A DNA stretch of 64,000 nt from Bradyrhizobium ottawaense (lineage in GTDB: Bacteria > Pseudomonadota > Alphaproteobacteria > Rhizobiales > Xanthobacteraceae): the NCBI RefSeq assembly GCF_002278135.3, contig NZ_CP029425.2, positions 744,001 through 808,000 of the forward strand. The letters run 5' to 3'. The position numbers were made by a program, and so were the translations under genes. This document shows positions 1 through 64,000 of the stretch, piece by piece. The notes under the pieces are model-generated. The model was not told where the DNA came from. It saw only the letters and a program-made list of their open reading frames with translations, and made no database searches. Every line of letters starts with the position of its first letter. Within the stretch, counting starts at the first letter, position 1.

Positions 1-603
1 GAGCCTCGTCACCTCCGCCGCGCGCGCCTGGAGCGCCGCATTGTCGGGATCGACGGTGAGCGCGAACTTGACGTTGGAGGCCGTGTATTCGTGGCCGCAA
101 TAGAGCTTGAAGTCGTCGGGCAGGGCACGCAGCTTCAGAAGCGAATCCCACATCATCGGATAGGTGCCCTCGAACACCCGGCCGCAGCCGATCGAGAACA
201 GCGTGTCGGCGGCGAACACCGTCTTCTCGGTGTCGAACACGTAGGAGATGTGGTCGAGCGTGTGGCCGGGCGTCTCCAGGACGCGTGCCAGCAAATTGCC
301 GATCTTGATCACGTCGGCATTGGCAACACGCAGATCGACGTCCGCAATTTTCGTGGTCTTGTCGTGCGGCGCGACGACGCGGCAGTTGTATTTCTGCTTG
401 AGTTCGGCGACCCCGCCGACATGATCGCCGTGATGATGGGTGATCAGGATGTCTGTGAGCTGCCAGCCCTCGCGCTCCAGCGCTGCCAGGATGGGGCCGG
501 CCTCGGGCGCGTCGATCGACGCCGTCGCCTTGGTTTCCACATCGTGGATCAGATAGCCGAAATTGTCGTTTAAACAGCTGAAAGTACGAATTTCGGCGGC
601 CAT
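1..603 (-). CDS. gloB: Hydroxyacylglutathione hydrolase (glyoxalase II), 3' part outside window
   Basis: Hydrolyses S-D-lactoylglutathione to D-lactate and glutathione, the second step of cytosolic methylglyoxal detoxification. Read on the minus strand from ATG at 601-603, the first 201 codons are open to the window edge. The protein starts MAAEIRTFSCLNDNFGYLI and has the metallo-beta-lactamase metal motif THHHGDH at about residues 55-61, then ETPGHTLDH and CGHEYT, which are glyoxalase II metal and substrate positions. The family is about 255 aa, so roughly 50 C-terminal residues are missing. It is divergent from the methyltransferase at 712. I see no frameshift in the visible part. Confidence 0.95.
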   Translation of the reverse strand, partial: MAAEIRTFSCLNDNFGYLIHDVETKATASIDAPEAGPILAALEREGWQLTDILITHHHGDHVGGVAELKQKYNCRVVAPHDKTTKIADVDLRVANADVIKIGNLLARVLETPGHTLDHISYVFDTEKTVFAADTLFSIGCGRVFEGTYPMMWDSLLKLRALPDDFKLYCGHEYTASNVKFALTVDPDNAALQARAAEVTRL

Positions 604-711
604 GTCATCTCCATCGGGCTCAGCCCCGCCAGACAAATATGGCGTTAACGTTGCGCAGGCAATGCAATATTCCGCGCGCGGCGGCGGTCTCGCGCATGTT
701 ACATTGCCGTC

Positions 712-1458
712 ATGACCATCGACGTCGTCGACCTCCGCGAGTTCTATTCCCGCCGCCTCGGGATCGTGGCGCGGCAAATGATCAATCGCGGCATCAGGGA
801 ACGCTGGCCGAGGGCGGAGGGCCACCGCGTGCTCGGCCTCGGCTATCCCACCCCCTATCTGGGGTTGTTCCGCGAAGACGCCGAGCGCTGCCTCGCCTTC
901 ATGCCGGCGGCCCAGGGCGTCCTGAAATGGCCGACGGGACGGCCGGCGCTGGCCTCTCTGGTCGACGAATTCTCGCTGCCGCTTCCCGACGCCGCGGTCG
1001 ACCGCATCCTGCTGGTCCACGCGCTGGAGATGTCGGACGATCCGGCCGCGCTGCTGCGCGAGGTCTGGCGCGTACTGTCGCCGTCCGGGCGCGTGATCGC
1101 GGTGATCCCGAACCGGCGCGGGGTGTGGACCCGCACCGACAGCACGCCGTTCGGTCACGGCCGGCCCTATTCACGCTCGCAGATCACCGACCTGCTGCGC
1201 CAGACCTGGTTCACGCCGACCGCCTGGGGCGAGGCGCTGTTCATGCCGCCCTATGCCGGCGGCTGGGTGCTGAAATCGGCGCAGATGTGGGAGCGCGCCG
1301 GTGCGGCACTGTCGCTGCCCTTTGCCGGCGTCCATATCGTGGAGGCGACCAAGCAGGTCTACCGCGCGATCCCCGCCAAGCGCGAGCGGGCGCGGCTCAT
1401 TCCCTCACTCGCGAAGCCCGTGCTGGTGCCATCCTCGACGACGGTGACGCGCAGCTAG
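712..1458 (+). CDS. Class I SAM-dependent methyltransferase
   Basis: A 248-aa protein with a methyltransferase-11 type fold. The glycine-rich SAM loop is degenerate (VLGLGYPTPYL, about residues 43-53), and a post-loop motif near residues 118-140 (LREVWRVLSPSGRVIAVIPN) is typical of the family. The start is the ATG at 712; a longer reading upstream would be out of frame and without family similarity. It is divergent from gloB, an arrangement I know from other Rhizobiales. The substrate is unknown; proximity to gloB is not enough to assign one. Confidence 0.85.
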   Translation: MTIDVVDLREFYSRRLGIVARQMINRGIRERWPRAEGHRVLGLGYPTPYLGLFREDAERCLAFMPAAQGVLKWPTGRPALASLVDEFSLPLPDAAVDRILLVHALEMSDDPAALLREVWRVLSPSGRVIAVIPNRRGVWTRTDSTPFGHGRPYSRSQITDLLRQTWFTPTAWGEALFMPPYAGGWVLKSAQMWERAGAALSLPFAGVHIVEATKQVYRAIPAKRERARLIPSLAKPVLVPSSTTVTRS

Positions 1459-1487
1459 GTCACAAGCGTTGCCGCGACCGGTGGTCG

Positions 1488-1525
1488 TCAAAAACAAAAT
1501 CGTCCCGGCGAGGCCGGGACGATTC
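1488..1525 (-). terminator. Rho-independent terminator of the DUF4167 gene
   Basis: A perfect 9-bp stem CGTCCCGGC/GCCGGGACG (1501-1509 and 1513-1521) with a 3-nt loop. On the minus strand it is followed by ATTTTGTTTTT. It lies just beyond the stop of the minus-strand gene ending at 1553 and also faces the end of the methyltransferase. Confidence 0.8.
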
Positions 1526-1552
1526 CAGATCAGTCGATCAGAAGAAGCTCAC

Positions 1553-2341
1553 TTACTCGCTGGGCGCGAGATCATCGCCCGACGCGGCCGGAGCTGCTTC
1601 GCGCTCGGGGCGCGGGCCATGCGGCCGGCGCCGCCGGCGCGGGAAGCGTTCGCCACCGCCGGCACCGCCCTCGAAACCGGCCTGGCCGCCATTCGCGCCG
1701 CCGTTCACCTGCGGCTGCGCGCCGGTGATGAAGGAGGGCAGGCGATCGACGCTGCCGGTGTCGGTGACGACGGGCTGCGGCTGATTCTGCGGTTGCGGCT
1801 GGGGCTGATATTGCGGCTGCGGGCGATGGTCGCGCTCGCGGTGCTCGCGCGGTTGCTGCTGATCGCGCTGATAGGGCTGGTTTTCGCGCTGCTGATGGTC
1901 ACGCTGGTGATGATCGCGCTGGCCGTCGCGGTCGCGCGCGAAGGGCTGCTGCTGTTGCGGCTGCGGGACGAAGCCCGGCTCCTGGCCGAAATTCGAGAAA
2001 TTCTCGCCGTCGTCGTCGCCGTCGTCGCTGTTGCTGCTGATCGGCTCGTCGCCGCGCGGCTGCTGATTCTGGCGGAACTGTTCCTGGGCCGCGGCGATCA
2101 GACGGAAATAATGCTCGGCGTGCTGGTAGTAGTTCTCGGCTGCAACGGGGTCGCCGGAAGAGCGCGCGTCGCGCGCGAGCTGGAGATACTTTTCAGCGAT
2201 GTGCGAGGCGGTGCCGCGGATCTTGATGTCGGGTCCGTTGGACTCGTAGACCCGGGTCATCGGGTTCTGGCTGCGCCGGTTGTTGTTGTTATTGTTATTG
2301 TTGCGGTTGCGCATCCGCTGCTTGTTCTGACCGTTTCTCAT
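1553..2341 (-). CDS. DUF4167 domain protein with Asn- and Gln-rich disordered regions
   Basis: A 262-aa protein of unknown function restricted, as far as I know, to alphaproteobacteria. Residues 1-25 are basic and contain an eight-Asn run, followed by the conserved DUF4167 block at about 27-95 (TRVYESNGPDIKIRGTA, HIAEKYLQLARDA, ENYYQHAEHYFR). The rest is low complexity: a QQPRGD/RDQQQPREHRERDH region, PQPQ repeats, and a C-terminal basic patch RFPRRRRRPHGPRPERE. The composition suggests an RNA-binding or condensate-forming protein, which is inference. It lies downstream of prmC on the same strand, the usual order, but 461 bp apart, so it probably has its own promoter. Confidence 0.85.
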   Translation of the reverse strand: MRNGQNKQRMRNRNNNNNNNNRRSQNPMTRVYESNGPDIKIRGTASHIAEKYLQLARDARSSGDPVAAENYYQHAEHYFRLIAAAQEQFRQNQQPRGDEPISSNSDDGDDDGENFSNFGQEPGFVPQPQQQQPFARDRDGQRDHHQRDHQQRENQPYQRDQQQPREHRERDHRPQPQYQPQPQPQNQPQPVVTDTGSVDRLPSFITGAQPQVNGGANGGQAGFEGGAGGGERFPRRRRRPHGPRPEREAAPAASGDDLAPSE

Positions 2342-2802
2342 GTCCTGCCTTTAATTCCAGCCCTAAACGTTGCACGCATTACTTGATTGCTAGGAGTGAC
2401 CTGGACAGCGGTTCACATCGCTCGCGCGCACCGCGCCCAAGAGCGGATCGAACCCTGCCGATGTTCGTCGACCGTCGCGTTCAAACAAGGACGCGTTCCC
2501 CACCCGCCAGCACTGATCGCCAGCGAACCCATTCATTTTGCCTGCCGAAACAAGCCCAGCTGTGTTGCGTAAGTCTTCAAGCGCAATATCAGGCTTTCGT
2601 TCACTTTGCGGTCGGAGAGCAGCGCAGCTCCAATGGCTATCGCGCTTCACAGGACCTGCGGCTTGGAACCTTTATCAGTAAAGCTCTCGCCCGAGAGCCC
2701 GGCTTTCGCCCGTAGGTCTACGGGGCCGGCACCGATGTGTTGATCGGAACGTAGTCGTTCCCAAGGGATATTCCAAGAGCTTTTTGCAAGCCAATCCGGC
2801 TT
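2342..2802. other. Intergenic region between prmC and the DUF4167 gene
   Basis: 461 bp. It should contain the promoter and 5' leader of the minus-strand DUF4167 gene. The short open frames on both strands have no recognisable family and no good ribosome binding site, so I call no gene here. No convincing -35/-10 pair stood out. Confidence 0.5.
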
Positions 2803-3711
2803 TTATGGGGGCATTTTTCGGGCCGAAACGGCCCGCAGAATGCCCGCCAGGTCGGCCTTGGGTGGCCTGTCCACCGTTAACGCGCCTGCTATCATCAAGG
2901 TTTCAATATTTCTGGCCTGCCCCTGTCCGGCCTCGACGATCAGCGCTCCGCCGGGGGCGAGACGTTCGGCGGCCTGCGGGATCAGGGCGCGATAGGCGTC
3001 ATATCCGTCATTGCCGCCGTCGAGCGCCAGATGCGGATCGTGCTCGCGCACCTCGATGCTCAGTTTCGGAATTTCGGCGGAGGGAATATAGGGCGGGTTC
3101 GAGACGATGAGGTCAAACGGGCCGCGCAGCGCCGTCAGATAGGAGCAGGCGACGAAGCCGGCGCGATCGACGAGGCCGAGGGCGGCCGCATTGTCGCGCG
3201 CCGTATCGAGCGCCGTCGGGCTGACATCGGTGCCGACGCCAAACGCGTCGGGAATCTCCCGCAGCAATGCGAGCAGGATGGCGCCCGATCCGACGCCGAT
3301 ATCAGCGATTCGCGGGCGCCGCCCCGATATCGACAGGCCCCAGAAGATCTCGAGCGCCAGTTCGACGACAGTCTCGGTGTCCGGCCGCGGTACCAGCGTC
3401 GCCTCCGACAACCGCAACGGCATGCCCCAGAAGTCTCGCACGCCGAGAATGCGGGCGACCGGCTCATGCGCGAGCCGGCGTTGCGCGTATCGTTCGAGCC
3501 GCGTGGTCTCCTCAGGCGTGAGTTGTCGCGATGCCTGCGTCACCATACCGGTCAGATCGAGCTCCAGCGCGGCGCCGACGAGCAGGCGCGCATCGAGGGC
3601 CGCCTGCTCGATGCCGGCCGCTTGCAGCCGTGCCCCGAGCGCGCGCCGCGCACTCTCGACATTATGTCCGGGATCGATATTTGTCGCCAATGGAGCCATC
3701 CTGCCTGCCAT
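2803..3711 (-). CDS. prmC: Peptide chain release factor N5-glutamine methyltransferase
   Basis: Methylates the GGQ glutamine of release factors RF1 and RF2. The family hallmark NPPY appears in IVSNPPYIPSAEI (around residue 190), preceded by the SAM loop IADIGVGSGAILLALL and by the N-terminal helical domain (LVGAALELDLTG). The frame stays open to 3792, but the start chosen is ATG 3709-3711 (MAGRMAPLATN), giving 302 aa, the family length; ATG 3697-3699 is an alternative. The longer form would run into the start of the divergent HIT gene. Its substrate gene prfA is about 7 kb away, separated by a transporter block. Confidence 0.93.
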   Translation of the reverse strand: MAGRMAPLATNIDPGHNVESARRALGARLQAAGIEQAALDARLLVGAALELDLTGMVTQASRQLTPEETTRLERYAQRRLAHEPVARILGVRDFWGMPLRLSEATLVPRPDTETVVELALEIFWGLSISGRRPRIADIGVGSGAILLALLREIPDAFGVGTDVSPTALDTARDNAAALGLVDRAGFVACSYLTALRGPFDLIVSNPPYIPSAEIPKLSIEVREHDPHLALDGGNDGYDAYRALIPQAAERLAPGGALIVEAGQGQARNIETLMIAGALTVDRPPKADLAGILRAVSARKMPP

Positions 3712-3790
3712 CGTGGATAGATCGGCCGGCTCGCTTGCGTCAACGGAAAGGAGCGCGTTTGATCGCGCCCCGCAAGCGACGGAGGGGTCC

Positions 3791-4216
3791 ATGACGGCCT
3801 ATGACGATCAGAACGTCTTCGCAAAGATCCTGCGCGGCGAGATTCCCTGCTTCGAGGTTTTCAGGGACGACCGCAGTCTGGCCTTCCTCGACATCATGCC
3901 GCGCGCGCCCGGACACACGCTGGTGATTCCGCGGGCGCCGGCGCGCGGCATCCTGGATATCGCGGAGGACGATCTGGCCGCCGTCGCCCGGACGGCCAAG
4001 CGAATCGCGATTGCGGCGATGAAGGCGTTTGACGCGGAGGGTATCATCCTCCAGCAGTTCAGCGAGCCGGCCAGCGGGCAGGTGGTGCTTCACCTGCACA
4101 TGCACGTCATGCCTGTCAGGGCCGGCGTCGATCTCTTGCCGGCGCAGACGCGCAAGGAAGATATGGCCGTGCTCGCCGATCACGCCAAGCGGATGATCGC
4201 GGCGCTTGGCGGCTGA
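3791..4216 (+). CDS. HIT family protein (histidine triad nucleotide hydrolase)
   Basis: A 141-aa Hint/HIT-type protein beginning MTAYDDQNVFAKILRGEIP. The histidine triad is present as VLHLHMHV near residues 98-105, in a HxHxHxx pattern preceded by SGQV. Proteins of this type hydrolyse nucleoside phosphoramidates or dinucleotides. GGAGG at 3781-3785 sits at good spacing before the ATG at 3791, which decides this start over in-frame starts far upstream. It is divergent from prmC with about 80 bp between the starts. Confidence 0.93.
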   Translation: MTAYDDQNVFAKILRGEIPCFEVFRDDRSLAFLDIMPRAPGHTLVIPRAPARGILDIAEDDLAAVARTAKRIAIAAMKAFDAEGIILQQFSEPASGQVVLHLHMHVMPVRAGVDLLPAQTRKEDMAVLADHAKRMIAALGG

Positions 4217-4240
4217 GCCCGGTCGTTGAATGGCGGCTGA

Positions 4241-4935
4241 CTAAACGCCGAGGTAGCGCTGCAGCAGCTCCGGCTGGGCCCTGAGCTCCTGCGCCGGACC
4301 CTCGTGCACGATGTGGCCGTTGTTGACGATGTAGATCCGGCTTGCCAGCGCCAGCGTCGCCGCCAAATTCTGCTCGACCAGCACGATGGTCTGGCCGGCC
4401 GCCGCCAGCTCGCGGCAGGCCTTGACGAGATCGTGGACGATGACGGGCGCGAGCCCCTCGAACGGCTCGTCCAGCAGCACGATCTTGGGATCGCGCACCA
4501 GCGCCCGCGCGATCGCGAGCATCTGCTGCTCGCCGCCGGAGAGCTCGGTGCCGCGGTTGCTCCGTCGCTCCTTCAGCCGCGGAAACATCTCGTAGACGCG
4601 GTCGAGCGGCCAGCGTTGCGGCGCGGTGATCCCGGCAAGGGTGATGTTCTCCTCCACCGACAGGCTGCCGAAGATACGGCGCTCCTCGTGCACGAGCTGC
4701 ATGCCCGCCTGCGCGATCCTGTGGCTCCTGCGTCCGGCGATATCGATGCCGTCGAACTTCACGCTGCCGCTGCGCGGCGTCACGACGCCCATCAGGCTCT
4801 TCAGCGTCGTGCTCTTGCCGGCGCCGTTGCGGCCGAGCAGCGCCACCACCTCGTGACGTTCGACGTGCATGGCGACGTCGAACAGGATGTGGGAATCCCC
4901 GTAATAGCTGTTCAGGCCGTTGACCTCGATCAGGC

Positions 4936-4939
<4 letters not shown>
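4241..4939 (-). CDS. livF: Branched-chain amino-acid type ABC transporter ATP-binding protein LivF
   Basis: A 232-aa ATPase starting MSLIEVNGLNSYYGDSHIL. It has Walker A LLGRNGAGKST, signature LSGGEQQMLAIARAL and Walker B KIVLLDEPFEGLAP followed by the H-loop glutamate and histidine region, and the HEERRIF segment typical of LivF. The start codon overlaps the upstream fused permease/ATPase stop as ATGA (4936-4939), so the two are translationally coupled. It is the last gene of the minus-strand operon starting at 9097. The substrate is not fixed by sequence; LIV-family systems carry branched-chain amino acids, amides, urea or aromatic acids. Confidence 0.93.
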
Positions 4940-6785
<1,846 letters not shown>

Positions 6786-6789
<4 letters not shown>

Positions 6790-7661
6790 TCGCGGCCCTG
6801 GACGCCGAGCAGGCCATGCGGTCGCACCACGAGCACGAGCGTCATCGCCGCAAACAGCATCACATAGGCGTAGCCGGGGTTGAACATGGAGGTGACGCTG
6901 ATGATCTCGCCGGCGATCAGGCCGCCCAGGATCGCGCCTGGGAACGAGCCGACGCCGCCGATCACCACCACCACGAAGGTCTGGACCAGGATGTCGTCAC
7001 CGATGCCCGGCGTCAGCGACACCACCGGCGCGTTGACGATGCCGGCAAAGCCGGCGGCCATCGCCCCGATGCCGAACACCACCATGAAGACCCGGTAGAC
7101 ATTGATGCCGAGCGAATCCACCATCACGGAATCCTCGATGCCGGCCCGCACGATCATGCCGAGACGGGTCCGGTAGAGGATGATGAACAGCGCGCCGAGT
7201 GCGATCGCGACGATGCCGACCACCGCGAGGCGGTAGGTCGGATAGAACATGAAGCCGAGATTGGTGATGCCCTGGAATATCGCCGGCGGCGGCACCAGCT
7301 GCGACTGGCTGGAGAAGATCAGCCGGATGATCTCGACGAAGCAGATGCCGAGCCCGAAGGTCACGAGCAACTGGTCCTCGTGCGGCCGATGATAGAAATG
7401 GCGAATGATGACGCGTTCCATCGCAACGCCGAGCAGCATCACGAACAGCGAGCCGGCGATCACCGCAAGGATGAACGATTCGGTGTACTGGTAGGCGACG
7501 AAGCCGGCATAGCCGCCGATCATGAACATCGCGCCATGCGCGAGGTTGAGCACGCCGAGCGTGCCGTAGATAATGGTCAGGCCGGAGCTGATCAGCGCGA
7601 GCAGCGCGCCGAGCGCGAGCCCGTTGAAGAGCTGCGAGACGAGGTTGGGCCAACTAATCAT
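6786..7661 (-). CDS. livH: Branched-chain amino-acid type ABC transporter permease LivH
   Basis: A 291-aa inner-membrane permease with about eight hydrophobic helices. Family motifs are GLTIIYGTLGVLNLAHGAMF near the N-terminus and GGVGSFPGAILGGLIAGE near the C-terminus. The start chosen is ATG 7659-7661 (MISWPNLVSQLFNGL), which matches the family N-terminus; an in-frame ATG 13 codons upstream is less likely. It overlaps the next gene by 4 nt. A terminator-like hairpin lies between it and the binding-protein gene upstream, so permease expression probably depends on read-through. Confidence 0.93.
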
Positions 7662-7698
7662 GCAATGGTCACGGTTGTGGCGCGTTCCGGCGGTGCGC

Positions 7699-7746
7699 AA
7701 AAAAAGGGTGACGCCGCAGGAGCCGGAAGCGACCTACGGCGTCGCA
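7699..7746 (-). terminator. Attenuator or terminator between binding-protein gene and livH
   Basis: A stem GACGCCG/CGGCGTC (7710-7716 and 7737-7743) with a partly paired interior. On the minus strand it is followed within a few bases by seven consecutive T (7699-7705 as A on the plus strand). Its place inside the operon, directly after the periplasmic binding-protein gene, fits partial termination that keeps the binding protein in excess over the membrane complex. Confidence 0.7.
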
Positions 7747-7762
7747 GGGGGTTAGCGCGAGC

Positions 7763-9097
7763 TCAGCTGTAGTCGCCGGGATGGCAGCCAAAGGCGTCCG
7801 GCTTCTGCATCAAGCCTTCGCCGGGCACGATCTCGACCACATCGTACCAGTCTTCCTTGGTCTTCATGTCCTTCTGCTGCTTGCCCTTGACGATGATCAC
7901 GGGGCGGACGCACTGATGGTCCTCGGGGCGGTAATGCACGTCGCCGACCAGGGACGGCAGCGTCTCGCCCTTCTCATAGGCCTTGATCACGTCGGGCGGG
8001 TTGAAGCTGCCGGCCTGCTCGCACATGCGGGCCCAGTGCGCGAAGCTGACATAGGCGTTCTCCGCGCCCCATTCCGGCTTGTAGCCGTACTTCTTCTCGA
8101 AGGCCTCGTTGAACATCTTGGCGAGCGGAAACTTGTCCTCAAGCGTCCACCAATAGTCGGTCGCGGCGTAGACGCCCTGCATCAGCCCGCCGGTCTCGCG
8201 CGCGATGAAGGGCACCTGGTAGGGGACGACCAGCTTCATCTTGTCGAGCACGCCGAACTGCTTGGCCTGCTGGGTCGACAGCACCGCGTCGTGGCCCCAG
8301 TTGACGTTGATCAGCACGTCGGCGCCGGAATTCGCGACGTTCAGCAGATACGACGAATAGTCGGGCGCGCCGAGCGGCGCGACCTGGTTGGTGACGGTGG
8401 TCCAGCCGGCGGTCGCGAGGAAGTCCTGCATCGACTTGGTGACGGTGTGACCGTAGGTGTAATCAGGCGTGAGATACGCAGCCTTCTTGCCCTTGCCGAA
8501 CTCCTTGACCATGACGGGGCCGATCGCCGCCGCGGCGGTCTGGCCGAAGAAATTCTGGCGGAAGCCGTAGCGGACGCAGTCCTTGCCGGTGGTGTCGTTC
8601 GAGCCGGAGATGCCGCAGACGAAGATCACCTTCTCGCGCTGGGCGAGCTTGTTCAGCGCGACCGCAACGGCGCTCGAGGTGCCGCCGGTGATCATGATCG
8701 CCTTGTTCTCGCTGATGAAGCGCTGCTGCGCCTGCACCGCCTCGTTCGGCTTGGCCGCGGAATCCGCGACGCCGAATTTAAGCTCCTTGCCGAGCACGCC
8801 CTTGCTGGTCTTCGGCGAGATCTTCTTGATCAGGTCGTGACCGCTGTTGATGTGCTCGATCGCGAGCTGATAGCCCTTGAGCTCGTCCTCGCCCTGCACG
8901 GCATAGGTGCCGGTGCGCGGCACCGAGATGCCGATGAAGGCGGTGGAGCCCGAAACGCCCGCGGGATAGGAGCCGACGGCCGGCTTGTCCTCGGCGAAGG
9001 CCGGCATCGCAGGCAGCACCGAGCCGCCGATGAGGCCTGCCGTGGTCTGGAGCAGGCCGCGGCGCGAGAGGCCACGGCGAATGAGATGGTCGGTCAT
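7763..9097 (-). CDS. ABC transporter substrate-binding protein, LIV family, Tat-type signal
   Basis: A 444-aa type I periplasmic binding protein. The N-terminus has twin arginines followed by a hydrophobic stretch (LSRRGLLQTTAGLIGG) and an Ala-rich cleavage region (AMPAFAED), so Tat export is likely. The mature protein has the Leu/Ile/Val-binding fold (AFIGISVPRTGTYAVQGED, ITGGTSSAVAVALNKLA, YLTPDYTYGHTVTKS). The start ATG 9095-9097 follows a strong GGAGGAAACGATC ribosome site; an in-frame ATG 20 codons earlier is rejected. First gene of the minus-strand operon. Substrate unknown. Confidence 0.92.
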   Translation of the reverse strand: MTDHLIRRGLSRRGLLQTTAGLIGGSVLPAMPAFAEDKPAVGSYPAGVSGSTAFIGISVPRTGTYAVQGEDELKGYQLAIEHINSGHDLIKKISPKTSKGVLGKELKFGVADSAAKPNEAVQAQQRFISENKAIMITGGTSSAVAVALNKLAQREKVIFVCGISGSNDTTGKDCVRYGFRQNFFGQTAAAAIGPVMVKEFGKGKKAAYLTPDYTYGHTVTKSMQDFLATAGWTTVTNQVAPLGAPDYSSYLLNVANSGADVLINVNWGHDAVLSTQQAKQFGVLDKMKLVVPYQVPFIARETGGLMQGVYAATDYWWTLEDKFPLAKMFNEAFEKKYGYKPEWGAENAYVSFAHWARMCEQAGSFNPPDVIKAYEKGETLPSLVGDVHYRPEDHQCVRPVIIVKGKQQKDMKTKEDWYDVVEIVPGEGLMQKPDAFGCHPGDYS

Positions 9098-9216
9098 GAT
9101 CGTTTCCTCCGGATATCGTTCTTGTTTGCAGGCAAAACACGACCTGTCCGGCGGCAACCGGCCTCGAAAGGCCTGCCTGCACCGGGCACGTCACATCCGC
9201 GTGTAGCTCCTGGACC

Positions 9217-9246
9217 TAAACATTGCTCGTGAGCACCATCTGTCAA
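9217..9246 (-). promoter_or_regulatory. Candidate promoter of the LIV operon
   Basis: On the minus strand a perfect TTGACA (9241-9246) is followed after 18 nt by a weak -10, TGTTTA (9217-9222), about 120 bp before the binding-protein start. Upstream on the same strand is an inverted repeat ATATCG-5-CGATAT (9288-9304), a possible regulator site. Only the motifs are seen; the function is inferred. Confidence 0.35.
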
Positions 9247-9316
9247 TTTCGCCTTTGGTCGAACGACGAAAATTATCGCGTGAAAACATATCGGATCACG
9301 ATATATATTAGTCTTT

Positions 9317-9967
9317 GTGAGTACGAGATTGGCGGGTTCGGCGAGAGAGATGCCGCGGCAGACGACAGTAGCGGGTACCCGGAAGCGACGGTCCTGGCCG
9401 CAAGAGGCGGAGCGGCAGGAGGCGGCGTGGCCTGCCGGGGAGGGAAGTGACCAGCGCGCATCGCCGCAGTCCGGCGATGCCTCGCGCATGCCGGAGTCGC
9501 GCGGCCGGTCCGCCGGGCAGCGGGGGCCGGCCATCGGCTCCGTTCAGGCCAAGCGCACGCCGGTGCCGATGCAGAGACTGAGCGTGCGGGCCCAGAATGT
9601 CCTGAAGGAGCTCGCGGTCGAGCTCACCGGCGAGCAGCCGCCGAAGGGGACCTGGTCGCCCTCGCGCGAGCTGCTGCTCGCACTGACGGCGGAGCGGCTT
9701 GCGACGACGCGCAATTGCGGTCCTCACACCATGCGGGAGATCGTGGACTGGGCGCAGGGCTGCGGCGTGACCATCAAGCCGGTGATCCCGCCCGGCGGCT
9801 CGCTGTCGCAGATGTGGGGCGAGTTGATCACGAATGCATCCGAAGGCGCCTTGACCAGCGCCGAGATCGCCAGTGCGCTCCAGCGCTCGATCAGGCGGAA
9901 GAGCGTTCGTATTCCGATCGCGTTTCAGGTCATCCTGGTGAAGATCCTGCTCTCCAACTTCGAATAG
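9317..9967 (+). CDS. Uncharacterised protein with C-terminal RpoA-CTD-like (helix-hairpin-helix) domain
   Basis: Up to 216 aa. The first ~80 residues are low complexity and basic, so the true start may be internal, for example the Met of MQRLSVRAQNVLKEL near 9571. From there to about residue 155 the pattern follows the RNA polymerase alpha C-terminal domain: LSVRAQNVLKEL resembles LSVRSxNxLKN, then LTAERLATTRNCGPHTMREI resembles the second helix-hairpin-helix. The last ~50 residues do not belong to that domain. It could bind DNA or polymerase-associated factors. It sits alone between the LIV operon and a MarR gene. The coding call for the C-terminal two thirds is fair, the function is speculative. 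Confidence 0.6.
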   Translation: MSTRLAGSAREMPRQTTVAGTRKRRSWPQEAERQEAAWPAGEGSDQRASPQSGDASRMPESRGRSAGQRGPAIGSVQAKRTPVPMQRLSVRAQNVLKELAVELTGEQPPKGTWSPSRELLLALTAERLATTRNCGPHTMREIVDWAQGCGVTIKPVIPPGGSLSQMWGELITNASEGALTSAEIASALQRSIRRKSVRIPIAFQVILVKILLSNFE

Positions 9968-10088
9968 GAGGGCTGCAAAGCCCGCTATATTTGTGCATCT
10001 GCGAGGCCCATCGGTGGTTCCGCCCCGCCTTCCTTGCTAGTCTCGGCAGCGCCCGCTCCGCCGGCGGGCGGAGGTCGAAAGGCACGGA

Positions 10089-10559
10089 ATGGCTGACTCG
10101 AAGCGGAAGACTGGACGCACGGCGCGTGCTGCGCCCTCGAGGGGCGGCGCGATGCGCGAGGCCGACTACGCCGCGCTCGCCCAATTCCGCTACCAGCTGC
10201 GCACCTTCCTCGCCTTCAGCGAAGCGGCGGCCCAGAACGCCGGATTGACGCCGCAGCAGCACCAGGCGCTGCTGGCGATCAAGGGACTGGCCGACCCCAA
10301 CGGCGCCAGCGTCGGCGACATCGCCGGCTTCCTCCTGATCCGGCACCATACGGCGGTGGAGCTGGTGGACCGCATGGCGAAGTTGAAGCTGATCGGCCGG
10401 GAGGCCGATCCCGAGGATGCAAGGCGCGTCCTGGTCAAGCTGACGGCCAAGGGCGAGCAGAAGCTTCGCTCGCTTTCGCGCATTCACCTGGACGAGCTGA
10501 GCGCCGCTGCACCCGCATTGGGCAAGATCCTGCGATCGTTCCTGGCAAAGGTGCGCTGA
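10089..10559 (+). CDS. MarR family transcriptional regulator
   Basis: A 156-aa winged-helix regulator. The first ~25 residues are basic and poorly conserved; the domain begins near YAALAQFRYQLRTFLAFSE. Recognition helix and wing are in IAGFLLIRHHTAVELVDRM and DPEDARRVLVKLTAKGEQ, the standard MarR wing signature. It ends 7 bp from the end of prfA (convergent). It may control the LIV operon or the gene at 9317, since MarR proteins usually act on neighbours, but no operator was pinned down. Confidence 0.88.
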   Translation: MADSKRKTGRTARAAPSRGGAMREADYAALAQFRYQLRTFLAFSEAAAQNAGLTPQQHQALLAIKGLADPNGASVGDIAGFLLIRHHTAVELVDRMAKLKLIGREADPEDARRVLVKLTAKGEQKLRSLSRIHLDELSAAAPALGKILRSFLAKVR

Positions 10560-10566
10560 GCAGGGA

Positions 10567-11652
10567 TCAGGCTGCCGCGCCTTGTGCGGCGAGCTGCGCG
10601 GCCTGGTGTTCGGTGGTCAGCGCGTCGGTCAACTCGCCGAGCGCTTCGCCCGCGATCACCTGCGGCAGCTTGTAGAGCGTCAGGTTGATGCGGTGGTCGG
10701 TGACGCGGCCTTGCGGAAAATTGTAGGTGCGGATGCGCTCGGAGCGGTCGCCTGAGCCGACCTTCTCCTTGCGCTCGGCCGACCGTGCCGCATCGACGCG
10801 CTGGCGTTCGGCGTCGTAGATGCGCGAGCGCAGAATGTTCATGGCCGAGGCGCGATTCTTGTGCTGCGACCGGCTGTCCTGCATCATCACCACGATGCCG
10901 GTCGGGATGTGGGTGATGCGGATCGCCGATTCGGTCTTGTTGACGTGCTGGCCGCCGGCGCCTTGCGCGCGCATGGTCTCGATGCGCAAATCGTCGTTCT
11001 TGATGTCGACGTCGACGTCCTCGACCTCCGGCAGCACGGCCACCGTCGCGGCCGAAGTGTGGATGCGCCCCTGCGTCTCGGTGTCCGGCACGCGCTGCAC
11101 GCGATGCACGCCGGACTCGAACTTCAGCTTGGAGAACGCGCCGCGGCCCTGCACCTCCGCGATGATTTCCTTGTAGCCGCCGACGGTGCCTTCGCTGGCC
11201 GAGATCACCTCGACCTTCCAGCCCTGCAAGGCAGCGAAGCGCTCGTACATCCGGAACAGGTCGCCGGCAAACAGCGAAGCCTCGTCGCCGCCGGTGCCGG
11301 CGCGGATTTCCAGCACCACGTTGCGGTCGTCCATGGCGTCCTTGGGCAGCAGCGCAACGCGAATCTTCTGGACCAGCTCCTCGATTTTCGGCGCGAGCTC
11401 GTCGCGCTCGGCTTCCGCCATGCCGCGCATCTCGGCATCGGTCGCGGGATCGGCGATCAGCGCCTCGGTGTCGGCGAGTTCTTTGACGGCAGACCGATAT
11501 GCCTTCACCGCTTCGATCAGCGGGGTGATCTCGGCGAGCTCGCGCGTGATCTGCACGTAGCGCTCGGAGGCGAGCTGTCCCAACGATTCGGCCTCGAGAG
11601 AGGCATGATGTGCAAGGAGCACGTCCAGTTTGGCTTCGGGGAGTGACGACAT
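10567..11652 (-). CDS. prfA: Peptide chain release factor 1
   Basis: A 361-aa RF1 that terminates translation at UAA and UAG. The catalytic GGQ lies in [18 protein letters not shown] (about residue 235), and the anticodon-like region holds the RF1-type tripeptide area ([18 protein letters not shown]). The length is normal. It follows ptsP on the same strand with a 57-bp gap, the usual alphaproteobacterial arrangement. Its methylase gene prmC is normally next to it but here lies past the LIV block. Confidence 0.97.
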
Positions 11653-11709
11653 CGGTTCAGTCTCAAATGGCGGAAGGAGGCGAGGCGGCAGGGAGCGGCG
11701 ACAGGCCCG

Positions 11710-13977
11710 CTACAACGCCAGGCCTTCGGCCTCGGCGAATTCCGTCAGTTTCTGCCGGATCGAGACGCTGCCCGCCGGCGCGTCGAGGAGCGGACCGAGC
11801 ACGGCTTCGGCCTTCTTTGCATCGAGATCGATGACCATGGCCTTCACCGGACCGAGCGCGGTTGCCGAAAGCGACAACGAGCGGTAGCCCAGCGCAATCA
11901 GCGCCAGCGCGCCAAGTGGCTTGGACGCCATCTCGCCGCAGAGCGAGAGCGACTTCTTCGCCGCCTGTGACTTGCGTGCGATCTCGCGCAGCGCGCGCAG
12001 GATCGGCGCCGACATGGTGTCGAAGCGCTCGGAGACCTTGGCATTGCCGCGGTCGACCGCGAACAGGAACTGGAACAGATCGTTGGAACCGACCGAGATG
12101 AAGTCGACCTTCTTCAAGAGCTCGTCGAGCTGATAGAGCAAAGCGGGGACCTCGACCATGGTGCCGATGTCGATACGCTCCGGCAGCGTGTGGCCGTGCT
12201 GGCGCAGATAAGTGAGCTCGCGTTCGACCAGCGCCTTCGCCGAATCGAATTCGGCGACTTCCGAGATCATCGGGAACATGATGCGCAGCGCGCGGCCGCC
12301 ACCGGCGCGCAGCAGCGCGCGGATCTGGCCGCGCAGCAGGCCGGGACGATCGAGCCCGAGCCGGATCGCGCGCCAGCCGAGCGCGGGATTTTCCTCGATC
12401 ACGGCTTCCATATAGGGCAGCGCCTTGTCGCCGCCGATGTCGAGGGTGCGGAAGGTGACGGGCTTGGTGCCGGCCGCATCCAGCACGGTGCGATACAGCG
12501 CCAGCTGGTCGCTGGTGCGCGGCAGGCTCTGGCCGACCATGAATTGCAGCTCGGTGCGAAACAGGCCGATGCCGGCGCTGCCGGTGTCCTCGATATGCGG
12601 CAGGTCGATGGCAAGACCCGCGTTGATCATCAGCTCGACCTTCTGGCCGTCCCTGGTGACGCAGGGCAGGTCGCGCAGCGCCAGATATTGCGCCTGGCGG
12701 CGGGCGCGGAAGCGCACGCGCTCGGCGAAGGCCGCCTCGACTTCCTGCGAGGGGCGCACATAGATCGAACCGGAGGTGCCGTCGACGATGATGGCATCGC
12801 CGGGATCGGCAATGCCGGGCGCGTTCGGCACCTCACCGACCGCGGGGATGCCGAGCGCGCGCGCCACGATCGAGACGTGGGAGTTGGCAGTGCCTTCCTC
12901 CAGCACGATGCCGCGCAGGCGCTTGCGGTCGTAGTCGAGCAGCGCCGCCGGGCCCATCGCGCGGGCGATGACGATGGCGTTGTCGGGCAGCTGCTCGCGC
13001 GAGGGCGCGTGGTCCTGGCCGACCAGCTGCCGCATCAGGCGGTAGCCGAGATCCTCGAGATCGTGCAGCCGGTCGCGCAAATAGGGGTCGGTCGAGCGCA
13101 GCATGCGCGCGCGGGTGTCGGATTGCACGCGCTCGACGGCGGCTTCCGCTGTGAGGCCGGTGGCGACCGCCTCGTGCAGCTTGTGCGACCAGCCCTGGTC
13201 GTTGGCGAACATGCGATAGGCTTCCAGCACCTCGCGATGCTCGCCGCCCTCGGCGACGTCGCCGCGCTCCAGCATGCGGTCGAGATCGGCGCGGAGCTTG
13301 GCCAGCGCGGTGTCGAGCCGCTTGACTTCCTTGGGCAGGTCCTCGGCGATGTAGTCCTTGATGACGACGCGCGGCTCGTGCAGCACGACATGGCCGAGCG
13401 CGATGCCCTCCGAGAGGATCGCGCCGACCTTCTGCGCGGAATGGCGCGCGGCAGGCTCCAGCCCCGGCTGGGCCAGCGCGGACAGCTCGCCCGAGGCGAT
13501 CAGCTCGGCCAGCACCATCGCGGTGGTCTGCAGCGCCTCGAGCTCCTCCTCGACATAGTTGCGCTTGGCGCGGTTCTGCACCACCAGCACGCCAAGCGTG
13601 TTGCCGGCCCGCAGGATCGGCACGCCGAGGAAGGAGTGGTAGATTTCTTCGCCGGTCTCCGGGCGGAACGAGAAGGCCGGGTGGGTTTGCGCATCGCTCA
13701 GGTTGAGCGGCGTCGCCTCGCTGGCGACGAGGCCGACCAGGCCCTCATGGGCGCTCAGCACGGTGTGATGCACGGCCTCGCGGTTGAGGCCTTCGGTGGC
13801 GTAGAGCTCCAGCGTGTTGTCGATGCGCAGCACATAGACCGAGCACACCTCGGCCACCATGTTGGCGGCGATCAGCACCACGATCTTGTCCAGCCGCTCC
13901 TGGGCCGAGACCTGTTCCGCCATGGTTTCGCGGAGCCGTCTCAACAAGACGCGGGGACCTCCCGACGCGCTCCGCAT
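11710..13977 (-). CDS. ptsP: Phosphoenolpyruvate-protein phosphotransferase PtsP (EI-Ntr)
   Basis: First enzyme of the nitrogen PTS, passing phosphate from PEP to NPr. The 755-aa chain has an N-terminal GAF domain (about 25-165), the PEP-utiliser N domain, the swivelling domain with the phosphohistidine in GTANSHVSIVARAL (His about 367), and the PEP-binding barrel with GIGLFRTELQFM and GSNDLFQFLFAVDR. The GAF domain distinguishes EI-Ntr from sugar EI and binds glutamine in related enzymes. It lies between lysC and prfA on the same strand. Confidence 0.96.
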   Translation of the reverse strand: MRSASGGPRVLLRRLRETMAEQVSAQERLDKIVVLIAANMVAEVCSVYVLRIDNTLELYATEGLNREAVHHTVLSAHEGLVGLVASEATPLNLSDAQTHPAFSFRPETGEEIYHSFLGVPILRAGNTLGVLVVQNRAKRNYVEEELEALQTTAMVLAELIASGELSALAQPGLEPAARHSAQKVGAILSEGIALGHVVLHEPRVVIKDYIAEDLPKEVKRLDTALAKLRADLDRMLERGDVAEGGEHREVLEAYRMFANDQGWSHKLHEAVATGLTAEAAVERVQSDTRARMLRSTDPYLRDRLHDLEDLGYRLMRQLVGQDHAPSREQLPDNAIVIARAMGPAALLDYDRKRLRGIVLEEGTANSHVSIVARALGIPAVGEVPNAPGIADPGDAIIVDGTSGSIYVRPSQEVEAAFAERVRFRARRQAQYLALRDLPCVTRDGQKVELMINAGLAIDLPHIEDTGSAGIGLFRTELQFMVGQSLPRTSDQLALYRTVLDAAGTKPVTFRTLDIGGDKALPYMEAVIEENPALGWRAIRLGLDRPGLLRGQIRALLRAGGGRALRIMFPMISEVAEFDSAKALVERELTYLRQHGHTLPERIDIGTMVEVPALLYQLDELLKKVDFISVGSNDLFQFLFAVDRGNAKVSERFDTMSAPILRALREIARKSQAAKKSLSLCGEMASKPLGALALIALGYRSLSLSATALGPVKAMVIDLDAKKAEAVLGPLLDAPAGSVSIRQKLTEFAEAEGLAL

Positions 13978-14209
13978 GTCCCGTCAATCTCCTCCGTGTG
14001 CCCGGCCCGGCCGTATCGGCCGGCGGCTGGCCTAAAATTCCAGAAAAACAACCAATTTGTTTGTCCGGCGCCGGCACAAGCCCAAAATCCACTGGAGATT
14101 TAGCGCTTGCACCGAATCAGCGCCGCCTAACTGGGACACAGTCTGCGGCAGCCCACCCTGTTCGCCGTATAGCGAATTGAGGCTTGTTTTGCCAAGCAAA
14201 ACGCCTGCC

Positions 14210-14239
14210 AAACGCGAAGGTGTGTACACCTTCGCGTTT
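14210..14239. terminator. Perfect 14-bp hairpin between lysC and ptsP
   Basis: Arms AAACGCGAAGGTGT (14210-14223) and ACACCTTCGCGTTT (14226-14239) around a 2-nt loop. It is strong enough to stop or pause minus-strand transcription from lysC toward ptsP. No U tract follows directly, so an operator or cruciform role is also possible. Confidence 0.5.
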
Positions 14240-14267
14240 GCTGCGACCGCTAAGAGAAAATTAGTCC

Positions 14268-14345
14268 AGGCATGGTCCGGAAAGTGCGAAACGGTTTTCC
14301 GGAAAGACCATGCTCAAACAACAACCTGAAGCGCGACGATGGTCG
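14268..14345. repeat. Dispersed intergenic repeat of the GGAAAGTGCGAAACGGTTTTCC type
   Basis: Contains the inverted repeat CATGGTCCGGAAA...TTTCCGGAAAGACCATG around CGAAACGGTT, followed by GCTCAAACAA and GAAGCGCGA. I recognise this as a widespread Rhizobiales intergenic repeat from memory; only one copy is in the window. Confidence 0.6.
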
Positions 14346-14349
14346 CGTT

Positions 14350-15606
14350 TCAGGCCTGATCGAGACCGTAGAGCGTGTGCAGGGTGCGCACCGCGAGCTC
14401 GGTATAGGCGGTATCGATCAAAACCGAGAATTTGATCTCGGAGGTTGTAATGGCCCGGATGTTGATATTCCGTCCGGCGAGGGCCGAGAACGCCTGGGCG
14501 GCGACGCCGGCATGGCTGCGCATGCCGCTGCCGATCACCGAGATCTTGGCGACGTCGGTGGCGGTATCGAGCCGCGCGTAGCCGATCTTGCCCTTGGCGG
14601 CGGTAATCGTGTCCTTGGCGCGGGTATAGTCGGCCGCCGGCACCGTGAAGGTGAGGTCGGTCGTCTTGCCGTCCTCGGAGACGTTCTGCACGATCATGTC
14701 GACGTTGATGTTTGCATCCGCCAGCGGGCCGAAGATCGAGGCCGCAACGCCCGGCTTGTCCTCGATCTGGCGCACCGAGATCTGGGCCTCGTCCTTGGAG
14801 AAGGCGATACCAGTGACGACGTGGCTTTCCATGATCTCCTCCTCGCTGCAGATCAGCGTGCCGGGCGGCTGGTTGGCATGCGGGTCGATATCCTCGGGCT
14901 TGTCGAAGCTCGAGCGGACGAAGATCGGCATGTTGTGGACCATGCCGAGTTCCACCGAGCGGACCTGGAGCACTTTTGCGCCCTGGGAGGCCAGTTCCAG
15001 CATGTCTTCGAATGCGATCTTGTCGAGCCTCTTGGCCTTCGGCACGATTCGCGGGTCGGTTGTGTAGACGCCGTCGACGTCGGTGTAGATGTCGCAGCGG
15101 TCGGCCTTGACGGCGGCGGCGATCGCCACGGCCGAGGTGTCGGAGCCGCCGCGGCCGAGCGTGGTGATGCGGTTGGTCTTCGGGTCGATGCCCTGGAAGC
15201 CGGCGATGACCGCGACTTCCTTGCGATCCTTGAAACGGCTGATGATCTCGCTGCCGTCGATGTCCTCGATCCGGGCCGAGGCGTGGGCGTCGCTGGTCTT
15301 GATCGGGATCTGCCAGCCCTGCCAGGAGCGGGCCTGGATGCCCATGCCCTGAAGCACGATGGCAAGCAGGCCGGATGTCACCTGTTCGCCGGAGGCGACG
15401 ACGGCGTCGTATTCGCGCGCGTCGTGCATCGGCGAGGCCTCGGTGCACCAGGCCACCAGCTCGTTGGTTTTGCCGGACATCGCCGAGACGACCACGGCCA
15501 CTTCGTGGCCGGCGTCGACCTCACGCTTCACATGGCGTGCGACGTTGCGGATACGTTCGATGTTGGCGACGGATGTGCCGCCGAATTTCATCACGAGGCG
15601 GCTCAT
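14350..15606 (-). CDS. lysC: Aspartate kinase
   Basis: Phosphorylates aspartate, the committed step toward lysine, threonine, methionine and diaminopimelate. The 418-aa protein begins MSRLVMKFGGTSVANIERI with the kinase KFGGTS motif. The catalytic domain covers about 1-250 (VVVSAMSGKTNEL, GRGGSDTSAVAIAAA), followed by two ACT domains (about 265-415) for feedback by lysine or threonine. Single-function enzyme of normal length. It heads the lysC-ptsP-prfA run on the minus strand. Confidence 0.97.
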   Translation of the reverse strand: MSRLVMKFGGTSVANIERIRNVARHVKREVDAGHEVAVVVSAMSGKTNELVAWCTEASPMHDAREYDAVVASGEQVTSGLLAIVLQGMGIQARSWQGWQIPIKTSDAHASARIEDIDGSEIISRFKDRKEVAVIAGFQGIDPKTNRITTLGRGGSDTSAVAIAAAVKADRCDIYTDVDGVYTTDPRIVPKAKRLDKIAFEDMLELASQGAKVLQVRSVELGMVHNMPIFVRSSFDKPEDIDPHANQPPGTLICSEEEIMESHVVTGIAFSKDEAQISVRQIEDKPGVAASIFGPLADANINVDMIVQNVSEDGKTTDLTFTVPAADYTRAKDTITAAKGKIGYARLDTATDVAKISVIGSGMRSHAGVAAQAFSALAGRNINIRAITTSEIKFSVLIDTAYTELAVRTLHTLYGLDQA

Positions 15607-15753
15607 GACGACGCGTGCATTCCCTCATAAGGATAAGTATGGTGACCCGCGCGAGGCGATGCCGCAGGCCCGACCGCGCGTATACAGAGGGGCGGGGCCG
15701 GGGGCAAGCGGGTTCCTGCTGCGGCCAATCCGGGCAATGGGTTATCAGAGGTT

Positions 15754-16221
15754 ATGGCGCGCTATATTGACGAAATCCTGCAGCCCGGGGAGCGGGTGCT
15801 GTATTCGACCAATGCGCATTGGATCTTCTATTTTCCGGCGATTTTGGCCTGGATCGCGGCTTTGGGCCTGCTGATCCTGTCGCGGCAGGCGGCCGTCGAC
15901 TGGCTCGTTTTGCTTTGCCTGGGAGCCGCAAGTGTCGCGGCGCTGGCGGCCGTGTATTGGACCCTCAAGGGCTGGTTCCACCGCTTCACCACCGAGACCG
16001 ACGTCACCAATCTCAGGGTCGTGCACAAGACCGGCTTCATCAAGCGCCGCACCTTCGAGATGGCGCTCGACAAGGTCGAGAGCGTCGATGTCGATCAGAC
16101 CATCCTTGGACGTATTCTCAACTACGGCGACGTGACGATTCGCGGCGTCGGCGAGGGGATCGAGACGATCAAGACCATCGCCTCGCCGCTCGCCTTCCGT
16201 AGTTCGATCACCACGCGGTAG
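15754..16221 (+). CDS. Membrane protein with bacterial PH domain
   Basis: A 155-aa protein starting MARYIDEILQPGERVLYSTN. Two hydrophobic helices (about 25-45 and 50-70, IFYFPAILAWIAALGLLIL and LVLLCLGAASVAALAAVYW) are followed by a YdbT-type bacterial PH domain (about 75-150: TTETDVTNLRVVHKTGFIKR, DKVESVDVDQTILGRIL). Function of the family is unknown. It lies 14 bp before ubiG, so it is likely cotranscribed, and is divergent from lysC. Confidence 0.88.
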   Translation: MARYIDEILQPGERVLYSTNAHWIFYFPAILAWIAALGLLILSRQAAVDWLVLLCLGAASVAALAAVYWTLKGWFHRFTTETDVTNLRVVHKTGFIKRRTFEMALDKVESVDVDQTILGRILNYGDVTIRGVGEGIETIKTIASPLAFRSSITTR

Positions 16222-16235
16222 GACCGCGCGTAACC

Positions 16236-17009
16236 ATGAGCATGCAGCAAAATACTTCTCTCTCCGCCAGCCCGCAGCCGGGCTCGACCGTCGACGCCGC
16301 CGAGATCGCAAAATTCTCGAAGCTCTCGGCGGAGTGGTGGGACCCCAACGGCAAGATGGCGCCGCTGCACCGGATCAACCCGCTGCGGCTCGGCTACATC
16401 CGCGACGCCGCCTGCCGCAAGTTCGAGCGCAACGTGCGCAGCCTCAACTGCCTCGGCGGCCTGCGCGTGCTCGACATCGGCTGCGGCGCCGGCCTGTTGT
16501 GCGAGCCGCTGTCGCGGCTGGGAGCGCAGGTCATCGGCGTCGACCCTTCCCAGAGCAACATCGCCGCGGCCAAGCTGCACGCCGACAAGGGCCATCTTGC
16601 GATCGACTACCGCTGTACCACGGTGGAGGAGATCGACCCGCGCGAGCGCTTCGATATCGTGCTGGCGATGGAAGTGGTCGAGCACGTCGTCGATGTCGGC
16701 GTCTTCCTGAAGCGCTGCGCCGCGATGCTGAAGCCGAACGGCCTCATGGTGGTCTCGACGCTGAACCGCAACTGGAAGAGCTTCGCGCTCGCCATCGTCG
16801 GCGCCGAATACGTCCTGCGCTGGCTGCCGCGCGGCACCCACGAATGGAACAAGTTCGTCACCCCCGACGAGCTGACAAAATACCTGCTCGACAATCGCCT
16901 CGTCATCACCGAGCAGACCGGCGTGGTCTACAGCCCCTTCGCTGACAAATGGACGCTCTCGTCGGACATGGACGTGAACTACATGGTGGTGGCGGAAGGG
17001 ATGGTGTGA
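16236..17009 (+). CDS. ubiG: Ubiquinone biosynthesis O-methyltransferase
   Basis: Methylates both the 2-polyprenyl-6-hydroxyphenol and demethylubiquinol intermediates of ubiquinone synthesis. The 257-aa protein has the UbiG N-terminal signature EIAKFSKLSAEWWDPNGKM, the SAM loop VLDIGCGAGLLCEPLSRLGA and GVDPSQSNI, and the family C-terminus LRWLPRGTHEWNKFVTPDEL. Normal length, intact. The ATG at 16236 is 14 bp after the PH-domain gene. Confidence 0.97.
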   Translation: MSMQQNTSLSASPQPGSTVDAAEIAKFSKLSAEWWDPNGKMAPLHRINPLRLGYIRDAACRKFERNVRSLNCLGGLRVLDIGCGAGLLCEPLSRLGAQVIGVDPSQSNIAAAKLHADKGHLAIDYRCTTVEEIDPRERFDIVLAMEVVEHVVDVGVFLKRCAAMLKPNGLMVVSTLNRNWKSFALAIVGAEYVLRWLPRGTHEWNKFVTPDELTKYLLDNRLVITEQTGVVYSPFADKWTLSSDMDVNYMVVAEGMV

Positions 17010-17040
17010 GTGTGATGCGAGTTGCGACTCCTCTGCCGAT

Positions 17041-17076
17041 GTCGTCCCTGCGAACGCAGGGACCCATAACCACAGG
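17041..17076. repeat. Palindromic repeat (family 1), single unit
   Basis: Core GTCCCTGCG-AA-CGCAGGGAC with the flanks GTC before and CCATAACCACAGG after. The same unit occurs near 17411, 48117, 57599, 60237 and 63936, usually as inverted pairs. Confidence 0.85.
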
Positions 17077-17109
17077 CCCGTCTAGTTAGCCCAATCAGGC
17101 GCCCCGAGC

Positions 17110-17384
17110 ATGTACTACGTCTACATCCTCGCCAGCCGCCATCATGGGACGCTCTACATCGGCGTAACCAACTCTCTCCAGAAACGCCTGGAGCAGCACC
17201 GCGCCGGCAAGGGCTCGGAGTTCGTCAAGCGCTATGGCGTGCACCGCCTCGTCTACACCGAATCCTTCGAGCGAGCGGAATTGCCCGCGAAAAACAGCTC
17301 AAGCGCTGGAAGCGCGACTGGAAGATCGAGCTGATCGAGCGCGATAATCCCGAGTGGCGGGATCCAAGTGATCTGTTGGTTTGA
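17110..17384 (+). pseudogene. GIY-YIG endonuclease-like gene, frameshifted
   Basis: Begins MYYVYILASRHHGTLYIG, the GIY-YIG motif of the UPF0213/YhbQ-like family, and follows the family to LVYTESFERAE. The reading frame then slips near 17278-17284: the original frame ends at 17334 with unrelated residues, while another frame continues IAREKQLKRWKRDWKIELIE and ends at TGA 17382-17384 with the expected C-terminus. One small deletion therefore broke an otherwise normal ~90-aa gene. It is flanked on both sides by family 1 palindromic repeats. Confidence 0.85.
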
Positions 17385-17410
17385 CGGTGTGACGCGGCCC
17401 AGAAAATGCT

Positions 17411-17539
17411 GTCGTCCCTGCGAACGCAGGGACCCATACCGCGTGATCTGTCGGTGGGGCGCGGTGTTGGATGCGCGGGCTGGCAGTCGTCGCAAAACTG
17501 CTCCCTGGGGTTATGGGTCCCTGCGTGCGCAGGGACGAC
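17411..17539. repeat. Family 1 inverted pair of palindromic repeats (REPIN-like)
   Basis: Starts GTCGTCCCTGCGAACGCAGG and ends with the inverted form TGGGTCCCTGCGTGCGCAGG followed by GACGAC, 129 bp in all. The interior carries ATACCGCGTGATCTGTCGG and CTCCCTGGGGTTATGGG, the same modules as in the other pairs but in opposite orientation. Confidence 0.8.
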
Positions 17540-17633
17540 ACCGAGTTTGTGGCGAGAGCATCGCTCCCATGACGTCCGTGTGGTTGACCGCGCTGGCCTC
17601 AACTTGCAGGTTGGCCGCAGTTATTTCCCGCTA

Positions 17634-18548
17634 ATGCCCGCCCACCCCATGCTCACCATCGCCAGCCTCTGGATTCCCTTCACCCTCGTTGCTGCGCTCG
17701 GCCAAGTCGCGCGCAATGCGATGCAGCGGTCGTTGACGAAGCCGCTGGGGACCTGGGGCGCGACCAATATCCGCTTCCTGTTCGGCTTCCCGTTTTCGGT
17801 GCTGTTCCTCGGCGTGGTGCTGGTCGCCACCGGCGATCGTCTGGGCATGCCGCCGACCGTGTTCTGGCCGTGGCTCTTGCTCGGCGCGCTCAGCCAGATC
17901 GTCGCCACCGGCCTGATGCTGCTCGCCATGAACGATCGCTCCTTCGTGGTGACGACGGCGTACCTGAAGACCGAGGCGATCCAGACCGCGATCTTCGGTT
18001 TCGTCTTCCTCGGCGATCACCTGACCTGGCTGAAGGTGCTGGCGATCGTGATCGCGACCGTCGGCGTCGTCATCACCGCGCTCAGGCCCGGCGGCGAGAA
18101 GAGTTTTGCCGAATTGAAGCCGACCATCACCGGCCTCGTTGCGGCTGCCGCGTTCGCGCTGTCTGCGGTTGGCTTTCGCGGTGCGATCATCAACGTTCCC
18201 GGCGTCTCATTCGTGACCTCGGCCTCGTTCACGCTGGTGCTCGGCCTGTTCGTGCAGACGCTGGTGCTGACGATCTATCTGCTCTGGCGCGCGCCAAAGG
18301 TGCTGCAGGCGATCCTCGGCCTGTGGAAGCCGTCGATGCTGGCCGGCTTCATGGGCGCCTTCGCGTCACAATTCTGGTTCCTGGCGTTCGCGCTGACGGC
18401 CGCCGCCAATGTCCGCACGCTCGCTCTGATCGAGGTGCTGTTCGCGCAAGCGGTGGCGTATTATTCGTTCAAGCAGCCGATCGCGCCGCGCGAGCTTGCA
18501 GGTATCGCGCTGATCATCATCGGTGTGGCGGTGCTGGTGGGGGCCTAA
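17634..18548 (+). CDS. EamA/DMT superfamily transporter
   Basis: A 304-aa integral membrane protein with about ten hydrophobic helices in two EamA-like repeats, for example FLFGFPFSVLFLGVVLVAT, FVFLGDHLTWLKVLAIVIAT and the final IALIIIGVAVLVGA. Start chosen is ATG 17634 (MPAHPMLTIASLW), with ATG 17649 as alternative; longer in-frame readings run back into the palindromic repeat and are not credible. The substrate cannot be told. It overlaps the convergent DUF1178 gene by 4 bp. Confidence 0.88.
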   Translation: MPAHPMLTIASLWIPFTLVAALGQVARNAMQRSLTKPLGTWGATNIRFLFGFPFSVLFLGVVLVATGDRLGMPPTVFWPWLLLGALSQIVATGLMLLAMNDRSFVVTTAYLKTEAIQTAIFGFVFLGDHLTWLKVLAIVIATVGVVITALRPGGEKSFAELKPTITGLVAAAAFALSAVGFRGAIINVPGVSFVTSASFTLVLGLFVQTLVLTIYLLWRAPKVLQAILGLWKPSMLAGFMGAFASQFWFLAFALTAAANVRTLALIEVLFAQAVAYYSFKQPIAPRELAGIALIIIGVAVLVGA

Positions 18549-19023
18549 TTCCGGTCTTCCGGCAATGTCGGCAGCGGCGACACCTCGATGCCCTCATCGA
18601 TCAGCGACTTCGCCTCCTCCGGCGAGGCCTCGCCGTAGATCGGACGGTGCTCCTTGTCGCCGTAGTGCATCGCGCGGGCTTCATTGGCGAAGCGCTCGCC
18701 GACATTGTCGGCGTTCTTCACGATGTGATCGCGCAGCTCCTTCAGCTTGGTGCGCAGCTCTTTCTCCTGCGCCAGCATCAGCGAGGTCGGTCCTGATGGT
18801 GTTGCCTCCGGCGTGGGGGCAGCCGCCGGTTCCGGCGGTGGCGCCGCGCGCCCACGGCCCTTCTTGCCGACGATGCGCGGGGCCATGATCGCCTTGTCGA
18901 CCTTGGCGGAGCCGCAGATCGGGCAGGTCACGAGCTTGCGCTTGACCTGCGAATCATAGGCCGACGAGCTCTGGAACCAGCTCTCGAAGCCGTGGTCGCG
19001 GTCGCAGCGAAGCGCGTAGCGGA

Positions 19024-19027
<4 letters not shown>
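18545..19027 (-). CDS. DUF1178 family zinc-ribbon protein
   Basis: A 160-aa protein starting MIRYALRCDRDHGFESWFQS. It has a CPICGS half-ribbon near residue 36 (VTCPICGSAKVDKAIMAPR), a Pro/Ala-rich linker at about 60-80, and a helical C-terminus (LRTKLKELRDHIVKNADNVG, RPIYGEASPEEAKSLIDEG). The family is conserved in alphaproteobacteria without known function. Start ATG 19025-19027 overlaps the nitrilase stop (ATGA), so the two are coupled. Confidence 0.9.
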
Positions 19028-19898
<871 letters not shown>

Positions 19899-19902
<4 letters not shown>

Positions 19903-20174
19903 GACACCGCCTTCACGCTGTCCAGCATGCCGTCGAGCTTGCCTTCGCGATCGAGGGCGTAGAGATCGTCGCAGCCGCCGACATGGGTTCCGCCGATCCA
20001 GATCTGCGGGAAGGTCGAGCCTTCGCCGGCGCGGTCGTACATCTCGTCCCGCCAGGAGGGGTTCTTGGCGACGTCGAATTCAGTAAAGGTCGCCTTCTTG
20101 CGGGTCAGCAGGGACCTCGCCGCGGAACAATAGCCGCAGCCCGGCCTGGTGTAGATCTCGACAGCAGCAGTCAT
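19899..20174 (-). CDS. grxC: Glutaredoxin 3
   Basis: A 91-aa dithiol glutaredoxin beginning MTAAVEIYTRPGCGYCSAA. The active site CGYC is a variant of CPYC. TFPQIWIGGTHVGGCDDLYA carries the cis-Pro and glutathione-binding GG motif. Start is ATG 20172-20174; an in-frame ATG six codons upstream is possible. The first gene of a tight grxC-nitrilase-DUF1178 operon, downstream of comF. Confidence 0.95.
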
Positions 20175-20209
20175 GGCGTCCGGCGCTCTCATCTCATGAA
20201 GTCATTGAA

Positions 20210-21019
20210 TTATATGGGACGGGGGCCGCTCTCGACAACCCGGGCGAAGACCAGCACGTCGACCTGGGCGGCCTTGGCCCGGAGCAGGACCCGCGCGCAG
20301 GCATCCAGCGTCGCCCCCGACGTCAGGACGTCGTCGATCAGGACAATGCGGCGGCCCTGGATTTCGGCCTGACGGTCGGGAGATACCTGGAACGCGCCCT
20401 GCACATTGGTGGCGCGCTGGGCCCGCGACAGGCCGATCTGCTGCTCGGTGGCGCGCACCCGGCGCAGCACCTCAGCCCTCGCCCTGACACCGCTCTGCCG
20501 CCCGATGATCTGCGCCAGGGCTCCGGACTGGTTGTAGCGGCGGCGCCAGGCTCGCCGCCAATGCAGGGGCACCGGCACCAGCATGTCGGCCCCGGCCAGC
20601 AGCTCGCCGCCCGCGCGCGCCATCCAGCGGCCCATGGCGGGCGCCAAATCGGTGCGGTCCTGGTATTTCAACGCATGCACCAGCGTGCGCGCGACGTCGT
20701 CATAGCGCACGGCCGCGCGGGCGCGCTGGTAGGCCGGCGGGCTCGCGATCGCCTCCATCGACAGCATGTCGGGGCCGGGATCATAGACGAAGGGAATGCC
20801 GAGCCGCGGGCAGTAGGGACGTTCGATGAATGACAGCCGCGCCCAGCACGAAGCGCAAACGCCCTCGCCATCGACCGGTTCGCGGCAGGACACGCACTGC
20901 GTCGGCAGCGCGATGTCGAGCGCGAGCCGTGCCGCGCGCGACAGCGCGTGGCGGCCGGCCGTCCACGCCGCCCGGAAGGGGGCGGCGATGGAACGGGTGG
21001 GGGCGGCGTCGGCGTCCAT
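20210..21019 (-). CDS. ComF family phosphoribosyltransferase-like protein
   Basis: A 269-aa ComF-type protein. The N-terminal double zinc ribbon is visible as CVSC and CASC pairs near residues 43-65. The C-terminal type I PRTase domain has the PRPP loop in GRRIVLIDDVLTSGATLDA, and the intermediate ARRRYNQSGALAQ is the ComF signature. Such proteins are linked to DNA uptake in some bacteria but are widespread in non-competent ones. It lies 35 bp upstream of grxC. Confidence 0.92.
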   Translation of the reverse strand: MDADAAPTRSIAAPFRAAWTAGRHALSRAARLALDIALPTQCVSCREPVDGEGVCASCWARLSFIERPYCPRLGIPFVYDPGPDMLSMEAIASPPAYQRARAAVRYDDVARTLVHALKYQDRTDLAPAMGRWMARAGGELLAGADMLVPVPLHWRRAWRRRYNQSGALAQIIGRQSGVRARAEVLRRVRATEQQIGLSRAQRATNVQGAFQVSPDRQAEIQGRRIVLIDDVLTSGATLDACARVLLRAKAAQVDVLVFARVVESGPRPI

Positions 21020-21065
21020 GCGGGAAGGCTAGCGTTCTGAGGCTCCGGGCTCAAGCCACGCTCTC

Positions 21066-21222
21066 GTGCCCCGGACGCAGTGCAGCGCCCCCGGCGATGC
21101 GAAGCATCGTCCGGTGCGGTGCGCTGCAGAGCCGGGGCCCATCTCACGGCATCGTCCGGTGTTGGTGTCTGGGTCCCGGCTCTGCGCAGCAGCGCAAGAG
21201 CGCTGCGGCGCGTCCGGGACAC
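21066..21222. repeat. Intergenic palindromic repeat, family 2, copy 1
   Basis: Begins GTGCCCCGGACGC and ends with its near-complement GCGTCCGGGACAC; the interior repeats GCTGCAGAGCCGGGG and CGGCTCTGCGCAGCAGCG. A second copy lies at 22118-22240, so the methyltransferase gene at 21266 is bracketed by the two. Confidence 0.75.
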
Positions 21223-21265
21223 GGGAGCGATTGCCAGAACCAGCATGATCGGCGTAACCAGCGGC

Positions 21266-22114
21266 ATGGTTCAGTCCCCGCAAACCCCGCCCGCTCTGTT
21301 CGATCGCGCTTTGCTGCAATCGCGGCAGCGGCGTGCGCAGACACAGGGCGAGGTGACCTTCCTGCTTGATCGCGTCGCCGAGGACATGTCCGACCGGTTG
21401 GCTGCGGTGATGCGGGAGTTTCACGCGGCGGTCGATCTCTGGACGCCTGGTGAGGGGCTGGCGGCGTTGCGCACGCGCCTGCCTTCCCTCCAACGGATCG
21501 CGCTCGATGCTGCGGGTTCAGAGACGCTGCCCTTCGCGCCCGAAAGCCTCGATCTCGTCGTCTCCGCGCTGGCGCTGCAATTCGTCAACGATCTGCCGGG
21601 CGTGCTCGCGCAAATCCGCCGCGCGCTCAAGCCCGACGGCCTGCTGCTCGCGGCGATGATCGGCGGCGACAGCCTGACCGAGCTGCGCCAGGCCTTTGCC
21701 GCCGCGGAAGCCGAATGCGAGGGCGGCGTTTCGCCGCGCGTCGCGCCATTTGCTGACCTGCGCGACATCGGCGCGCTGTTGCAGCGCGCGGGCTTTGCGC
21801 TGCCGGTGACCGACGTCGACCGCGTCGTGGTGCGCTATTCCAACGCATTCGCGCTGATGCAGGATCTCCGGCGCATGGGCGCTGCCAATGTGCTGATCGA
21901 GCGGCGGCGAACACCGAGCCGGCGCGCGACGCTGCTGCGGATGGCCGAGATCTACACTGAGCGCTTTGCCGATGCCAACGGCCGCATCCGTGCCACCTTC
22001 GACATCATCTGGCTCTCCGGCTGGGCCCCGCATGCGAGCCAGCAGCAGCCGCTGAAGCCGGGATCGGCGAAAGCGAGCCTGGCGGAGGCGGTGAAGAAGG
22101 CGGGGAAAGAGTGA
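21266..22114 (+). CDS. BioC/NDUFAF5-like SAM-dependent methyltransferase
   Basis: About 282 aa, starting MVQSPQTPPALFDRALLQSR. The RALLQSRQRRAQ N-terminus and the following FLLDRVAEDMSDRL match the BioC-like/NDUFAF5 family. Methyltransferase motifs are LDLVVSALALQFVNDLPGV and LAQIRRALKPDGLLLAAM. ATG 21266 is chosen; an in-frame ATG at 21245 is possible, while longer readings run into a repeat. The region equivalent to SAM motif I is weak, so activity is not assured. It is divergent from comF. Confidence 0.85.
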   Translation: MVQSPQTPPALFDRALLQSRQRRAQTQGEVTFLLDRVAEDMSDRLAAVMREFHAAVDLWTPGEGLAALRTRLPSLQRIALDAAGSETLPFAPESLDLVVSALALQFVNDLPGVLAQIRRALKPDGLLLAAMIGGDSLTELRQAFAAAEAECEGGVSPRVAPFADLRDIGALLQRAGFALPVTDVDRVVVRYSNAFALMQDLRRMGAANVLIERRRTPSRRATLLRMAEIYTERFADANGRIRATFDIIWLSGWAPHASQQQPLKPGSAKASLAEAVKKAGKE

Positions 22115-22117
22115 TGC

Positions 22118-22240
22118 GTGTCCCGGACGCGCTGCAGCGTGAAACGCTGCTGCGCAGAGCCGGGACCCAGCTCCGCGGCAAGCGTGGGCCCCGGCTCTGC
22201 AGCGCATCGCTGAAGGAGCGCTGCGCTGCGTCCGGGGCAC
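22118..22240. repeat. Intergenic palindromic repeat, family 2, copy 2
   Basis: Begins GTGTCCCGGACGCGCTGCAG and ends GCTGCGTCCGGGGCAC, with CGCTGCTGCGCAGAGCCGGG inside. It fills the space between the convergent methyltransferase and mutT genes and may act as their bidirectional terminator. Confidence 0.75.
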
Positions 22241-22248
22241 AGTGCATC

Positions 22249-22659
22249 TCACATCAATAGATCAATCAAATGCGGGATCAGCGGAATGTCTGCGGGCGGC
22301 ATCGGGTAGTCGCGCAGCTTGTTGGCACGGACCCAGGCCAGGGTCTGGCCTTCGCGCGGCGTCACCTGTCCCTCCCAGCGCCGGCAGACATAGAGCGGCA
22401 TCAGGAGGTGGAAGGTCTCGTAGCCGTAGCTCGCGAAGGTCAGTGGGGCCAGGCACGGCTCGGCGACGGTGATGCCGAGCTCCTCGTGCAGCTCGCGGAT
22501 CAGGCTCTGCTCCGGCCGCTCGCCTGGCTCGAGCTTGCCGCCGGGAAACTCCCAGAGGCCGGCCAGCGTCTTGCCCGCGGGGCGCTGCGCGATCAGGACG
22601 CGCTTGTCGGGGTCGATCAGCGCGCAAGCCACAACCAGTGTCAGTTTCAGATCGGCCAT
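22249..22659 (-). CDS. mutT: 8-oxo-dGTP diphosphatase MutT (Nudix hydrolase)
   Basis: A 136-aa Nudix protein. The Nudix box is complete: GGKLEPGERPEQSLIRELHE followed by ELGI. The N-terminus LVVACALIDPDKRVLIAQRP and the C-terminal EGQTLAWVRANKLRDYPMPP match MutT, which removes oxidised dGTP from the nucleotide pool. It is separated from argJ, a common neighbour, by the TadG-like gene. Confidence 0.93.
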   Translation of the reverse strand: MADLKLTLVVACALIDPDKRVLIAQRPAGKTLAGLWEFPGGKLEPGERPEQSLIRELHEELGITVAEPCLAPLTFASYGYETFHLLMPLYVCRRWEGQVTPREGQTLAWVRANKLRDYPMPPADIPLIPHLIDLLM

Positions 22660-22795
22660 ACGCGATGTCGCTCGCTGAAGATCATCCGCAACGGTTTATT
22701 AACCCTATTGCGGCCCATGTTTTCGAGGTTCCCATAAGTCATATTTAATCGACGGTTCCTAGAGTGGAAACGCTTAAACCACTCGGGCCCAAGCC

Positions 22796-24121
22796 ATGCG
22801 CGCTGCGAATTCCACCATCATCCGCCGGTTCGTCCAAGACCGGCGCGGCAATATCGCGGTGATCTTCGCCCTCGCCTGCGTCCCGTTGATCACGGCGGTC
22901 GGCTGCGCGGTCGACTACTCGCGCGCGACGCAGACCCGGGCCAAGCTTCAGGCCGCAGCCGATGCTGCCAGCGTCGGCTCGATCGCCAAGGCATCGCCGG
23001 CCTTCAAGGCCGCCGGCTCCATGACGTCGGATGGCGCGATCTCCGTCGGCGTCACCGACGCCCAGAACATCTTCGACGCCAATCGCGCCAATCAGACCGG
23101 CTACACTCTCAACAGCGTCACGCCGACCGTGGTCAAAACCGGATCGACCGTCACCTCGACCGTCGCGTTCAACGCCACCGTGAACACCATGTTTCTCGGC
23201 CTGATCGGCAAGACCGCGCTGACGCTGACCGGTACGTCGAAAGCGACGGCCAGCATGCCGCTCTATATCGATTTCTACCTGCTGCTGGACAATTCGCCGT
23301 CGATGGGTGTCGGCGCCACGCCGACCGACGTGCAGACGATGGTCAACAACACATCGGACAAGTGCGCTTTCGCCTGCCACGACCTCAAGGACAAGAACAA
23401 TTACTACGACCTTGCCAAAAAGCTTGGCGTGACCACCCGGATCGACGTGCTGCGGACCGCAACGCAGTCGTTGATGGATACTGCGAGTGCGACTGAAACC
23501 TATTCAAACCAGTTCAGAATGGCGATCTACGATTTCGGCGGCTCCGCAAGCACGCTCGGCCTGCGCAATCTGTTTTCGTTGTCGGGCTCTCTCTCCAGCG
23601 CCAAATCGGCGGCGGGTAATATCGACCTGATGTCGGTGAACGGTCAGAACGAGAATAACGACCAGGACACGGCATTCACCGCGATATTCCCTGCGATCAA
23701 CGGCGAGATCAGCTCCCCCGGAACCGGCACGTCGTCCAGCCCGCTCAAATATCTGTTCTTCGTCTCCGACGGGGTCGCTGACGAGAGCAACACCGGATGC
23801 CTCAAACCGCTCTCCGGCACCACGCGGTGCCAATCGCCGCTCAATGCTGCGCTCTGCAAGACGATGAAGGACCGGGGCGTCAAGATTGCCGTGCTGTACA
23901 CAACGTACCTCGCGCTGCCCACCAACAGCTGGTACATGAAATGGGTCGCTCCGTTCAATACCGGCCCCTACGGGCCGTCGCCGAACAGCGAGATCGCGCA
24001 GAACATGCAGAGCTGCGCGTCGTCCGGGCTCTATTTCGAGGTGAGCCCGACGCAAGGCATCTCGGACGCCATGAACGCGCTGTTCAAGAAAGCGGTCGCG
24101 GACGCGCGGATTTCAGGGTGA
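22796..24121 (+). CDS. TadE/TadG-type pilus-assembly-like protein with vWA domain
   Basis: A 441-aa protein. Residues about 15-60 form the Tad pilin-like membrane segment (RRGNIAVIFALACVPLITAV, DYSRATQTRAKLQAAADAAS). From about 155 a von Willebrand A domain begins with an intact metal site (FYLLLDNSPSMGVG, DxSxS pattern), and cysteines CAFACHD and CLKPLSGTTRC suggest disulfides outside the inner membrane. TadG proteins normally sit in a tad/flp cluster; no other tad gene is nearby, so this is an orphan copy of uncertain role. Confidence 0.88.
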   Translation: MRAANSTIIRRFVQDRRGNIAVIFALACVPLITAVGCAVDYSRATQTRAKLQAAADAASVGSIAKASPAFKAAGSMTSDGAISVGVTDAQNIFDANRANQTGYTLNSVTPTVVKTGSTVTSTVAFNATVNTMFLGLIGKTALTLTGTSKATASMPLYIDFYLLLDNSPSMGVGATPTDVQTMVNNTSDKCAFACHDLKDKNNYYDLAKKLGVTTRIDVLRTATQSLMDTASATETYSNQFRMAIYDFGGSASTLGLRNLFSLSGSLSSAKSAAGNIDLMSVNGQNENNDQDTAFTAIFPAINGEISSPGTGTSSSPLKYLFFVSDGVADESNTGCLKPLSGTTRCQSPLNAALCKTMKDRGVKIAVLYTTYLALPTNSWYMKWVAPFNTGPYGPSPNSEIAQNMQSCASSGLYFEVSPTQGISDAMNALFKKAVADARISG

Positions 24122-24150
24122 TTTGAAGCACGGCTCTCGCGCTCTCTTAC

Positions 24151-24323
24151 CGTCACCCTTGGGGTGTCCGCTCCTTCGGCGGCCCTCGAAGGGCGACGGC
24201 CCGGCTCTCTCCACGCGGCTGTAGCGGTGGCCGTGCATCCTTCGAGGCTCCCGATGGGGCGCTTCGCGCCCCATCACCCGCACCTCCAGCGACAATGGCT
24301 TCGCCATTGCGCGGGGATGACGG
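24151..24323. repeat. Intergenic repeat, family 3, copy 1
   Basis: Runs from CGTCACCCTTGGGGTG to GGGGATGACGG and contains CCTTCGAAGGGCGACGGCC-like and GCATCCTTCGAGGCTC modules. A related copy lies at 39096-39226. It fills the gap between the convergent TadG-like and argJ genes. Confidence 0.65.
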
Positions 24324-24339
24324 TCTGAGAGTAGCGAAA

Positions 24340-25581
24340 CTACGACCTGTAATCGCCGTTGATCGCGACATATTCCTTGGTGAGGTCGCAGGTCAGCACG
24401 CGGTCGCGGCCCTTGCCGAGGCCGAGCGAGACCTTGATCGCGATCTCCGGGGCCTTCATCGCTTCCGAGACCTGCGCCTCGTCATAATCCGGATCGCGCG
24501 CGCCGCTCTTGGCGACGCGGATGCCGTTGAAGGAAATCGAAAGCTTGTCGCGATCGGCCGGCTCGCCGGCCTTGCCGACTGCCATCACGACGCGGCCCCA
24601 ATTGGCGTCCTCGCCGGCGATCGCGGTCTTGACCAGCGGCGAGTTGGCGATCGACATCGCGATCTTGCGCGCGGAGGTCTTGGTCTTGGCGCCCTCGACG
24701 GTGATCTCGACCAGCTTGCGCGCGCCTTCGCCGTCCCGGGCCACTTGTTCAGAAAGATTGGCGAGCACCTGGTTGAAGGCTTTGACGAAGGCCTTCAGGC
24801 GCGGATCGCTGGCGCGGCTGATCTTCGGTGCGCCGTGCTCGGCGGCAGCGCCGGTGGCGAAGGCCAGCAGCGTGTCCGACGTGGACGTGTCGCCGTCGAT
24901 CGTCACCGCGTTGAAGGTGTCCTCGACGCCGCTCTTGAGCAGCGCCTGCAAGGCCGCGGGCGCGATCGGTGCGTCGGTGAAGATGAAGGACAGCATCGTC
25001 GCCATGTCGGGGGCGATCATGCCGGCGCCCTTGGCCATGCCGTTGATGGTGACCTTGGCCTTGCCGAGCTTGACGGTCGCGGTCGCGACCTTCGGGAAGG
25101 TGTCGGTGGTCATGATCGCCTTGGCCGCAGCGAGGTAGTCGCCGGGCTCGGCGGCTTCAGCCAGTCGGCCCAGCACGCCGTCGAACTTGGTCGCGTCCAG
25201 CGGCTCACCGATCACGCCGGTCGAGGCCAGGAAGATTTCGCCCTCGCTGCATCCGACCGCCTTGGCCGCGATCTTCGCGGTCAGCGCGGTGGAGGCGCGG
25301 CCGGTCTTGCCGGTGAAGGCATTGGCGTTGCCGGAATTGACCACCAGCGCGCGCGCCTTGCCGCCTTTCAGCTTGGCGCGGCACCATTCCACCGGTGCGG
25401 AGGGGCATTTCGACTTGGTGAAGACGCCGGCGACCGCGGTGCCCTTGTCCATCACCGCCAGCAACACGTCGGTTCGGTTCTTGTAGCGGATGCCGGCTTC
25501 GGCCGTCGCGAGACGGATGCCCGCAATGGTGGGCATGTCGGGAACTGTTTTCGGGGCGAGCGGGGAGACGGAGGAGGACAT
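24340..25581 (-). CDS. argJ: Bifunctional glutamate N-acetyltransferase / amino-acid N-acetyltransferase
   Basis: Makes N-acetylglutamate and recycles the acetyl group from N-acetylornithine in arginine synthesis. The 413-aa precursor contains the autoprocessing site: cleavage is expected before Thr in [15 protein letters not shown], giving alpha and beta chains. KGAGMIAP and the C-terminus [10 protein letters not shown] are family signatures. Start is ATG 25579-25581 ([13 protein letters not shown]); a reading 20 codons longer is in frame but outside the family. It lies downstream of the PPIase gene on the minus strand. Confidence 0.95.
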
Positions 25582-25613
25582 CGCGGGGCGCCTTGGTGGG
25601 ATCTGAATATGCA

Positions 25614-25639
25614 GATGCCCGGCGCGGGGGCCGGGCATC
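25614..25639 (-). terminator. Hairpin between PPIase gene and argJ
   Basis: Perfect 10-bp arms GATGCCCGGC (25614-25623) and GCCGGGCATC (25630-25639) just downstream of the PPIase stop on the minus strand. No U tract follows, so it may attenuate or protect a 3' end and not fully terminate. Confidence 0.5.
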
Positions 25640-25685
25640 ACGAAGGCTTAGATACTCTTCACGTCACCGAAGTGACAGCGAATTC

Positions 25686-26594
25686 TTACTTCTTTGCAGG
25701 CGGCGCCATCTTGCTGTCGGAGGGCTTCGCCGCATCCGCCGGCTTGGCGTCCGCCGCCGGCTGGTCCAGCCGCTCGACCTTGGCTTCGGCGCGCAGCTTG
25801 GCGACGTAGTCGGCCTGGGCCTTGCGGGTGACGTACTGCTCGATCTGGGCCTTGACCTGCTCGAAGTCTGGCGCCTTGCGGTTGCGCTTTTCCTCGACCT
25901 TGATGACGTGCCAGCCGAACTGCGACTTGACGGGGTCGGAGATCTTGCCGGGCTCGAGCGCGAAGGCGATCGTCGAGAATTCCGGCACCATCTGCTCCTT
26001 GGTGAAGAAGCCGAGATCGCCGCCGTCGGCCGAACCCGGATCCTTGGACTTCTTCTTGGCGAGCTCGGCGAAATCGGCGCCCTTGTCGAGCTCGGCCTTC
26101 ACCGCCTTGGCCTCGTCCTCGGTCTCGACCAGGATGTGGCGGGCGCGCACTTCCTGCTCGCCGGTGATCTGCTTGGAGGCCTCTTCATAGACCTTCTTCA
26201 TGGCGTCGGGGGTGGTGGCGGCCTTGCCCTCGCCCGCGAGCAGGCTGTCCATCAGAAGCCGGTTGCGGGCGAATGCCAGGCGCTTCTTGAATTCCTCGCT
26301 ATCGGCAACCTTCTTGTCCTCGGCAGCCTTGCTGACGATTTTCATGTCGATCAGGAAGGACAGGACGTTCTCGTCCTTGGTCGCCGGGTCCATCTGGGCG
26401 AGGCTCGGCCCGAGCTCCTCCTCGGCCATGGCGACGTCGCTCTTCTTGATTTCAGCGCCATTGACCTTCGCCAGCACCGGATCGTCGGCGGCCCGGCCGG
26501 GACCCGCGATCAGCGCCAGCGCAAGGCAGCCCACGAGGGCGGTGGCGAGGCCGAAGCGCAGGCCGGTTTTGGTTACCGGGAACGAGGTGGTCAT
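25686..26594 (-). CDS. Parvulin-type peptidylprolyl isomerase (PpiC/SurA-like), exported
   Basis: A 302-aa folding factor for envelope proteins. The N-terminus has a signal sequence (LRFGLATALVGCLALALIAG followed by PGRAAD). A SurA-like N-domain follows (VAMAEEELGPSLAQMDPAT), then the rotamase domain at about 145-235 (VRARHILVETEDEA, SKDPGSADGGDLGFFTKEQM, KSQFGWHVIKVEEKR). The C-terminus is Pro/Ala/Lys-rich. Divergent from secA across 354 bp, which fits a common role in protein export. Confidence 0.93.
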   Translation of the reverse strand: MTTSFPVTKTGLRFGLATALVGCLALALIAGPGRAADDPVLAKVNGAEIKKSDVAMAEEELGPSLAQMDPATKDENVLSFLIDMKIVSKAAEDKKVADSEEFKKRLAFARNRLLMDSLLAGEGKAATTPDAMKKVYEEASKQITGEQEVRARHILVETEDEAKAVKAELDKGADFAELAKKKSKDPGSADGGDLGFFTKEQMVPEFSTIAFALEPGKISDPVKSQFGWHVIKVEEKRNRKAPDFEQVKAQIEQYVTRKAQADYVAKLRAEAKVERLDQPAADAKPADAAKPSDSKMAPPAKK

Positions 26595-26948
26595 GGAAAA
26601 TCCTTATGTTGAAGCAGGGGGCTGCTCGAGCGGGGCGGACACTCGCCCAATACAGGGGGGCTTGGCAACGCGAAAAGTCTGTCAAAATGATGAATTAGCC
26701 GCAATGCGCCCGCCGTTGACAAGGCCCTGACCGGGCCATATCTCTGCCCGGTCGCGACCATGGCGATGGCGTTTATTTTGCTGCGTTTTTGGCCGTTGAA
26801 CCCAGACTTGCCCAATTCCCACCCATATGGCGGATGACCCCCCGCAGTCCGGGCTCTGACGCCATCAGGCGTCACGGTGAGTTGATAGGCAGGCGGGTGA
26901 CAACTTCTTGGCTGCAACGCGTTTGAATCGCGAACACAGGAACTAGGC
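26595..26948. other. Divergent intergenic region of PPIase and secA
   Basis: 354 bp. It contains a candidate secA promoter at 26716-26744 and the untranslated leaders of both genes. Short open frames here have no recognisable family. I did not find an obvious secM-like element. Confidence 0.5.
26716..26744 (+). promoter_or_regulatory. Candidate secA promoter
   Basis: A perfect -35 TTGACA (26716-26721), a 17-nt spacer and TATCTC (26739-26744) as -10. It would give a leader of about 200 nt before secA. Confidence 0.45.
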
Positions 26949-29789
<2,841 letters not shown>

Positions 29790-30330
29790 TCGATGATCTC
29801 AATACCCAGCGAACTCGCGGTGCTGTATTGGCCTTCGAGTTCGCGAGGGATTGAAATGCTTCCGATCCATCTGGTGCCTGCTGATCTTCAGGTGCATCAC
29901 GAATGGTAGGCACACGCCATTGAGGATGGCTGGCTCACATTTGTCAGGGGGGCTGGCTTCCGTCACGCGCGGCTGAGCACGCTTTGCCCACCTGGCAACC
30001 AGCCCCGACGTTGAGCGAACAGGTACTTGGCCCGTTCATCACCCTCGTGAGAAGCATCGCCCTGTTCCATGCGCGTGGCCTGCAGCGCCTGTTCCTTTGG
30101 TCACTCCCGGGTGCCGCTGCAGCAGATTGTCGGCGGCCACTCGCTCGTCCGGCTGCGCAGCTGAAGCCTGGAAAGCCGACGGTCAAAGCGCGGCATCGTG
30201 TCTCGGAGATCGCCTTCGGGTAGACCATCCAATATTTTGCCACTGCTCATTGTGATCTGGATCACCTCTAATGAGCTCAATCCGTGTTTTGATTGAATCG
30301 CACGGGGGCCGAAAATTGGGAGCCAGACAA
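29790..30330. other. Intergenic region after secA
   Basis: 541 bp with no recognisable gene. Near the secA end is an inverted repeat GCGAACTCG/CGAGTTCGC (29809-29817 and 29836-29844) that may act as a 3' hairpin. Open frames on both strands between 29940 and 30240 have no family resemblance and no good start. Confidence 0.5.
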
Positions 30331-30735
30331 ATGTCCAAACGCGTGCTGCCAACCACCTTGTGTGTTCTTGCCCTGAGTTTCTACGCTTGCGGTCCCGCCC
30401 CTGCGAGCCAAGTGGGCGGATGGTGGGGCGGAACATGGTCGTGCAACATAGACGGCCGGTCGGCCCGGATGAAATGGGCCGCCGTTGATGACAGTCAGAC
30501 AAGCTGTAACGGCGACACTTGCACCACCAGCTCCGGAGCACGCTGGGCAGGCAGCTTCTCGGATAATGGCTCGCGATGGGTGAAGTTAACAAATCCACGC
30601 AGCGGAACGCAGGGCGGCGTGTACTTCAACCATGCCGACGGCAATAAATGGTATTTAGCCAAACCGGTCAGCAACAAGTCCGCGGGCTGGACGACATGGA
30701 ACGGCCAACGCTATCCCCTCTCGTGCTGGCGATGA
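30331..30735 (+). CDS. Small exported protein, possibly DUF6006 family
   Basis: A 134-aa protein with a signal sequence (MSKRVLPTTLCVLALSFYAC). The Cys may be a lipobox, although the following GPAPASQ also allows signal peptidase I cleavage. The mature part is Trp- and Gly-rich (GGWWGGTWSCNIDG, SARMKWAAVDDSQTSC, GARWAGSFSDNGSRW, GWTTWNGQRYPLSCWR) with four to six Cys. I recall this pattern from DUF6006 proteins, without known function. ATG 30331 is preferred over 30271 because the signal sequence starts there. Stands alone. Confidence 0.75.
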   Translation: MSKRVLPTTLCVLALSFYACGPAPASQVGGWWGGTWSCNIDGRSARMKWAAVDDSQTSCNGDTCTTSSGARWAGSFSDNGSRWVKLTNPRSGTQGGVYFNHADGNKWYLAKPVSNKSAGWTTWNGQRYPLSCWR

Positions 30736-30859
30736 TGCAATTATGCGGCGCCTGCTCATTCTCCGCCTGGACGCGAGGGCGAGCCTTGAGAACTGAATAA
30801 GGCCTGGTGAGCTCTGTGAGCGCCACCAATGCCAGCGTGACCAACGCGCGTGCTTTCAT
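30668..30859 (-). CDS. Possible small exported peptide
   Basis: A 63-aa frame starting MKARALVTLALVALTELTRP behind a purine-rich GAGAGAGGACC. The N-terminus looks like a signal sequence, but the rest (PRVQAENEQAPHNCIIAS) has no family and the 3' end overlaps the gene ending at 30735. It could be a decayed remnant or a chance frame. Confidence 0.25.
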   Translation of the reverse strand: MKARALVTLALVALTELTRPYSVLKARPRVQAENEQAPHNCIIASTRGDSVGRSMSSSPRTCC

Positions 30860-30937
30860 GGAGGTCCTCTCTCCATGCATTGAATGGCAGATGAGTGTGT
30901 CGGCTTCGCAGGGCCCCCACGCTCCAATTCACGAGGT

Positions 30938-31381
30938 CTAATTCGAGCTGTCGATCAAGCTCTCCAGCAGCCGCTTGAGCTCGCTCGTCGACTTGTCACC
31001 GTAGCTCTCCAGGATGTGCTCCTCCTGGTCGACCGCGAGCGAGTTGAGCTTCTTGCACAACACTTTGCCGCGGTCGGAGATGAACATCAGCACCTTGCGG
31101 CGGTCGCCCGGGTCCTGCACGCGATAGACCAGCGTGTCGGAGACCATGCGGTCGATCATCTTGGTCAGCGTCGGATGGTTGAGCAGCACGGCGCCCGCAA
31201 GCTCGCCCATCGAATGGCCGTTGCCATCGGACAGCACCTTCAGGATGCGCCACTGCTCGACCGGCACGCCTTCCTTGCTCAACCGCAGCTCGAGCTGCCG
31301 GTTGATCTCCCGGTTGGCTTGCGCGAGCAAATAAGCGAGGTGTTCGGTGATCGGGGTGTTTTCTTTCGACGGTTTTGCCAC
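30938..31381 (-). CDS. MarR family regulator of the amide-utilisation locus
   Basis: A 147-aa winged-helix protein beginning MAKPSKENTPITEHLAYLL. HTH and wing are at about 60-105 (SMGELAGAVLLNHPTLTKMI, DPGDRRKVLMFISDRG). It is divergent from the AmiC-like sensor gene, and the region between contains a perfect 12-bp palindrome (31455-31466), a candidate operator. By position it should regulate the amidase and transporter genes to its right; the inducer is unknown. Confidence 0.9.
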   Translation of the reverse strand: MAKPSKENTPITEHLAYLLAQANREINRQLELRLSKEGVPVEQWRILKVLSDGNGHSMGELAGAVLLNHPTLTKMIDRMVSDTLVYRVQDPGDRRKVLMFISDRGKVLCKKLNSLAVDQEEHILESYGDKSTSELKRLLESLIDSSN

Positions 31382-31454
31382 GGCTAAGACTTTGTCTTGA
31401 CCTAATTGAGTGAATGTCTTGCAATCGATGCTGCATCTATATGCACTTCAATTC

Positions 31455-31466
31455 TTGAATATTCAA
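31455..31466. promoter_or_regulatory. Candidate MarR operator
   Basis: Perfect palindrome TTGAATATTCAA in an AT-rich stretch between the divergent MarR and AmiC-like genes; size and sequence are typical of MarR-family operators. Assignment is by position. Confidence 0.5.
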
Positions 31467-31680
31467 TATTTTCAAAATAGGATCATTGCACAACAAAAGG
31501 GCGGAAGCCGCGGCCGCCTGCTCAATGTGCTTTCAGGTCTGGTGCCAGACAGGAGTTGGCGTGCGCGCGACGGTAAACTTCCCGGCTCATGGCGGTCCGG
31601 CGTTGCCACCGTCTTTGCTGTTCAGGAATCTGTCGTCCGCGGCAGCGGATTTCGACCTGTCGCCGTTTGACACGCATGTC

Positions 31681-32745
31681 ATGAAACGCCGCGGCGCGCG
31701 CAACAAGCTGCGCATCGGCAATTTCCTCACCTTCACCGGCTCGCCCGGAATCTGGGGCCCGACCTCCACCAACAGCGCCATGCTCGCGGTCGCCGAGATC
31801 AACAAGCGCGGCGGCATCCTGGGGCGCGAGCTCGAGCTCTCGATCTACGATTCCGGCGGCCCGATCGAAGACGTCGTGCAACGCGCCGAGCAGGCGATCG
31901 CCTTCGACGAGGTCGACCTGATCATGGGCTCGCATATCAGCGCCGTCCGTGTTGCCCTGCGCAAGGTCACCGGCAACCGCATCCCCTACATCTACACTCC
32001 CGTCTATGAAGGCGGCGAGCGCACGCCGGGCGTGATGGCGATCGGCGAGACGCCGCGCTGGCAGAGCCGGCCGTCGATCCACTGGCTGGCGGACGTCAAG
32101 AGGGCGGCGCGCTGGTACCTGATCGGCAGCGACTATGTCTGGCCGTGGCAGTCGCATCGCGCGGTGAAGCGCTACATCAAGGAGGCCGGCGGCCAGGTCG
32201 TCGGCGAGGAATTTGTCCCCGTCGGCGAGGACAATCACGAGCCGCATCTGGCGCGCATCCGCGCCGCCAAGCCGGATGTCGTGCTGATCTCGCTGATCGG
32301 CACCGACAGCATCACCTTCAATCGCGCCTTCGCGGAAGCCGGCCTTGCGACCTCGACGCTGCGGCTTGCCGGCGCGATGGACGAGACCGTGCTGCTCGGC
32401 ATCGGCGCCGACAACACCGAGAATTTGTTCTGCGCCTCCGGCTATTTCAACTGTATGGCCTCGCGTGCCAATGACGAGTTCCTCGGTGGCTACCAGGCCA
32501 TGTTCGGCCCGCACGCGCCGCCGGTCGGCTCGGTCGGCCAGTCGAATTATGAGGGGTTGCGGTTCCTGGAGTCGGTGGCCAATCGTGCCGGGTCGCTGGC
32601 CTTTCGTCCGCTGCTGAAGGCCGCACGCAACACCGTTTACTCGGCGGGCCGCGGTCCCGTGGTTCTTCGCGACGGGCGCGCCGAGATGCCGATGTACCTC
32701 GCTGAAGCCGACGGTCTCGACTTCAAGATCATCAAGACGCTTTGA
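31681..32745 (+). CDS. AmiC-like ligand-binding protein without signal peptide
   Basis: About 354 aa from ATG 31681 (MKRRGARNKLRIGNFLTFTG). Type I periplasmic-binding-protein fold similar to AmiC, the cytosolic amide sensor of Pseudomonas: GSDYVWPWQSHRAVKRYIKE corresponds to AmiC [20 protein letters not shown], and LISLIGTDSITFNRAFAEAG follows the same plan. The frame is open back to 31486, but neither start gives a signal peptide, so the protein probably stays in the cytoplasm as a sensor. No AmiR-type antiterminator is nearby; the MarR gene is the only local regulator. Confidence 0.8.
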   Translation: MKRRGARNKLRIGNFLTFTGSPGIWGPTSTNSAMLAVAEINKRGGILGRELELSIYDSGGPIEDVVQRAEQAIAFDEVDLIMGSHISAVRVALRKVTGNRIPYIYTPVYEGGERTPGVMAIGETPRWQSRPSIHWLADVKRAARWYLIGSDYVWPWQSHRAVKRYIKEAGGQVVGEEFVPVGEDNHEPHLARIRAAKPDVVLISLIGTDSITFNRAFAEAGLATSTLRLAGAMDETVLLGIGADNTENLFCASGYFNCMASRANDEFLGGYQAMFGPHAPPVGSVGQSNYEGLRFLESVANRAGSLAFRPLLKAARNTVYSAGRGPVVLRDGRAEMPMYLAEADGLDFKIIKTL

Positions 32746-32900
32746 GGGGCGGCTGTTGATACGTCGCAGCGGCTTCGCGAAAAAAGGAAAATATTTCCGT
32801 CTGTAATATCGACGCGAAGCCGAACGGGCCGCGCTTGTGCAAGCGCGACCGCGAGACTCCGTCCAACGCCAGGGATCAAGAAGCCTCAGAGGAGAGCGCC

Positions 32901-34415
32901 GTGACAGTTGTCCTTCCCACCCCCGCCCAATTGCGCAGTGTCGCCGAGCAATGCGGCCTTTCGCTCACCGATGACGACGTCGCCTCGTTCCGCGGCCTGA
33001 TGCAGGGCTCGATCGAGGCCTACAATCTCGTTGCCGCGATGCCGGACGAGGTGCCCGAGGTGAAATATCCGCGCACCCCGGGCTATCGCCCCTCGGCTGA
33101 GGAGAACCCCCGCAACGCCTGGTATCGCAAGTCGACCGTGAAGGGCGCCGCGAGCGGCAAGCTCAAGGGCAAGACCGTCGCGCTGAAAGACAACATCATG
33201 CTGGCCGGCGTTCCCATGACGAATGGCTCGTCGACGCTGGAAGGCTATGTCCCCGATTTCGACGCCACCATCGTCACGCGCATGCTGGATGCCGGCGCCG
33301 AGATCGCCGGCAAGGTGCATTGCGAGCACTTCTGCCTGTCCGGCGGCAGCCACACCGGGTCCTACGGGCCAGTGCACAATCCACACAAGATGGGCTACTC
33401 GGCCGGCGGATCGTCGTCGGGCTCGGGCGTCGTGGTCGCGCTCGGCGAGGTCGACATGGCGATCGGCGGCGATCAGGGCGGCTCGATCCGCATGCCGGCC
33501 TCGTTCTGCGGCATCTACGGCATGAAGCCGACCTGGGGTCTCGTGCCCTATACCGGCATCATGCCGATCGAGATCTATGTCGACCATACCGGGCCGATGA
33601 CGGCGACGGTCGCCGACAACGCGCTGCTGCTCGAAGTGCTCGCCGGCGACGACGGCTATGATCCGCGCATCAAGTCGCCAAAGGTCGAGGAGTACACCAA
33701 GGCGCTCGGCCAGGGCGTCAAGGGCATGAAGATCGGCATCGTCAAGGAAGGTTTTGAACAGCCGGTTGCAGAAGCCGCCGTGAATGAAAGCGTGCGCGAG
33801 GCCGCAAAGCGCTTCAAGGATATCGGCGCCACCGTCGAGACGGTGTCGATCCCGATGCACCTCCTGGGCGGTGCGATCTGGACCCCGATCGGCACCGAAG
33901 GCCTGACCCAGACCATGATGTTCGGCGACGGCTACGGCCTCAGCCGCGGCGATCTCTATTCGACCTCGCTGATGGATTTCCATCGCGGCTGGCGCCGCCA
34001 GGCCGATTCGCTGTCCGAAACCACGAAATTGTTCATGATGCTCGGCACCTACATCAACAACAATTTCGGTCCACGCTTCTACGGCAAGGCGCTCAACATC
34101 TCGCGCCGGCTGACCGCGGCCTACGACAAGGCGTTCGGGGACTACGATCTGCTGCTGATGCCGACCACGCCGATGAAGGCGACCAAGCTGCCGGAGCCCA
34201 ATGCCAGCCGCGAGGAATACGTCGCCCGCGCACTCGAGATGATCTCCAACACCGCGCCGTTCGACATCACCCATCATCCCGCGATGTCGCTGCCCTGCGG
34301 CATGGTCGATGGCCTGCCGGTCGGGCTGATGCTGGTCGGCCGGATGTTCGAGGAATCCACCATCTACCGCGCCGCGCACGCCTTCGAGCAGATCGGCGAC
34401 TGGAAGAAGATGTGA
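32901..34415 (+). CDS. Amidase (amidase signature family)
   Basis: A 504-aa Ser-cisSer-Lys amidase. Catalytic Lys is in GKTVALKDNIMLAG (about residue 96), cis-Ser and nucleophile Ser in the glycine-rich GYSAGGSSSGSGVVVALGE and GGDQGGSIRMPASFCGIYG. GTG 32901 with AGGAG at good spacing is the chosen start; an ATG at 32835 is in frame but gives a non-family N-terminus. It probably hydrolyses an aliphatic or aryl amide brought in by the transporter encoded downstream, releasing ammonia. Confidence 0.92.
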   Translation: MTVVLPTPAQLRSVAEQCGLSLTDDDVASFRGLMQGSIEAYNLVAAMPDEVPEVKYPRTPGYRPSAEENPRNAWYRKSTVKGAASGKLKGKTVALKDNIMLAGVPMTNGSSTLEGYVPDFDATIVTRMLDAGAEIAGKVHCEHFCLSGGSHTGSYGPVHNPHKMGYSAGGSSSGSGVVVALGEVDMAIGGDQGGSIRMPASFCGIYGMKPTWGLVPYTGIMPIEIYVDHTGPMTATVADNALLLEVLAGDDGYDPRIKSPKVEEYTKALGQGVKGMKIGIVKEGFEQPVAEAAVNESVREAAKRFKDIGATVETVSIPMHLLGGAIWTPIGTEGLTQTMMFGDGYGLSRGDLYSTSLMDFHRGWRRQADSLSETTKLFMMLGTYINNNFGPRFYGKALNISRRLTAAYDKAFGDYDLLLMPTTPMKATKLPEPNASREEYVARALEMISNTAPFDITHHPAMSLPCGMVDGLPVGLMLVGRMFEESTIYRAAHAFEQIGDWKKM

Positions 34416-34451
34416 GCGGGGCCTCAGTGAAGACGAGCGGAACAGCAAAGC

Positions 34452-35309
34452 ATGGCTAACGCGTTCGTCGCGGCGTTCGAGATCCTGAGCTTCGGTGCGA
34501 TCATCGTCCTGATCGTGCTGGGGCTCGGGATCATCGCCAGCATGATGGGCATCTTCAACTTCGCGCAGGGCGAGTTCGTCCTGCTCGGGGCCTACATCAC
34601 CTATCTCGCCTACGCCAAGGGCCTGCCGATCTGGGCCGGCATGGTCGCGGCGCCCTTCGTCGTCGGCGCGCTCGGCTTCGTGCTGGAGGCGTTGATCATC
34701 CGGAGATTCTACGCCGCGCCGATCGTGGCGATGCTCGGCACCTATGCGCTCGGTCTGATCATCCGCGAATCCGTGCGCGGCCTGATCGGCGGCTTCTATC
34801 TCACCGTGCCCGAGCCGATCGGCGGCTCGATCGACATCGGCGCCATGCACATCTCGGCCTGGCGCTTCACCATCATCATCATCACGCTTCTGGTGATGGC
34901 CGGCTGCTATCTGCTGCTGTCGCGCACCAACTTTGGTCTGCGCATGCGCGCCACGCTCGAGAATCCATCGCTGGCGCGGGCCTCGGGCATTTCCACGCCC
35001 CTGATGTACGGCGCCACCTTCGCGTTCGGCTCCGCGCTCGCCGGCCTTGCCGGTGCGCTGATCGTCCCGGTGTTCAGCCTCTACGCCGATCTCGGCCTGC
35101 GCTTCCTGATCCAGGGGTTCGTCGCGGTCATGGTCGGCGGCGTCGGCTCCTTCATCGGGCCGGTCGCGGGCGCCGGTGTCATCGGCACGCTCAGCGCCGC
35201 GCTGCCCTGGGTAATGGCGCCCGTCGTCGCCGACGTGCTCGTCTTCGTCCTTGCCATTGTCTTCATCAAATTCCGCCCGCAGGGCCTCATCGCTGGAAAA
35301 GGGGTTTAG
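34452..35309 (+). CDS. LIV-type ABC permease (LivH-like) of the amide locus
   Basis: A 285-aa membrane protein of about eight helices. Family motifs are LGLGIIASMMGIFNFAQGEF and GFVAVMVGGVGSFIGPVAGA. It is more like urea/amide-type permeases (UrtB-like) than classical LivH in general appearance, an impression only. It begins 36 bp after the amidase stop and ends 2 bp before the binding-protein gene, so it belongs to the same operon. Confidence 0.92.
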   Translation: MANAFVAAFEILSFGAIIVLIVLGLGIIASMMGIFNFAQGEFVLLGAYITYLAYAKGLPIWAGMVAAPFVVGALGFVLEALIIRRFYAAPIVAMLGTYALGLIIRESVRGLIGGFYLTVPEPIGGSIDIGAMHISAWRFTIIIITLLVMAGCYLLLSRTNFGLRMRATLENPSLARASGISTPLMYGATFAFGSALAGLAGALIVPVFSLYADLGLRFLIQGFVAVMVGGVGSFIGPVAGAGVIGTLSAALPWVMAPVVADVLVFVLAIVFIKFRPQGLIAGKGV

Positions 35310-35311
35310 TC

Positions 35312-36529
35312 ATGTTCGATCGCACGCAGCTCTCACGTCGCCGCTTCCTCTCCAATTTCGCCTTTGCCTCCGGCGCGGTCGCAACCGGGGTCGGCAGCTG
35401 GGTGATTCCGGCGCCCTGGGCCAATGCCGCAGAGGCTCCGATCAAGGTCGGCATCGCGACCGACCTCACCGGCCCGATCGCCTATGCCGGCAATGCCGAC
35501 GCCAACGTCGCCAAAATGGTGATCAAGGAGATCAATGCCGCCGGCGGTCTGCTCGGCCGTCCGGTCGAGCTCTACATCGAGGACACCGCCTCCAACGAAT
35601 CCGTCGCTGTCGGCAATGTCCGCAAGCTGATCCAGCGCGACAAGGTCGACATGGTCTTGGGCGGCATCACCTCCTCGATGCGCAACGCGATCAAGGATCC
35701 CATCGTGGCGCGCGGCAAGACGCTCTACATCTATCCGCAGCTCTACGAGGGCAAGGAGTGCACGCCCTATCTGTTCTGCACCGGTCCGACGCCGGCGCAG
35801 CAATGTGACGAGTTCATTCCCTGGCTGATCAAGAACGGCGGCAAGAAGTTCGCGCTGCCGAGCGCCAACTACGTCTGGCCGCACACGCTCAACGTCTATG
35901 CCCGCAAGGTGATCGAGGCGAATGGCGGCGAGGTCGTGTTCGAGGAATACTACCCGCTCGACCAGGTGGATTTCTCCGCGACCGTCAACCGCATCATCTC
36001 CAACAAGGTCGACGTCGTCTTCAACACCGTCATCCCGCCGGGCGTCGGCCCGTTCTTCAAGCAGCTCTATGAAGCGGGCTTCCTCAAGAACGGCGGACGG
36101 CTCGCCTGCGTCTACTATGACGAGAACACGCTCAACATCAATCAGGCCGCGGAGATCGAGGGACTCGCAAGCTGCCTCGACTATTTCAAGGTGTTGACCA
36201 AGGAGAACCCGTTCGACGCCAAAATCCAGGCGGCCTACGAGAAGGATTTTCCCGGCAACTTCCTTTTCGCCGCCGGCAGTGCGGCGACCGGCACCTATCG
36301 CGGCCTGAAGCTGTGGGAAGCCGCGGTGAAGGAAGCCGGCAAGATCGATCGTGAGTCGGTCGCGGCGGCGCTCGACCATGCCAAGATCGCCGAAGGTCCG
36401 GGCGGACCTGCCGAGATGGTGCCAGGCAAGCGGCACTGCAAGATGAAGATGTACACCGCGGTCGCCAAGGGCGGAAACTACGAGATCGTCGGGCGCAGCA
36501 ACGGCCTCGTCGATCCCAAGGAATGCTGA
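35312..36529 (+). CDS. LIV-type substrate-binding protein of the amide locus, Tat signal
   Basis: A 405-aa exported binding protein. The N-terminus LSRRRFLSNFAFASG is a Tat signal with cleavage expected after PAPWANA. The mature part (IKVGIATDLTGPIAYAG, GGITSSMRNAIKDPIVARGK, FALPSANYVWPHTLNVYARK) resembles UrtA/FmdD-type short-chain amide or urea binding proteins. It and the AmiC-like sensor may bind the same ligand on opposite sides of the membrane. Confidence 0.92.
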   Translation: MFDRTQLSRRRFLSNFAFASGAVATGVGSWVIPAPWANAAEAPIKVGIATDLTGPIAYAGNADANVAKMVIKEINAAGGLLGRPVELYIEDTASNESVAVGNVRKLIQRDKVDMVLGGITSSMRNAIKDPIVARGKTLYIYPQLYEGKECTPYLFCTGPTPAQQCDEFIPWLIKNGGKKFALPSANYVWPHTLNVYARKVIEANGGEVVFEEYYPLDQVDFSATVNRIISNKVDVVFNTVIPPGVGPFFKQLYEAGFLKNGGRLACVYYDENTLNINQAAEIEGLASCLDYFKVLTKENPFDAKIQAAYEKDFPGNFLFAAGSAATGTYRGLKLWEAAVKEAGKIDRESVAAALDHAKIAEGPGGPAEMVPGKRHCKMKMYTAVAKGGNYEIVGRSNGLVDPKEC

Positions 36530-36535
36530 AGTGGA

Positions 36536-37636
36536 ATGCTGAAGTCGATGGGCGCAGTGAAACAGGCGATCCCCGCCGAGATCGGCGGGGAGGCGGACGT
36601 CGCCATGGATAGCGGTCGGACGGCGAAGCGAGCGTCGGCGCGGAAAGTGCTGCCGATCGTCGAGGGCGTCGTGCTGGTCGCGGCGCTGCTCGCGCCGCTG
36701 CTGCTGCAGGACTATCTCACGGTGTTCGCGACGCGCGTGATCATTCTCGCGCTGTTCGCGCTGTCGTTCGATCTGGTCTGGGGCTATGCCGGCATCATGA
36801 GCTTCGGCCAGGCCCTGTTCTTCGGCTCGGCCGGCTATGGCGTGGCGCTGCTCGCGCGCGACCTCGACATCACCAACATCTTCCTGGTGCTGCCGGCGGG
36901 CACCATCATCGGCCTCACCTTCGCGCTGCTGCTTGGCGGCTTCCTGCTGCTCGGGCGGCATCCCTCCAGCGTGATCTTCGTCTCGCTCGGCACGCTGACG
37001 GGCTCCTACGCCGCCGATCGGCTGGCGCGCGGCTGGTACTATCTCGGCGGCCAGAACGGCATCCCCTCGATCGCGCCGATGTCGCTCGGTTCGTACGAGT
37101 TCACGGAAGGGCCTTCCTTCTATTATCTCGTGCTCGGCATCCTCGTCGTGGTCTACCTGCTCTGCCGCTTCCTGGTGCGTTCGCAGTTCGGCCTCGCGCT
37201 CGCCGGCCTGCGCGAGAACGAGCAGCGCATCGCTTTCTTCGGCTACAAGGCGCAGCACCTCAAGGCGATCATCTTCACCATCGGCGGCGGCGTTGCCGGG
37301 CTTGCCGGCAGCCTCTACGCCTTCCACGAGGGTTTCGTCTGGCCCAACATGGTCGGCGTCGTCGTCTCGACCCAGGTCGTGCTCTACGTGCTGTTCGGCG
37401 GCTCCGGCACGCTGATCGGCGCCGTCATCGGGGCCGTCATCGTCGAGGGCGTCAGCTTCTGGCTCTCGGACAATTATCGCGACATCTGGCCGATCATTCT
37501 GGGCTTGCTGCTGCTGCTCGTCATCCTGTTCCGGCCGCTGGGCCTGATCAGTTTCGTGCTCGGGGAGCGCGAGCGGGTCGGCAGCTTCGGTGCCAAGGCC
37601 AAGGAAAACGTCGGGGAGCATCGCGATGCTCCTTGA
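36536..37636 (+). CDS. LIV-type ABC permease (LivM-like) of the amide locus
   Basis: A 366-aa permease. The first ~40 residues are charged and non-conserved, so the true start may be the Met at 36605; about ten hydrophobic segments follow, with the motif GYAGIMSFGQALFFGSAGYG and the C-terminal GSGTLIGAVIGAVIVEGVSF. Its 3' end overlaps the ATPase gene by 11 bp. Confidence 0.92.
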   Translation: MLKSMGAVKQAIPAEIGGEADVAMDSGRTAKRASARKVLPIVEGVVLVAALLAPLLLQDYLTVFATRVIILALFALSFDLVWGYAGIMSFGQALFFGSAGYGVALLARDLDITNIFLVLPAGTIIGLTFALLLGGFLLLGRHPSSVIFVSLGTLTGSYAADRLARGWYYLGGQNGIPSIAPMSLGSYEFTEGPSFYYLVLGILVVVYLLCRFLVRSQFGLALAGLRENEQRIAFFGYKAQHLKAIIFTIGGGVAGLAGSLYAFHEGFVWPNMVGVVVSTQVVLYVLFGGSGTLIGAVIGAVIVEGVSFWLSDNYRDIWPIILGLLLLLVILFRPLGLISFVLGERERVGSFGAKAKENVGEHRDAP

Positions 37637-38357
37637 GGCCGCCGGCATCACGAAAATCTTCGGGAAGCTCACCGCGCTCGACGGTGCTGCGCTCAGCGTC
37701 GGCGCCAACGAATTCCACGGCCTGATTGGCCCGAACGGCTCCGGCAAGAGCACGCTGATGAAGTGCATCGCCGGCGCCGAGGTGCCGACGCAGGGCAAGG
37801 TGTCGTTCGTCAATACCGACATCACCGCCTTCACGCCGACCGAGCGCGCCCGCGCCGGCATGAGCCTGAAATTCCAGATCACCAGCGTGCTGCCGTCGCT
37901 GACGCTGTACGACAACATCCTGCTCGCGCTGCAGGCGCAGTCCTCGCTGGTCGACCTCGTGTTCTCGCGCACGAGAGCCGCGCTGCACGACCAGGTCATG
38001 ACCATGCTGACGCAGTTCCGCCTCGCGAATCGCGCCTTCGAGGCCGCAGCGGCGCTGTCGCACGGCCAGCAGCAATGGCTGGAGATCGCGATGGCGCTTG
38101 CCGGCAAGCCGAAATTGCTGCTGCTCGACGAGCCGACCGGCGGCATGAGCCTGGAGGAGCGCCGCGTCACCGGCGAGCTGCTTCAGCCGATCAAGCAGCA
38201 TTGCTCGCTCGTCATCGTCGAACACGACCTCGATTTCATCCGCGACATCTGCGATCGCCTCACCGTGCTCGACCAGGGCAAGGTGCTGGCGTCTGGTACC
38301 GTGTCCGAGATCCAGGCCAACAAAGCCGTCCAGGAGATTTATCTGCGCCGTGCCTGA
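37626..38357 (+). CDS. LIV-type ABC ATP-binding protein (LivG-like) of the amide locus
   Basis: A 243-aa ATPase from ATG 37626 (MLLEAAGITKIFGKL). Walker A LIGPNGSGKSTLMK, signature LSHGQQQWLEIAMAL and Walker B KLLLLDEPTGGMS are intact, and HGLIGPNG plus KFQITSVLPSLT are typical of LivG/UrtD. The chosen start overlaps the permease by 11 bp; a longer in-frame reading from 37590 is unlikely. Confidence 0.93.
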   Translation: MLLEAAGITKIFGKLTALDGAALSVGANEFHGLIGPNGSGKSTLMKCIAGAEVPTQGKVSFVNTDITAFTPTERARAGMSLKFQITSVLPSLTLYDNILLALQAQSSLVDLVFSRTRAALHDQVMTMLTQFRLANRAFEAAAALSHGQQQWLEIAMALAGKPKLLLLDEPTGGMSLEERRVTGELLQPIKQHCSLVIVEHDLDFIRDICDRLTVLDQGKVLASGTVSEIQANKAVQEIYLRRA

Positions 38358-39045
38358 ATTTTTGGACATCAGACATCTCGATGCCGGCTATGGCCGCAGC
38401 CAGGTGCTGTTCGACGTCACCCTCGGCATTCCCTGGCGCGGCGGCGTTGCCGTGCTCGGGCGCAACGGCGCCGGCAAGACCACGCTGATGAAGACCATCG
38501 TCGGCGAATTGCCGGCGTGGAAGGGCGAGGTCGCCTTCGACGGCCGCGACATCAGCCGCCGCGCCACCCAGGAGCGGGTGCGCGCCGGCATCGGCTACGT
38601 GCCGCAGGAGCATTCGGTGTTCGCGCGCCTGTCGGTGCGCGACAATCTCGCCGTCGGCTCGCTCGCGAGCAAGAAGGCAGACGCGGTCGACCAGGTGCTG
38701 ACCATCTTCCCGAAGCTCGGCCAGCGCCTCGACCAGCCCGCCGGCACGCTGTCCGGCGGCGAGCGCAAGATGCTCGCGATCGGCCGCGCCATGCTCGGCG
38801 ATCCAAAACTGCTGCTGCTGGACGAGCCGACCGAAGGCGTCTGGATCGGCGTCATCGAGGAGATCACCGAACGCCTGATCGAGCTCGCCAAGAGCATCGC
38901 CGTCATCATCGTCGAGCAGCACCTCGACCTCGCGCTGCGCGTCGCCGACTACGCCTACGTGCTCGACCGCGGCCGCGTCGCGCTGCAAGGCGAGGCGGGC
39001 GAGGTGCGGGGCAATCCGGAGCTGATGCGATATCTGGCGCCGTAG
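38350..39045 (+). CDS. LIV-type ABC ATP-binding protein (LivF-like) of the amide locus
   Basis: A 231-aa ATPase with GTG start at 38350, overlapping the LivG-like gene by 8 bp. Walker A VLGRNGAGKTTLMKTI, signature LSGGERKMLAIGRAM and Walker B KLLLLDEPTEGVW are intact. YVPQEHSVFARLSVRDNL is characteristic of LivF/UrtE. It closes the operon; a dispersed repeat follows directly. Confidence 0.93.
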   Translation: MPEFLDIRHLDAGYGRSQVLFDVTLGIPWRGGVAVLGRNGAGKTTLMKTIVGELPAWKGEVAFDGRDISRRATQERVRAGIGYVPQEHSVFARLSVRDNLAVGSLASKKADAVDQVLTIFPKLGQRLDQPAGTLSGGERKMLAIGRAMLGDPKLLLLDEPTEGVWIGVIEEITERLIELAKSIAVIIVEQHLDLALRVADYAYVLDRGRVALQGEAGEVRGNPELMRYLAP

Positions 39046-39095
39046 AGTGTCACTTGCCACCAGCTCCAAACCCCTCGCAACGCGCCCTTCAGTCC

Positions 39096-39226
39096 CGTCA
39101 TCCCGAGGTGCGAGCAGCGCGATGCGTAGCATCGCGTAGCGAGCCTCGAAGGATGAACGGCCGAGCTGTCAGTCGGGCCGTCGCCATTCGAGGGCCGCTG
39201 AAGAAGCGGCCACCTCAGGGTGACGA
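39096..39226. repeat. Intergenic repeat, family 3, copy 2
   Basis: Runs from CGTCATCCCGAGGTGCGAGC to CCACCTCAGGGTGACG with GCCTCGAAGGATGAACGGCC and GCCATTCGAGGGCCGC inside. It lies between the convergent transporter operon and the gene at 39271 and can form a long imperfect hairpin. Confidence 0.7.
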
Positions 39227-39270
39227 TCAGAGATTGTCGATCGAGGGGGACCGGCACGAAAGTCGAGCGG

Positions 39271-39792
39271 TTACTTCACCGCCCCAAGGCCGCCGCACCT
39301 TTCAATGGCGGCCCGCCAGCCGGCCGCATCGATCCTGGGAAGTTGGTAGCTCGTCGTCCTGCTCGAAATCGTCAGCGGCGACGCTCTCTCCATCAGGCCG
39401 AGCAGGCGCGCCTGGGCCCGCTTCCAGCGCTTGCCGAACAGCTCCGGGTCCGGCCTCGAGTAGCCCAGATCCCATTGGACAAAATTGGTCGCGTCGTCGT
39501 CGGCCGAAATCTCCTCGAATTCGCCAGCGAGCTTGATTGACTTGCGGCCGTTTCCGATCGTGATCGTTGCCTTTCCGGCGCGGCCGGCCTCGCCGGGATA
39601 TCTTGCATGCAGGCCCAGAGCGCGTCCGCAGCCCAGCATGAACGTCACCTTGCCCTGATCCCTGTAGCTCAGCGAGGGAAGATCGCGATTGTCGAATTCC
39701 AGCTTCCAGCTTCCCGCAGCGAGAGAAGGAGCCGTCAGGAGAGCCAAGGCAGGTGCAACGGCAAAGGCAAGGCCGGCGGCCTTCATGGTCAC
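39271..39792 (-). CDS. Exported protein of unknown function (cluster gene 4)
   Basis: A 173-aa protein with a clear signal sequence (MKAAGLAFAVAPALALLTAP, cleavage after SLAAG). The mature part has a beta-rich pattern (SWKLEFDNRDLPSLSYRDQG, KVTFMLGCGRALGLHARYPG, KATITIGNGRKSIKLAG) and two Cys. I do not recognise a family. It overlaps the zinc-ribbon gene upstream by 4 bp (ATGA), so it is coupled to it and is the last gene of a four-gene minus-strand run. Confidence 0.8.
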   Translation of the reverse strand: MTMKAAGLAFAVAPALALLTAPSLAAGSWKLEFDNRDLPSLSYRDQGKVTFMLGCGRALGLHARYPGEAGRAGKATITIGNGRKSIKLAGEFEEISADDDATNFVQWDLGYSRPDPELFGKRWKRAQARLLGLMERASPLTISSRTTSYQLPRIDAAGWRAAIERCGGLGAVK

Positions 39793-40517
39793 GTCCTTCG
39801 CGGGTTCGGAACGATCTTGATGTGCCGTGCGATGGCTTTGAGCAGCTCCGGGTCCTCGACCGCGACCGGCGGCGGCGGCTTGCCCTCGAGCGCCTGGCCG
39901 ATCGTATGTCGCTGGTCATCCCTGGCCGCGATCTTGTCGCGATGGAAGGCAACGATCTCGGCAAAGGGATAGTCCAGCTCTTCAGCTGTCAATTCGGCGG
40001 TCAGCGCCTCGGCGGCTTCCCAGCTCGATGCCCGTCGCAGCACGTCGAGCAGCAGCAAGCGGGTATCGATCGAGGTGATCCGGGGCCTCTCGAGATGACC
40101 GGCGGCTCTGAGGCGGAGTGCAGCCGCGTCGGACGGCCGGTTGCTGTCGTCGGCCACCCATGCCGCCGACAGCGTGCTCAGGAACGCCGATCTCCGTTCT
40201 CCGTCATAGGCGTGCTGCGCGGCGCGCACCAGGAAGCGGCGCGATACCGGGTCGGGCGCTGGGTCGAGCGAGGCGGCGCGGAATTCGGCGGTATCGAGGA
40301 AGCTCCGCGCCCTCGCATCGCCCTTGTCGATGCTCGGGGCGACGTAGCCGCAATAGGGGCATTCCTGCAGCCAGCTTGCGATGGTCCAGCGGTACATTTT
40401 CGGCGGCCTCTGGTCGAGGTCGCGCGAGCCGAACGAGTTCGAGCTCATCAGCACGGAATGCTCGGAGGTCTTGCCGCAGCAATGGCATTGCAGCTTCCTG
40501 GTGTCGTAATCTGTCAT
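39789..40517 (-). CDS. Zinc-ribbon protein of unknown function (cluster gene 3)
   Basis: A 242-aa protein starting MTDYDTRKLQCHCCGKTSEH. Two knuckles, CHCC near residue 11 and CPYCGY near 51, form a probable zinc ribbon like that of DUF2225 proteins. The rest is helical and TPR-like (FLVRAAQHAYDGERRSAFLS, ALRLRAAGHLERPRI, EAAEALTAELTAEEL). No signal peptide. Start ATG 40515-40517 is the first Met before the conserved ribbon; the frame is open far upstream only because it shadows the TPR gene. No assigned function. Confidence 0.8.
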   Translation of the reverse strand: MTDYDTRKLQCHCCGKTSEHSVLMSSNSFGSRDLDQRPPKMYRWTIASWLQECPYCGYVAPSIDKGDARARSFLDTAEFRAASLDPAPDPVSRRFLVRAAQHAYDGERRSAFLSTLSAAWVADDSNRPSDAAALRLRAAGHLERPRITSIDTRLLLLDVLRRASSWEAAEALTAELTAEELDYPFAEIVAFHRDKIAARDDQRHTIGQALEGKPPPPVAVEDPELLKAIARHIKIVPNPRRT

Positions 40518-40528
40518 CCGAGGTCCAC

Positions 40529-41641
40529 CTACGCTCCCCATCGCTTTCGCAGATTGTCGCGAAACGTCTCCGACGCCTGGACCAGCGTCTCGAGCACGCC
40601 TCTCTGACTGCCGCCGTAGAGCACCTTCCGGTTGCCGGCCATGTCCAGGATGCTGCGACGAAAGATCGGCTTGCCGGCATCGAGGAAGGTCCGCAGCACC
40701 GCGAAGCCCCGCTCCAGGACCGGCTCGGCATCTTCCACCCGTTCGCGCGCATACCCCGTGGCGAGCTCCGCCAGGATCCAGAGCAGGGCCGCAGCGTCGT
40801 CTCCATAAGTCCGCTCGCAGATCTCCAGCAGCCGCTTCAGCAAAGGCTCGGCCTTCCAGAACTCTCCACAGTCGAGATAGGCCGATATCATGGCTTCGAG
40901 AGCCTTCTGAACCTCCAGGCTGTCGGGTCCAAATCGTTCCTCGATGATGTCGAGACCGGACGCGAAGGCGGTCACGGCCTTGCGCAGACTCTCGAATTTG
41001 GTCCCGTGTCGCTGCAGTTTGCAGGAATTGGCATGGACGATGGCGGAGGTGAGCAGCGTCCGGGCCGCTTCCTCGCTTCTCTTCCCGAATATCTTCTCTT
41101 TCAGACGCAGGCTGCGCAGCAGATTCGTCTCGGCGTCCGCCCATTTCGTCAGGCGCGCGCCGATCTCGGCGAGCGTGTCGACGGCGGCGGCCACTTCGAT
41201 GCTGACGGCGCCGTGGACCTTCTCGAGGATCGAGATGCTGCGCTCCAGAAAAGCCCTGGCGCGGGAATAATCTCCGGCGGAGGCCCATTTCCGGGCGATG
41301 GCTTCGCATTCCTCGGCGGCCTGCCAACTGTGCTCGCCGGAGAGCCTGGTCCTGATAGCCAGCCGCCGCAGCTGAAACGGCTCGACCAATTTGAAGTCGA
41401 CGCGGCCTGCATGGCCGATCCATTCATCGAGGTCGCCCAGGATGGACTGCGGCCCATGCAGGCTCTCCTGGATCGAGATGCAGCGGTCGAGAAAGGGGAT
41501 GGCTTCGACCGGGTCCTCGCTACGACAGATCAGCTTGATCAGCGTGCGCAGGGCTGTGACGACCTCGTCGCTGATCGGACCGTGGCGCTTTTCCAGCCCG
41601 GCGATGTGTCGAAGGTGGTTCTCTGCGTAGAAGGATGCCAT
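40529..41641 (-). CDS. TPR repeat protein (cluster gene 2)
   Basis: A 370-aa cytosolic protein made of helical repeats of the kinesin-light-chain TPR type. Repeats are visible around residues 45-60 (EAIPFLDRCISIQESLHG), 125-140 (RARAFLERSISILEKVHG), 167-182 (DAETNLLRSLRLKEKIFG) and 260-276 (KAEPLLKRLLEICERTYG). No catalytic domain is seen. It lies 11 bp upstream of the zinc-ribbon gene. Such proteins usually act as scaffolds; nothing here gives the partner. Confidence 0.85.
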   Translation of the reverse strand: MASFYAENHLRHIAGLEKRHGPISDEVVTALRTLIKLICRSEDPVEAIPFLDRCISIQESLHGPQSILGDLDEWIGHAGRVDFKLVEPFQLRRLAIRTRLSGEHSWQAAEECEAIARKWASAGDYSRARAFLERSISILEKVHGAVSIEVAAAVDTLAEIGARLTKWADAETNLLRSLRLKEKIFGKRSEEAARTLLTSAIVHANSCKLQRHGTKFESLRKAVTAFASGLDIIEERFGPDSLEVQKALEAMISAYLDCGEFWKAEPLLKRLLEICERTYGDDAAALLWILAELATGYARERVEDAEPVLERGFAVLRTFLDAGKPIFRRSILDMAGNRKVLYGGSQRGVLETLVQASETFRDNLRKRWGA

Positions 41642-41667
41642 GGACCGCTCTGTTCAACCTCGGCCGC

Positions 41668-42108
41668 TCAAAGCCGCATCCTGGCGAGTTTTTCGCCGCG
41701 AGTCCGGCTCGGTCGTGAGCCGAATGCCTTGCGGCACAGCGGCCCGAAGGCTTCGATGGATGCGAGGACGCCGGCGCCGACATCGGCGGGCCTGGCCTCG
41801 AAGGTCTTGACCCGCCCGTTCTGACCAACGATGGCGGTCACGTCGCAGAAGAAATCCTCGCGCCGCTCGCCTTGGTCGGCTGCCTCGAAGGAGGCCGTCG
41901 TCTTCATTCGCCAGTGATAGGCGCGGTCCTGGTCCTTGCGGCCGAAAGGGACGATCTGATCGGGGTGGCCGTATTTCTGCATCAGCTCGACGATGGCGGT
42001 GCCCCTGAAATCGTCGCGTGGTCCCGCCAGCGCGTGCTGGTCCGCGACTGCGACCGCCGACAGAACGAAAAGAAAAATCACCGTACGAAGGAAAGTGCGT
42101 TGCAGCAT
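41668..42108 (-). CDS. Exported protein of unknown function (cluster gene 1)
   Basis: A 146-aa protein whose start is ATG 42106-42108, giving the signal sequence MLQRTFLRTVIFLFVLSAVA with cleavage around DQHALAG. The mature part (IVELMQKYGHPDQIVPFGRK, YHWRMKTTASFE, CDVTAIVGQNGRVKTFEARP) resembles small periplasmic or lipoprotein-like domains, and LMQKYGHPD looks like an SmpA/OmlA-type helix. It is first in the four-gene run, 26 bp before the TPR gene. The frame open to 42471 includes part of a repeat and is not coding upstream of 42108. Confidence 0.78.
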   Translation of the reverse strand: MLQRTFLRTVIFLFVLSAVAVADQHALAGPRDDFRGTAIVELMQKYGHPDQIVPFGRKDQDRAYHWRMKTTASFEAADQGERREDFFCDVTAIVGQNGRVKTFEARPADVGAGVLASIEAFGPLCRKAFGSRPSRTRGEKLARMRL

Positions 42109-43146
42109 GCCTTGGGCTCTATCGGAGGCAGTCGAAAGATATCTGATTACGTCCTGGCAACGCGGTTTGCACGCGCAACTTTCGGCCGAGCGAGAGGCGC
42201 TGGCGAACGATGCGGGGGGCCGCTCGCGAAATTGCCGGATAGCGCTTCCCGCCTTCGCTCTCCGAGCTACGGCTGACACCTCGCTCATCCGGGCTGCGCT
42301 CACCCGCTCCGGTTCTTCCAGTGTCAAACAGCCGACATGACATCGCGATCCCGCAGCGCTTTTCGCCCGGGTTTTGCTTCGCTTCTGGCGCCCTTCGGAA
42401 TCGGAAGGGCGCAGGGAAGGCCGGGTACCGGCTGGCACCCGCGAGCCCCTGTGCAATGATGCGTAAGTCAACGCTCACAGGGGAGACACAGGTGCAGCCC
42501 GATAACCGGCCTTCCCTGCGCAGTGGTTTGACGGCTTATGTCGCGCTCTCCCCGGGGAGCGATGCACTCTTGCCCCCGTCGCCTCGCGAGATCGCTGATG
42601 TGCGCTACCCGGTCGGGCACGCACACCACCGCGGAGACTTGACGCCAGCCTGCGGGCGCCAGGACCACACGATTTTGCCGTACGCGGCCCCGCTTCGCCC
42701 TTCGGGCTTCGCAGGGCATGGCCGCGCTGTCGTACCGCGCCCGCTGATCGCTCACGGGGAGACCCCGCCCTGCGACCGCACCTGGCGCCAACACCGCCCG
42801 CGTCCACCGCAACTCACCCCACGAACCGTGACGATCGCGACCCGCCCCTTCCGGCGGGATGAGATGGCGTGGGAGTATAGGGTGTGTCGCGGTTCGGGTA
42901 AAGAGAAAATATGTATTATCCGAATTATACTCCTTCGAAGGCCAGAAAAGGCTACTCTCGCTTGTCATATCTTCCGGAGTTGACTGTAGCTGCTCAAGCA
43001 TTTCGTGCAGCTCTTCTTATGCGCCCAATACGGGGCGTCTTCCCCCCGCTGCGACCTGCACGTCGTGATGATCGATCATCACCGTGGAGCTGCCTCTAGC
43101 GCGATGTACTCGCTATCCCCAATCGTTAACGTGTGCCGGTACGTTG
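42109..43146. other. Gene-free region with a large intergenic repeat
   Basis: 1,038 bp. About 42330-42870 is a dispersed repeat (listed separately). From about 42890 to 43146 base composition shifts toward AT and no gene is recognisable; the open frames here have neither family resemblance nor ribosome sites. The shift marks the right-hand accessory segment. Confidence 0.6.
42330..42870. repeat. Large dispersed Bradyrhizobium-type intergenic repeat
   Basis: I recognise from memory a ~550-bp repeat found many times in Bradyrhizobium and related genomes. Landmarks are GCGAGCCCCTGTGCAATGAT, GCGTAAGTCAACGCTCACAG, CAGTGGTTTGACGGCTTATG, CAGGACCACACGATTTTGCC and TTCGTGACGATCGCGACC-like ends. Long open frames across it are artefacts of its composition. 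Only one copy is in the window, so the multicopy claim rests on prior knowledge. Confidence 0.7.
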
Positions 43147-43524
43147 TCATCGTGGACTATTCCAATTTGCATCCCCGCACGGAAAGGCTTGGATTAGCGC
43201 AAGTCCAAGTATAAGCGCTGCGTCCGTATGCAGTTTCTGCGGATTCTCGCGAAAATATTGCTTAGCAATCAAGCGGCCTTGGGTAACAGAGATTGCCTGT
43301 TCCTGGGGTGGGCAGTAGGCACTAGCGCCCAATGCTTCCCTAATGCCGATACCGGTGGTCATACCTTCCAGAAAACCGCGCATGTAAGCATTGCAGAACA
43401 GGTCCCCGGCAGAATCGTTCTTTTCATTGCAGGCTTGATAAAGCTCTGCTCCGCTAAGAGCCAATGCGCGTTGTGGTTCATACAGAAGCATCAACGACGC
43501 TACCGCAGCCAGTCGAAGCCTCAT
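43147..43524 (-). CDS. Rap1a/Tai-like immunity protein, exported
   Basis: A 125-aa protein with signal sequence (MRLRLAAVASLMLLYEPQRA, cleavage near LAL). The mature domain follows the Rap1a/Tai plan: SGAELYQACN, FCNAYMRGFLEGM, then C-x-P-x-x VTQGRLIAKQYF, HTDAALILGLALIQAFPC, with four Cys for two disulfides. Rap1a-type proteins neutralise type VI secreted amidase effectors in the periplasm. No effector or T6SS gene is nearby, so it may be an orphan. It sits 26 bp downstream of the truncated reverse transcriptase on the same strand. Confidence 0.75.
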   Translation of the reverse strand: MRLRLAAVASLMLLYEPQRALALSGAELYQACNEKNDSAGDLFCNAYMRGFLEGMTTGIGIREALGASAYCPPQEQAISVTQGRLIAKQYFRENPQKLHTDAALILGLALIQAFPCGDANWNSPR

Positions 43525-43550
43525 CCTTTTTCCCTCAGTCTACCGGTGCC

Positions 43551-44165
43551 CTAAAACGGCATATCGTCCGCCATTTCGTCAGGCCTGCTTGCATTTGATG
43601 CCACTTCGCTTTCGACCCTTGCGCTGAGGTTAGGCGCGCCTTGCGGAAGTTCATTGTTATGGCAAGCGATCTGAGCGATTACGGTCGCAACGTCGGCATG
43701 AAGTTTGAAGTCATTATTTTTGATTAAGTACCCTCGTACTCGACCGAAGTTTATCGTTGGAAAGAAGTCTTCGAGGTCGGCGTTGAGGACATATCGGCTT
43801 TTGATGTGCTGGTGCGCATTCGTGATGATGGACTGCGACTTTCGAAACCCGTGCGATAGTGGTTTCAGCTTGTGAGCTGAATCGATCTCTGCGCGACATT
43901 CATAAAGGATCGTAGAGAGATGGCGTTGAAGCGTCTTAAGTCGATCGATAGGGGCGCTAATCGTACGAACGCCTCCCGCTTTTTTCGGGACCGCAAAAAC
44001 AGTGTACTTCGAAGACGGAGGGATTTGATGGACTATGAACGCAAGCGCGCTCGCCCTATAGCCTAGCACCTTAGCGAGATCGCTAAGGGACTCTGCATTT
44101 TTCAAATCATCTAGAACGCTCAATAGACCGCCCAAAGGAAGAAAAAAATGTGAGCTTACGGGCAC
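43551..44165 (-). pseudogene. Retron-type reverse transcriptase, truncated before YxDD
   Basis: Up to 204 codons. Residues about 15-175 follow retron RTs: LKNAESLSDLAKVLGYRASA, VPKKAGGVRTISAPIDRLKT (RT1), HGFRKSQSIITNAHQHI (RT2), YVLNADLEDFFPTINFGRVR (RT3 with first catalytic Asp), and NELPQGAPN (RT4). The homology stops there, and the YxDD motif, thumb and template-recognition region are absent. The final ~20 residues (VESEVASNASRPDEMADDMPF minus the first) look unrelated and end in an SSB-like acidic tip. The GTG at 44165 lies inside the inverted repeat, so the real start is probably a TTG near 44135 or 44123. Not catalytically competent. Confidence 0.85.
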
Positions 44166-44293
44166 TCCTTAGCGAGCGATCATTGCATCCCATGTTGTAA
44201 ACCATGGTAGCATAGTCCTGTAGTCTGAAGCATTCGCCTCTGACCTTTTATCTCACGTTGCGATAGCGCAACAAAAAATCTGCCCGTAAGCTC
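44152..44293 (-). ncRNA. Candidate retron msr-msd RNA bounded by a1/a2 repeats
   Basis: A perfect 13-bp inverted repeat, GAGCTTACGGGCA (plus 44152-44164) and TGCCCGTAAGCTC (plus 44281-44293), encloses 116 nt directly upstream of the retron-type RT on the minus strand, where a1 and a2 are expected. Inside are a hairpin GTTGCG-ATAG-CGCAAC (44257-44272) and an imperfect CCATG/CATGG hairpin (44190-44207). A diagnostic branching-G context was not proved, so this is a positional and structural call. Confidence 0.5.
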
Positions 44294-44401
44294 GCTTGTA
44301 ATCTAAGGGTGCATCTTGAAAGGCAAGGCTTGCGCCGAGAGCGCCTCGGTAATTCTTAGTAGGTCGCGCCCTGGTGGTCTATGATAATGAAGAGCGCATT
44401 T

Positions 44402-44805
44402 TTAAGGGGGGACGATTTCGAACATCTGCGCATGGTTTCGAAAGAGGCGTCGAACTCGACATCTGTCGCTCCTCTCTTCAGCGACGTCGACCTCCCGTTT
44501 CATGAGCCAAAACGGCGTGCGTTCGGCCGGCACCAACGAGTCCTGATAGTGCGCCAGGGGTTTGTAACCGCTGATCCATTGCGCGCCCAGCACGTCCAGG
44601 ACTCCCCCAGAGATGCTCTGGAGCTTGCGTTCGATCGACCCTTTAGATCGATGCACGGTCGTCATGAGACGACGCCGGTTGTCAGCCTTGCTGTGATACC
44701 CGCCTTTTCGGAGGCCAACATTCGGAAATAGCTATCGACCACGGCGGAGATTTCAGTCTCCGTCCAAGGCGTCCCTGAAATGCCTTCGATCTGCTCGGGG
44801 TCCAA
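44402..44805 (-). pseudogene. Decayed DUF3883 (NO VEIN C-terminal) domain gene
   Basis: Read on the minus strand, one frame gives GTPWTETEISAVVDSYFRML followed by ASEKAG, then stops. A shifted frame from about 44695 continues KADNRRRLMTTVHRSKGSIE and RKLQ...LGAQWISGYKPLAHYQDSLV, and then jumps directly to PAERTPFWLMKREVDVAEER and LFRNHAQMFEIVPP, the end of a DUF3883 domain. Intact relatives, as I recall them, have about 100-200 residues between the last two blocks, so there is one frameshift and one internal deletion. DUF3883 proteins are common in restriction and defence islands. Confidence 0.7.
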
Positions 44806-44934
44806 GCTTCTGCCTCTCGAACCCGAAGCGTATCAAGAGATCAATCGGGCGCAAGGTTGGCACTAGGAGCGCAGCAGCGAGCATCCTCCGCTTGCGCGGA
44901 TAATGACGGTGTCAGCTCGGCTATATCGAGGAAA

Positions 44935-44952
44935 GCGCGGCTCCTGCCGCGC
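44935..44952 (-). terminator. Hairpin after the L,D-transpeptidase gene
   Basis: Stem GCGCGGC/GCCGCGC with a 4-nt loop, immediately beyond the stop codon on the minus strand, followed by TTTCC. Weak U tract. Confidence 0.45.
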
Positions 44953-44954
44953 CC

Positions 44955-46562
44955 CTACTTCACCGCCCCAAAGCGGCTGTCGAACGAGTTCGACGAGATC
45001 ACCGGTGCGGCGCCCATGATCTGCGTCGCTTCACCGGCACCATCGCTCACCGACGGCTTCAGCGCCGGCCGCGTCTGGGCGAGGCGGGTGTCGGGCTTTG
45101 CCGGCTCGGCAGGCTTGGCCGCGACGGCCGGCTTCGGCGCGTCCTTCGCCGCTTCCTTTGTCGCTTCCTTGGACTTGTCATGCCCCGGCACGAACCGGGT
45201 CACTGCGGCCTTGAGCCTCGACGCCGCGGTCGGCGGCGTCGTGGTCGTGGTGGCCGGGGCCACGGATGCCGTGGCTTGCGGCGGCGGGGTGGTCGCGGTC
45301 GTGTCGGATGAGCCCATGCCCATCTTGCGGCCGAGGTTAGAGAAGAAGCCACCGGACTTTTCAGCCGGCGCGGCGGTGGCGACGCGGGCGCTGGTCGCGG
45401 GGGCGCTGACGGCGACCACCGGCTCTTCCTGCGGCGCAGGCGCGGACGCCACGGAATCGAGGTTCGGCTTGGGCGGATTGACGTGTCCGGGGATCGTGCC
45501 CGGCGCCTTCGCCATCGCCAGCATCTGCAGCGTGGTGCCTTCGGCGCCTTCCGACAGGCCGGTCGAGCCTTCCGGAATCTTCGCGGCAAAGATCTTGTTC
45601 ATGCCGCCGTCGATGCCGGTGTTCATGCGCGCCACCGGCGTGCCCTTGGCGACGAGCTTGGCGTATTCCGCCTCGTCCTTGGCCTGCTTGCCCCGCACGG
45701 CGGCGACGACGTCCTCGGGGATCACATAGGCCGGGCACTTTGCCGAGGCGTCGAACACCGGATCGCGCTTTGCGTCCGCGGGCTTCGCCGCGTCGAAGAC
45801 GTACTTCTTCTCGCAGAAATCGACCTTCGGCTCCTGCCGCGTCACCTCGAAATGATCATAGCCTTCCTTGATCATCTTCCAGAACGGCATGTTCGGATTG
45901 TTCCGGTGCTTGGCCATGTTCACCGGCGTCATCTTGAACGGATAGGCCTGCAGCTGGAACGCCTTCTGGCCGCCGAAGAAGGATTCGCGCCCGAGCGAAT
46001 AGATCTCCGCGATCTGCTCGTCCGTCATCGCGTAGCAGCCGCGCGAGGAGCAGTCGCCATGCACCATCAGCTGCGAGCCGGTGCGGCCGAGAGCCTTGTC
46101 GAACGCGTTCGGGTAACCCGTGTTGAAAGACAGGTAGTACGCCGATTGCGGATTCATCTGGCTCGGGTTGATCGAATAAAATCCCTCCGGCGCCTGGCGG
46201 TCGCCTTCGCGCACCTTCGGTCCGAGGTCGCCGGACCAGCGGCAGATCGGATAGGTCTTGAGCAGAGCGAACTGGCCGTTGCGGGCCTGCTTCCAGACCT
46301 CGAGCTCGGCCTCCTGCTTGAACAGGCGCACCAGGATCGGCGACTGCAGATCCATGTCCTTCTCGACCATCGCGGCGAGAAGCTTTGGCGGCACCGGCTG
46401 GTTGGCCTTGGCGTTGGTCGCGAGCGAGACCTGGTCGGTATCGCAGCCGGCCAGCAGGACGCTGGCCGTCATCAGCGCGACCGAAGCCAAAAGCGCGCGA
46501 GCAAGCGAACGAGAAATCAAGATGGACCCCACACCGTGCCGGGCAGAAAGCGCGAACCCCAA
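44955..46562 (-). CDS. L,D-transpeptidase (YkuD domain) lipoprotein
   Basis: A 535-aa envelope protein. Residues 15-40 are a lipoprotein signal (LLASVALMTASVLLAGC). The YkuD domain at about 60-260 has the catalytic Cys in MVHGDCSSRGCYAMTDEQIA and resembles the YafK branch (VRLFKQEAELEVWKQARNGQ, YPNAFDKALGRTG). After ~290 comes a long Ala/Pro/Thr-rich region with low complexity (TATTPPPQATASVAPATTTT) to the C-terminus. It probably makes or edits 3-3 cross-links or attaches proteins to peptidoglycan. Start could also be a GTG about ten codons in. Confidence 0.9.
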   Translation of the reverse strand: MGFALSARHGVGSILISRSLARALLASVALMTASVLLAGCDTDQVSLATNAKANQPVPPKLLAAMVEKDMDLQSPILVRLFKQEAELEVWKQARNGQFALLKTYPICRWSGDLGPKVREGDRQAPEGFYSINPSQMNPQSAYYLSFNTGYPNAFDKALGRTGSQLMVHGDCSSRGCYAMTDEQIAEIYSLGRESFFGGQKAFQLQAYPFKMTPVNMAKHRNNPNMPFWKMIKEGYDHFEVTRQEPKVDFCEKKYVFDAAKPADAKRDPVFDASAKCPAYVIPEDVVAAVRGKQAKDEAEYAKLVAKGTPVARMNTGIDGGMNKIFAAKIPEGSTGLSEGAEGTTLQMLAMAKAPGTIPGHVNPPKPNLDSVASAPAPQEEPVVAVSAPATSARVATAAPAEKSGGFFSNLGRKMGMGSSDTTATTPPPQATASVAPATTTTTPPTAASRLKAAVTRFVPGHDKSKEATKEAAKDAPKPAVAAKPAEPAKPDTRLAQTRPALKPSVSDGAGEATQIMGAAPVISSNSFDSRFGAVK

Positions 46563-46977
46563 TTCTGATGGAGCATGATCCGACCGGAGAACCGGACCCG
46601 TCGTGAACGGGCTTTTTCAGCTCACGCCCCAGCGCTTATGCCCTGAAGCCATTGATTAAAATTCTAACCTCTGGGTCATGTGGTCGCAACCCGAGCGGGG
46701 ATCACGAGCCCGTTGGCCCATCGGCATGGTCAACGAAGACTGAATGGACGCGACTTTGGGCCTTACTTTGGGACCGAACTTGGGCTTTTCGGCCCGACCC
46801 GGACTCAGATCGCTGATTTGGGCAAAAAAAGGGTTAATGCGGGGTTACCGGGGCGGCCCGACAGGTTTCGTAGGGTGGGCAAAGCGCAGCGTGCCCACGT
46901 TCTGCCCCATTGATGCGAAGACGTGGGCACGGCGCTTCGCGCCTTTGCCCACCCTACGGCACCGGAATCGGGACGAA
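46563..46977. other. Intergenic region L,D-transpeptidase - accA
   Basis: 415 bp between the L,D-transpeptidase start and the accA stop, both minus strand. It contains a large inverted repeat (46870-46957) near accA. The part from 46563 to 46860 should carry the L,D-transpeptidase promoter and shows no gene. Confidence 0.5.
46870..46957. repeat. Long inverted repeat downstream of accA
   Basis: Arms GTAGGGTGGGCAAAG and CTTTGCCCACCCTAC are perfect over 15 bp, with further pairing GTGCCCACGT/ACGTGGGCAC inside. This GGGTGGGCAAAG unit is a common Bradyrhizobium intergenic repeat from memory. It lies 20 bp after the accA stop and may terminate it. Confidence 0.75.
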
Positions 46978-47943
46978 TCAGCCCAGTTTCCTGCCGATAT
47001 CGAGGAATTTCTGCCGGCGCTGCTTGCGGATGGCGTCGCCGTCGAGGCCCCGGAGCTCGTCGAAGGCCTTGGCGATGGCGTCGCCGGTGGTGGCGATCAT
47101 GGCGGCGGGGTCGCGGTGGGCGCCGCCGACCGGCTCCTTCAAAATGCTGTCGATCACCCCGAAGCGGAGCATGTCCTGGGCGGTGATCTTCATGTTGTTG
47201 GCGGCTTCCTGGGCCTTGGTGCCATCGCGCCAGAGGATCGAGGACGCCGCTTCCGGCGAGATCACGCTGTAGATGGCGTGCTCCAGCATCAGCACCTTGT
47301 TGGCGGTGGTGATGGCGATGGCGCCGCCCGACATGCCCTCGCCGGTGATGATGGCGACGTTGGGCACGGTCAGCGCCATGCAGGCATCGGTCGAGCGTGC
47401 GATCGCTTCGGCCTGGCCCCGCTCTTCGGCGCCGATGCCGGGATAGGCGCCGGCGGAATCGGCGAGCGACAGCACGGGCAGGCCGAACCGCTCGGCCATC
47501 TCCATCAGCCGCACGCATTTGCGGTAGCCCTCGGGGCGCGCCATGCCGAAATTGTGCTTGATGCGGCTTTCGGTGGAATCGCCTTTTTCCTGGCCCATCA
47601 CGCAGATCGCTTCGCCGCGGAAACGGCCGAAGCCGGCGACCAGCGCCTCGTCCTCGCCGAACTTGCGGTCGCCCGCGAGCGGGGTGAATTCGGTGATCAG
47701 GCCCTTGATGAAATCGTTGAAATGCGGTCGCTGCGGATGCCGCGCGACCAGCGTCTTCTGCCACGGCGTCAGGTTTTGATAGAGGTCGGCCAGCGCCTGC
47801 GCCGCCTTGTCCTCGATCCGCCCGATCTCATCGGAGATGTCGGTACCGGAGGCTGCCAGCGTCCTGAGCTCGTCGACCTTGGAGTCGAGCTCGGCGACGG
47901 GCTTTTCGAAGTCGAGATAGCTGCGCATCTGGTCTTGCATCAA
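46978..47943 (-). CDS. accA: Acetyl-CoA carboxylase carboxyltransferase subunit alpha
   Basis: With AccD it transfers the carboxyl group from biotin to acetyl-CoA, making malonyl-CoA for fatty acids. The 321-aa protein shows the AccA pattern: FEKPVAELDSKVDELRTLA, LVARHPQRPHFNDFIKGLIT, VGQEKG-like MGQEKGDSTESRIKHNFGMA, SLADSAGAYPGIGAEERGQA, EGMSGGAIAITTANKVLMLE. Normal length and intact. xerD lies upstream on the same strand but is now separated by an IS and palindromic repeats. Confidence 0.97.
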   Translation of the reverse strand: MMQDQMRSYLDFEKPVAELDSKVDELRTLAASGTDISDEIGRIEDKAAQALADLYQNLTPWQKTLVARHPQRPHFNDFIKGLITEFTPLAGDRKFGEDEALVAGFGRFRGEAICVMGQEKGDSTESRIKHNFGMARPEGYRKCVRLMEMAERFGLPVLSLADSAGAYPGIGAEERGQAEAIARSTDACMALTVPNVAIITGEGMSGGAIAITTANKVLMLEHAIYSVISPEAASSILWRDGTKAQEAANNMKITAQDMLRFGVIDSILKEPVGGAHRDPAAMIATTGDAIAKAFDELRGLDGDAIRKQRRQKFLDIGRKLG

Positions 47944-48249
47944 CTCAATATAGGGAGAACGGGGCGAGGCGGCGAAGCGGATTTAGACCGGCGGAAAGAA
48001 GTGTAGCTTCTTCAATGAGTTGACCTGTGTGCTGCGGGCGGGCCGTCAAATCATGCGAAGGCCCCGGCTCTTTCTGCGGAGATGTGGCCGAAGTCAAGGC
48101 GGTTTCGGTCCCTGCTGTCGTCCCCGCGCACGCGGGGTCCCATAACCACAGGGAGAAGTTTGGCGGAGACTGGCAGTGAAGCGGCCCTTCCGTGGGACTC
48201 ACAGCGGCTGTCACAGATAGATCACGCGGTATGGGTCCCTGCGAACGCA
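47944..48249. other. Intergenic region between accA and the first IS copy
   Basis: 306 bp. The first part (47944-48116) should hold the accA promoter. From 48117 the family 1 repeat pair begins, its right-hand palindrome being split by the IS at 48250. Confidence 0.6.
48240..48249. repeat. Left flank target sequence of IS copy 1
   Basis: TGCGAACGCA. The right flank (49738-49747) reads TGCGTTCGCA, the reverse complement, not an identical copy. Confidence 0.7.
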
Positions 48250-49619
48250 CTAGGGCATGCACATATCTCTGAGGCTCCATCCTGCTGCGACGGCGTTGAA
48301 GTATTCGAGGCCGTTTTTGAAGGTGATCGGGCCCGGCGGCTTGGACGATGGGTAGCCATCCCACCCGCCGAGACGGCCGATGATCCAGGCGGCCCAAGCG
48401 AGACTATCGGGCGGATGTGGGTTCTTTAGTCGCTTGCTCGCGGCTTCGAGTTGCCGGTTGAGGGCTGTGAGCGCGCCAATTTGGCCGTTGTCGAAGGCCG
48501 CGAGAATGGGCTGGCGACCACCATTGCGGGCCTGCAGAAGCTGGATGGTGATGACGGCCGCCTTGGCGGCGATCGCAACCAGCTTGAGAAGCCGATCGGC
48601 GGATCCGATCTGACTGTCTTCGAGCTTGAGGCCTTGTGTCTTCAGGATGCGGAAGAACTGCTCGATGATCCAGCGCTGCTTGTACCATTGGACGATGCGC
48701 CAGGCGTCCTCGATGCTGGTGACCTCGTGAGAGGTGAGAAGCCGCCAGTGCAGCGGCTCTATGCCGGTTTCGGCGTTAATCTCGCGCACATCGACCACCG
48801 CCAGCGGCAAGCTTTTCGGCAGATGGTGCAAGAACTTATTCTGCGGGCGGGCGAGCTCGATTGCGCCAAAGCGAAGTTCGAGGTGGGCCAGGCGAGCCGG
48901 CCGCGCGGCGCGCGCAGGCAGTTGGATCATACGCTGGTCCACCGCGGCCATGGCATCGCTGGCCTCATACAGGCTGCTGCGGTCGGCAAGCTTGCGATCA
49001 TGCATGCTGCGCGCGATGACGTGGAAATGTTGCTTGGCCGAGCTGGCATAAAGGGCAAAAATATCGCTCTCGCGGTCACCCAGCACCGTCACCGCCGCGG
49101 CCTTGGTGAGCAGCGGCCTTGCCGCCACGGCAGTCGATATCCAGCGTTGCGATTCCTTGTCCGATAATTCCCGATCATCATGCGAGGTCGTGCGGCGACC
49201 TGCGCGCGTCCATATCTGCCCGCTCAAAAGCCCAAGACAGCTGCCGTCGTCGGCGTCCACAGCCAGCAGCGGGTGCAGCAGCACGCCGTGGTTATTGCCT
49301 TTGCCGATTTCTCCGAGCCCGCGCCGGCGTTGCGGCGTGGTGTTGAAGTGGATCTCGCTGGTGTCCTGGATGGCCAGCACGTGGCGGCCTTCCACGGCAG
49401 GGCCCGTGCTATTGCTCCAGCTTTCGATGATCCGATCCACCGTCACCTTGTCATGGCCAAGAAAGCGGTTGAACCGCACTTCCAGCGCGCGGTTCCCCCT
49501 GGAGAGCTGCCGAAGGCAGACAGTTTTGCCCGCAACCATGCGTTCAGCGAGCGCCGCCCCCCTTTATCGAGACGACGATCCCCGAACCGGCCCAGCGTCC
49601 AGTCAATCCGTGACAACAT
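48250..49619 (-). CDS. IS4-family transposase, copy 1, requires -1 frameshift
   Basis: Frame one starts MLSRIDWTLGRFGDRRLDKG (ATG ending at 49619; an ATG 15 codons upstream is also open) and reaches a G6 run (plus C at 49557-49562). The main 429-codon frame is reached by a -1 shift there, restoring AALAERMVAGKTVCLRQLSR and a ~456-aa protein. Catalytic residues are D in LAIQDTSEI, D in VLGDRESDIF and E in the YKQRWIIEQFFRILKTQG signature. Either slippage at AAAGGGGGG is used, or both copies are dead in the same way. The 429-aa product alone lacks the N-terminal DNA-binding part. Confidence 0.85.
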
Positions 49620-49737
49620 CGCAGCACCCCCGTCCAAACCATGGAGTGCCGCAATAGGAATCACATAGATCTCCGATTCTGGAACCCCCAGGGCGAACCC
49701 GAGTCAATCCGCCGCACCAGATATGTGCATGCCCTAG
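48250..49737 (-). mobile_element. IS4-family insertion sequence, copy 1
   Basis: 1,488 bp with terminal inverted repeats CTAGGGCATGCACATAT and ATATGTGCATGCCCTAG (17 bp perfect). It carries one transposase gene needing a frameshift. The TAG stop codon of the transposase is the last three bases of the element (48250-48252). By visual comparison it is identical to the copy at 60255-61742 and in the same orientation, 12,005 bp apart. It lies between xerD and accA. Confidence 0.93.
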
Positions 49738-49747
49738 TGCGTTCGCA
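49738..49747. repeat. Right flank target sequence of IS copy 1
   Basis: TGCGTTCGCA, reverse complement of the left flank at 48240-48249. Confidence 0.7.
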
Positions 49748-49757
49748 GGGACGACAG

Positions 49758-50717
49758 TCACTTCTCCGCCAGCGGGTGCAGGTCGCGCACGAGGCTCTTC
49801 AGCCGCTCCTCCACCACATGGGTGTAGATCTGCGTCGTCGAGATGTCGGTGTGGCCGAGCAGGGTCTGCACGATGCGCAAATCGGCACCATTGTGCAGGA
49901 GGTGGCTGGCAAAGGCATGGCGCAGCACGTGCGGGGAGACCAGCCGCGCCTGCAGCCCCGAGGCGACCGCGAGCTCCTTGAGGTCGCGGGCAAAATGCTG
50001 GCGCGTCAGATGTCCGCTCTCGCCGAACGAGGGGAACAGCCACTTGGAGGCGGCGAGGCTGTCCTTCTTCTTCTCCGTCTTCGCAGCTTCCGTCGCCGCG
50101 AGATAATCCGCCATCGCCTGGCGCGAGGCCTCGTTGAGCGGCACCAGGCGCTCCTTGTTGCCCTTGCCGCGCACCACGATCATGCGGGCGTCGCGCTTGG
50201 CCGCCGAGCGCGGCAGCGCCACCAGCTCGGAGACGCGCAGGCCGGTGGCGTAGAGCACCTCGAGCAGGCAATACAGCCGCAAGGCGCGCAGCCGCTTCGA
50301 CGGCGAGGCATCTTGCGCCTCGCTCAATTCCTTGGCGCGGCGGAGCATGCGATCGACATCGGCGATCGACAGCACCTTCGGCAGGCCGCGGCCGCGCTTG
50401 GGGCCGGACAGGATCGCGGCGGGATCCTCAGCTCGGATGCGTTCGTTCAGCAGGAAGCGATAGAGATGCCGCATCGCCGACAGCCGCCGCGCGACGCTGG
50501 TGGATTTGAAGCCGCGGGCATCGAGATCGGCGAGATAATCGCGCAAATTTTGCGTCTCGGCGTCGGCAAAGCTGTGCCCGACGCGGCCCAAAAATTCCGA
50601 GAAATCGGTGAGGTCGCGGCGATAGGCGTCGAGCGTGTTGGGTCCGGCGCCCTGTTCCGCCGCGAGCATGTCGAGGAACAGGCCGGTGAGCTTGGCATCT
50701 GAGGGCTTGGTGCGCAT
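49758..50717 (-). CDS. xerD: Site-specific tyrosine recombinase XerD
   Basis: Resolves chromosome dimers at dif together with XerC. The 319-aa protein has the N-terminal SAM-like domain (LFLDMLAAEQGAGPNTLDAY) and the catalytic domain with Arg in LYATGLRVSELVALP, the Lys-bearing VVRGKGNKERLVPL, HxxR in SPHVLRHAFASHLLHNGADL, and LLGHTDISTTQIYTHV with His and nucleophile Tyr. Normal length; it is the housekeeping recombinase. The IS and repeat follow directly after its stop. Confidence 0.95.
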   Translation of the reverse strand: MRTKPSDAKLTGLFLDMLAAEQGAGPNTLDAYRRDLTDFSEFLGRVGHSFADAETQNLRDYLADLDARGFKSTSVARRLSAMRHLYRFLLNERIRAEDPAAILSGPKRGRGLPKVLSIADVDRMLRRAKELSEAQDASPSKRLRALRLYCLLEVLYATGLRVSELVALPRSAAKRDARMIVVRGKGNKERLVPLNEASRQAMADYLAATEAAKTEKKKDSLAASKWLFPSFGESGHLTRQHFARDLKELAVASGLQARLVSPHVLRHAFASHLLHNGADLRIVQTLLGHTDISTTQIYTHVVEERLKSLVRDLHPLAEK

Positions 50718-50734
50718 GCCCGGGAGGCTAGCTC

Positions 50735-50751
50735 CTATTTCTTGAGAAACT
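50735..50751. repeat. 17-bp direct repeat, left copy
   Basis: CTATTTCTTGAGAAACT, identical to 53003-53019, where it is the 3' end of a small gene including its stop codon. The two copies bracket the NTF2/SDR/TetR module. Confidence 0.85.
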
Positions 50752-50793
50752 CACCAGCAATGTGGAGCGGGCCCGAACGCTCTCTTCGAAATT

Positions 50794-51201
50794 CTAGGCC
50801 ATTTCGCTGATCGCCGTCGCCTGCGACCAGACCACCATCCAACGCCCCTCGCGGTGCTCGTAAGTGTCGGTGTGCCAATAGTCCGCAGGGGCAACGCGGT
50901 GGCCAGCAAAAACGATCTCCAGCCTGGCGCGATATCGGATCACGGCGTGATCGTTCTGCTGGCGGACGGCGATCGCGCCGGGTTCCCACATCAGGTACTG
51001 GATCTGCCCGCTCTGGATCGCACCCAGATATTCGCCCTTGGAGAGCGGCATGCCGATGGGCGTTATCAACTGAAACTCCGGTGCATGAAGCGGCTCCGCC
51101 TGCGCAATGTCTCCCTCGACCAGCGCGCGCAGCCGGGCCCGTTCGGTGTTGCGGATGTGCTCGGCTTGCGGTGAGTCCGTGTCGGTCGCGTGCGTCGTCA
51201 T
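50794..51201 (-). CDS. NTF2/SnoaL-like protein
   Basis: A 135-aa protein of the nuclear-transport-factor-2 fold, DUF4440-like: TERARLRALVEGDIAQAEPL, PEFQLITPIGMPLSKGEYLG, AVIRYRARLEIVFAGHRV, YWHTDTYEHREGRWMVVWSQ. Such domains can be enzymes (isomerases, cyclases) or just ligand binding; no catalytic set is clear. It is 46 bp downstream of the SDR gene on the same strand and probably cotranscribed with it. Confidence 0.85.
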   Translation of the reverse strand: MTTHATDTDSPQAEHIRNTERARLRALVEGDIAQAEPLHAPEFQLITPIGMPLSKGEYLGAIQSGQIQYLMWEPGAIAVRQQNDHAVIRYRARLEIVFAGHRVAPADYWHTDTYEHREGRWMVVWSQATAISEMA

Positions 51202-51247
51202 TGGTGGTTCTCCAGTTCTGCAAGGGTGGGCGAGGGGGTCCAGCCGT

Positions 51248-52285
51248 CTACGGCGTGGCGATCAAGCGATGGTCGATCAGGCTTTGGGCGCTGGCCCGGA
51301 TGCAATCCTCATCAGGCCGTGGTTGCCAGTTCAGCACGCGGTGCGCCTTGGCGGCGCTGACGCTGAGGTCGCGGTCGAGCTCATGCACGATCATGCGGGA
51401 GCGCCCGCTGAACGGGGCCAGCGCCCTCACCATCCAGTTCGGCACGTCGCCGCGCGGCAAGCGGGCCGCATAAGCCGGAAACGATGTCGCCAGCACCGCG
51501 GCCAAGTCCCTCAACCAGAAAAAACCTCCGCCGACGATGAAGCGCTCTCCGGCGGCATCAGGACAGGTCATCGCGCGGATATGGGCGTCGGCCACATCGC
51601 GCACATCCGCGACCGCAAAGCCAAAGCGCGGCACACGCTTCAACTTGCCGCTCATCATTTGCTGGATCAGTCCAACGGACGTGCCGTATTGCGGGCCGAG
51701 CAGCGGTCCGAAGATCATGCCGGGATTGATCACGCACAGATCGAGCCCGCTGTTCCGCGCAAAGCTCCACGCGGCCTGCTCGGCCAGCGTTTTCGATTTG
51801 TAATAGGGCGTCGCCCGCGCGCTGGTCGGATCGGTCCAATCGTTCTCGGTGTAGGGAGGCTGGCCGCTACCGTGATTGGTGGCGGCGATCGAGGATGTCA
51901 GCACCACGCGTGCCACGCCGGCGTCATGGGCCGCGCGCAACACGCGGAGTGCACCGTCGCGCGCGGTCTGGATCAGCTCGTCTGCGTTGTCAGGCAATCC
52001 CGCCGGAAATGGCGAGGCCGTGTGAATGACATAGCGACAGCCCTTCAGAGCGTCGTCCCATCCGTCGTCGGAGCAAAGATCCGCCCGGGCAAAACTGAGC
52101 GCACCGGCGGCAGGCGCGGTCGCGCAAATCTGGCTCCGGATCCGGTTGCAGGCGTGCAGACTGCGGACGGTCCCGCGCACGCGATAGCCGCTCGCCAGCA
52201 GCTGGCTGGCGACATGGCCGCCGAGAAATCCGCCGACGCCGGTCACCAGGACCGTGGCGGTCGGTTGAGGAAGTTGAGAATCCAT
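51248..52285 (-). CDS. NAD(P)-dependent epimerase/reductase, extended SDR family
   Basis: A 345-aa oxidoreductase like dihydroflavonol/cinnamoyl-CoA reductases. NADP-binding loop TVLVTGVGGFLGGHVASQL near the N-terminus, VIHTASPFPAG, the SSI of RVVLTSSIAATNHGS, and YxxxK in TPYYKSKTLAEQAAWSFAR are intact. Start is ATG 52283-52285 (MDSQLPQPTATVLVTG); the frame open to 52435 lies in the operator region. It is divergent from the TetR gene, which is the likely regulator. Confidence 0.92.
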   Translation of the reverse strand: MDSQLPQPTATVLVTGVGGFLGGHVASQLLASGYRVRGTVRSLHACNRIRSQICATAPAAGALSFARADLCSDDGWDDALKGCRYVIHTASPFPAGLPDNADELIQTARDGALRVLRAAHDAGVARVVLTSSIAATNHGSGQPPYTENDWTDPTSARATPYYKSKTLAEQAAWSFARNSGLDLCVINPGMIFGPLLGPQYGTSVGLIQQMMSGKLKRVPRFGFAVADVRDVADAHIRAMTCPDAAGERFIVGGGFFWLRDLAAVLATSFPAYAARLPRGDVPNWMVRALAPFSGRSRMIVHELDRDLSVSAAKAHRVLNWQPRPDEDCIRASAQSLIDHRLIATP

Positions 52286-52319
52286 TTGATTTTTCAAGCT
52301 CTTGCTCCGGTCAAGTCGA

Positions 52320-52348
52320 ATTAGACAATTAGACTGTAGTTGTCTAAT
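52320..52348. promoter_or_regulatory. Candidate TetR operator between SDR and TetR genes
   Basis: Inverted repeat ATTAGACAA (52320-52328) and TTGTCTAAT (52340-52348), perfect 9-bp arms with an 11-nt spacer, in the 104-bp divergent promoter region. Confidence 0.65.
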
Positions 52349-52389
52349 CGTCTTTTGACGAATTGGACTCGAACTGTCAATATGTCTCG

Positions 52390-52986
52390 ATGAAGGACAG
52401 CGATCACAAGGCCGGAGCAATTCTCGAGGCGGCATTGCCGGTGTTCGTCCGCCACGGCTTCCGCAAGACGTCGATGGCCGACATCGCGCGGGCGGCGGGC
52501 ATCTCGCGCGCGGCGCTCTATTTGAGCTTTGGCAGCAAGGAGGAATTGTTTCGGGCCGGGTCGGAGCGGGCGCATGCCAAGACGATGCGCAGCGTCGAAG
52601 CCGCGCTCGCCGGCGACGGCGACGTGTTCGGCCGGATCGAGCTGGCGATTGCAGCGTTCCAGCGCGATTTGATCGTGCCGTTCGCCGGCAGCGCGGACGC
52701 GGCAGAGCTGTTCGACGCCAATATGACGCTGGCCAAGGACATCACGCTGGCCGCACGCGCCCGGTTGGTGGCTTTGCTTGCTCGCGCACTGGCCGATGCG
52801 CAAGCGCGGAATGCGATCACCCTGGACGCTTTGAAGGCCTCGCCGACAGACCTCGCCGGCATCATCGTGGCGGCGATGGAAGGGATCAAGGAGGCGCAGG
52901 CCGCGGGCCAGAATCTTCTCGAAGATACGCAGCTATTCTTGCGCCTGCTGCGCCTCGCTTTGACGCGAAGTTCGCCGGGCGCCTGA
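52390..52986 (+). CDS. TetR family transcriptional regulator
   Basis: A 198-aa regulator. HTH at about residues 12-55: AALPVFVRHGFRKTSMADIA and RAAGISRAALYLSFGSKEEL. The C-terminal ligand domain is unassigned. Start ATG 52390 (MKDSDHKAGAILEA); a reading nine codons longer is in frame. It probably represses itself and the divergent SDR/NTF2 genes through the 29-bp inverted repeat. Confidence 0.92.
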   Translation: MKDSDHKAGAILEAALPVFVRHGFRKTSMADIARAAGISRAALYLSFGSKEELFRAGSERAHAKTMRSVEAALAGDGDVFGRIELAIAAFQRDLIVPFAGSADAAELFDANMTLAKDITLAARARLVALLARALADAQARNAITLDALKASPTDLAGIIVAAMEGIKEAQAAGQNLLEDTQLFLRLLRLALTRSSPGA

Positions 52987-53002
52987 CGCGTGCAACCAGC
53001 GT

Positions 53003-53019
53003 CTATTTCTTGAGAAACT
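53003..53019. repeat. 17-bp direct repeat, right copy
   Basis: CTATTTCTTGAGAAACT, the complement of the last five codons and stop of the small membrane-protein gene at 53003-53149. Identical to 50735-50751. Confidence 0.85.
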
Positions 53020-53149
53020 TGTCCGGCGGGATCGTCACCGTCATTTCCCGCGACTTCGGACTGACGAAATTGGCCAGTGCGAAGACCACGCCATAGACGA
53101 TGCCGGCGATCACGGCGACGACCGTCAGGAAGCGGAAGAGGCTGGGCAT
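53003..53149 (-). CDS. Small single-pass membrane protein, 48 aa
   Basis: MPSLFRFLTVVAVIAGIVYG begins the protein, followed by VVFALANFVSPKSREMTVTI and a PPDKFLKK tail. One transmembrane helix at about residues 7-27, short periplasmic or cytosolic tail. Family unknown to me, but sequence quality and codon use look real. It is divergent from aroK. Its 3' end is repeated in front of xerD, suggesting it once lay directly upstream of xerD. Confidence 0.75.
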   Translation of the reverse strand: MPSLFRFLTVVAVIAGIVYGVVFALANFVSPKSREMTVTIPPDKFLKK

Positions 53150-53331
53150 CGTTCTGGGGTCTCTGCAGGGGACTGGCAGGCAAATTAACCAATGAAATCA
53201 TCCAACATGTTCGCCGTTTCGTGGCAAGAGTCCACTGGCGAGGCCCCCTGCGGGGTCGTATAGGTGGCCAAAGCATGCCGCCTTTGGCGGCAGATCGAGC
53301 GAGATCCAGAGCGAGATCCAGAGCAATATCC

Positions 53332-53955
53332 ATGTCCGACGCCGCGTTGCCGATACCAGCTTCGCCCGAAGCCGACATCCTGTCGGCGCTCGGGGCGCGC
53401 TCGATCGTGCTCGTCGGCATGATGGGGGTGGGCAAATCCACCATCGGCCGCCGCATGGCGACCCGGCTGAAGCTTCCCTTCGTCGACGCCGACACCGAGA
53501 TCGAGACCTCGGCCCAGATGACCATCCCGGAGATCTTCGAGCGCCACGGCGAGCAATATTTCCGCGACGGCGAGGCCAGGGTGATCGCGCGGCTGCTCGA
53601 CAGCGGGCCGGTGGTGCTGGCGACCGGCGGCGGCGCATTCATGCGCGAGGAGACGCGCGCGCGCATCGCGGCGAAGGCGGTGTCGATCTGGCTCAAGGCG
53701 GACCACGACGTCATCATGCGCCGCGTGCGGCGCCGTGCCGACCGCCCGCTGCTCCAGACCGCCGACCCCGAGGGAACCGTGACGCGCCTGCTCACCGAGC
53801 GCGAGCCGGTCTACGGCCATGCCGATCTCACCATCGCCTCGCGCGACGTGCCGCACGACAGAATCGTCGAGGAGACCATCGAGGCGCTACGCGCGCATCT
53901 CTGTGGTGAGCAAGCCACCCAACCACCTGCCGACGTTGCGAGTGCCATACGATGA
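53332..53955 (+). CDS. aroK: Shikimate kinase
   Basis: Phosphorylates shikimate at O3 in the chorismate pathway. The 207-aa protein has the P-loop GMMGVGKSTIGRRMA (about residue 28-40), the substrate-site LPFVDADTEIE, GGGAFMREETR and the LID region RRRADRPLLQ. Start ATG 53332 (MSDAALPIPASPEAD); a small in-frame extension from 53278 is possible. It overlaps aroB by 4 bp (ATGA). Confidence 0.96.
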   Translation: MSDAALPIPASPEADILSALGARSIVLVGMMGVGKSTIGRRMATRLKLPFVDADTEIETSAQMTIPEIFERHGEQYFRDGEARVIARLLDSGPVVLATGGGAFMREETRARIAAKAVSIWLKADHDVIMRRVRRRADRPLLQTADPEGTVTRLLTEREPVYGHADLTIASRDVPHDRIVEETIEALRAHLCGEQATQPPADVASAIR

Positions 53956-55100
53956 CTGCGCCGTTGAAACATTCCGATCCCGTCAACGTCGAGGTCGCGC
54001 TGGGGAATCGCGCCTATGACATCGTCATCGGCCGCGGGGTGCTGGCCTCGCTCGGCGAACGGGTCGCGGCCTTGCGTCCCGGCGTGCGCACCGCGATCGT
54101 GACGGATCGAACCGTTGCAAAACACTGGCTCGAGCCCACCGAGGCTTCGCTTGCCGCCAGCGGCATCCCGACCTCGCGCGTCGTCGTCGAGGAAGGCGAG
54201 ATCTCCAAGACCTATGCCGGCCTCGAAAAGGTCAGCGAGGCCCTGATCGCCGCCAAGATCGAGCGCAACGATCTCGTCATCGCGCTCGGCGGCGGCGTGG
54301 TCGGCGATCTCGCCGGCTTTGCCGCGGCGATCCTGCGCCGCGGCGTCGATTTCGTGCAGGTGCCGACCTCGCTGCTGGCGCAGGTCGATTCATCCGTCGG
54401 CGGCAAGACCGGCATCAACTCGCCGCAGGGCAAGAATTTGCTCGGCGCGTTCCACCAGCCGGTGCTGGTGGTCGCCGACACCGCCGTGCTCGACACGCTG
54501 TCGCCGCGGCAGTTCCGCGCCGGCTATGCCGAGGTCGCCAAATACGGCGTGCTCGGCGACGAAGCCTTCTTCACCTGGCTGGAGAAGAACCATTCCGACA
54601 TCTTCAAGGGCGGCTCGGCGCGCGAGCATGCGATCGCGACCTCCTGCCGCGCCAAGGCCGGAATCGTCTCCCGCGACGAGCGCGAGACCGGCGAGCGCGC
54701 GCTGCTCAATCTCGGCCATACCTTCGGTCACGCGCTGGAAGCTGCGACCGGCTTCTCCGACCGCCTGTTCCACGGCGAAGGCGTTGCCATCGGCATGACG
54801 CTGGCGGCGCAGTTCTCGGCAAAGCTCGGCATGATCGGCGAAGCCGATGCGTCGCGCGTCGAGCGGCATCTGATCGAAGCCGGCCTGCCGACGCGCCTGC
54901 AGGACATCGCGGGCTTTGCGCAGGAAGGGCTTGCCGATGCCGACGCGCTGATGGCCTTGATGGCGCAGGACAAGAAGGTCACGCGCGGCAAGCTCACCTT
55001 CATCCTGCTGGAGGCCGTCGGGCGCGCGGTGATCGCGAAGGATGTCGAGCCGGCCCCGGTGCGGGACTTCCTGAAGGACAAGCTCGCCCTCAGGGCGTGA
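53952..55100 (+). CDS. aroB: 3-dehydroquinate synthase
   Basis: Converts DAHP to 3-dehydroquinate with NAD and a divalent metal. The 382-aa protein contains VIALGGGVVGDLAGFAAAI, VPTSLLAQVDSSVGGKTGIN, the metal ligands in LGHTFGHALEAATG and HGEGVAIGM, and the C-terminal MAQDKKVTRGKLTFIL. Intact and translationally coupled to aroK. Confidence 0.97.
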   Translation: MTAPLKHSDPVNVEVALGNRAYDIVIGRGVLASLGERVAALRPGVRTAIVTDRTVAKHWLEPTEASLAASGIPTSRVVVEEGEISKTYAGLEKVSEALIAAKIERNDLVIALGGGVVGDLAGFAAAILRRGVDFVQVPTSLLAQVDSSVGGKTGINSPQGKNLLGAFHQPVLVVADTAVLDTLSPRQFRAGYAEVAKYGVLGDEAFFTWLEKNHSDIFKGGSAREHAIATSCRAKAGIVSRDERETGERALLNLGHTFGHALEAATGFSDRLFHGEGVAIGMTLAAQFSAKLGMIGEADASRVERHLIEAGLPTRLQDIAGFAQEGLADADALMALMAQDKKVTRGKLTFILLEAVGRAVIAKDVEPAPVRDFLKDKLALRA

Positions 55101-55120
55101 TACTTGCTGTCGAGTGATGC

Positions 55121-56425
55121 ATGGACTGGCTCGGATTCACCATCGTCGTCCTCTGCCTCCTGGTCTCGGCGTTCTTCGCCGCGAGCGAGACCGCGCTGAC
55201 CGGCGCCTCGCGCGCCAGCATGCTCCGCCTCTCCAAGCAGGGTAATCACGACGCCGATGTCGTCTCCGATCTGCTCGACATGCGCGAGCGCCTGATCGGG
55301 GCGCTGCTGCTCGGCAACAACATCGCCAATATCGGCTCCTCGGCGATCGCCACCGCCATCTTCACGGCCTGGTTCGGCGATGTCGGCGTGCTCTATGCGA
55401 CCGGCGTGATGACCGCGCTGGTCGTGATCTTCGCGGAGGTGCTGCCCAAGACCATCGCGATCAATGCGCCCGACCGCGTCGCGCTTGCGGTCGCGCGCCC
55501 GATGCGGCTGACGATGTACGTGCTGGGGCCGCTGCTGCGCATCGTCGAGGTCATCGTGCGCCTGCTCATGCGCCTGTTCGGCCTCGCCGGCGAGCACCAG
55601 GCGATCCTGTCGCCGACCGAGCGCCTGCGCGGCGCGGTCGACCTGTTGCACCACGAGGGCAAGTTCGAGAAGCAGGACCGCGACATGCTCGGCGGCCTCT
55701 TGGACCTGCGCGAGCTCCAGGTCTCCGACGTCATGATCCATCGCACCGAAATGATGATGATCAACGCCGATTTGCCGCCGGAGGAGCTGGTGCGCGAGGT
55801 GCTGGCGACCGAATACACCCGCATCCCGCTCTGGCGCGAGAAGCCGGAGAACATTATCGGCGTGCTCCATGCCAAGGACCTCCTGCGCGCGATCCGTGCT
55901 GCGGACGGCGACACCTCGCGCATCGACGTCTCCACCATCGCGCTGCCGCCCTGGTTCGTGCCGGAGATGCGGCCGCTCGCCGAGCAGCTCAAGGCCTTCC
56001 GCCGCCGCAAGACCCATTTCGCGCTCGTCGTCGACGAGTATGGCGAAGTCGAAGGTCTGGTGACGCTGGAAGACATTTTGGAGGAGATCGTCGGCGACAT
56101 CTCCGACGAGCACGACGTCGTGGTCGCCGGCGTGCGCGCCCAGCCGGACGGCTCGGTCGTGGTCGACGGCTCGGTGCCGATCCGCGATCTCAACCGCGCC
56201 ATGGACTGGCACCTGCCCGATGAAGAGGCAACCACCGTCGCCGGCCTCGTCATCCACGAGGCGCGCTCGATCCCCGACCGCGGCCAGAGTTTTACGTTCC
56301 ACGGCTTCCGCTTCCGCGTGCTGCGCCGCGAGCGCAACCGCATCACCGCGCTCCGTATTTCACCGGTGCCGCGCGAGGCGGAGCTGGAAGAGGCGAAGCC
56401 GAGACGGGCGGGGACGTCGTTCTAA
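55121..56425 (+). CDS. HlyC/CorC family (CNNM) transporter with CBS domains
   Basis: A 434-aa membrane protein. DUF21 domain with about four hydrophobic segments (FTIVVLCLLVSAFFAASETA, GALLLGNNIANIGSSAIATA), then a CBS pair at about 195-320 (VSDVMIHRTEMMMINAD, HFALVVDEYGEVEGLVTLED) and a C-terminal CorC/HlyC domain (PDGSVVVDGSVPIRDLNRAM). Linked to Mg or Co efflux or membrane repair in relatives. Starts 20 bp after aroB, so likely read with aroK-aroB. Confidence 0.92.
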   Translation: MDWLGFTIVVLCLLVSAFFAASETALTGASRASMLRLSKQGNHDADVVSDLLDMRERLIGALLLGNNIANIGSSAIATAIFTAWFGDVGVLYATGVMTALVVIFAEVLPKTIAINAPDRVALAVARPMRLTMYVLGPLLRIVEVIVRLLMRLFGLAGEHQAILSPTERLRGAVDLLHHEGKFEKQDRDMLGGLLDLRELQVSDVMIHRTEMMMINADLPPEELVREVLATEYTRIPLWREKPENIIGVLHAKDLLRAIRAADGDTSRIDVSTIALPPWFVPEMRPLAEQLKAFRRRKTHFALVVDEYGEVEGLVTLEDILEEIVGDISDEHDVVVAGVRAQPDGSVVVDGSVPIRDLNRAMDWHLPDEEATTVAGLVIHEARSIPDRGQSFTFHGFRFRVLRRERNRITALRISPVPREAELEEAKPRRAGTSF

Positions 56426-56432
56426 GCCCCCA

Positions 56433-56533
56433 GTCATTCCGGGGCGATGCGGAGCATCGAACTAGGGTGCGCCCTTGCGCACCCGAGAATCTCGAGATTC
56501 CGGGTTCGGCTCTTCGAGCCGCCCCGGAATGAC
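56433..56533. repeat. Intergenic repeat, family 4, copy 1
   Basis: GTCATTCCGGGGCGATGCGG to its complement CGCCCCGGAATGAC, with ATCTCGAGATTCCGGGTTCG inside. A second copy lies at 62574-62651. It lies between the convergent CorC and bolA genes. Confidence 0.75.
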
Positions 56534-56537
56534 GAAG

Positions 56538-56807
56538 CTAGTTTTCCCCCGGCGCCTTCGCCTGGATCGCCAGCGCGTGCACGCTGCCGGAGAGTTCCGC
56601 GGCCAGCGCCGAATTTATCATGCGGTGGCGCTCGACCCGGCTCTTCCCTTTGAAGGCATCAGACACGATATACACACGGAAGTGCGTCTCACCGCCTGGC
56701 CGATGGCCGGCGTGGCCTTCATGCAGATGTGACTCGTCGACGACATCGAGGCTTTCCGGCGTGAAAGCTTCCTGCAACTTGTTGCTGATAGTGTCGCGCA
56801 TAGCCAT
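56538..56807 (-). CDS. BolA family protein
   Basis: An 89-aa BolA protein starting MAMRDTISNKLQEAFTPESL. Family motifs HAGHRPGGETHFRVYIVSD and RVERHRMINSALAAELSGSV are present; His in HAGH is an Fe-S ligand in glutaredoxin-BolA pairs. The start is ATG 56805-56807 or two codons later. Longer in-frame reading to 57113 overlaps the divergent J-domain gene and is rejected. The grxC gene of this window could in principle be a partner, but monothiol Grx is usual. Confidence 0.92.
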   Translation of the reverse strand: MAMRDTISNKLQEAFTPESLDVVDESHLHEGHAGHRPGGETHFRVYIVSDAFKGKSRVERHRMINSALAAELSGSVHALAIQAKAPGEN

Positions 56808-56913
56808 GTTGTGCCATCCGGGTGCAGAGATCACACCCGTCAATTGCCGGGGTTCGCAGCTAATTGCAATGTCAAGACTTGAAGGTTTTTGCATTGCGTA
56901 GTCAAAGTCAGCC

Positions 56914-57546
56914 ATGCCGATCGATTCATCAAAGTTCTTCGACTCCATCCGCGTGAAGCCGCGGGGCAAGCAGCCGGAAGTGAAGCCGCGCGACACCGCG
57001 GTCGGTTGCGAATGGGCCGGGTGCCAGAACAAGGGCGCGCATCGCGCGCCGAAGGGCCGCGAGAACCAGCGCGAGTACTGGCACTTCTGCCTGAACCATG
57101 TGCGCGAGTACAACCAGAACTACAATTTCTTCTCCGGCATGAATGCCGATGCCGTCGCGCGCTACCAGAAGGATGCGCTGACCGGCCACCGTCCGACCTG
57201 GAAGATGGGCGCCAATGGCGGCAAGAAGGGTGCGGAAGCCGAGATCGACATGGCGGCCGATCCGTTCAGCATGTTCAGCGAGATCAACGGCCGCGCGGGC
57301 TGGCGGAAGGGCCCCGAAGCCGCGCCCAAGGCCGAGACGCGCAAGGTGATGAACGCCGAGCGCAAGGCGCTCCAGGTCATGGGGCTCGGCCCCGATTCCA
57401 CGCTCGCCGACGTCAAGACCAAGTACAAGGCCCTGGTGAAGCAGCACCACCCCGACGCCAACGGCGGCGACCGCTCGACGGAAGATCGCCTGATCGAGAT
57501 CATCAAGGCGTATAATTATCTGAAGACCGTGGTGCGGGAGGCGTAG
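56914..57546 (+). CDS. J-domain (DnaJ-like) protein
   Basis: A 210-aa co-chaperone-like protein with the J domain at the C-terminus (about 148-208): LGLGPDSTLADVKTKYKALV, KQHHPDANGGDRSTED, with the HPD motif intact. The N-terminal half has Cys residues in GCEWAGCQNKG and HFCLNHVREYNQNYNFFSG, a possible zinc site. This bolA-DnaJ-cobS order is known in Rhizobiales; here cobS lies 5.4 kb further because citrate synthases, an IS and dedA intervene. Confidence 0.92.
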   Translation: MPIDSSKFFDSIRVKPRGKQPEVKPRDTAVGCEWAGCQNKGAHRAPKGRENQREYWHFCLNHVREYNQNYNFFSGMNADAVARYQKDALTGHRPTWKMGANGGKKGAEAEIDMAADPFSMFSEINGRAGWRKGPEAAPKAETRKVMNAERKALQVMGLGPDSTLADVKTKYKALVKQHHPDANGGDRSTEDRLIEIIKAYNYLKTVVREA

Positions 57547-57598
57547 GGCCTCGCGGGCGCTGTGTAGGTGCGAGGCACCTCGGCGCCAAACCCTCGGT

Positions 57599-57762
57599 GT
57601 CGTCCCGGACAAGCGGAGCGCAGATCCGGGACCCATAACCCCAGGGAGACGTTTGGCGAAGACTCATAGTGAAATGGTCTTCCCGTGGTCCTCACACCTG
57701 TCTCTCACCGATAAATCACGCGGTATGGGTCCCTGCTTTCGCATTGCTTTCGCAGGGACGAC
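57599..57762. repeat. Family 1 repeat pair with duplication scar
   Basis: Begins GTCGTCCCGGACAAGCGGAG and ends CGCAGGGACGAC, interior GGGAGACGTTTGGCGAAGAC and ATAAATCACGCGGTATGGG. The centre of the right palindrome is expanded to two TGCTTTCGCA units (57734-57743 and 57745-57754) separated by one T. Confidence 0.8.
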
Positions 57763-57811
57763 AGCGGAGTGATTGACTCCGCTGTTGCGCCTCTTTCCGC
57801 GCGCTGGTCGC

Positions 57812-58906
57812 CTACGCCTCCGGCATCGCCCCCACATACGACGAACTCGGCCTGATCAGCCGCCCGGTCCGCCGCTGCTCGAGCGCATGCGCGGTCCAGC
57901 CTGCGGCGCGCGCGACCGCGAAGATCGGCGTGAACGCCTGCCTCGGGATCGCCAGCGCATCGAGCAGGATCGCGGTGAAGAACTCGACATTGGTCTCCAG
58001 CGGCCGCTCCGGATTTTTCTTGCGCAGCGCGCTGCGGATATAGGCCTCGACCTCGCCGGCGAAGGGCAAATCGGTGCCGTTGGACGCCAGCGCCTCGACT
58101 GCGGTCTTGAGCACGTCGGCGCGCGGATCGCGCACGCGGTAGACGCGGTGACCGAAGCCCATCATCCGCTCGCCGCGGGCCAGCGCCGCATCCACCCAGG
58201 GCTGGATGCGTTCGCGCGAGCCGATCGCGTCCAGCATCTCCAGCACCGGCTCCGGCGCGCCGCCATGCAGCGGGCCCGTGAGCGCGCAATAGCCCGCAGT
58301 CACCGCGGCAAACAGATCGGCTTGCGTCGAGGCCACCACGCGCGCGGTGAAGGTCGAGGCGTTCATGCCGTGGTCGCTGGCGGTGACGAGGTAGGCATCG
58401 AGCGCGGTGACTTCGCCGGTTTCAGGCGCGCGCCCGTGCAGCATGCGCAGCGTATCGGCGGCATGGCTGACATTGGGATCGGGTGCGACCGGGTCGAGTC
58501 CTTTTGCGCGCCGGACCAGCGCGCCTGCGATCACCGGAAACGCGCCGACGATCGTCGCTTCGTGCTCGAGCCCGTGCTCGGCGCGAAGTCCTGCGACCGC
58601 CGCGCGAAACCCGTCGATGACGCCCATGCCGCGCGTTGCCGGCAGCAGGTCCGGCAGCCGCGCGAAGGCGCGCTCGCGCGCAAGGCCGAGGCTCGCCCGC
58701 ACATTGGCTTCGGTGAGGGTGGTCTTGCTGGCGCCGTTCCAGAGCCGGGCGGTGACGCCCTCGAAGCTCGACTGGCTCGCCAGTCGACCGACATGCTCGC
58801 CGGCGATGATCAGTTCGCCGCGCTCGCCGTCGACATGGCTCAGCACGGTCTCGGCCGCGGGAACGCCGTCCAGCCCGATCTGGCTTTTGGTGAGGTGGAT
58901 GTTCAT
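57812..58906 (-). CDS. Citrate synthase family protein with Glu at the catalytic Asp position
   Basis: A 364-aa type II-like citrate synthase paralog. The first active His is in SDHGMNASTFTARVVAS (about 179) and the second in MMGFGHRVYRVRDPRADVL (about 252). At the third site, normally Asp, it has Glu: LETNVEFFTAILLDALAIP (about 307). It lacks an extended N-terminal domain. It is divergent from an HTH-citrate synthase across 81 bp. Likely substrates are acyl-CoA and a 2-oxoacid, not necessarily oxaloacetate. Confidence 0.88.
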   Translation of the reverse strand: MNIHLTKSQIGLDGVPAAETVLSHVDGERGELIIAGEHVGRLASQSSFEGVTARLWNGASKTTLTEANVRASLGLARERAFARLPDLLPATRGMGVIDGFRAAVAGLRAEHGLEHEATIVGAFPVIAGALVRRAKGLDPVAPDPNVSHAADTLRMLHGRAPETGEVTALDAYLVTASDHGMNASTFTARVVASTQADLFAAVTAGYCALTGPLHGGAPEPVLEMLDAIGSRERIQPWVDAALARGERMMGFGHRVYRVRDPRADVLKTAVEALASNGTDLPFAGEVEAYIRSALRKKNPERPLETNVEFFTAILLDALAIPRQAFTPIFAVARAAGWTAHALEQRRTGRLIRPSSSYVGAMPEA

Positions 58907-58957
58907 GGCCCAAATCTCCCTTTGCGTTGCACCAAGGGAAATTCGGGCCTCTCGACA

Positions 58958-58986
58958 GATTGATCAATCTTGATTACATAAATCAA
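58958..58986. promoter_or_regulatory. Candidate operator between the two citrate-synthase genes
   Basis: Perfect palindrome GATTGATCAATC (58958-58969) directly followed by TTGATT-5-AATCAA (58970-58975 and 58981-58986), ending one base before the ATG of the HTH-citrate synthase. Proposed target of that HTH, by position. Confidence 0.5.
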
Positions 58987-58987
58987 T

Positions 58988-60208
58988 ATGAAAAATTCCG
59001 AGGGGCTCTATCTCTCCGCCCGGGAAGCCGCGGCCGAACTCGCGATCTCGCCGGCCACGCTCTACGCCTATGTCAGCCGCGGCCTGATCCGCTCCGAGCC
59101 GACGCCGGACTCGCGCAAAAACCGCTACCGCGCCGAGGACGTTCGCGCACTGAAGGAGCGCCGGGTGCCGTCCCCGGAGCCGCGCGGCCTGCGCAGCTTC
59201 GACGCCGACCTGCCTGTCATGGACACGGAAATCTCGACCATCACCGAAGAGGGCGCGATCTATCGGGGCGTCAATTGCGTCGATCTCGCCGAGAACGACA
59301 CGCTGGAGCACACCGCGACGCTGCTGTGGGATGTCTCCGAGGTCGATCCGTTCGCTCCGGACAATCAGCCCGCGCTCTCCGAAGAGATGCGCACGATCGC
59401 AGAAGCTGCACGCCGGGCCGCGCCGATCGACCGCGCCATCGCCGTGCTCGCGCTGGCCGCGAGCGTCGATCCTCGTGCGTTCACCCGTGCGCCCGACGGC
59501 CGTGCCATGGTCGGCGGACGGATCGTCCGGCTGCTGGTCGCGACCATGCTCAATGCCGAACCCTCAGCCGAGCCGCTGCATCAGCAGATCGCAAAAGCCT
59601 GGGCGGCGGACAACAAGCACGCGCCCGATCTGATCCGCCGCGCCCTCGTTCTGCTCGCCGATCATGAGCTGAATGCTTCGACCTTCACGGCGCGCTGCGC
59701 GGCCTCGACCGGCCTCAACCTCTATGATGCCGTGATCGCCGGTCTCGCCTCGTTGAAGGGGCCGAAGCACGGCGGCGCGAGCGTGCTGGCCTCGCAGCTC
59801 GTCAAGACGCTGATCGATCGCGACGTCGCGCCGATGGTGCGCGAGCGCGTCGCGCTCGGCGAGCGGTTTGCCGGCTTCGGCCATGGCGTCTACAAGCGCG
59901 GCGATCCCCGCGCGCAATCGCTGCTGAATGCGCTCTCCCGCGCCGGCGCGCCGCGAAAATTCACGCGCGAGGTACCGGAGCGGATCGCGGAGGCGACCGG
60001 CGAATTCGTCAATATCGACTATGCGCTCGCGGTGCTCGTGCACGCGCTGCGCCTGCCCGCCGGCGGCGAGCTCGCTCTGTTCGCGATGGCCCGCAGCGTC
60101 GGCTGGATCGCACACGCCAGCGAGCAATTGCAGTTCGGGAAGCTGATCAGGCCGAGGGCAAGGTATGTGGGACCTGCGCCGGGGCGGAGAGTGGGGGCTG
60201 CGGGTTAG
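58988..60208 (+). CDS. Citrate synthase with N-terminal MerR-like HTH domain
   Basis: A 406-aa protein. Residues 1-65 form a helix-turn-helix (YLSAREAAAELAISPATLYA, YVSRGLIRSEPTPDSRKNRY). The citrate synthase fold follows, with His in ADHELNASTFTARCAA (about 226), His in FAGFGHGVYKRGDPRAQ (about 299; the usual Arg after His is Gly) and Asp in FVNIDYALAVLVHAL (about 345). No Shine-Dalgarno is seen; the ATG abuts palindromes. It may be an enzyme-regulator fusion that reads its own substrate pool. Confidence 0.88.
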   Translation: MKNSEGLYLSAREAAAELAISPATLYAYVSRGLIRSEPTPDSRKNRYRAEDVRALKERRVPSPEPRGLRSFDADLPVMDTEISTITEEGAIYRGVNCVDLAENDTLEHTATLLWDVSEVDPFAPDNQPALSEEMRTIAEAARRAAPIDRAIAVLALAASVDPRAFTRAPDGRAMVGGRIVRLLVATMLNAEPSAEPLHQQIAKAWAADNKHAPDLIRRALVLLADHELNASTFTARCAASTGLNLYDAVIAGLASLKGPKHGGASVLASQLVKTLIDRDVAPMVRERVALGERFAGFGHGVYKRGDPRAQSLLNALSRAGAPRKFTREVPERIAEATGEFVNIDYALAVLVHALRLPAGGELALFAMARSVGWIAHASEQLQFGKLIRPRARYVGPAPGRRVGAAG

Positions 60209-60244
60209 CGGCACTGCGAGCGCATCATATTCCGCTGTCGTCCC

Positions 60245-60254
60245 TGCGAACGCA
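60245..60254. repeat. Target-site duplication of IS copy 2, left
   Basis: TGCGAACGCA, identical to 61743-61752 on the other side. Confidence 0.85.
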
Positions 60255-61624
60255 CTAGGGCATGCACATATCTCTGAGGCTCCATCCTGCTGCGACGGCG
60301 TTGAAGTATTCGAGGCCGTTTTTGAAGGTGATCGGGCCCGGCGGCTTGGACGATGGGTAGCCATCCCACCCGCCGAGACGGCCGATGATCCAGGCGGCCC
60401 AAGCGAGACTATCGGGCGGATGTGGGTTCTTTAGTCGCTTGCTCGCGGCTTCGAGTTGCCGGTTGAGGGCTGTGAGCGCGCCAATTTGGCCGTTGTCGAA
60501 GGCCGCGAGAATGGGCTGGCGACCACCATTGCGGGCCTGCAGAAGCTGGATGGTGATGACGGCCGCCTTGGCGGCGATCGCAACCAGCTTGAGAAGCCGA
60601 TCGGCGGATCCGATCTGACTGTCTTCGAGCTTGAGGCCTTGTGTCTTCAGGATGCGGAAGAACTGCTCGATGATCCAGCGCTGCTTGTACCATTGGACGA
60701 TGCGCCAGGCGTCCTCGATGCTGGTGACCTCGTGAGAGGTGAGAAGCCGCCAGTGCAGCGGCTCTATGCCGGTTTCGGCGTTAATCTCGCGCACATCGAC
60801 CACCGCCAGCGGCAAGCTTTTCGGCAGATGGTGCAAGAACTTATTCTGCGGGCGGGCGAGCTCGATTGCGCCAAAGCGAAGTTCGAGGTGGGCCAGGCGA
60901 GCCGGCCGCGCGGCGCGCGCAGGCAGTTGGATCATACGCTGGTCCACCGCGGCCATGGCATCGCTGGCCTCATACAGGCTGCTGCGGTCGGCAAGCTTGC
61001 GATCATGCATGCTGCGCGCGATGACGTGGAAATGTTGCTTGGCCGAGCTGGCATAAAGGGCAAAAATATCGCTCTCGCGGTCACCCAGCACCGTCACCGC
61101 CGCGGCCTTGGTGAGCAGCGGCCTTGCCGCCACGGCAGTCGATATCCAGCGTTGCGATTCCTTGTCCGATAATTCCCGATCATCATGCGAGGTCGTGCGG
61201 CGACCTGCGCGCGTCCATATCTGCCCGCTCAAAAGCCCAAGACAGCTGCCGTCGTCGGCGTCCACAGCCAGCAGCGGGTGCAGCAGCACGCCGTGGTTAT
61301 TGCCTTTGCCGATTTCTCCGAGCCCGCGCCGGCGTTGCGGCGTGGTGTTGAAGTGGATCTCGCTGGTGTCCTGGATGGCCAGCACGTGGCGGCCTTCCAC
61401 GGCAGGGCCCGTGCTATTGCTCCAGCTTTCGATGATCCGATCCACCGTCACCTTGTCATGGCCAAGAAAGCGGTTGAACCGCACTTCCAGCGCGCGGTTC
61501 CCCCTGGAGAGCTGCCGAAGGCAGACAGTTTTGCCCGCAACCATGCGTTCAGCGAGCGCCGCCCCCCTTTATCGAGACGACGATCCCCGAACCGGCCCAG
61601 CGTCCAGTCAATCCGTGACAACAT
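60255..61624 (-). CDS. IS4-family transposase, copy 2, requires -1 frameshift
   Basis: Same structure as copy 1: N-terminal frame (MLSRIDWTLGRFGDRRLDKG), G6 run at plus 61562-61567, then the 429-codon main frame ending in the terminal inverted repeat at 60255. DDE residues and the YREK-type signature are intact. That the identical shift exists in two copies, one with a clean target duplication, argues that the frame arrangement is compatible with mobility. Confidence 0.85.
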
Positions 61625-61742
61625 CGCAGCACCCCCGTCCAAACCATGGAGTGCCGCAATAGGAATCACATAGATCTCCGATTCTGGAACCCCCAGGGCG
61701 AACCCGAGTCAATCCGCCGCACCAGATATGTGCATGCCCTAG
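60255..61742 (-). mobile_element. IS4-family insertion sequence, copy 2
   Basis: 1,488 bp with the same CTAGGGCATGCACATAT inverted ends as copy 1, flanked by a perfect 10-bp target duplication TGCGAACGCA. It sits in the centre of the left palindrome of a family 1 repeat pair between the HTH-citrate synthase and dedA. Every open frame in it has the same protein sequence as in copy 1, so the two are probably identical in DNA. Confidence 0.94.
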
Positions 61743-61752
61743 TGCGAACGCA
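61743..61752. repeat. Target-site duplication of IS copy 2, right
   Basis: TGCGAACGCA, identical to 60245-60254. Confidence 0.85.
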
Positions 61753-61896
61753 GGGACCCATAACCCCAGGAAGCAGTTTGGCGAAGACTGGTTGTGGAAG
61801 AGTCCTCCCGGGGTACAAGCACCGCCGTCTTATAGATAGATCACGCGGTATGGGTCCCTGCGTGCGCAGGGACGACACTTTTGGTGTGGCGACTTC

Positions 61897-62556
61897 CTAC
61901 ACCCGCGGCTTCGCTTCCACGACACCGCCGCCGTTCCGCCTCCGATAGACCCACACGCCAAGACCGCCCACGATCGCCACCGCCACCACGGTCAGCATCC
62001 AGATGTGCTTGCCGACATGCCCGTGGTGATGCAGCCCGGCATATTCGTGCAGGGCCGACACCGCCAGCACGCCCGGCAGCACGTGCGCGGGGGCCCAGAC
62101 CAGGATCGCCGGGATGTTCACCGCGTAGAATTTTGCCGGCGCCATGCCCAGCGCGCCCGCCGTGACCGGCACGAAGGCCCGGATCGGCGGCACGAAACGG
62201 GCGAAGAACACGGCCCAGGTGCCGAAGCGGTGGAAGAAGCTTTCGCTCTCGGCGACCACGCGGGGATAATTGGTCAGCGGCCAGGTGTTGAGGATCTCGC
62301 GCTGCTGCCGGTGCCCGATCCAGTAGGCCGAGCCGTCACCGAGCACGGCGCCGACCGCCGCCGCGAGCAGCACCCATTGCAGTTTCAGCTCACCGCCAGG
62401 AACCAGGGCGCTCAGCGCCAGAATGATGGTCGAGCCGGGGATCACCGACCCCACCACCGGGACCGCTTCGAGCAGGGCGGCCAGGAACAGGGTCAGATAG
62501 GCCAGCCACGGATGGGCCGAGACGAACGAGATGAGGGGATCGAGGAAGGATGTCAC
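61897..62556 (-). CDS. DedA family membrane protein
   Basis: A 219-aa integral membrane protein of the DedA/VTT family, linked to lipid flipping and envelope homeostasis. Motifs: FLAALLEAVPVVGSVIPGST, AVGAVLGDGSAYWIGHRQQ, FFARFVPPIRAFVPVTAGAL with the conserved F/GRF-R pattern. A His-rich loop (LHHHGHVGKH) precedes the last helix. Start MTSFLDPLISFVSAHPW at 62556. Complete. Confidence 0.93.
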   Translation of the reverse strand: MTSFLDPLISFVSAHPWLAYLTLFLAALLEAVPVVGSVIPGSTIILALSALVPGGELKLQWVLLAAAVGAVLGDGSAYWIGHRQQREILNTWPLTNYPRVVAESESFFHRFGTWAVFFARFVPPIRAFVPVTAGALGMAPAKFYAVNIPAILVWAPAHVLPGVLAVSALHEYAGLHHHGHVGKHIWMLTVVAVAIVGGLGVWVYRRRNGGGVVEAKPRV

Positions 62557-62923
62557 GTCGTCTCCAGGGCGCTGTCATTCCGGGGCGATGCGAAGCATCG
62601 AACCCGGAATCTCGAGATTCCGGGTTCGCGCTGTGCGCGCCCCGGAATGACGGCCGTTCGACCCTACATAAGTAAGGGCGTGCGGCGAAAGTGCCATTCG
62701 CGTCGACAGGACCGCCCGCCCCGGCGCGAAATTCGAGCGTGATTCGCAAGGCAGCCCTCCAAAAACTGCGTTCCTTGCCTATCTAAATGAAAAGACAATG
62801 GAACTTTGATTGTGGCACGGGCTTCTGCCGGCCACTGGTCTCTGATAGGTTGATTTTCAGCACCCAGCCGCAGCCAACGTGCAAATAACCGGTTTCGGGA
62901 CCGCCCGGGACCTCGGAGGATTG
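62557..62923. other. Intergenic region dedA-cobS
   Basis: 367 bp, divergent. Contains the family 4 repeat (62574-62651). The rest should carry the dedA and cobS promoters; I found no clear cobalamin riboswitch (no B12-box-like sequence noticed). Confidence 0.5.
62574..62651. repeat. Intergenic repeat, family 4, copy 2
   Basis: GTCATTCCGGGGCGATGCGA to GCGCCCCGGAATGAC with ATCTCGAGATTCCGGGTTCG inside, closely matching 56433-56533. Confidence 0.8.
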
Positions 62924-63922
62924 ATGACGACCGCCGCCCTGTCCAAAGTTGAGGAAGTTTCCGGTCTGCCCGACATGAAGGTGTCGGTGCGGCAGGTGTT
63001 CGGGATCGACAGCGATCTCGAAGTCCCTGCCTATTCCGAAGTCGATCCTCACGTGCCCGAAGTCGATTCCGACTATCGCTTCGACCGCGCCACCACGCTC
63101 GCCATTCTCGCCGGCTTCGCCCGCAACCGCCGCGTGATGGTGACCGGCTATCACGGCACCGGCAAATCCACCCATATCGAGCAGGTCGCGGCACGGCTGA
63201 ACTGGCCCTGCGTCCGCGTCAACCTCGACAGCCACATCAGCCGTATCGACCTCGTCGGCAAGGACTCGATCGTTGTCCGTGACGGCAAGCAGGTCACCGA
63301 ATTCCGCGATGGCATTTTGCCCTGGGCGCTGCAGAACAACGTCGCGCTGGTGTTCGACGAATACGACGCCGGCCGCCCCGACGTGATGTTCGTGATCCAG
63401 CGCGTGCTGGAAGTCTCGGGCCGCCTGACGCTGCTCGACCAGAACAAGGTGATCAAGCCGCATCCGGCGTTCCGGCTTTTCGCCACGGCGAATACGGTTG
63501 GCCTCGGCGACACCTCGGGCCTCTATCACGGCACCCAGCAGATCAACCAGGGCCAGATGGACCGCTGGTCGATCGTCACCACGCTGAACTATCTCAGCCA
63601 TGACGAGGAAGTGGAGATCGTGCTGGCCAAGGCCAAGCATTATCGCACGCAGGAAGGCCGCGACATCGTCAACAAGATGGTGCGCCTCGCCGATCTCACC
63701 CGTAACGCTTTCGCCAATGGCGATCTGTCGACGGTGATGAGCCCGCGCACGGTGATCACCTGGGCCGAGAACGCCGACATCTTCGGCGATATCGGCTTCG
63801 CGTTCCGCGTCACCTTCCTCAACAAGTGCGACGAGCTCGAACGTCCCCTGGTCGCCGAGTTCTACCAGCGCTGCTTCAACGCAGAGCTGCCGGAATCGGC
63901 GGTGAATGTGGCGCTGAGCTGA
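62924..63922 (+). CDS. cobS: Cobaltochelatase subunit CobS
   Basis: AAA+ ATPase subunit of the aerobic cobaltochelatase CobNST, which inserts cobalt into hydrogenobyrinic acid diamide in B12 synthesis. The 332-aa protein has [20 protein letters not shown], Walker [18 protein letters not shown], Walker [18 protein letters not shown], and sensor region [23 protein letters not shown] 62924 follows CGGAGGA; a GTG 15 codons upstream is in frame but weaker. cobT is expected downstream outside the window. Confidence 0.96.
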
Positions 63923-63935
63923 TCTCTCACGGTGT

Positions 63936-63978
63936 GTCGTCCCGGCGAACGCCGGGACCCATACCGCGTGATGTTTCG
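63936..63978. repeat. Palindromic repeat, family 1, at window end
   Basis: GTCGTCCCGGCGAACGCCGG followed by GACCCATACCGCGTGATG, a unit of family 1 with a variant palindrome; its possible partner lies outside the window. Confidence 0.7.
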
Positions 63979-64000
63979 ATTGAAACGACGCTGATAGTTT

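Follow-up and report, generated by a model that had tools for sequence, protein, structure and literature searches.

A probable fossil of a type I-C retron, with an intact ncRNA beside a truncated reverse transcriptase, in Bradyrhizobium ottawaense

Introduction

The described system that the locus reported here most resembles is Retron-Eco2 (Ec67), of type I-C. According to the portion of PMC12405507 used here, Eco2 msDNA and the RT-Toprim protein form a self-inhibitory trimer, the Toprim domain acts as an RNase upon activation, and Toprim pieces are toxic when expressed alone. The same portion names an NAXXH motif for Eco2, gives rG15 as its branching guanosine, and describes the RNA as held mostly by the palm and thumb. 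By analogy, an intact copy of such a retron would produce a structured ncRNA together with a fused RT-Toprim protein; its RT would prime on the guanosine after a1 and copy the msd part into msDNA, and the trimer of msDNA and protein would inhibit itself until a phage trigger switched on the Toprim nuclease. Among the titles and abstract beginnings searched for orphan, truncated or degraded retrons, no paper addressed this point.

Here we describe a locus in 64,000 nucleotides of the Bradyrhizobium ottawaense genome (the window; GCF_002278135.3, contig NZ_CP029425.2, positions 744,001 to 808,000), in which an earlier note had proposed a truncated retron reverse transcriptase (RT) next to a preserved RNA. 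We find that it is very probably a recently inactivated type I-C retron, the fossil of a defence system. Its features, in coordinates of the window, are as follows.

44281..44293, minus strand: a1 arm, 13 nt, perfect complement of a2; the arms covary in relatives
44280, minus strand: conserved G directly after a1, the invariant G14 in the alignment of relatives
44152..44164, minus strand: a2 arm, 13 nt, perfect complement of a1; the arms covary in relatives
44152..44293, minus strand: complete type I-C retron ncRNA (msr-msd), a1 to a2, from covariance model R1
43632..44123, minus strand: what is left of the RT, 164 N-terminal residues running from the likely TTG start to LPQGAP, based on profile and sequence matches
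43551..43631, minus strand: unrelated 26-residue tail and stop past the break, with DNA unlike the five relatives tested
44402..44806, minus strand: remains of a decayed NOV_C-domain gene next to the retron, from PADLOC PDC-S36 and likeness to locus L107
39046-44949: insertion hotspot, bounded by an ABC-transporter-like gene and a YkuD gene

Results

The reverse transcriptase is cut just before its catalytic motif

The minus-strand ORF at 43551-44165 encodes the N-terminal portion of an RT-Toprim retron protein of type I-C (Ec67/Eco2-like). It matches the PADLOC RT-Toprim_I-C profile over residues 16-178 (E 9.2e-75), and the same residues align with residues 5-168 of the solved Retron Ec67 protein 9lm3 (E 2e-43). 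The NCBI Ec67 family model NF038237 scores 240 bits, below its cut-off of 450, which is set for the whole protein. The earlier note had staked its reading of this frame as a truncated retron RT on such a profile match, and the reading holds. The translation carries the NAXXH motif as NAHQH, and the type I-C RT domain is recognizable from only the first 164 residues of the protein. The listed GTG start at 44165 adjoins a2; comparison with the uninterrupted relative L004 points to the TTG at 44123 as the likely start. From there the frame stays open for 190 residues, comprising 164 retron residues and the 26-residue unrelated tail.

Homology ends at LPQGAP, 30 residues ahead of YADD in L004, so that YADD, VTG, the thumb and the Toprim domain are absent from the broken locus and about 400 residues of coding sequence are lost. 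Neither YxDD nor VTG occurs in the three minus-strand frames over approximately 1.6 kb downstream, and the sole YxDD over 3.6 kb is a YGDD about 2.8 kb away, inside another gene. A tblastn search of 38001-43632 with the remaining part of the L004 protein found nothing at E up to 1, which together with the three-frame scan rules out a continuation of the RT in another frame. Compared with five relatives, the DNA past the break scores no better than shuffled sequence from about 10 bases after the LPQGAP codons onward (best score 22; shuffle 95% points 23-24). The tail also contains MADDMPF, which MAFFT placed under YADD; given those scores, we regard this as a chance likeness.

A C-terminal Toprim effector is likewise without a match at the broken locus. 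In the whole genome, a profile built from six Toprim sequences gave a single match at E 1e-5, in a second, uninterrupted retron. Since no second copy of the missing part exists apart from that retron, the missing part is gone rather than displaced. The truncation is shared by no other genome among 195 Bradyrhizobium sampled, and the sequence downstream of the break matched one of 175 genomes, the source genome itself. Just after the broken retron, at 43147-43524 (minus strand), lies an ORF of the Rap1a immunity family, with no DNA match in 174 other genomes of the genus.

The upstream ncRNA is complete

Directly upstream of the RT ORF, a perfect 13-bp inverted repeat encloses exactly 116 nt, and the ORF follows directly on its 3' side. 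This arrangement, read in the earlier note as an msr-msd layout, was confirmed, with arms at 44281-44293 and 44152-44164. The G at 44280 is, by its position, probably the equivalent of the Eco2 branching guanosine. With short flanks (44148-44300), the RNA has a folding energy of -61.6 kcal/mol, whereas shuffled sequences average -37.9 (z -6.6), and none of 200 shuffles folded as well.

We compared 86 upstream stretches, those of 85 relatives' loci (some of them duplicates) and that of the window. In 71 of the 86, the best inverted repeat has the same layout, with arms of 11-15 nt spanning 123-151 nt and lying 10-48 nt ahead of where the RT match begins; the arms are perfect in 54 of these 71. 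The other 15 stretches had no inverted repeat, or a best one that was implausibly placed, and were set aside. Covariance model R1 was built with the window excluded, from 69 relatives with some fitting repeat that were cut by hand to 47. Most of the 22 omitted relatives had mismatched or doubtful arms, and six combined perfect arms with divergent sequence (L036, L054, L058, L076, L080, L084); six with one arm mismatch were retained (L015, L021, L033, L051, L059, L079). In these 47 relatives, double-sided changes that keep the pair occur at 17 of the 20 consensus pairs, a count that describes the cleaner relatives because of the selection by hand. The arm pairing and covariation in homologous loci that the earlier note had looked for are thus both present.

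Model R1 matches the window over its full length (positions 1-140 of 140) at 84.4 bits (E 1.4e-16). This is near the lower end of the scores of the trained relatives searched (81.4-121.5) and exceeds all six untrained ones in that search (84.2, 79.3, 78.5, 78.1, 62.7 and 48.5 bits). Together with the repeat layout seen in 71 of the 86 stretches, this score is far more than chance would give. Upstream of three plasmid genes annotated "retron Ec67 family", the model likewise matches the RNA, at 95.4, 82.4 and 67.5 bits. Of the covariance searches, the one with R1 bore out the expected retron RNA, while Rfam 15 did not: no family reached its gathering score in the window, and none matched 44100-44350 at E up to 10. 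The window RNA keeps all 20 model pairs and departs from none of the 26 columns with conservation of at least 90%; with the looser 80% threshold, 4 of 41 columns differ, where the relatives' median is 3. It thus has the upstream position, a1/a2 arms, conserved G, stem-loop and covarying structure of a type I-C retron ncRNA.

The retron lies in an insertion hotspot

On one side of the retron, an ORF assigned by eye as ABC-transporter-like ends at 39045; on the other, a YkuD gene starts at 44955. Among 15 stretches from 14 relatives, the flanking genes are at most 175 bp apart in eight; the spacing is 0.8 kb in one, 1.7 kb in another and approximately 5.9 kb in two stretches of genome G028, and three do not extend to the ABC side. 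Here it is 5.9 kb. Because the flanking genes nearly adjoin in eight of the 15, the retron sits in an insertion hotspot. Both G028 stretches share 39289-42191 with the window and nothing of the retron.

The neighbor of the retron is also broken. PADLOC PDC-S36 matches residues 4-46 of an 87-residue ORF at 44402-44665, and 44440-44525 and 44531-44806 resemble locus L107 of genome G033, where they fall within an uninterrupted 283-residue NOV_C frame. The segment 42314-42924 is a repeat some 610 bp long: the query 42000-43625 has matches in 194 of 195 genus genomes, and among the matches listed for that query all but the window itself fall within the repeat, which also occurs in the same hotspot of G033 (L107). 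Near the hotspot, an open 429-residue frame at 48250-49539 (minus strand) encodes a DDE_Tnp_1 transposase.

Broken copies recur in the genus, and the genome holds a second retron

Across the 195 genus genomes, the RNA model found 17 places in 16 genomes. RT-Toprim is uninterrupted at 12 of the 16 assessable loci, which gives the full RT and effector that the earlier note had suggested looking for in related strains. It is broken at the other four: the window, G129, G124 and G024. G129 (L129, G129:C8:212603 onward) retains the ncRNA with RT sequence up to residue 123, and no Toprim match was obtained in that genome. In G124 the frame breaks just before YADD, with an uninterrupted 395-codon frame containing Toprim after the break, and in G024 Toprim is split over two frames. 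In G117 the locus is split over two contigs, with the RT piece in two frames and no Toprim match in the genome; its RT-Toprim is probably broken too, making five of 17. In 397 genomes of the order and 385 of the class, searched with stricter filters that lose some weak matches, there were four and five further RNA places outside the genus, one of them weak (31.3 bits); the frame is interrupted in tblastn at two of these nine (L135, L137). Scraps of the 3' end of RT-Toprim genes were found in G014 and, near a contig start, in G155. Since Toprim pieces are toxic alone, Toprim might be the part lost first in breakage; in this sample, G124 keeps a Toprim frame after its break and G014 and G155 keep 3' scraps.

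The second type I-C retron of the source genome, at C1:8099981-8101766 (8.10 Mb; L002, L113, L140), has an uninterrupted 597-codon frame and its own upstream ncRNA. Its RT-Toprim (C1:8100123 onward) could in principle reverse transcribe or bind the orphan RNA in trans, giving a second msDNA sensor or a decoy. The broken locus and this retron are the only two RNA-model matches in the genome at E up to 1, and the orphan RNA retains every pair and every element conserved at 90% or more, the presumed priming G included. However, the RTs share only 46% identity over 167 residues, and the RNAs are unlike each other in the inner a1/a2 and the first stem-loop. A retron RT is, as a rule, specific to its cognate RNA. 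A sigma-70 promoter scan, which has little power in this genus, found no site, against 1.0 expected by chance. That the second RT uses the orphan RNA is possible but unsupported, and we consider it very unlikely. The regulatory form of this idea, in which the RNA is a second template or decoy for a divergent RT-Toprim and one toxin stands under two msDNA sensors, seems just as improbable.

The break appears to be recent

Among 80 aligned RTs, the window is unchanged at all 41 positions with conservation of at least 90%; with the threshold at 80%, 3 of 55 positions differ, against a median of 2 in relatives. Between the window and L004, dN is 0.235 and dS 2.3 (ratio 0.10), with synonymous sites at or close to saturation (pS 0.71-0.85 among the pairs computed). 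Such sites cannot isolate the time since the break, so dN/dS was replaced by a count at conserved sites. The targets, approximately 134 in all, are the nonsynonymous sites of the 41 conserved codons, sites elsewhere at which a change would create a stop, and the 26 RNA columns. No change was seen in any of them, which at the 5% level caps the neutral divergence accumulated after the break at about 0.022 per site, a rough bound that assumes all target changes to be neutral after the break. We infer that the break is recent. With so low a bound, about 2%, an intact RNA is expected even without a separate function.

The fragment retains few of the RNA contacts named for Eco2 in the portion of PMC12405507 used here. 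In the alignment to 9lm3, F46, R56, K66 and R70 have identical equivalents, and R184, K245, R247, T249, S253, R264, H281 and Q329 lie beyond the break. This tally covers the named residues, and other palm contacts could fall in the retained part. With the named contacts mostly beyond the break, DNA synthesis by the fragment can be excluded by analogy with Eco2, and stable RNA binding by it would be unlikely.

These results bear on whether the truncated RT and the ncRNA form a domesticated RNA-protein module, selected for another use. The ncRNA is intact and the ORF is open over its 190 residues from the likely start with none of the 41 conserved residues changed, in keeping with such a module. 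However, the truncation occurs in no other sampled genome of the genus, most named contacts are lost, and the G129 break, at residue 123, differs, leaving two truncations without a common length; the age bound also makes selection unnecessary. We consider domestication even less probable than use in trans. Of the two outcomes offered in the earlier note, the fossil of a defence retron is therefore supported, and the module kept for another use draws no positive support: the truncation is confined to one sampled genome, the named contacts lie mostly beyond it, and a recent break explains the intact RNA. The least credible reading is an assembly or sequencing artefact in a retron that is in fact whole: the G124 frame break, with the rest of the gene downstream, is the kind of change that sequencing error can make, but here about 400 residues are gone rather than a frame broken, the genome is a single 8.59 Mb contig, and the missing part is matched elsewhere only in the second retron.

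Discussion

The locus is most likely an ordinary, well-preserved fossil of a known kind, the type I-C retron. In the source genome, the 3' part of the gene would have been lost from just after LPQGAP, taking with it the catalytic YADD, the thumb and Toprim, and the ncRNA and 5' gene fragment would be residues that have not yet had time to decay. With these parts lost, the broken locus alone should make no msDNA and has no effector; we infer that its function is lost, and by analogy with Eco2 both msDNA production and phage defence by this locus alone would be expected to be absent. The broken NOV_C neighbor, the hotspot location and the other broken copies in the genus favor the fossil reading. 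Against it, the retained RT part shows no signs of decay, as continuing selection would also give, and the same genome holds an uninterrupted type I-C retron whose RT could in principle act on the orphan RNA. The break also cannot be placed on an undeleted sister strain, as no sampled genome shares the truncation or the downstream sequence.

The locus cleanly illustrates the death in situ of a defence retron. Because an intact RNA does not show that a retron works, surveys based on RNA can count dead copies, here four of the 16 assessable genus loci, or five of 17 with G117. The new type I-C covariance model detects such copies, including this one, to which Rfam 15 gave no match. Were the second retron to use the orphan RNA in trans, this would be a new kind of regulation.

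Among known systems, the locus resembles Retron-Eco2 (Ec67) and type I-C retrons in its N-terminal RT sequence with NAXXH and in an ncRNA that has a1/a2, a G after a1, a single short conserved stem-loop and a variable region. It differs in that the RT lacks YADD, VTG and the thumb, and in that the Toprim domain is absent. The second retron of the same genome (L002) is more distant, with an RT 46% identical over the shared 167 residues and an RNA that differs in the inner a1/a2 and first stem-loop. The closest relative found is the retron of Bradyrhizobium sp. CSS354 (L004/L008), which has the same a1/a2 and RNA layout and an RT 69% identical to the fragment over 167 residues; in contrast to the broken locus, its gene is uninterrupted, with an open frame of 563 codons.
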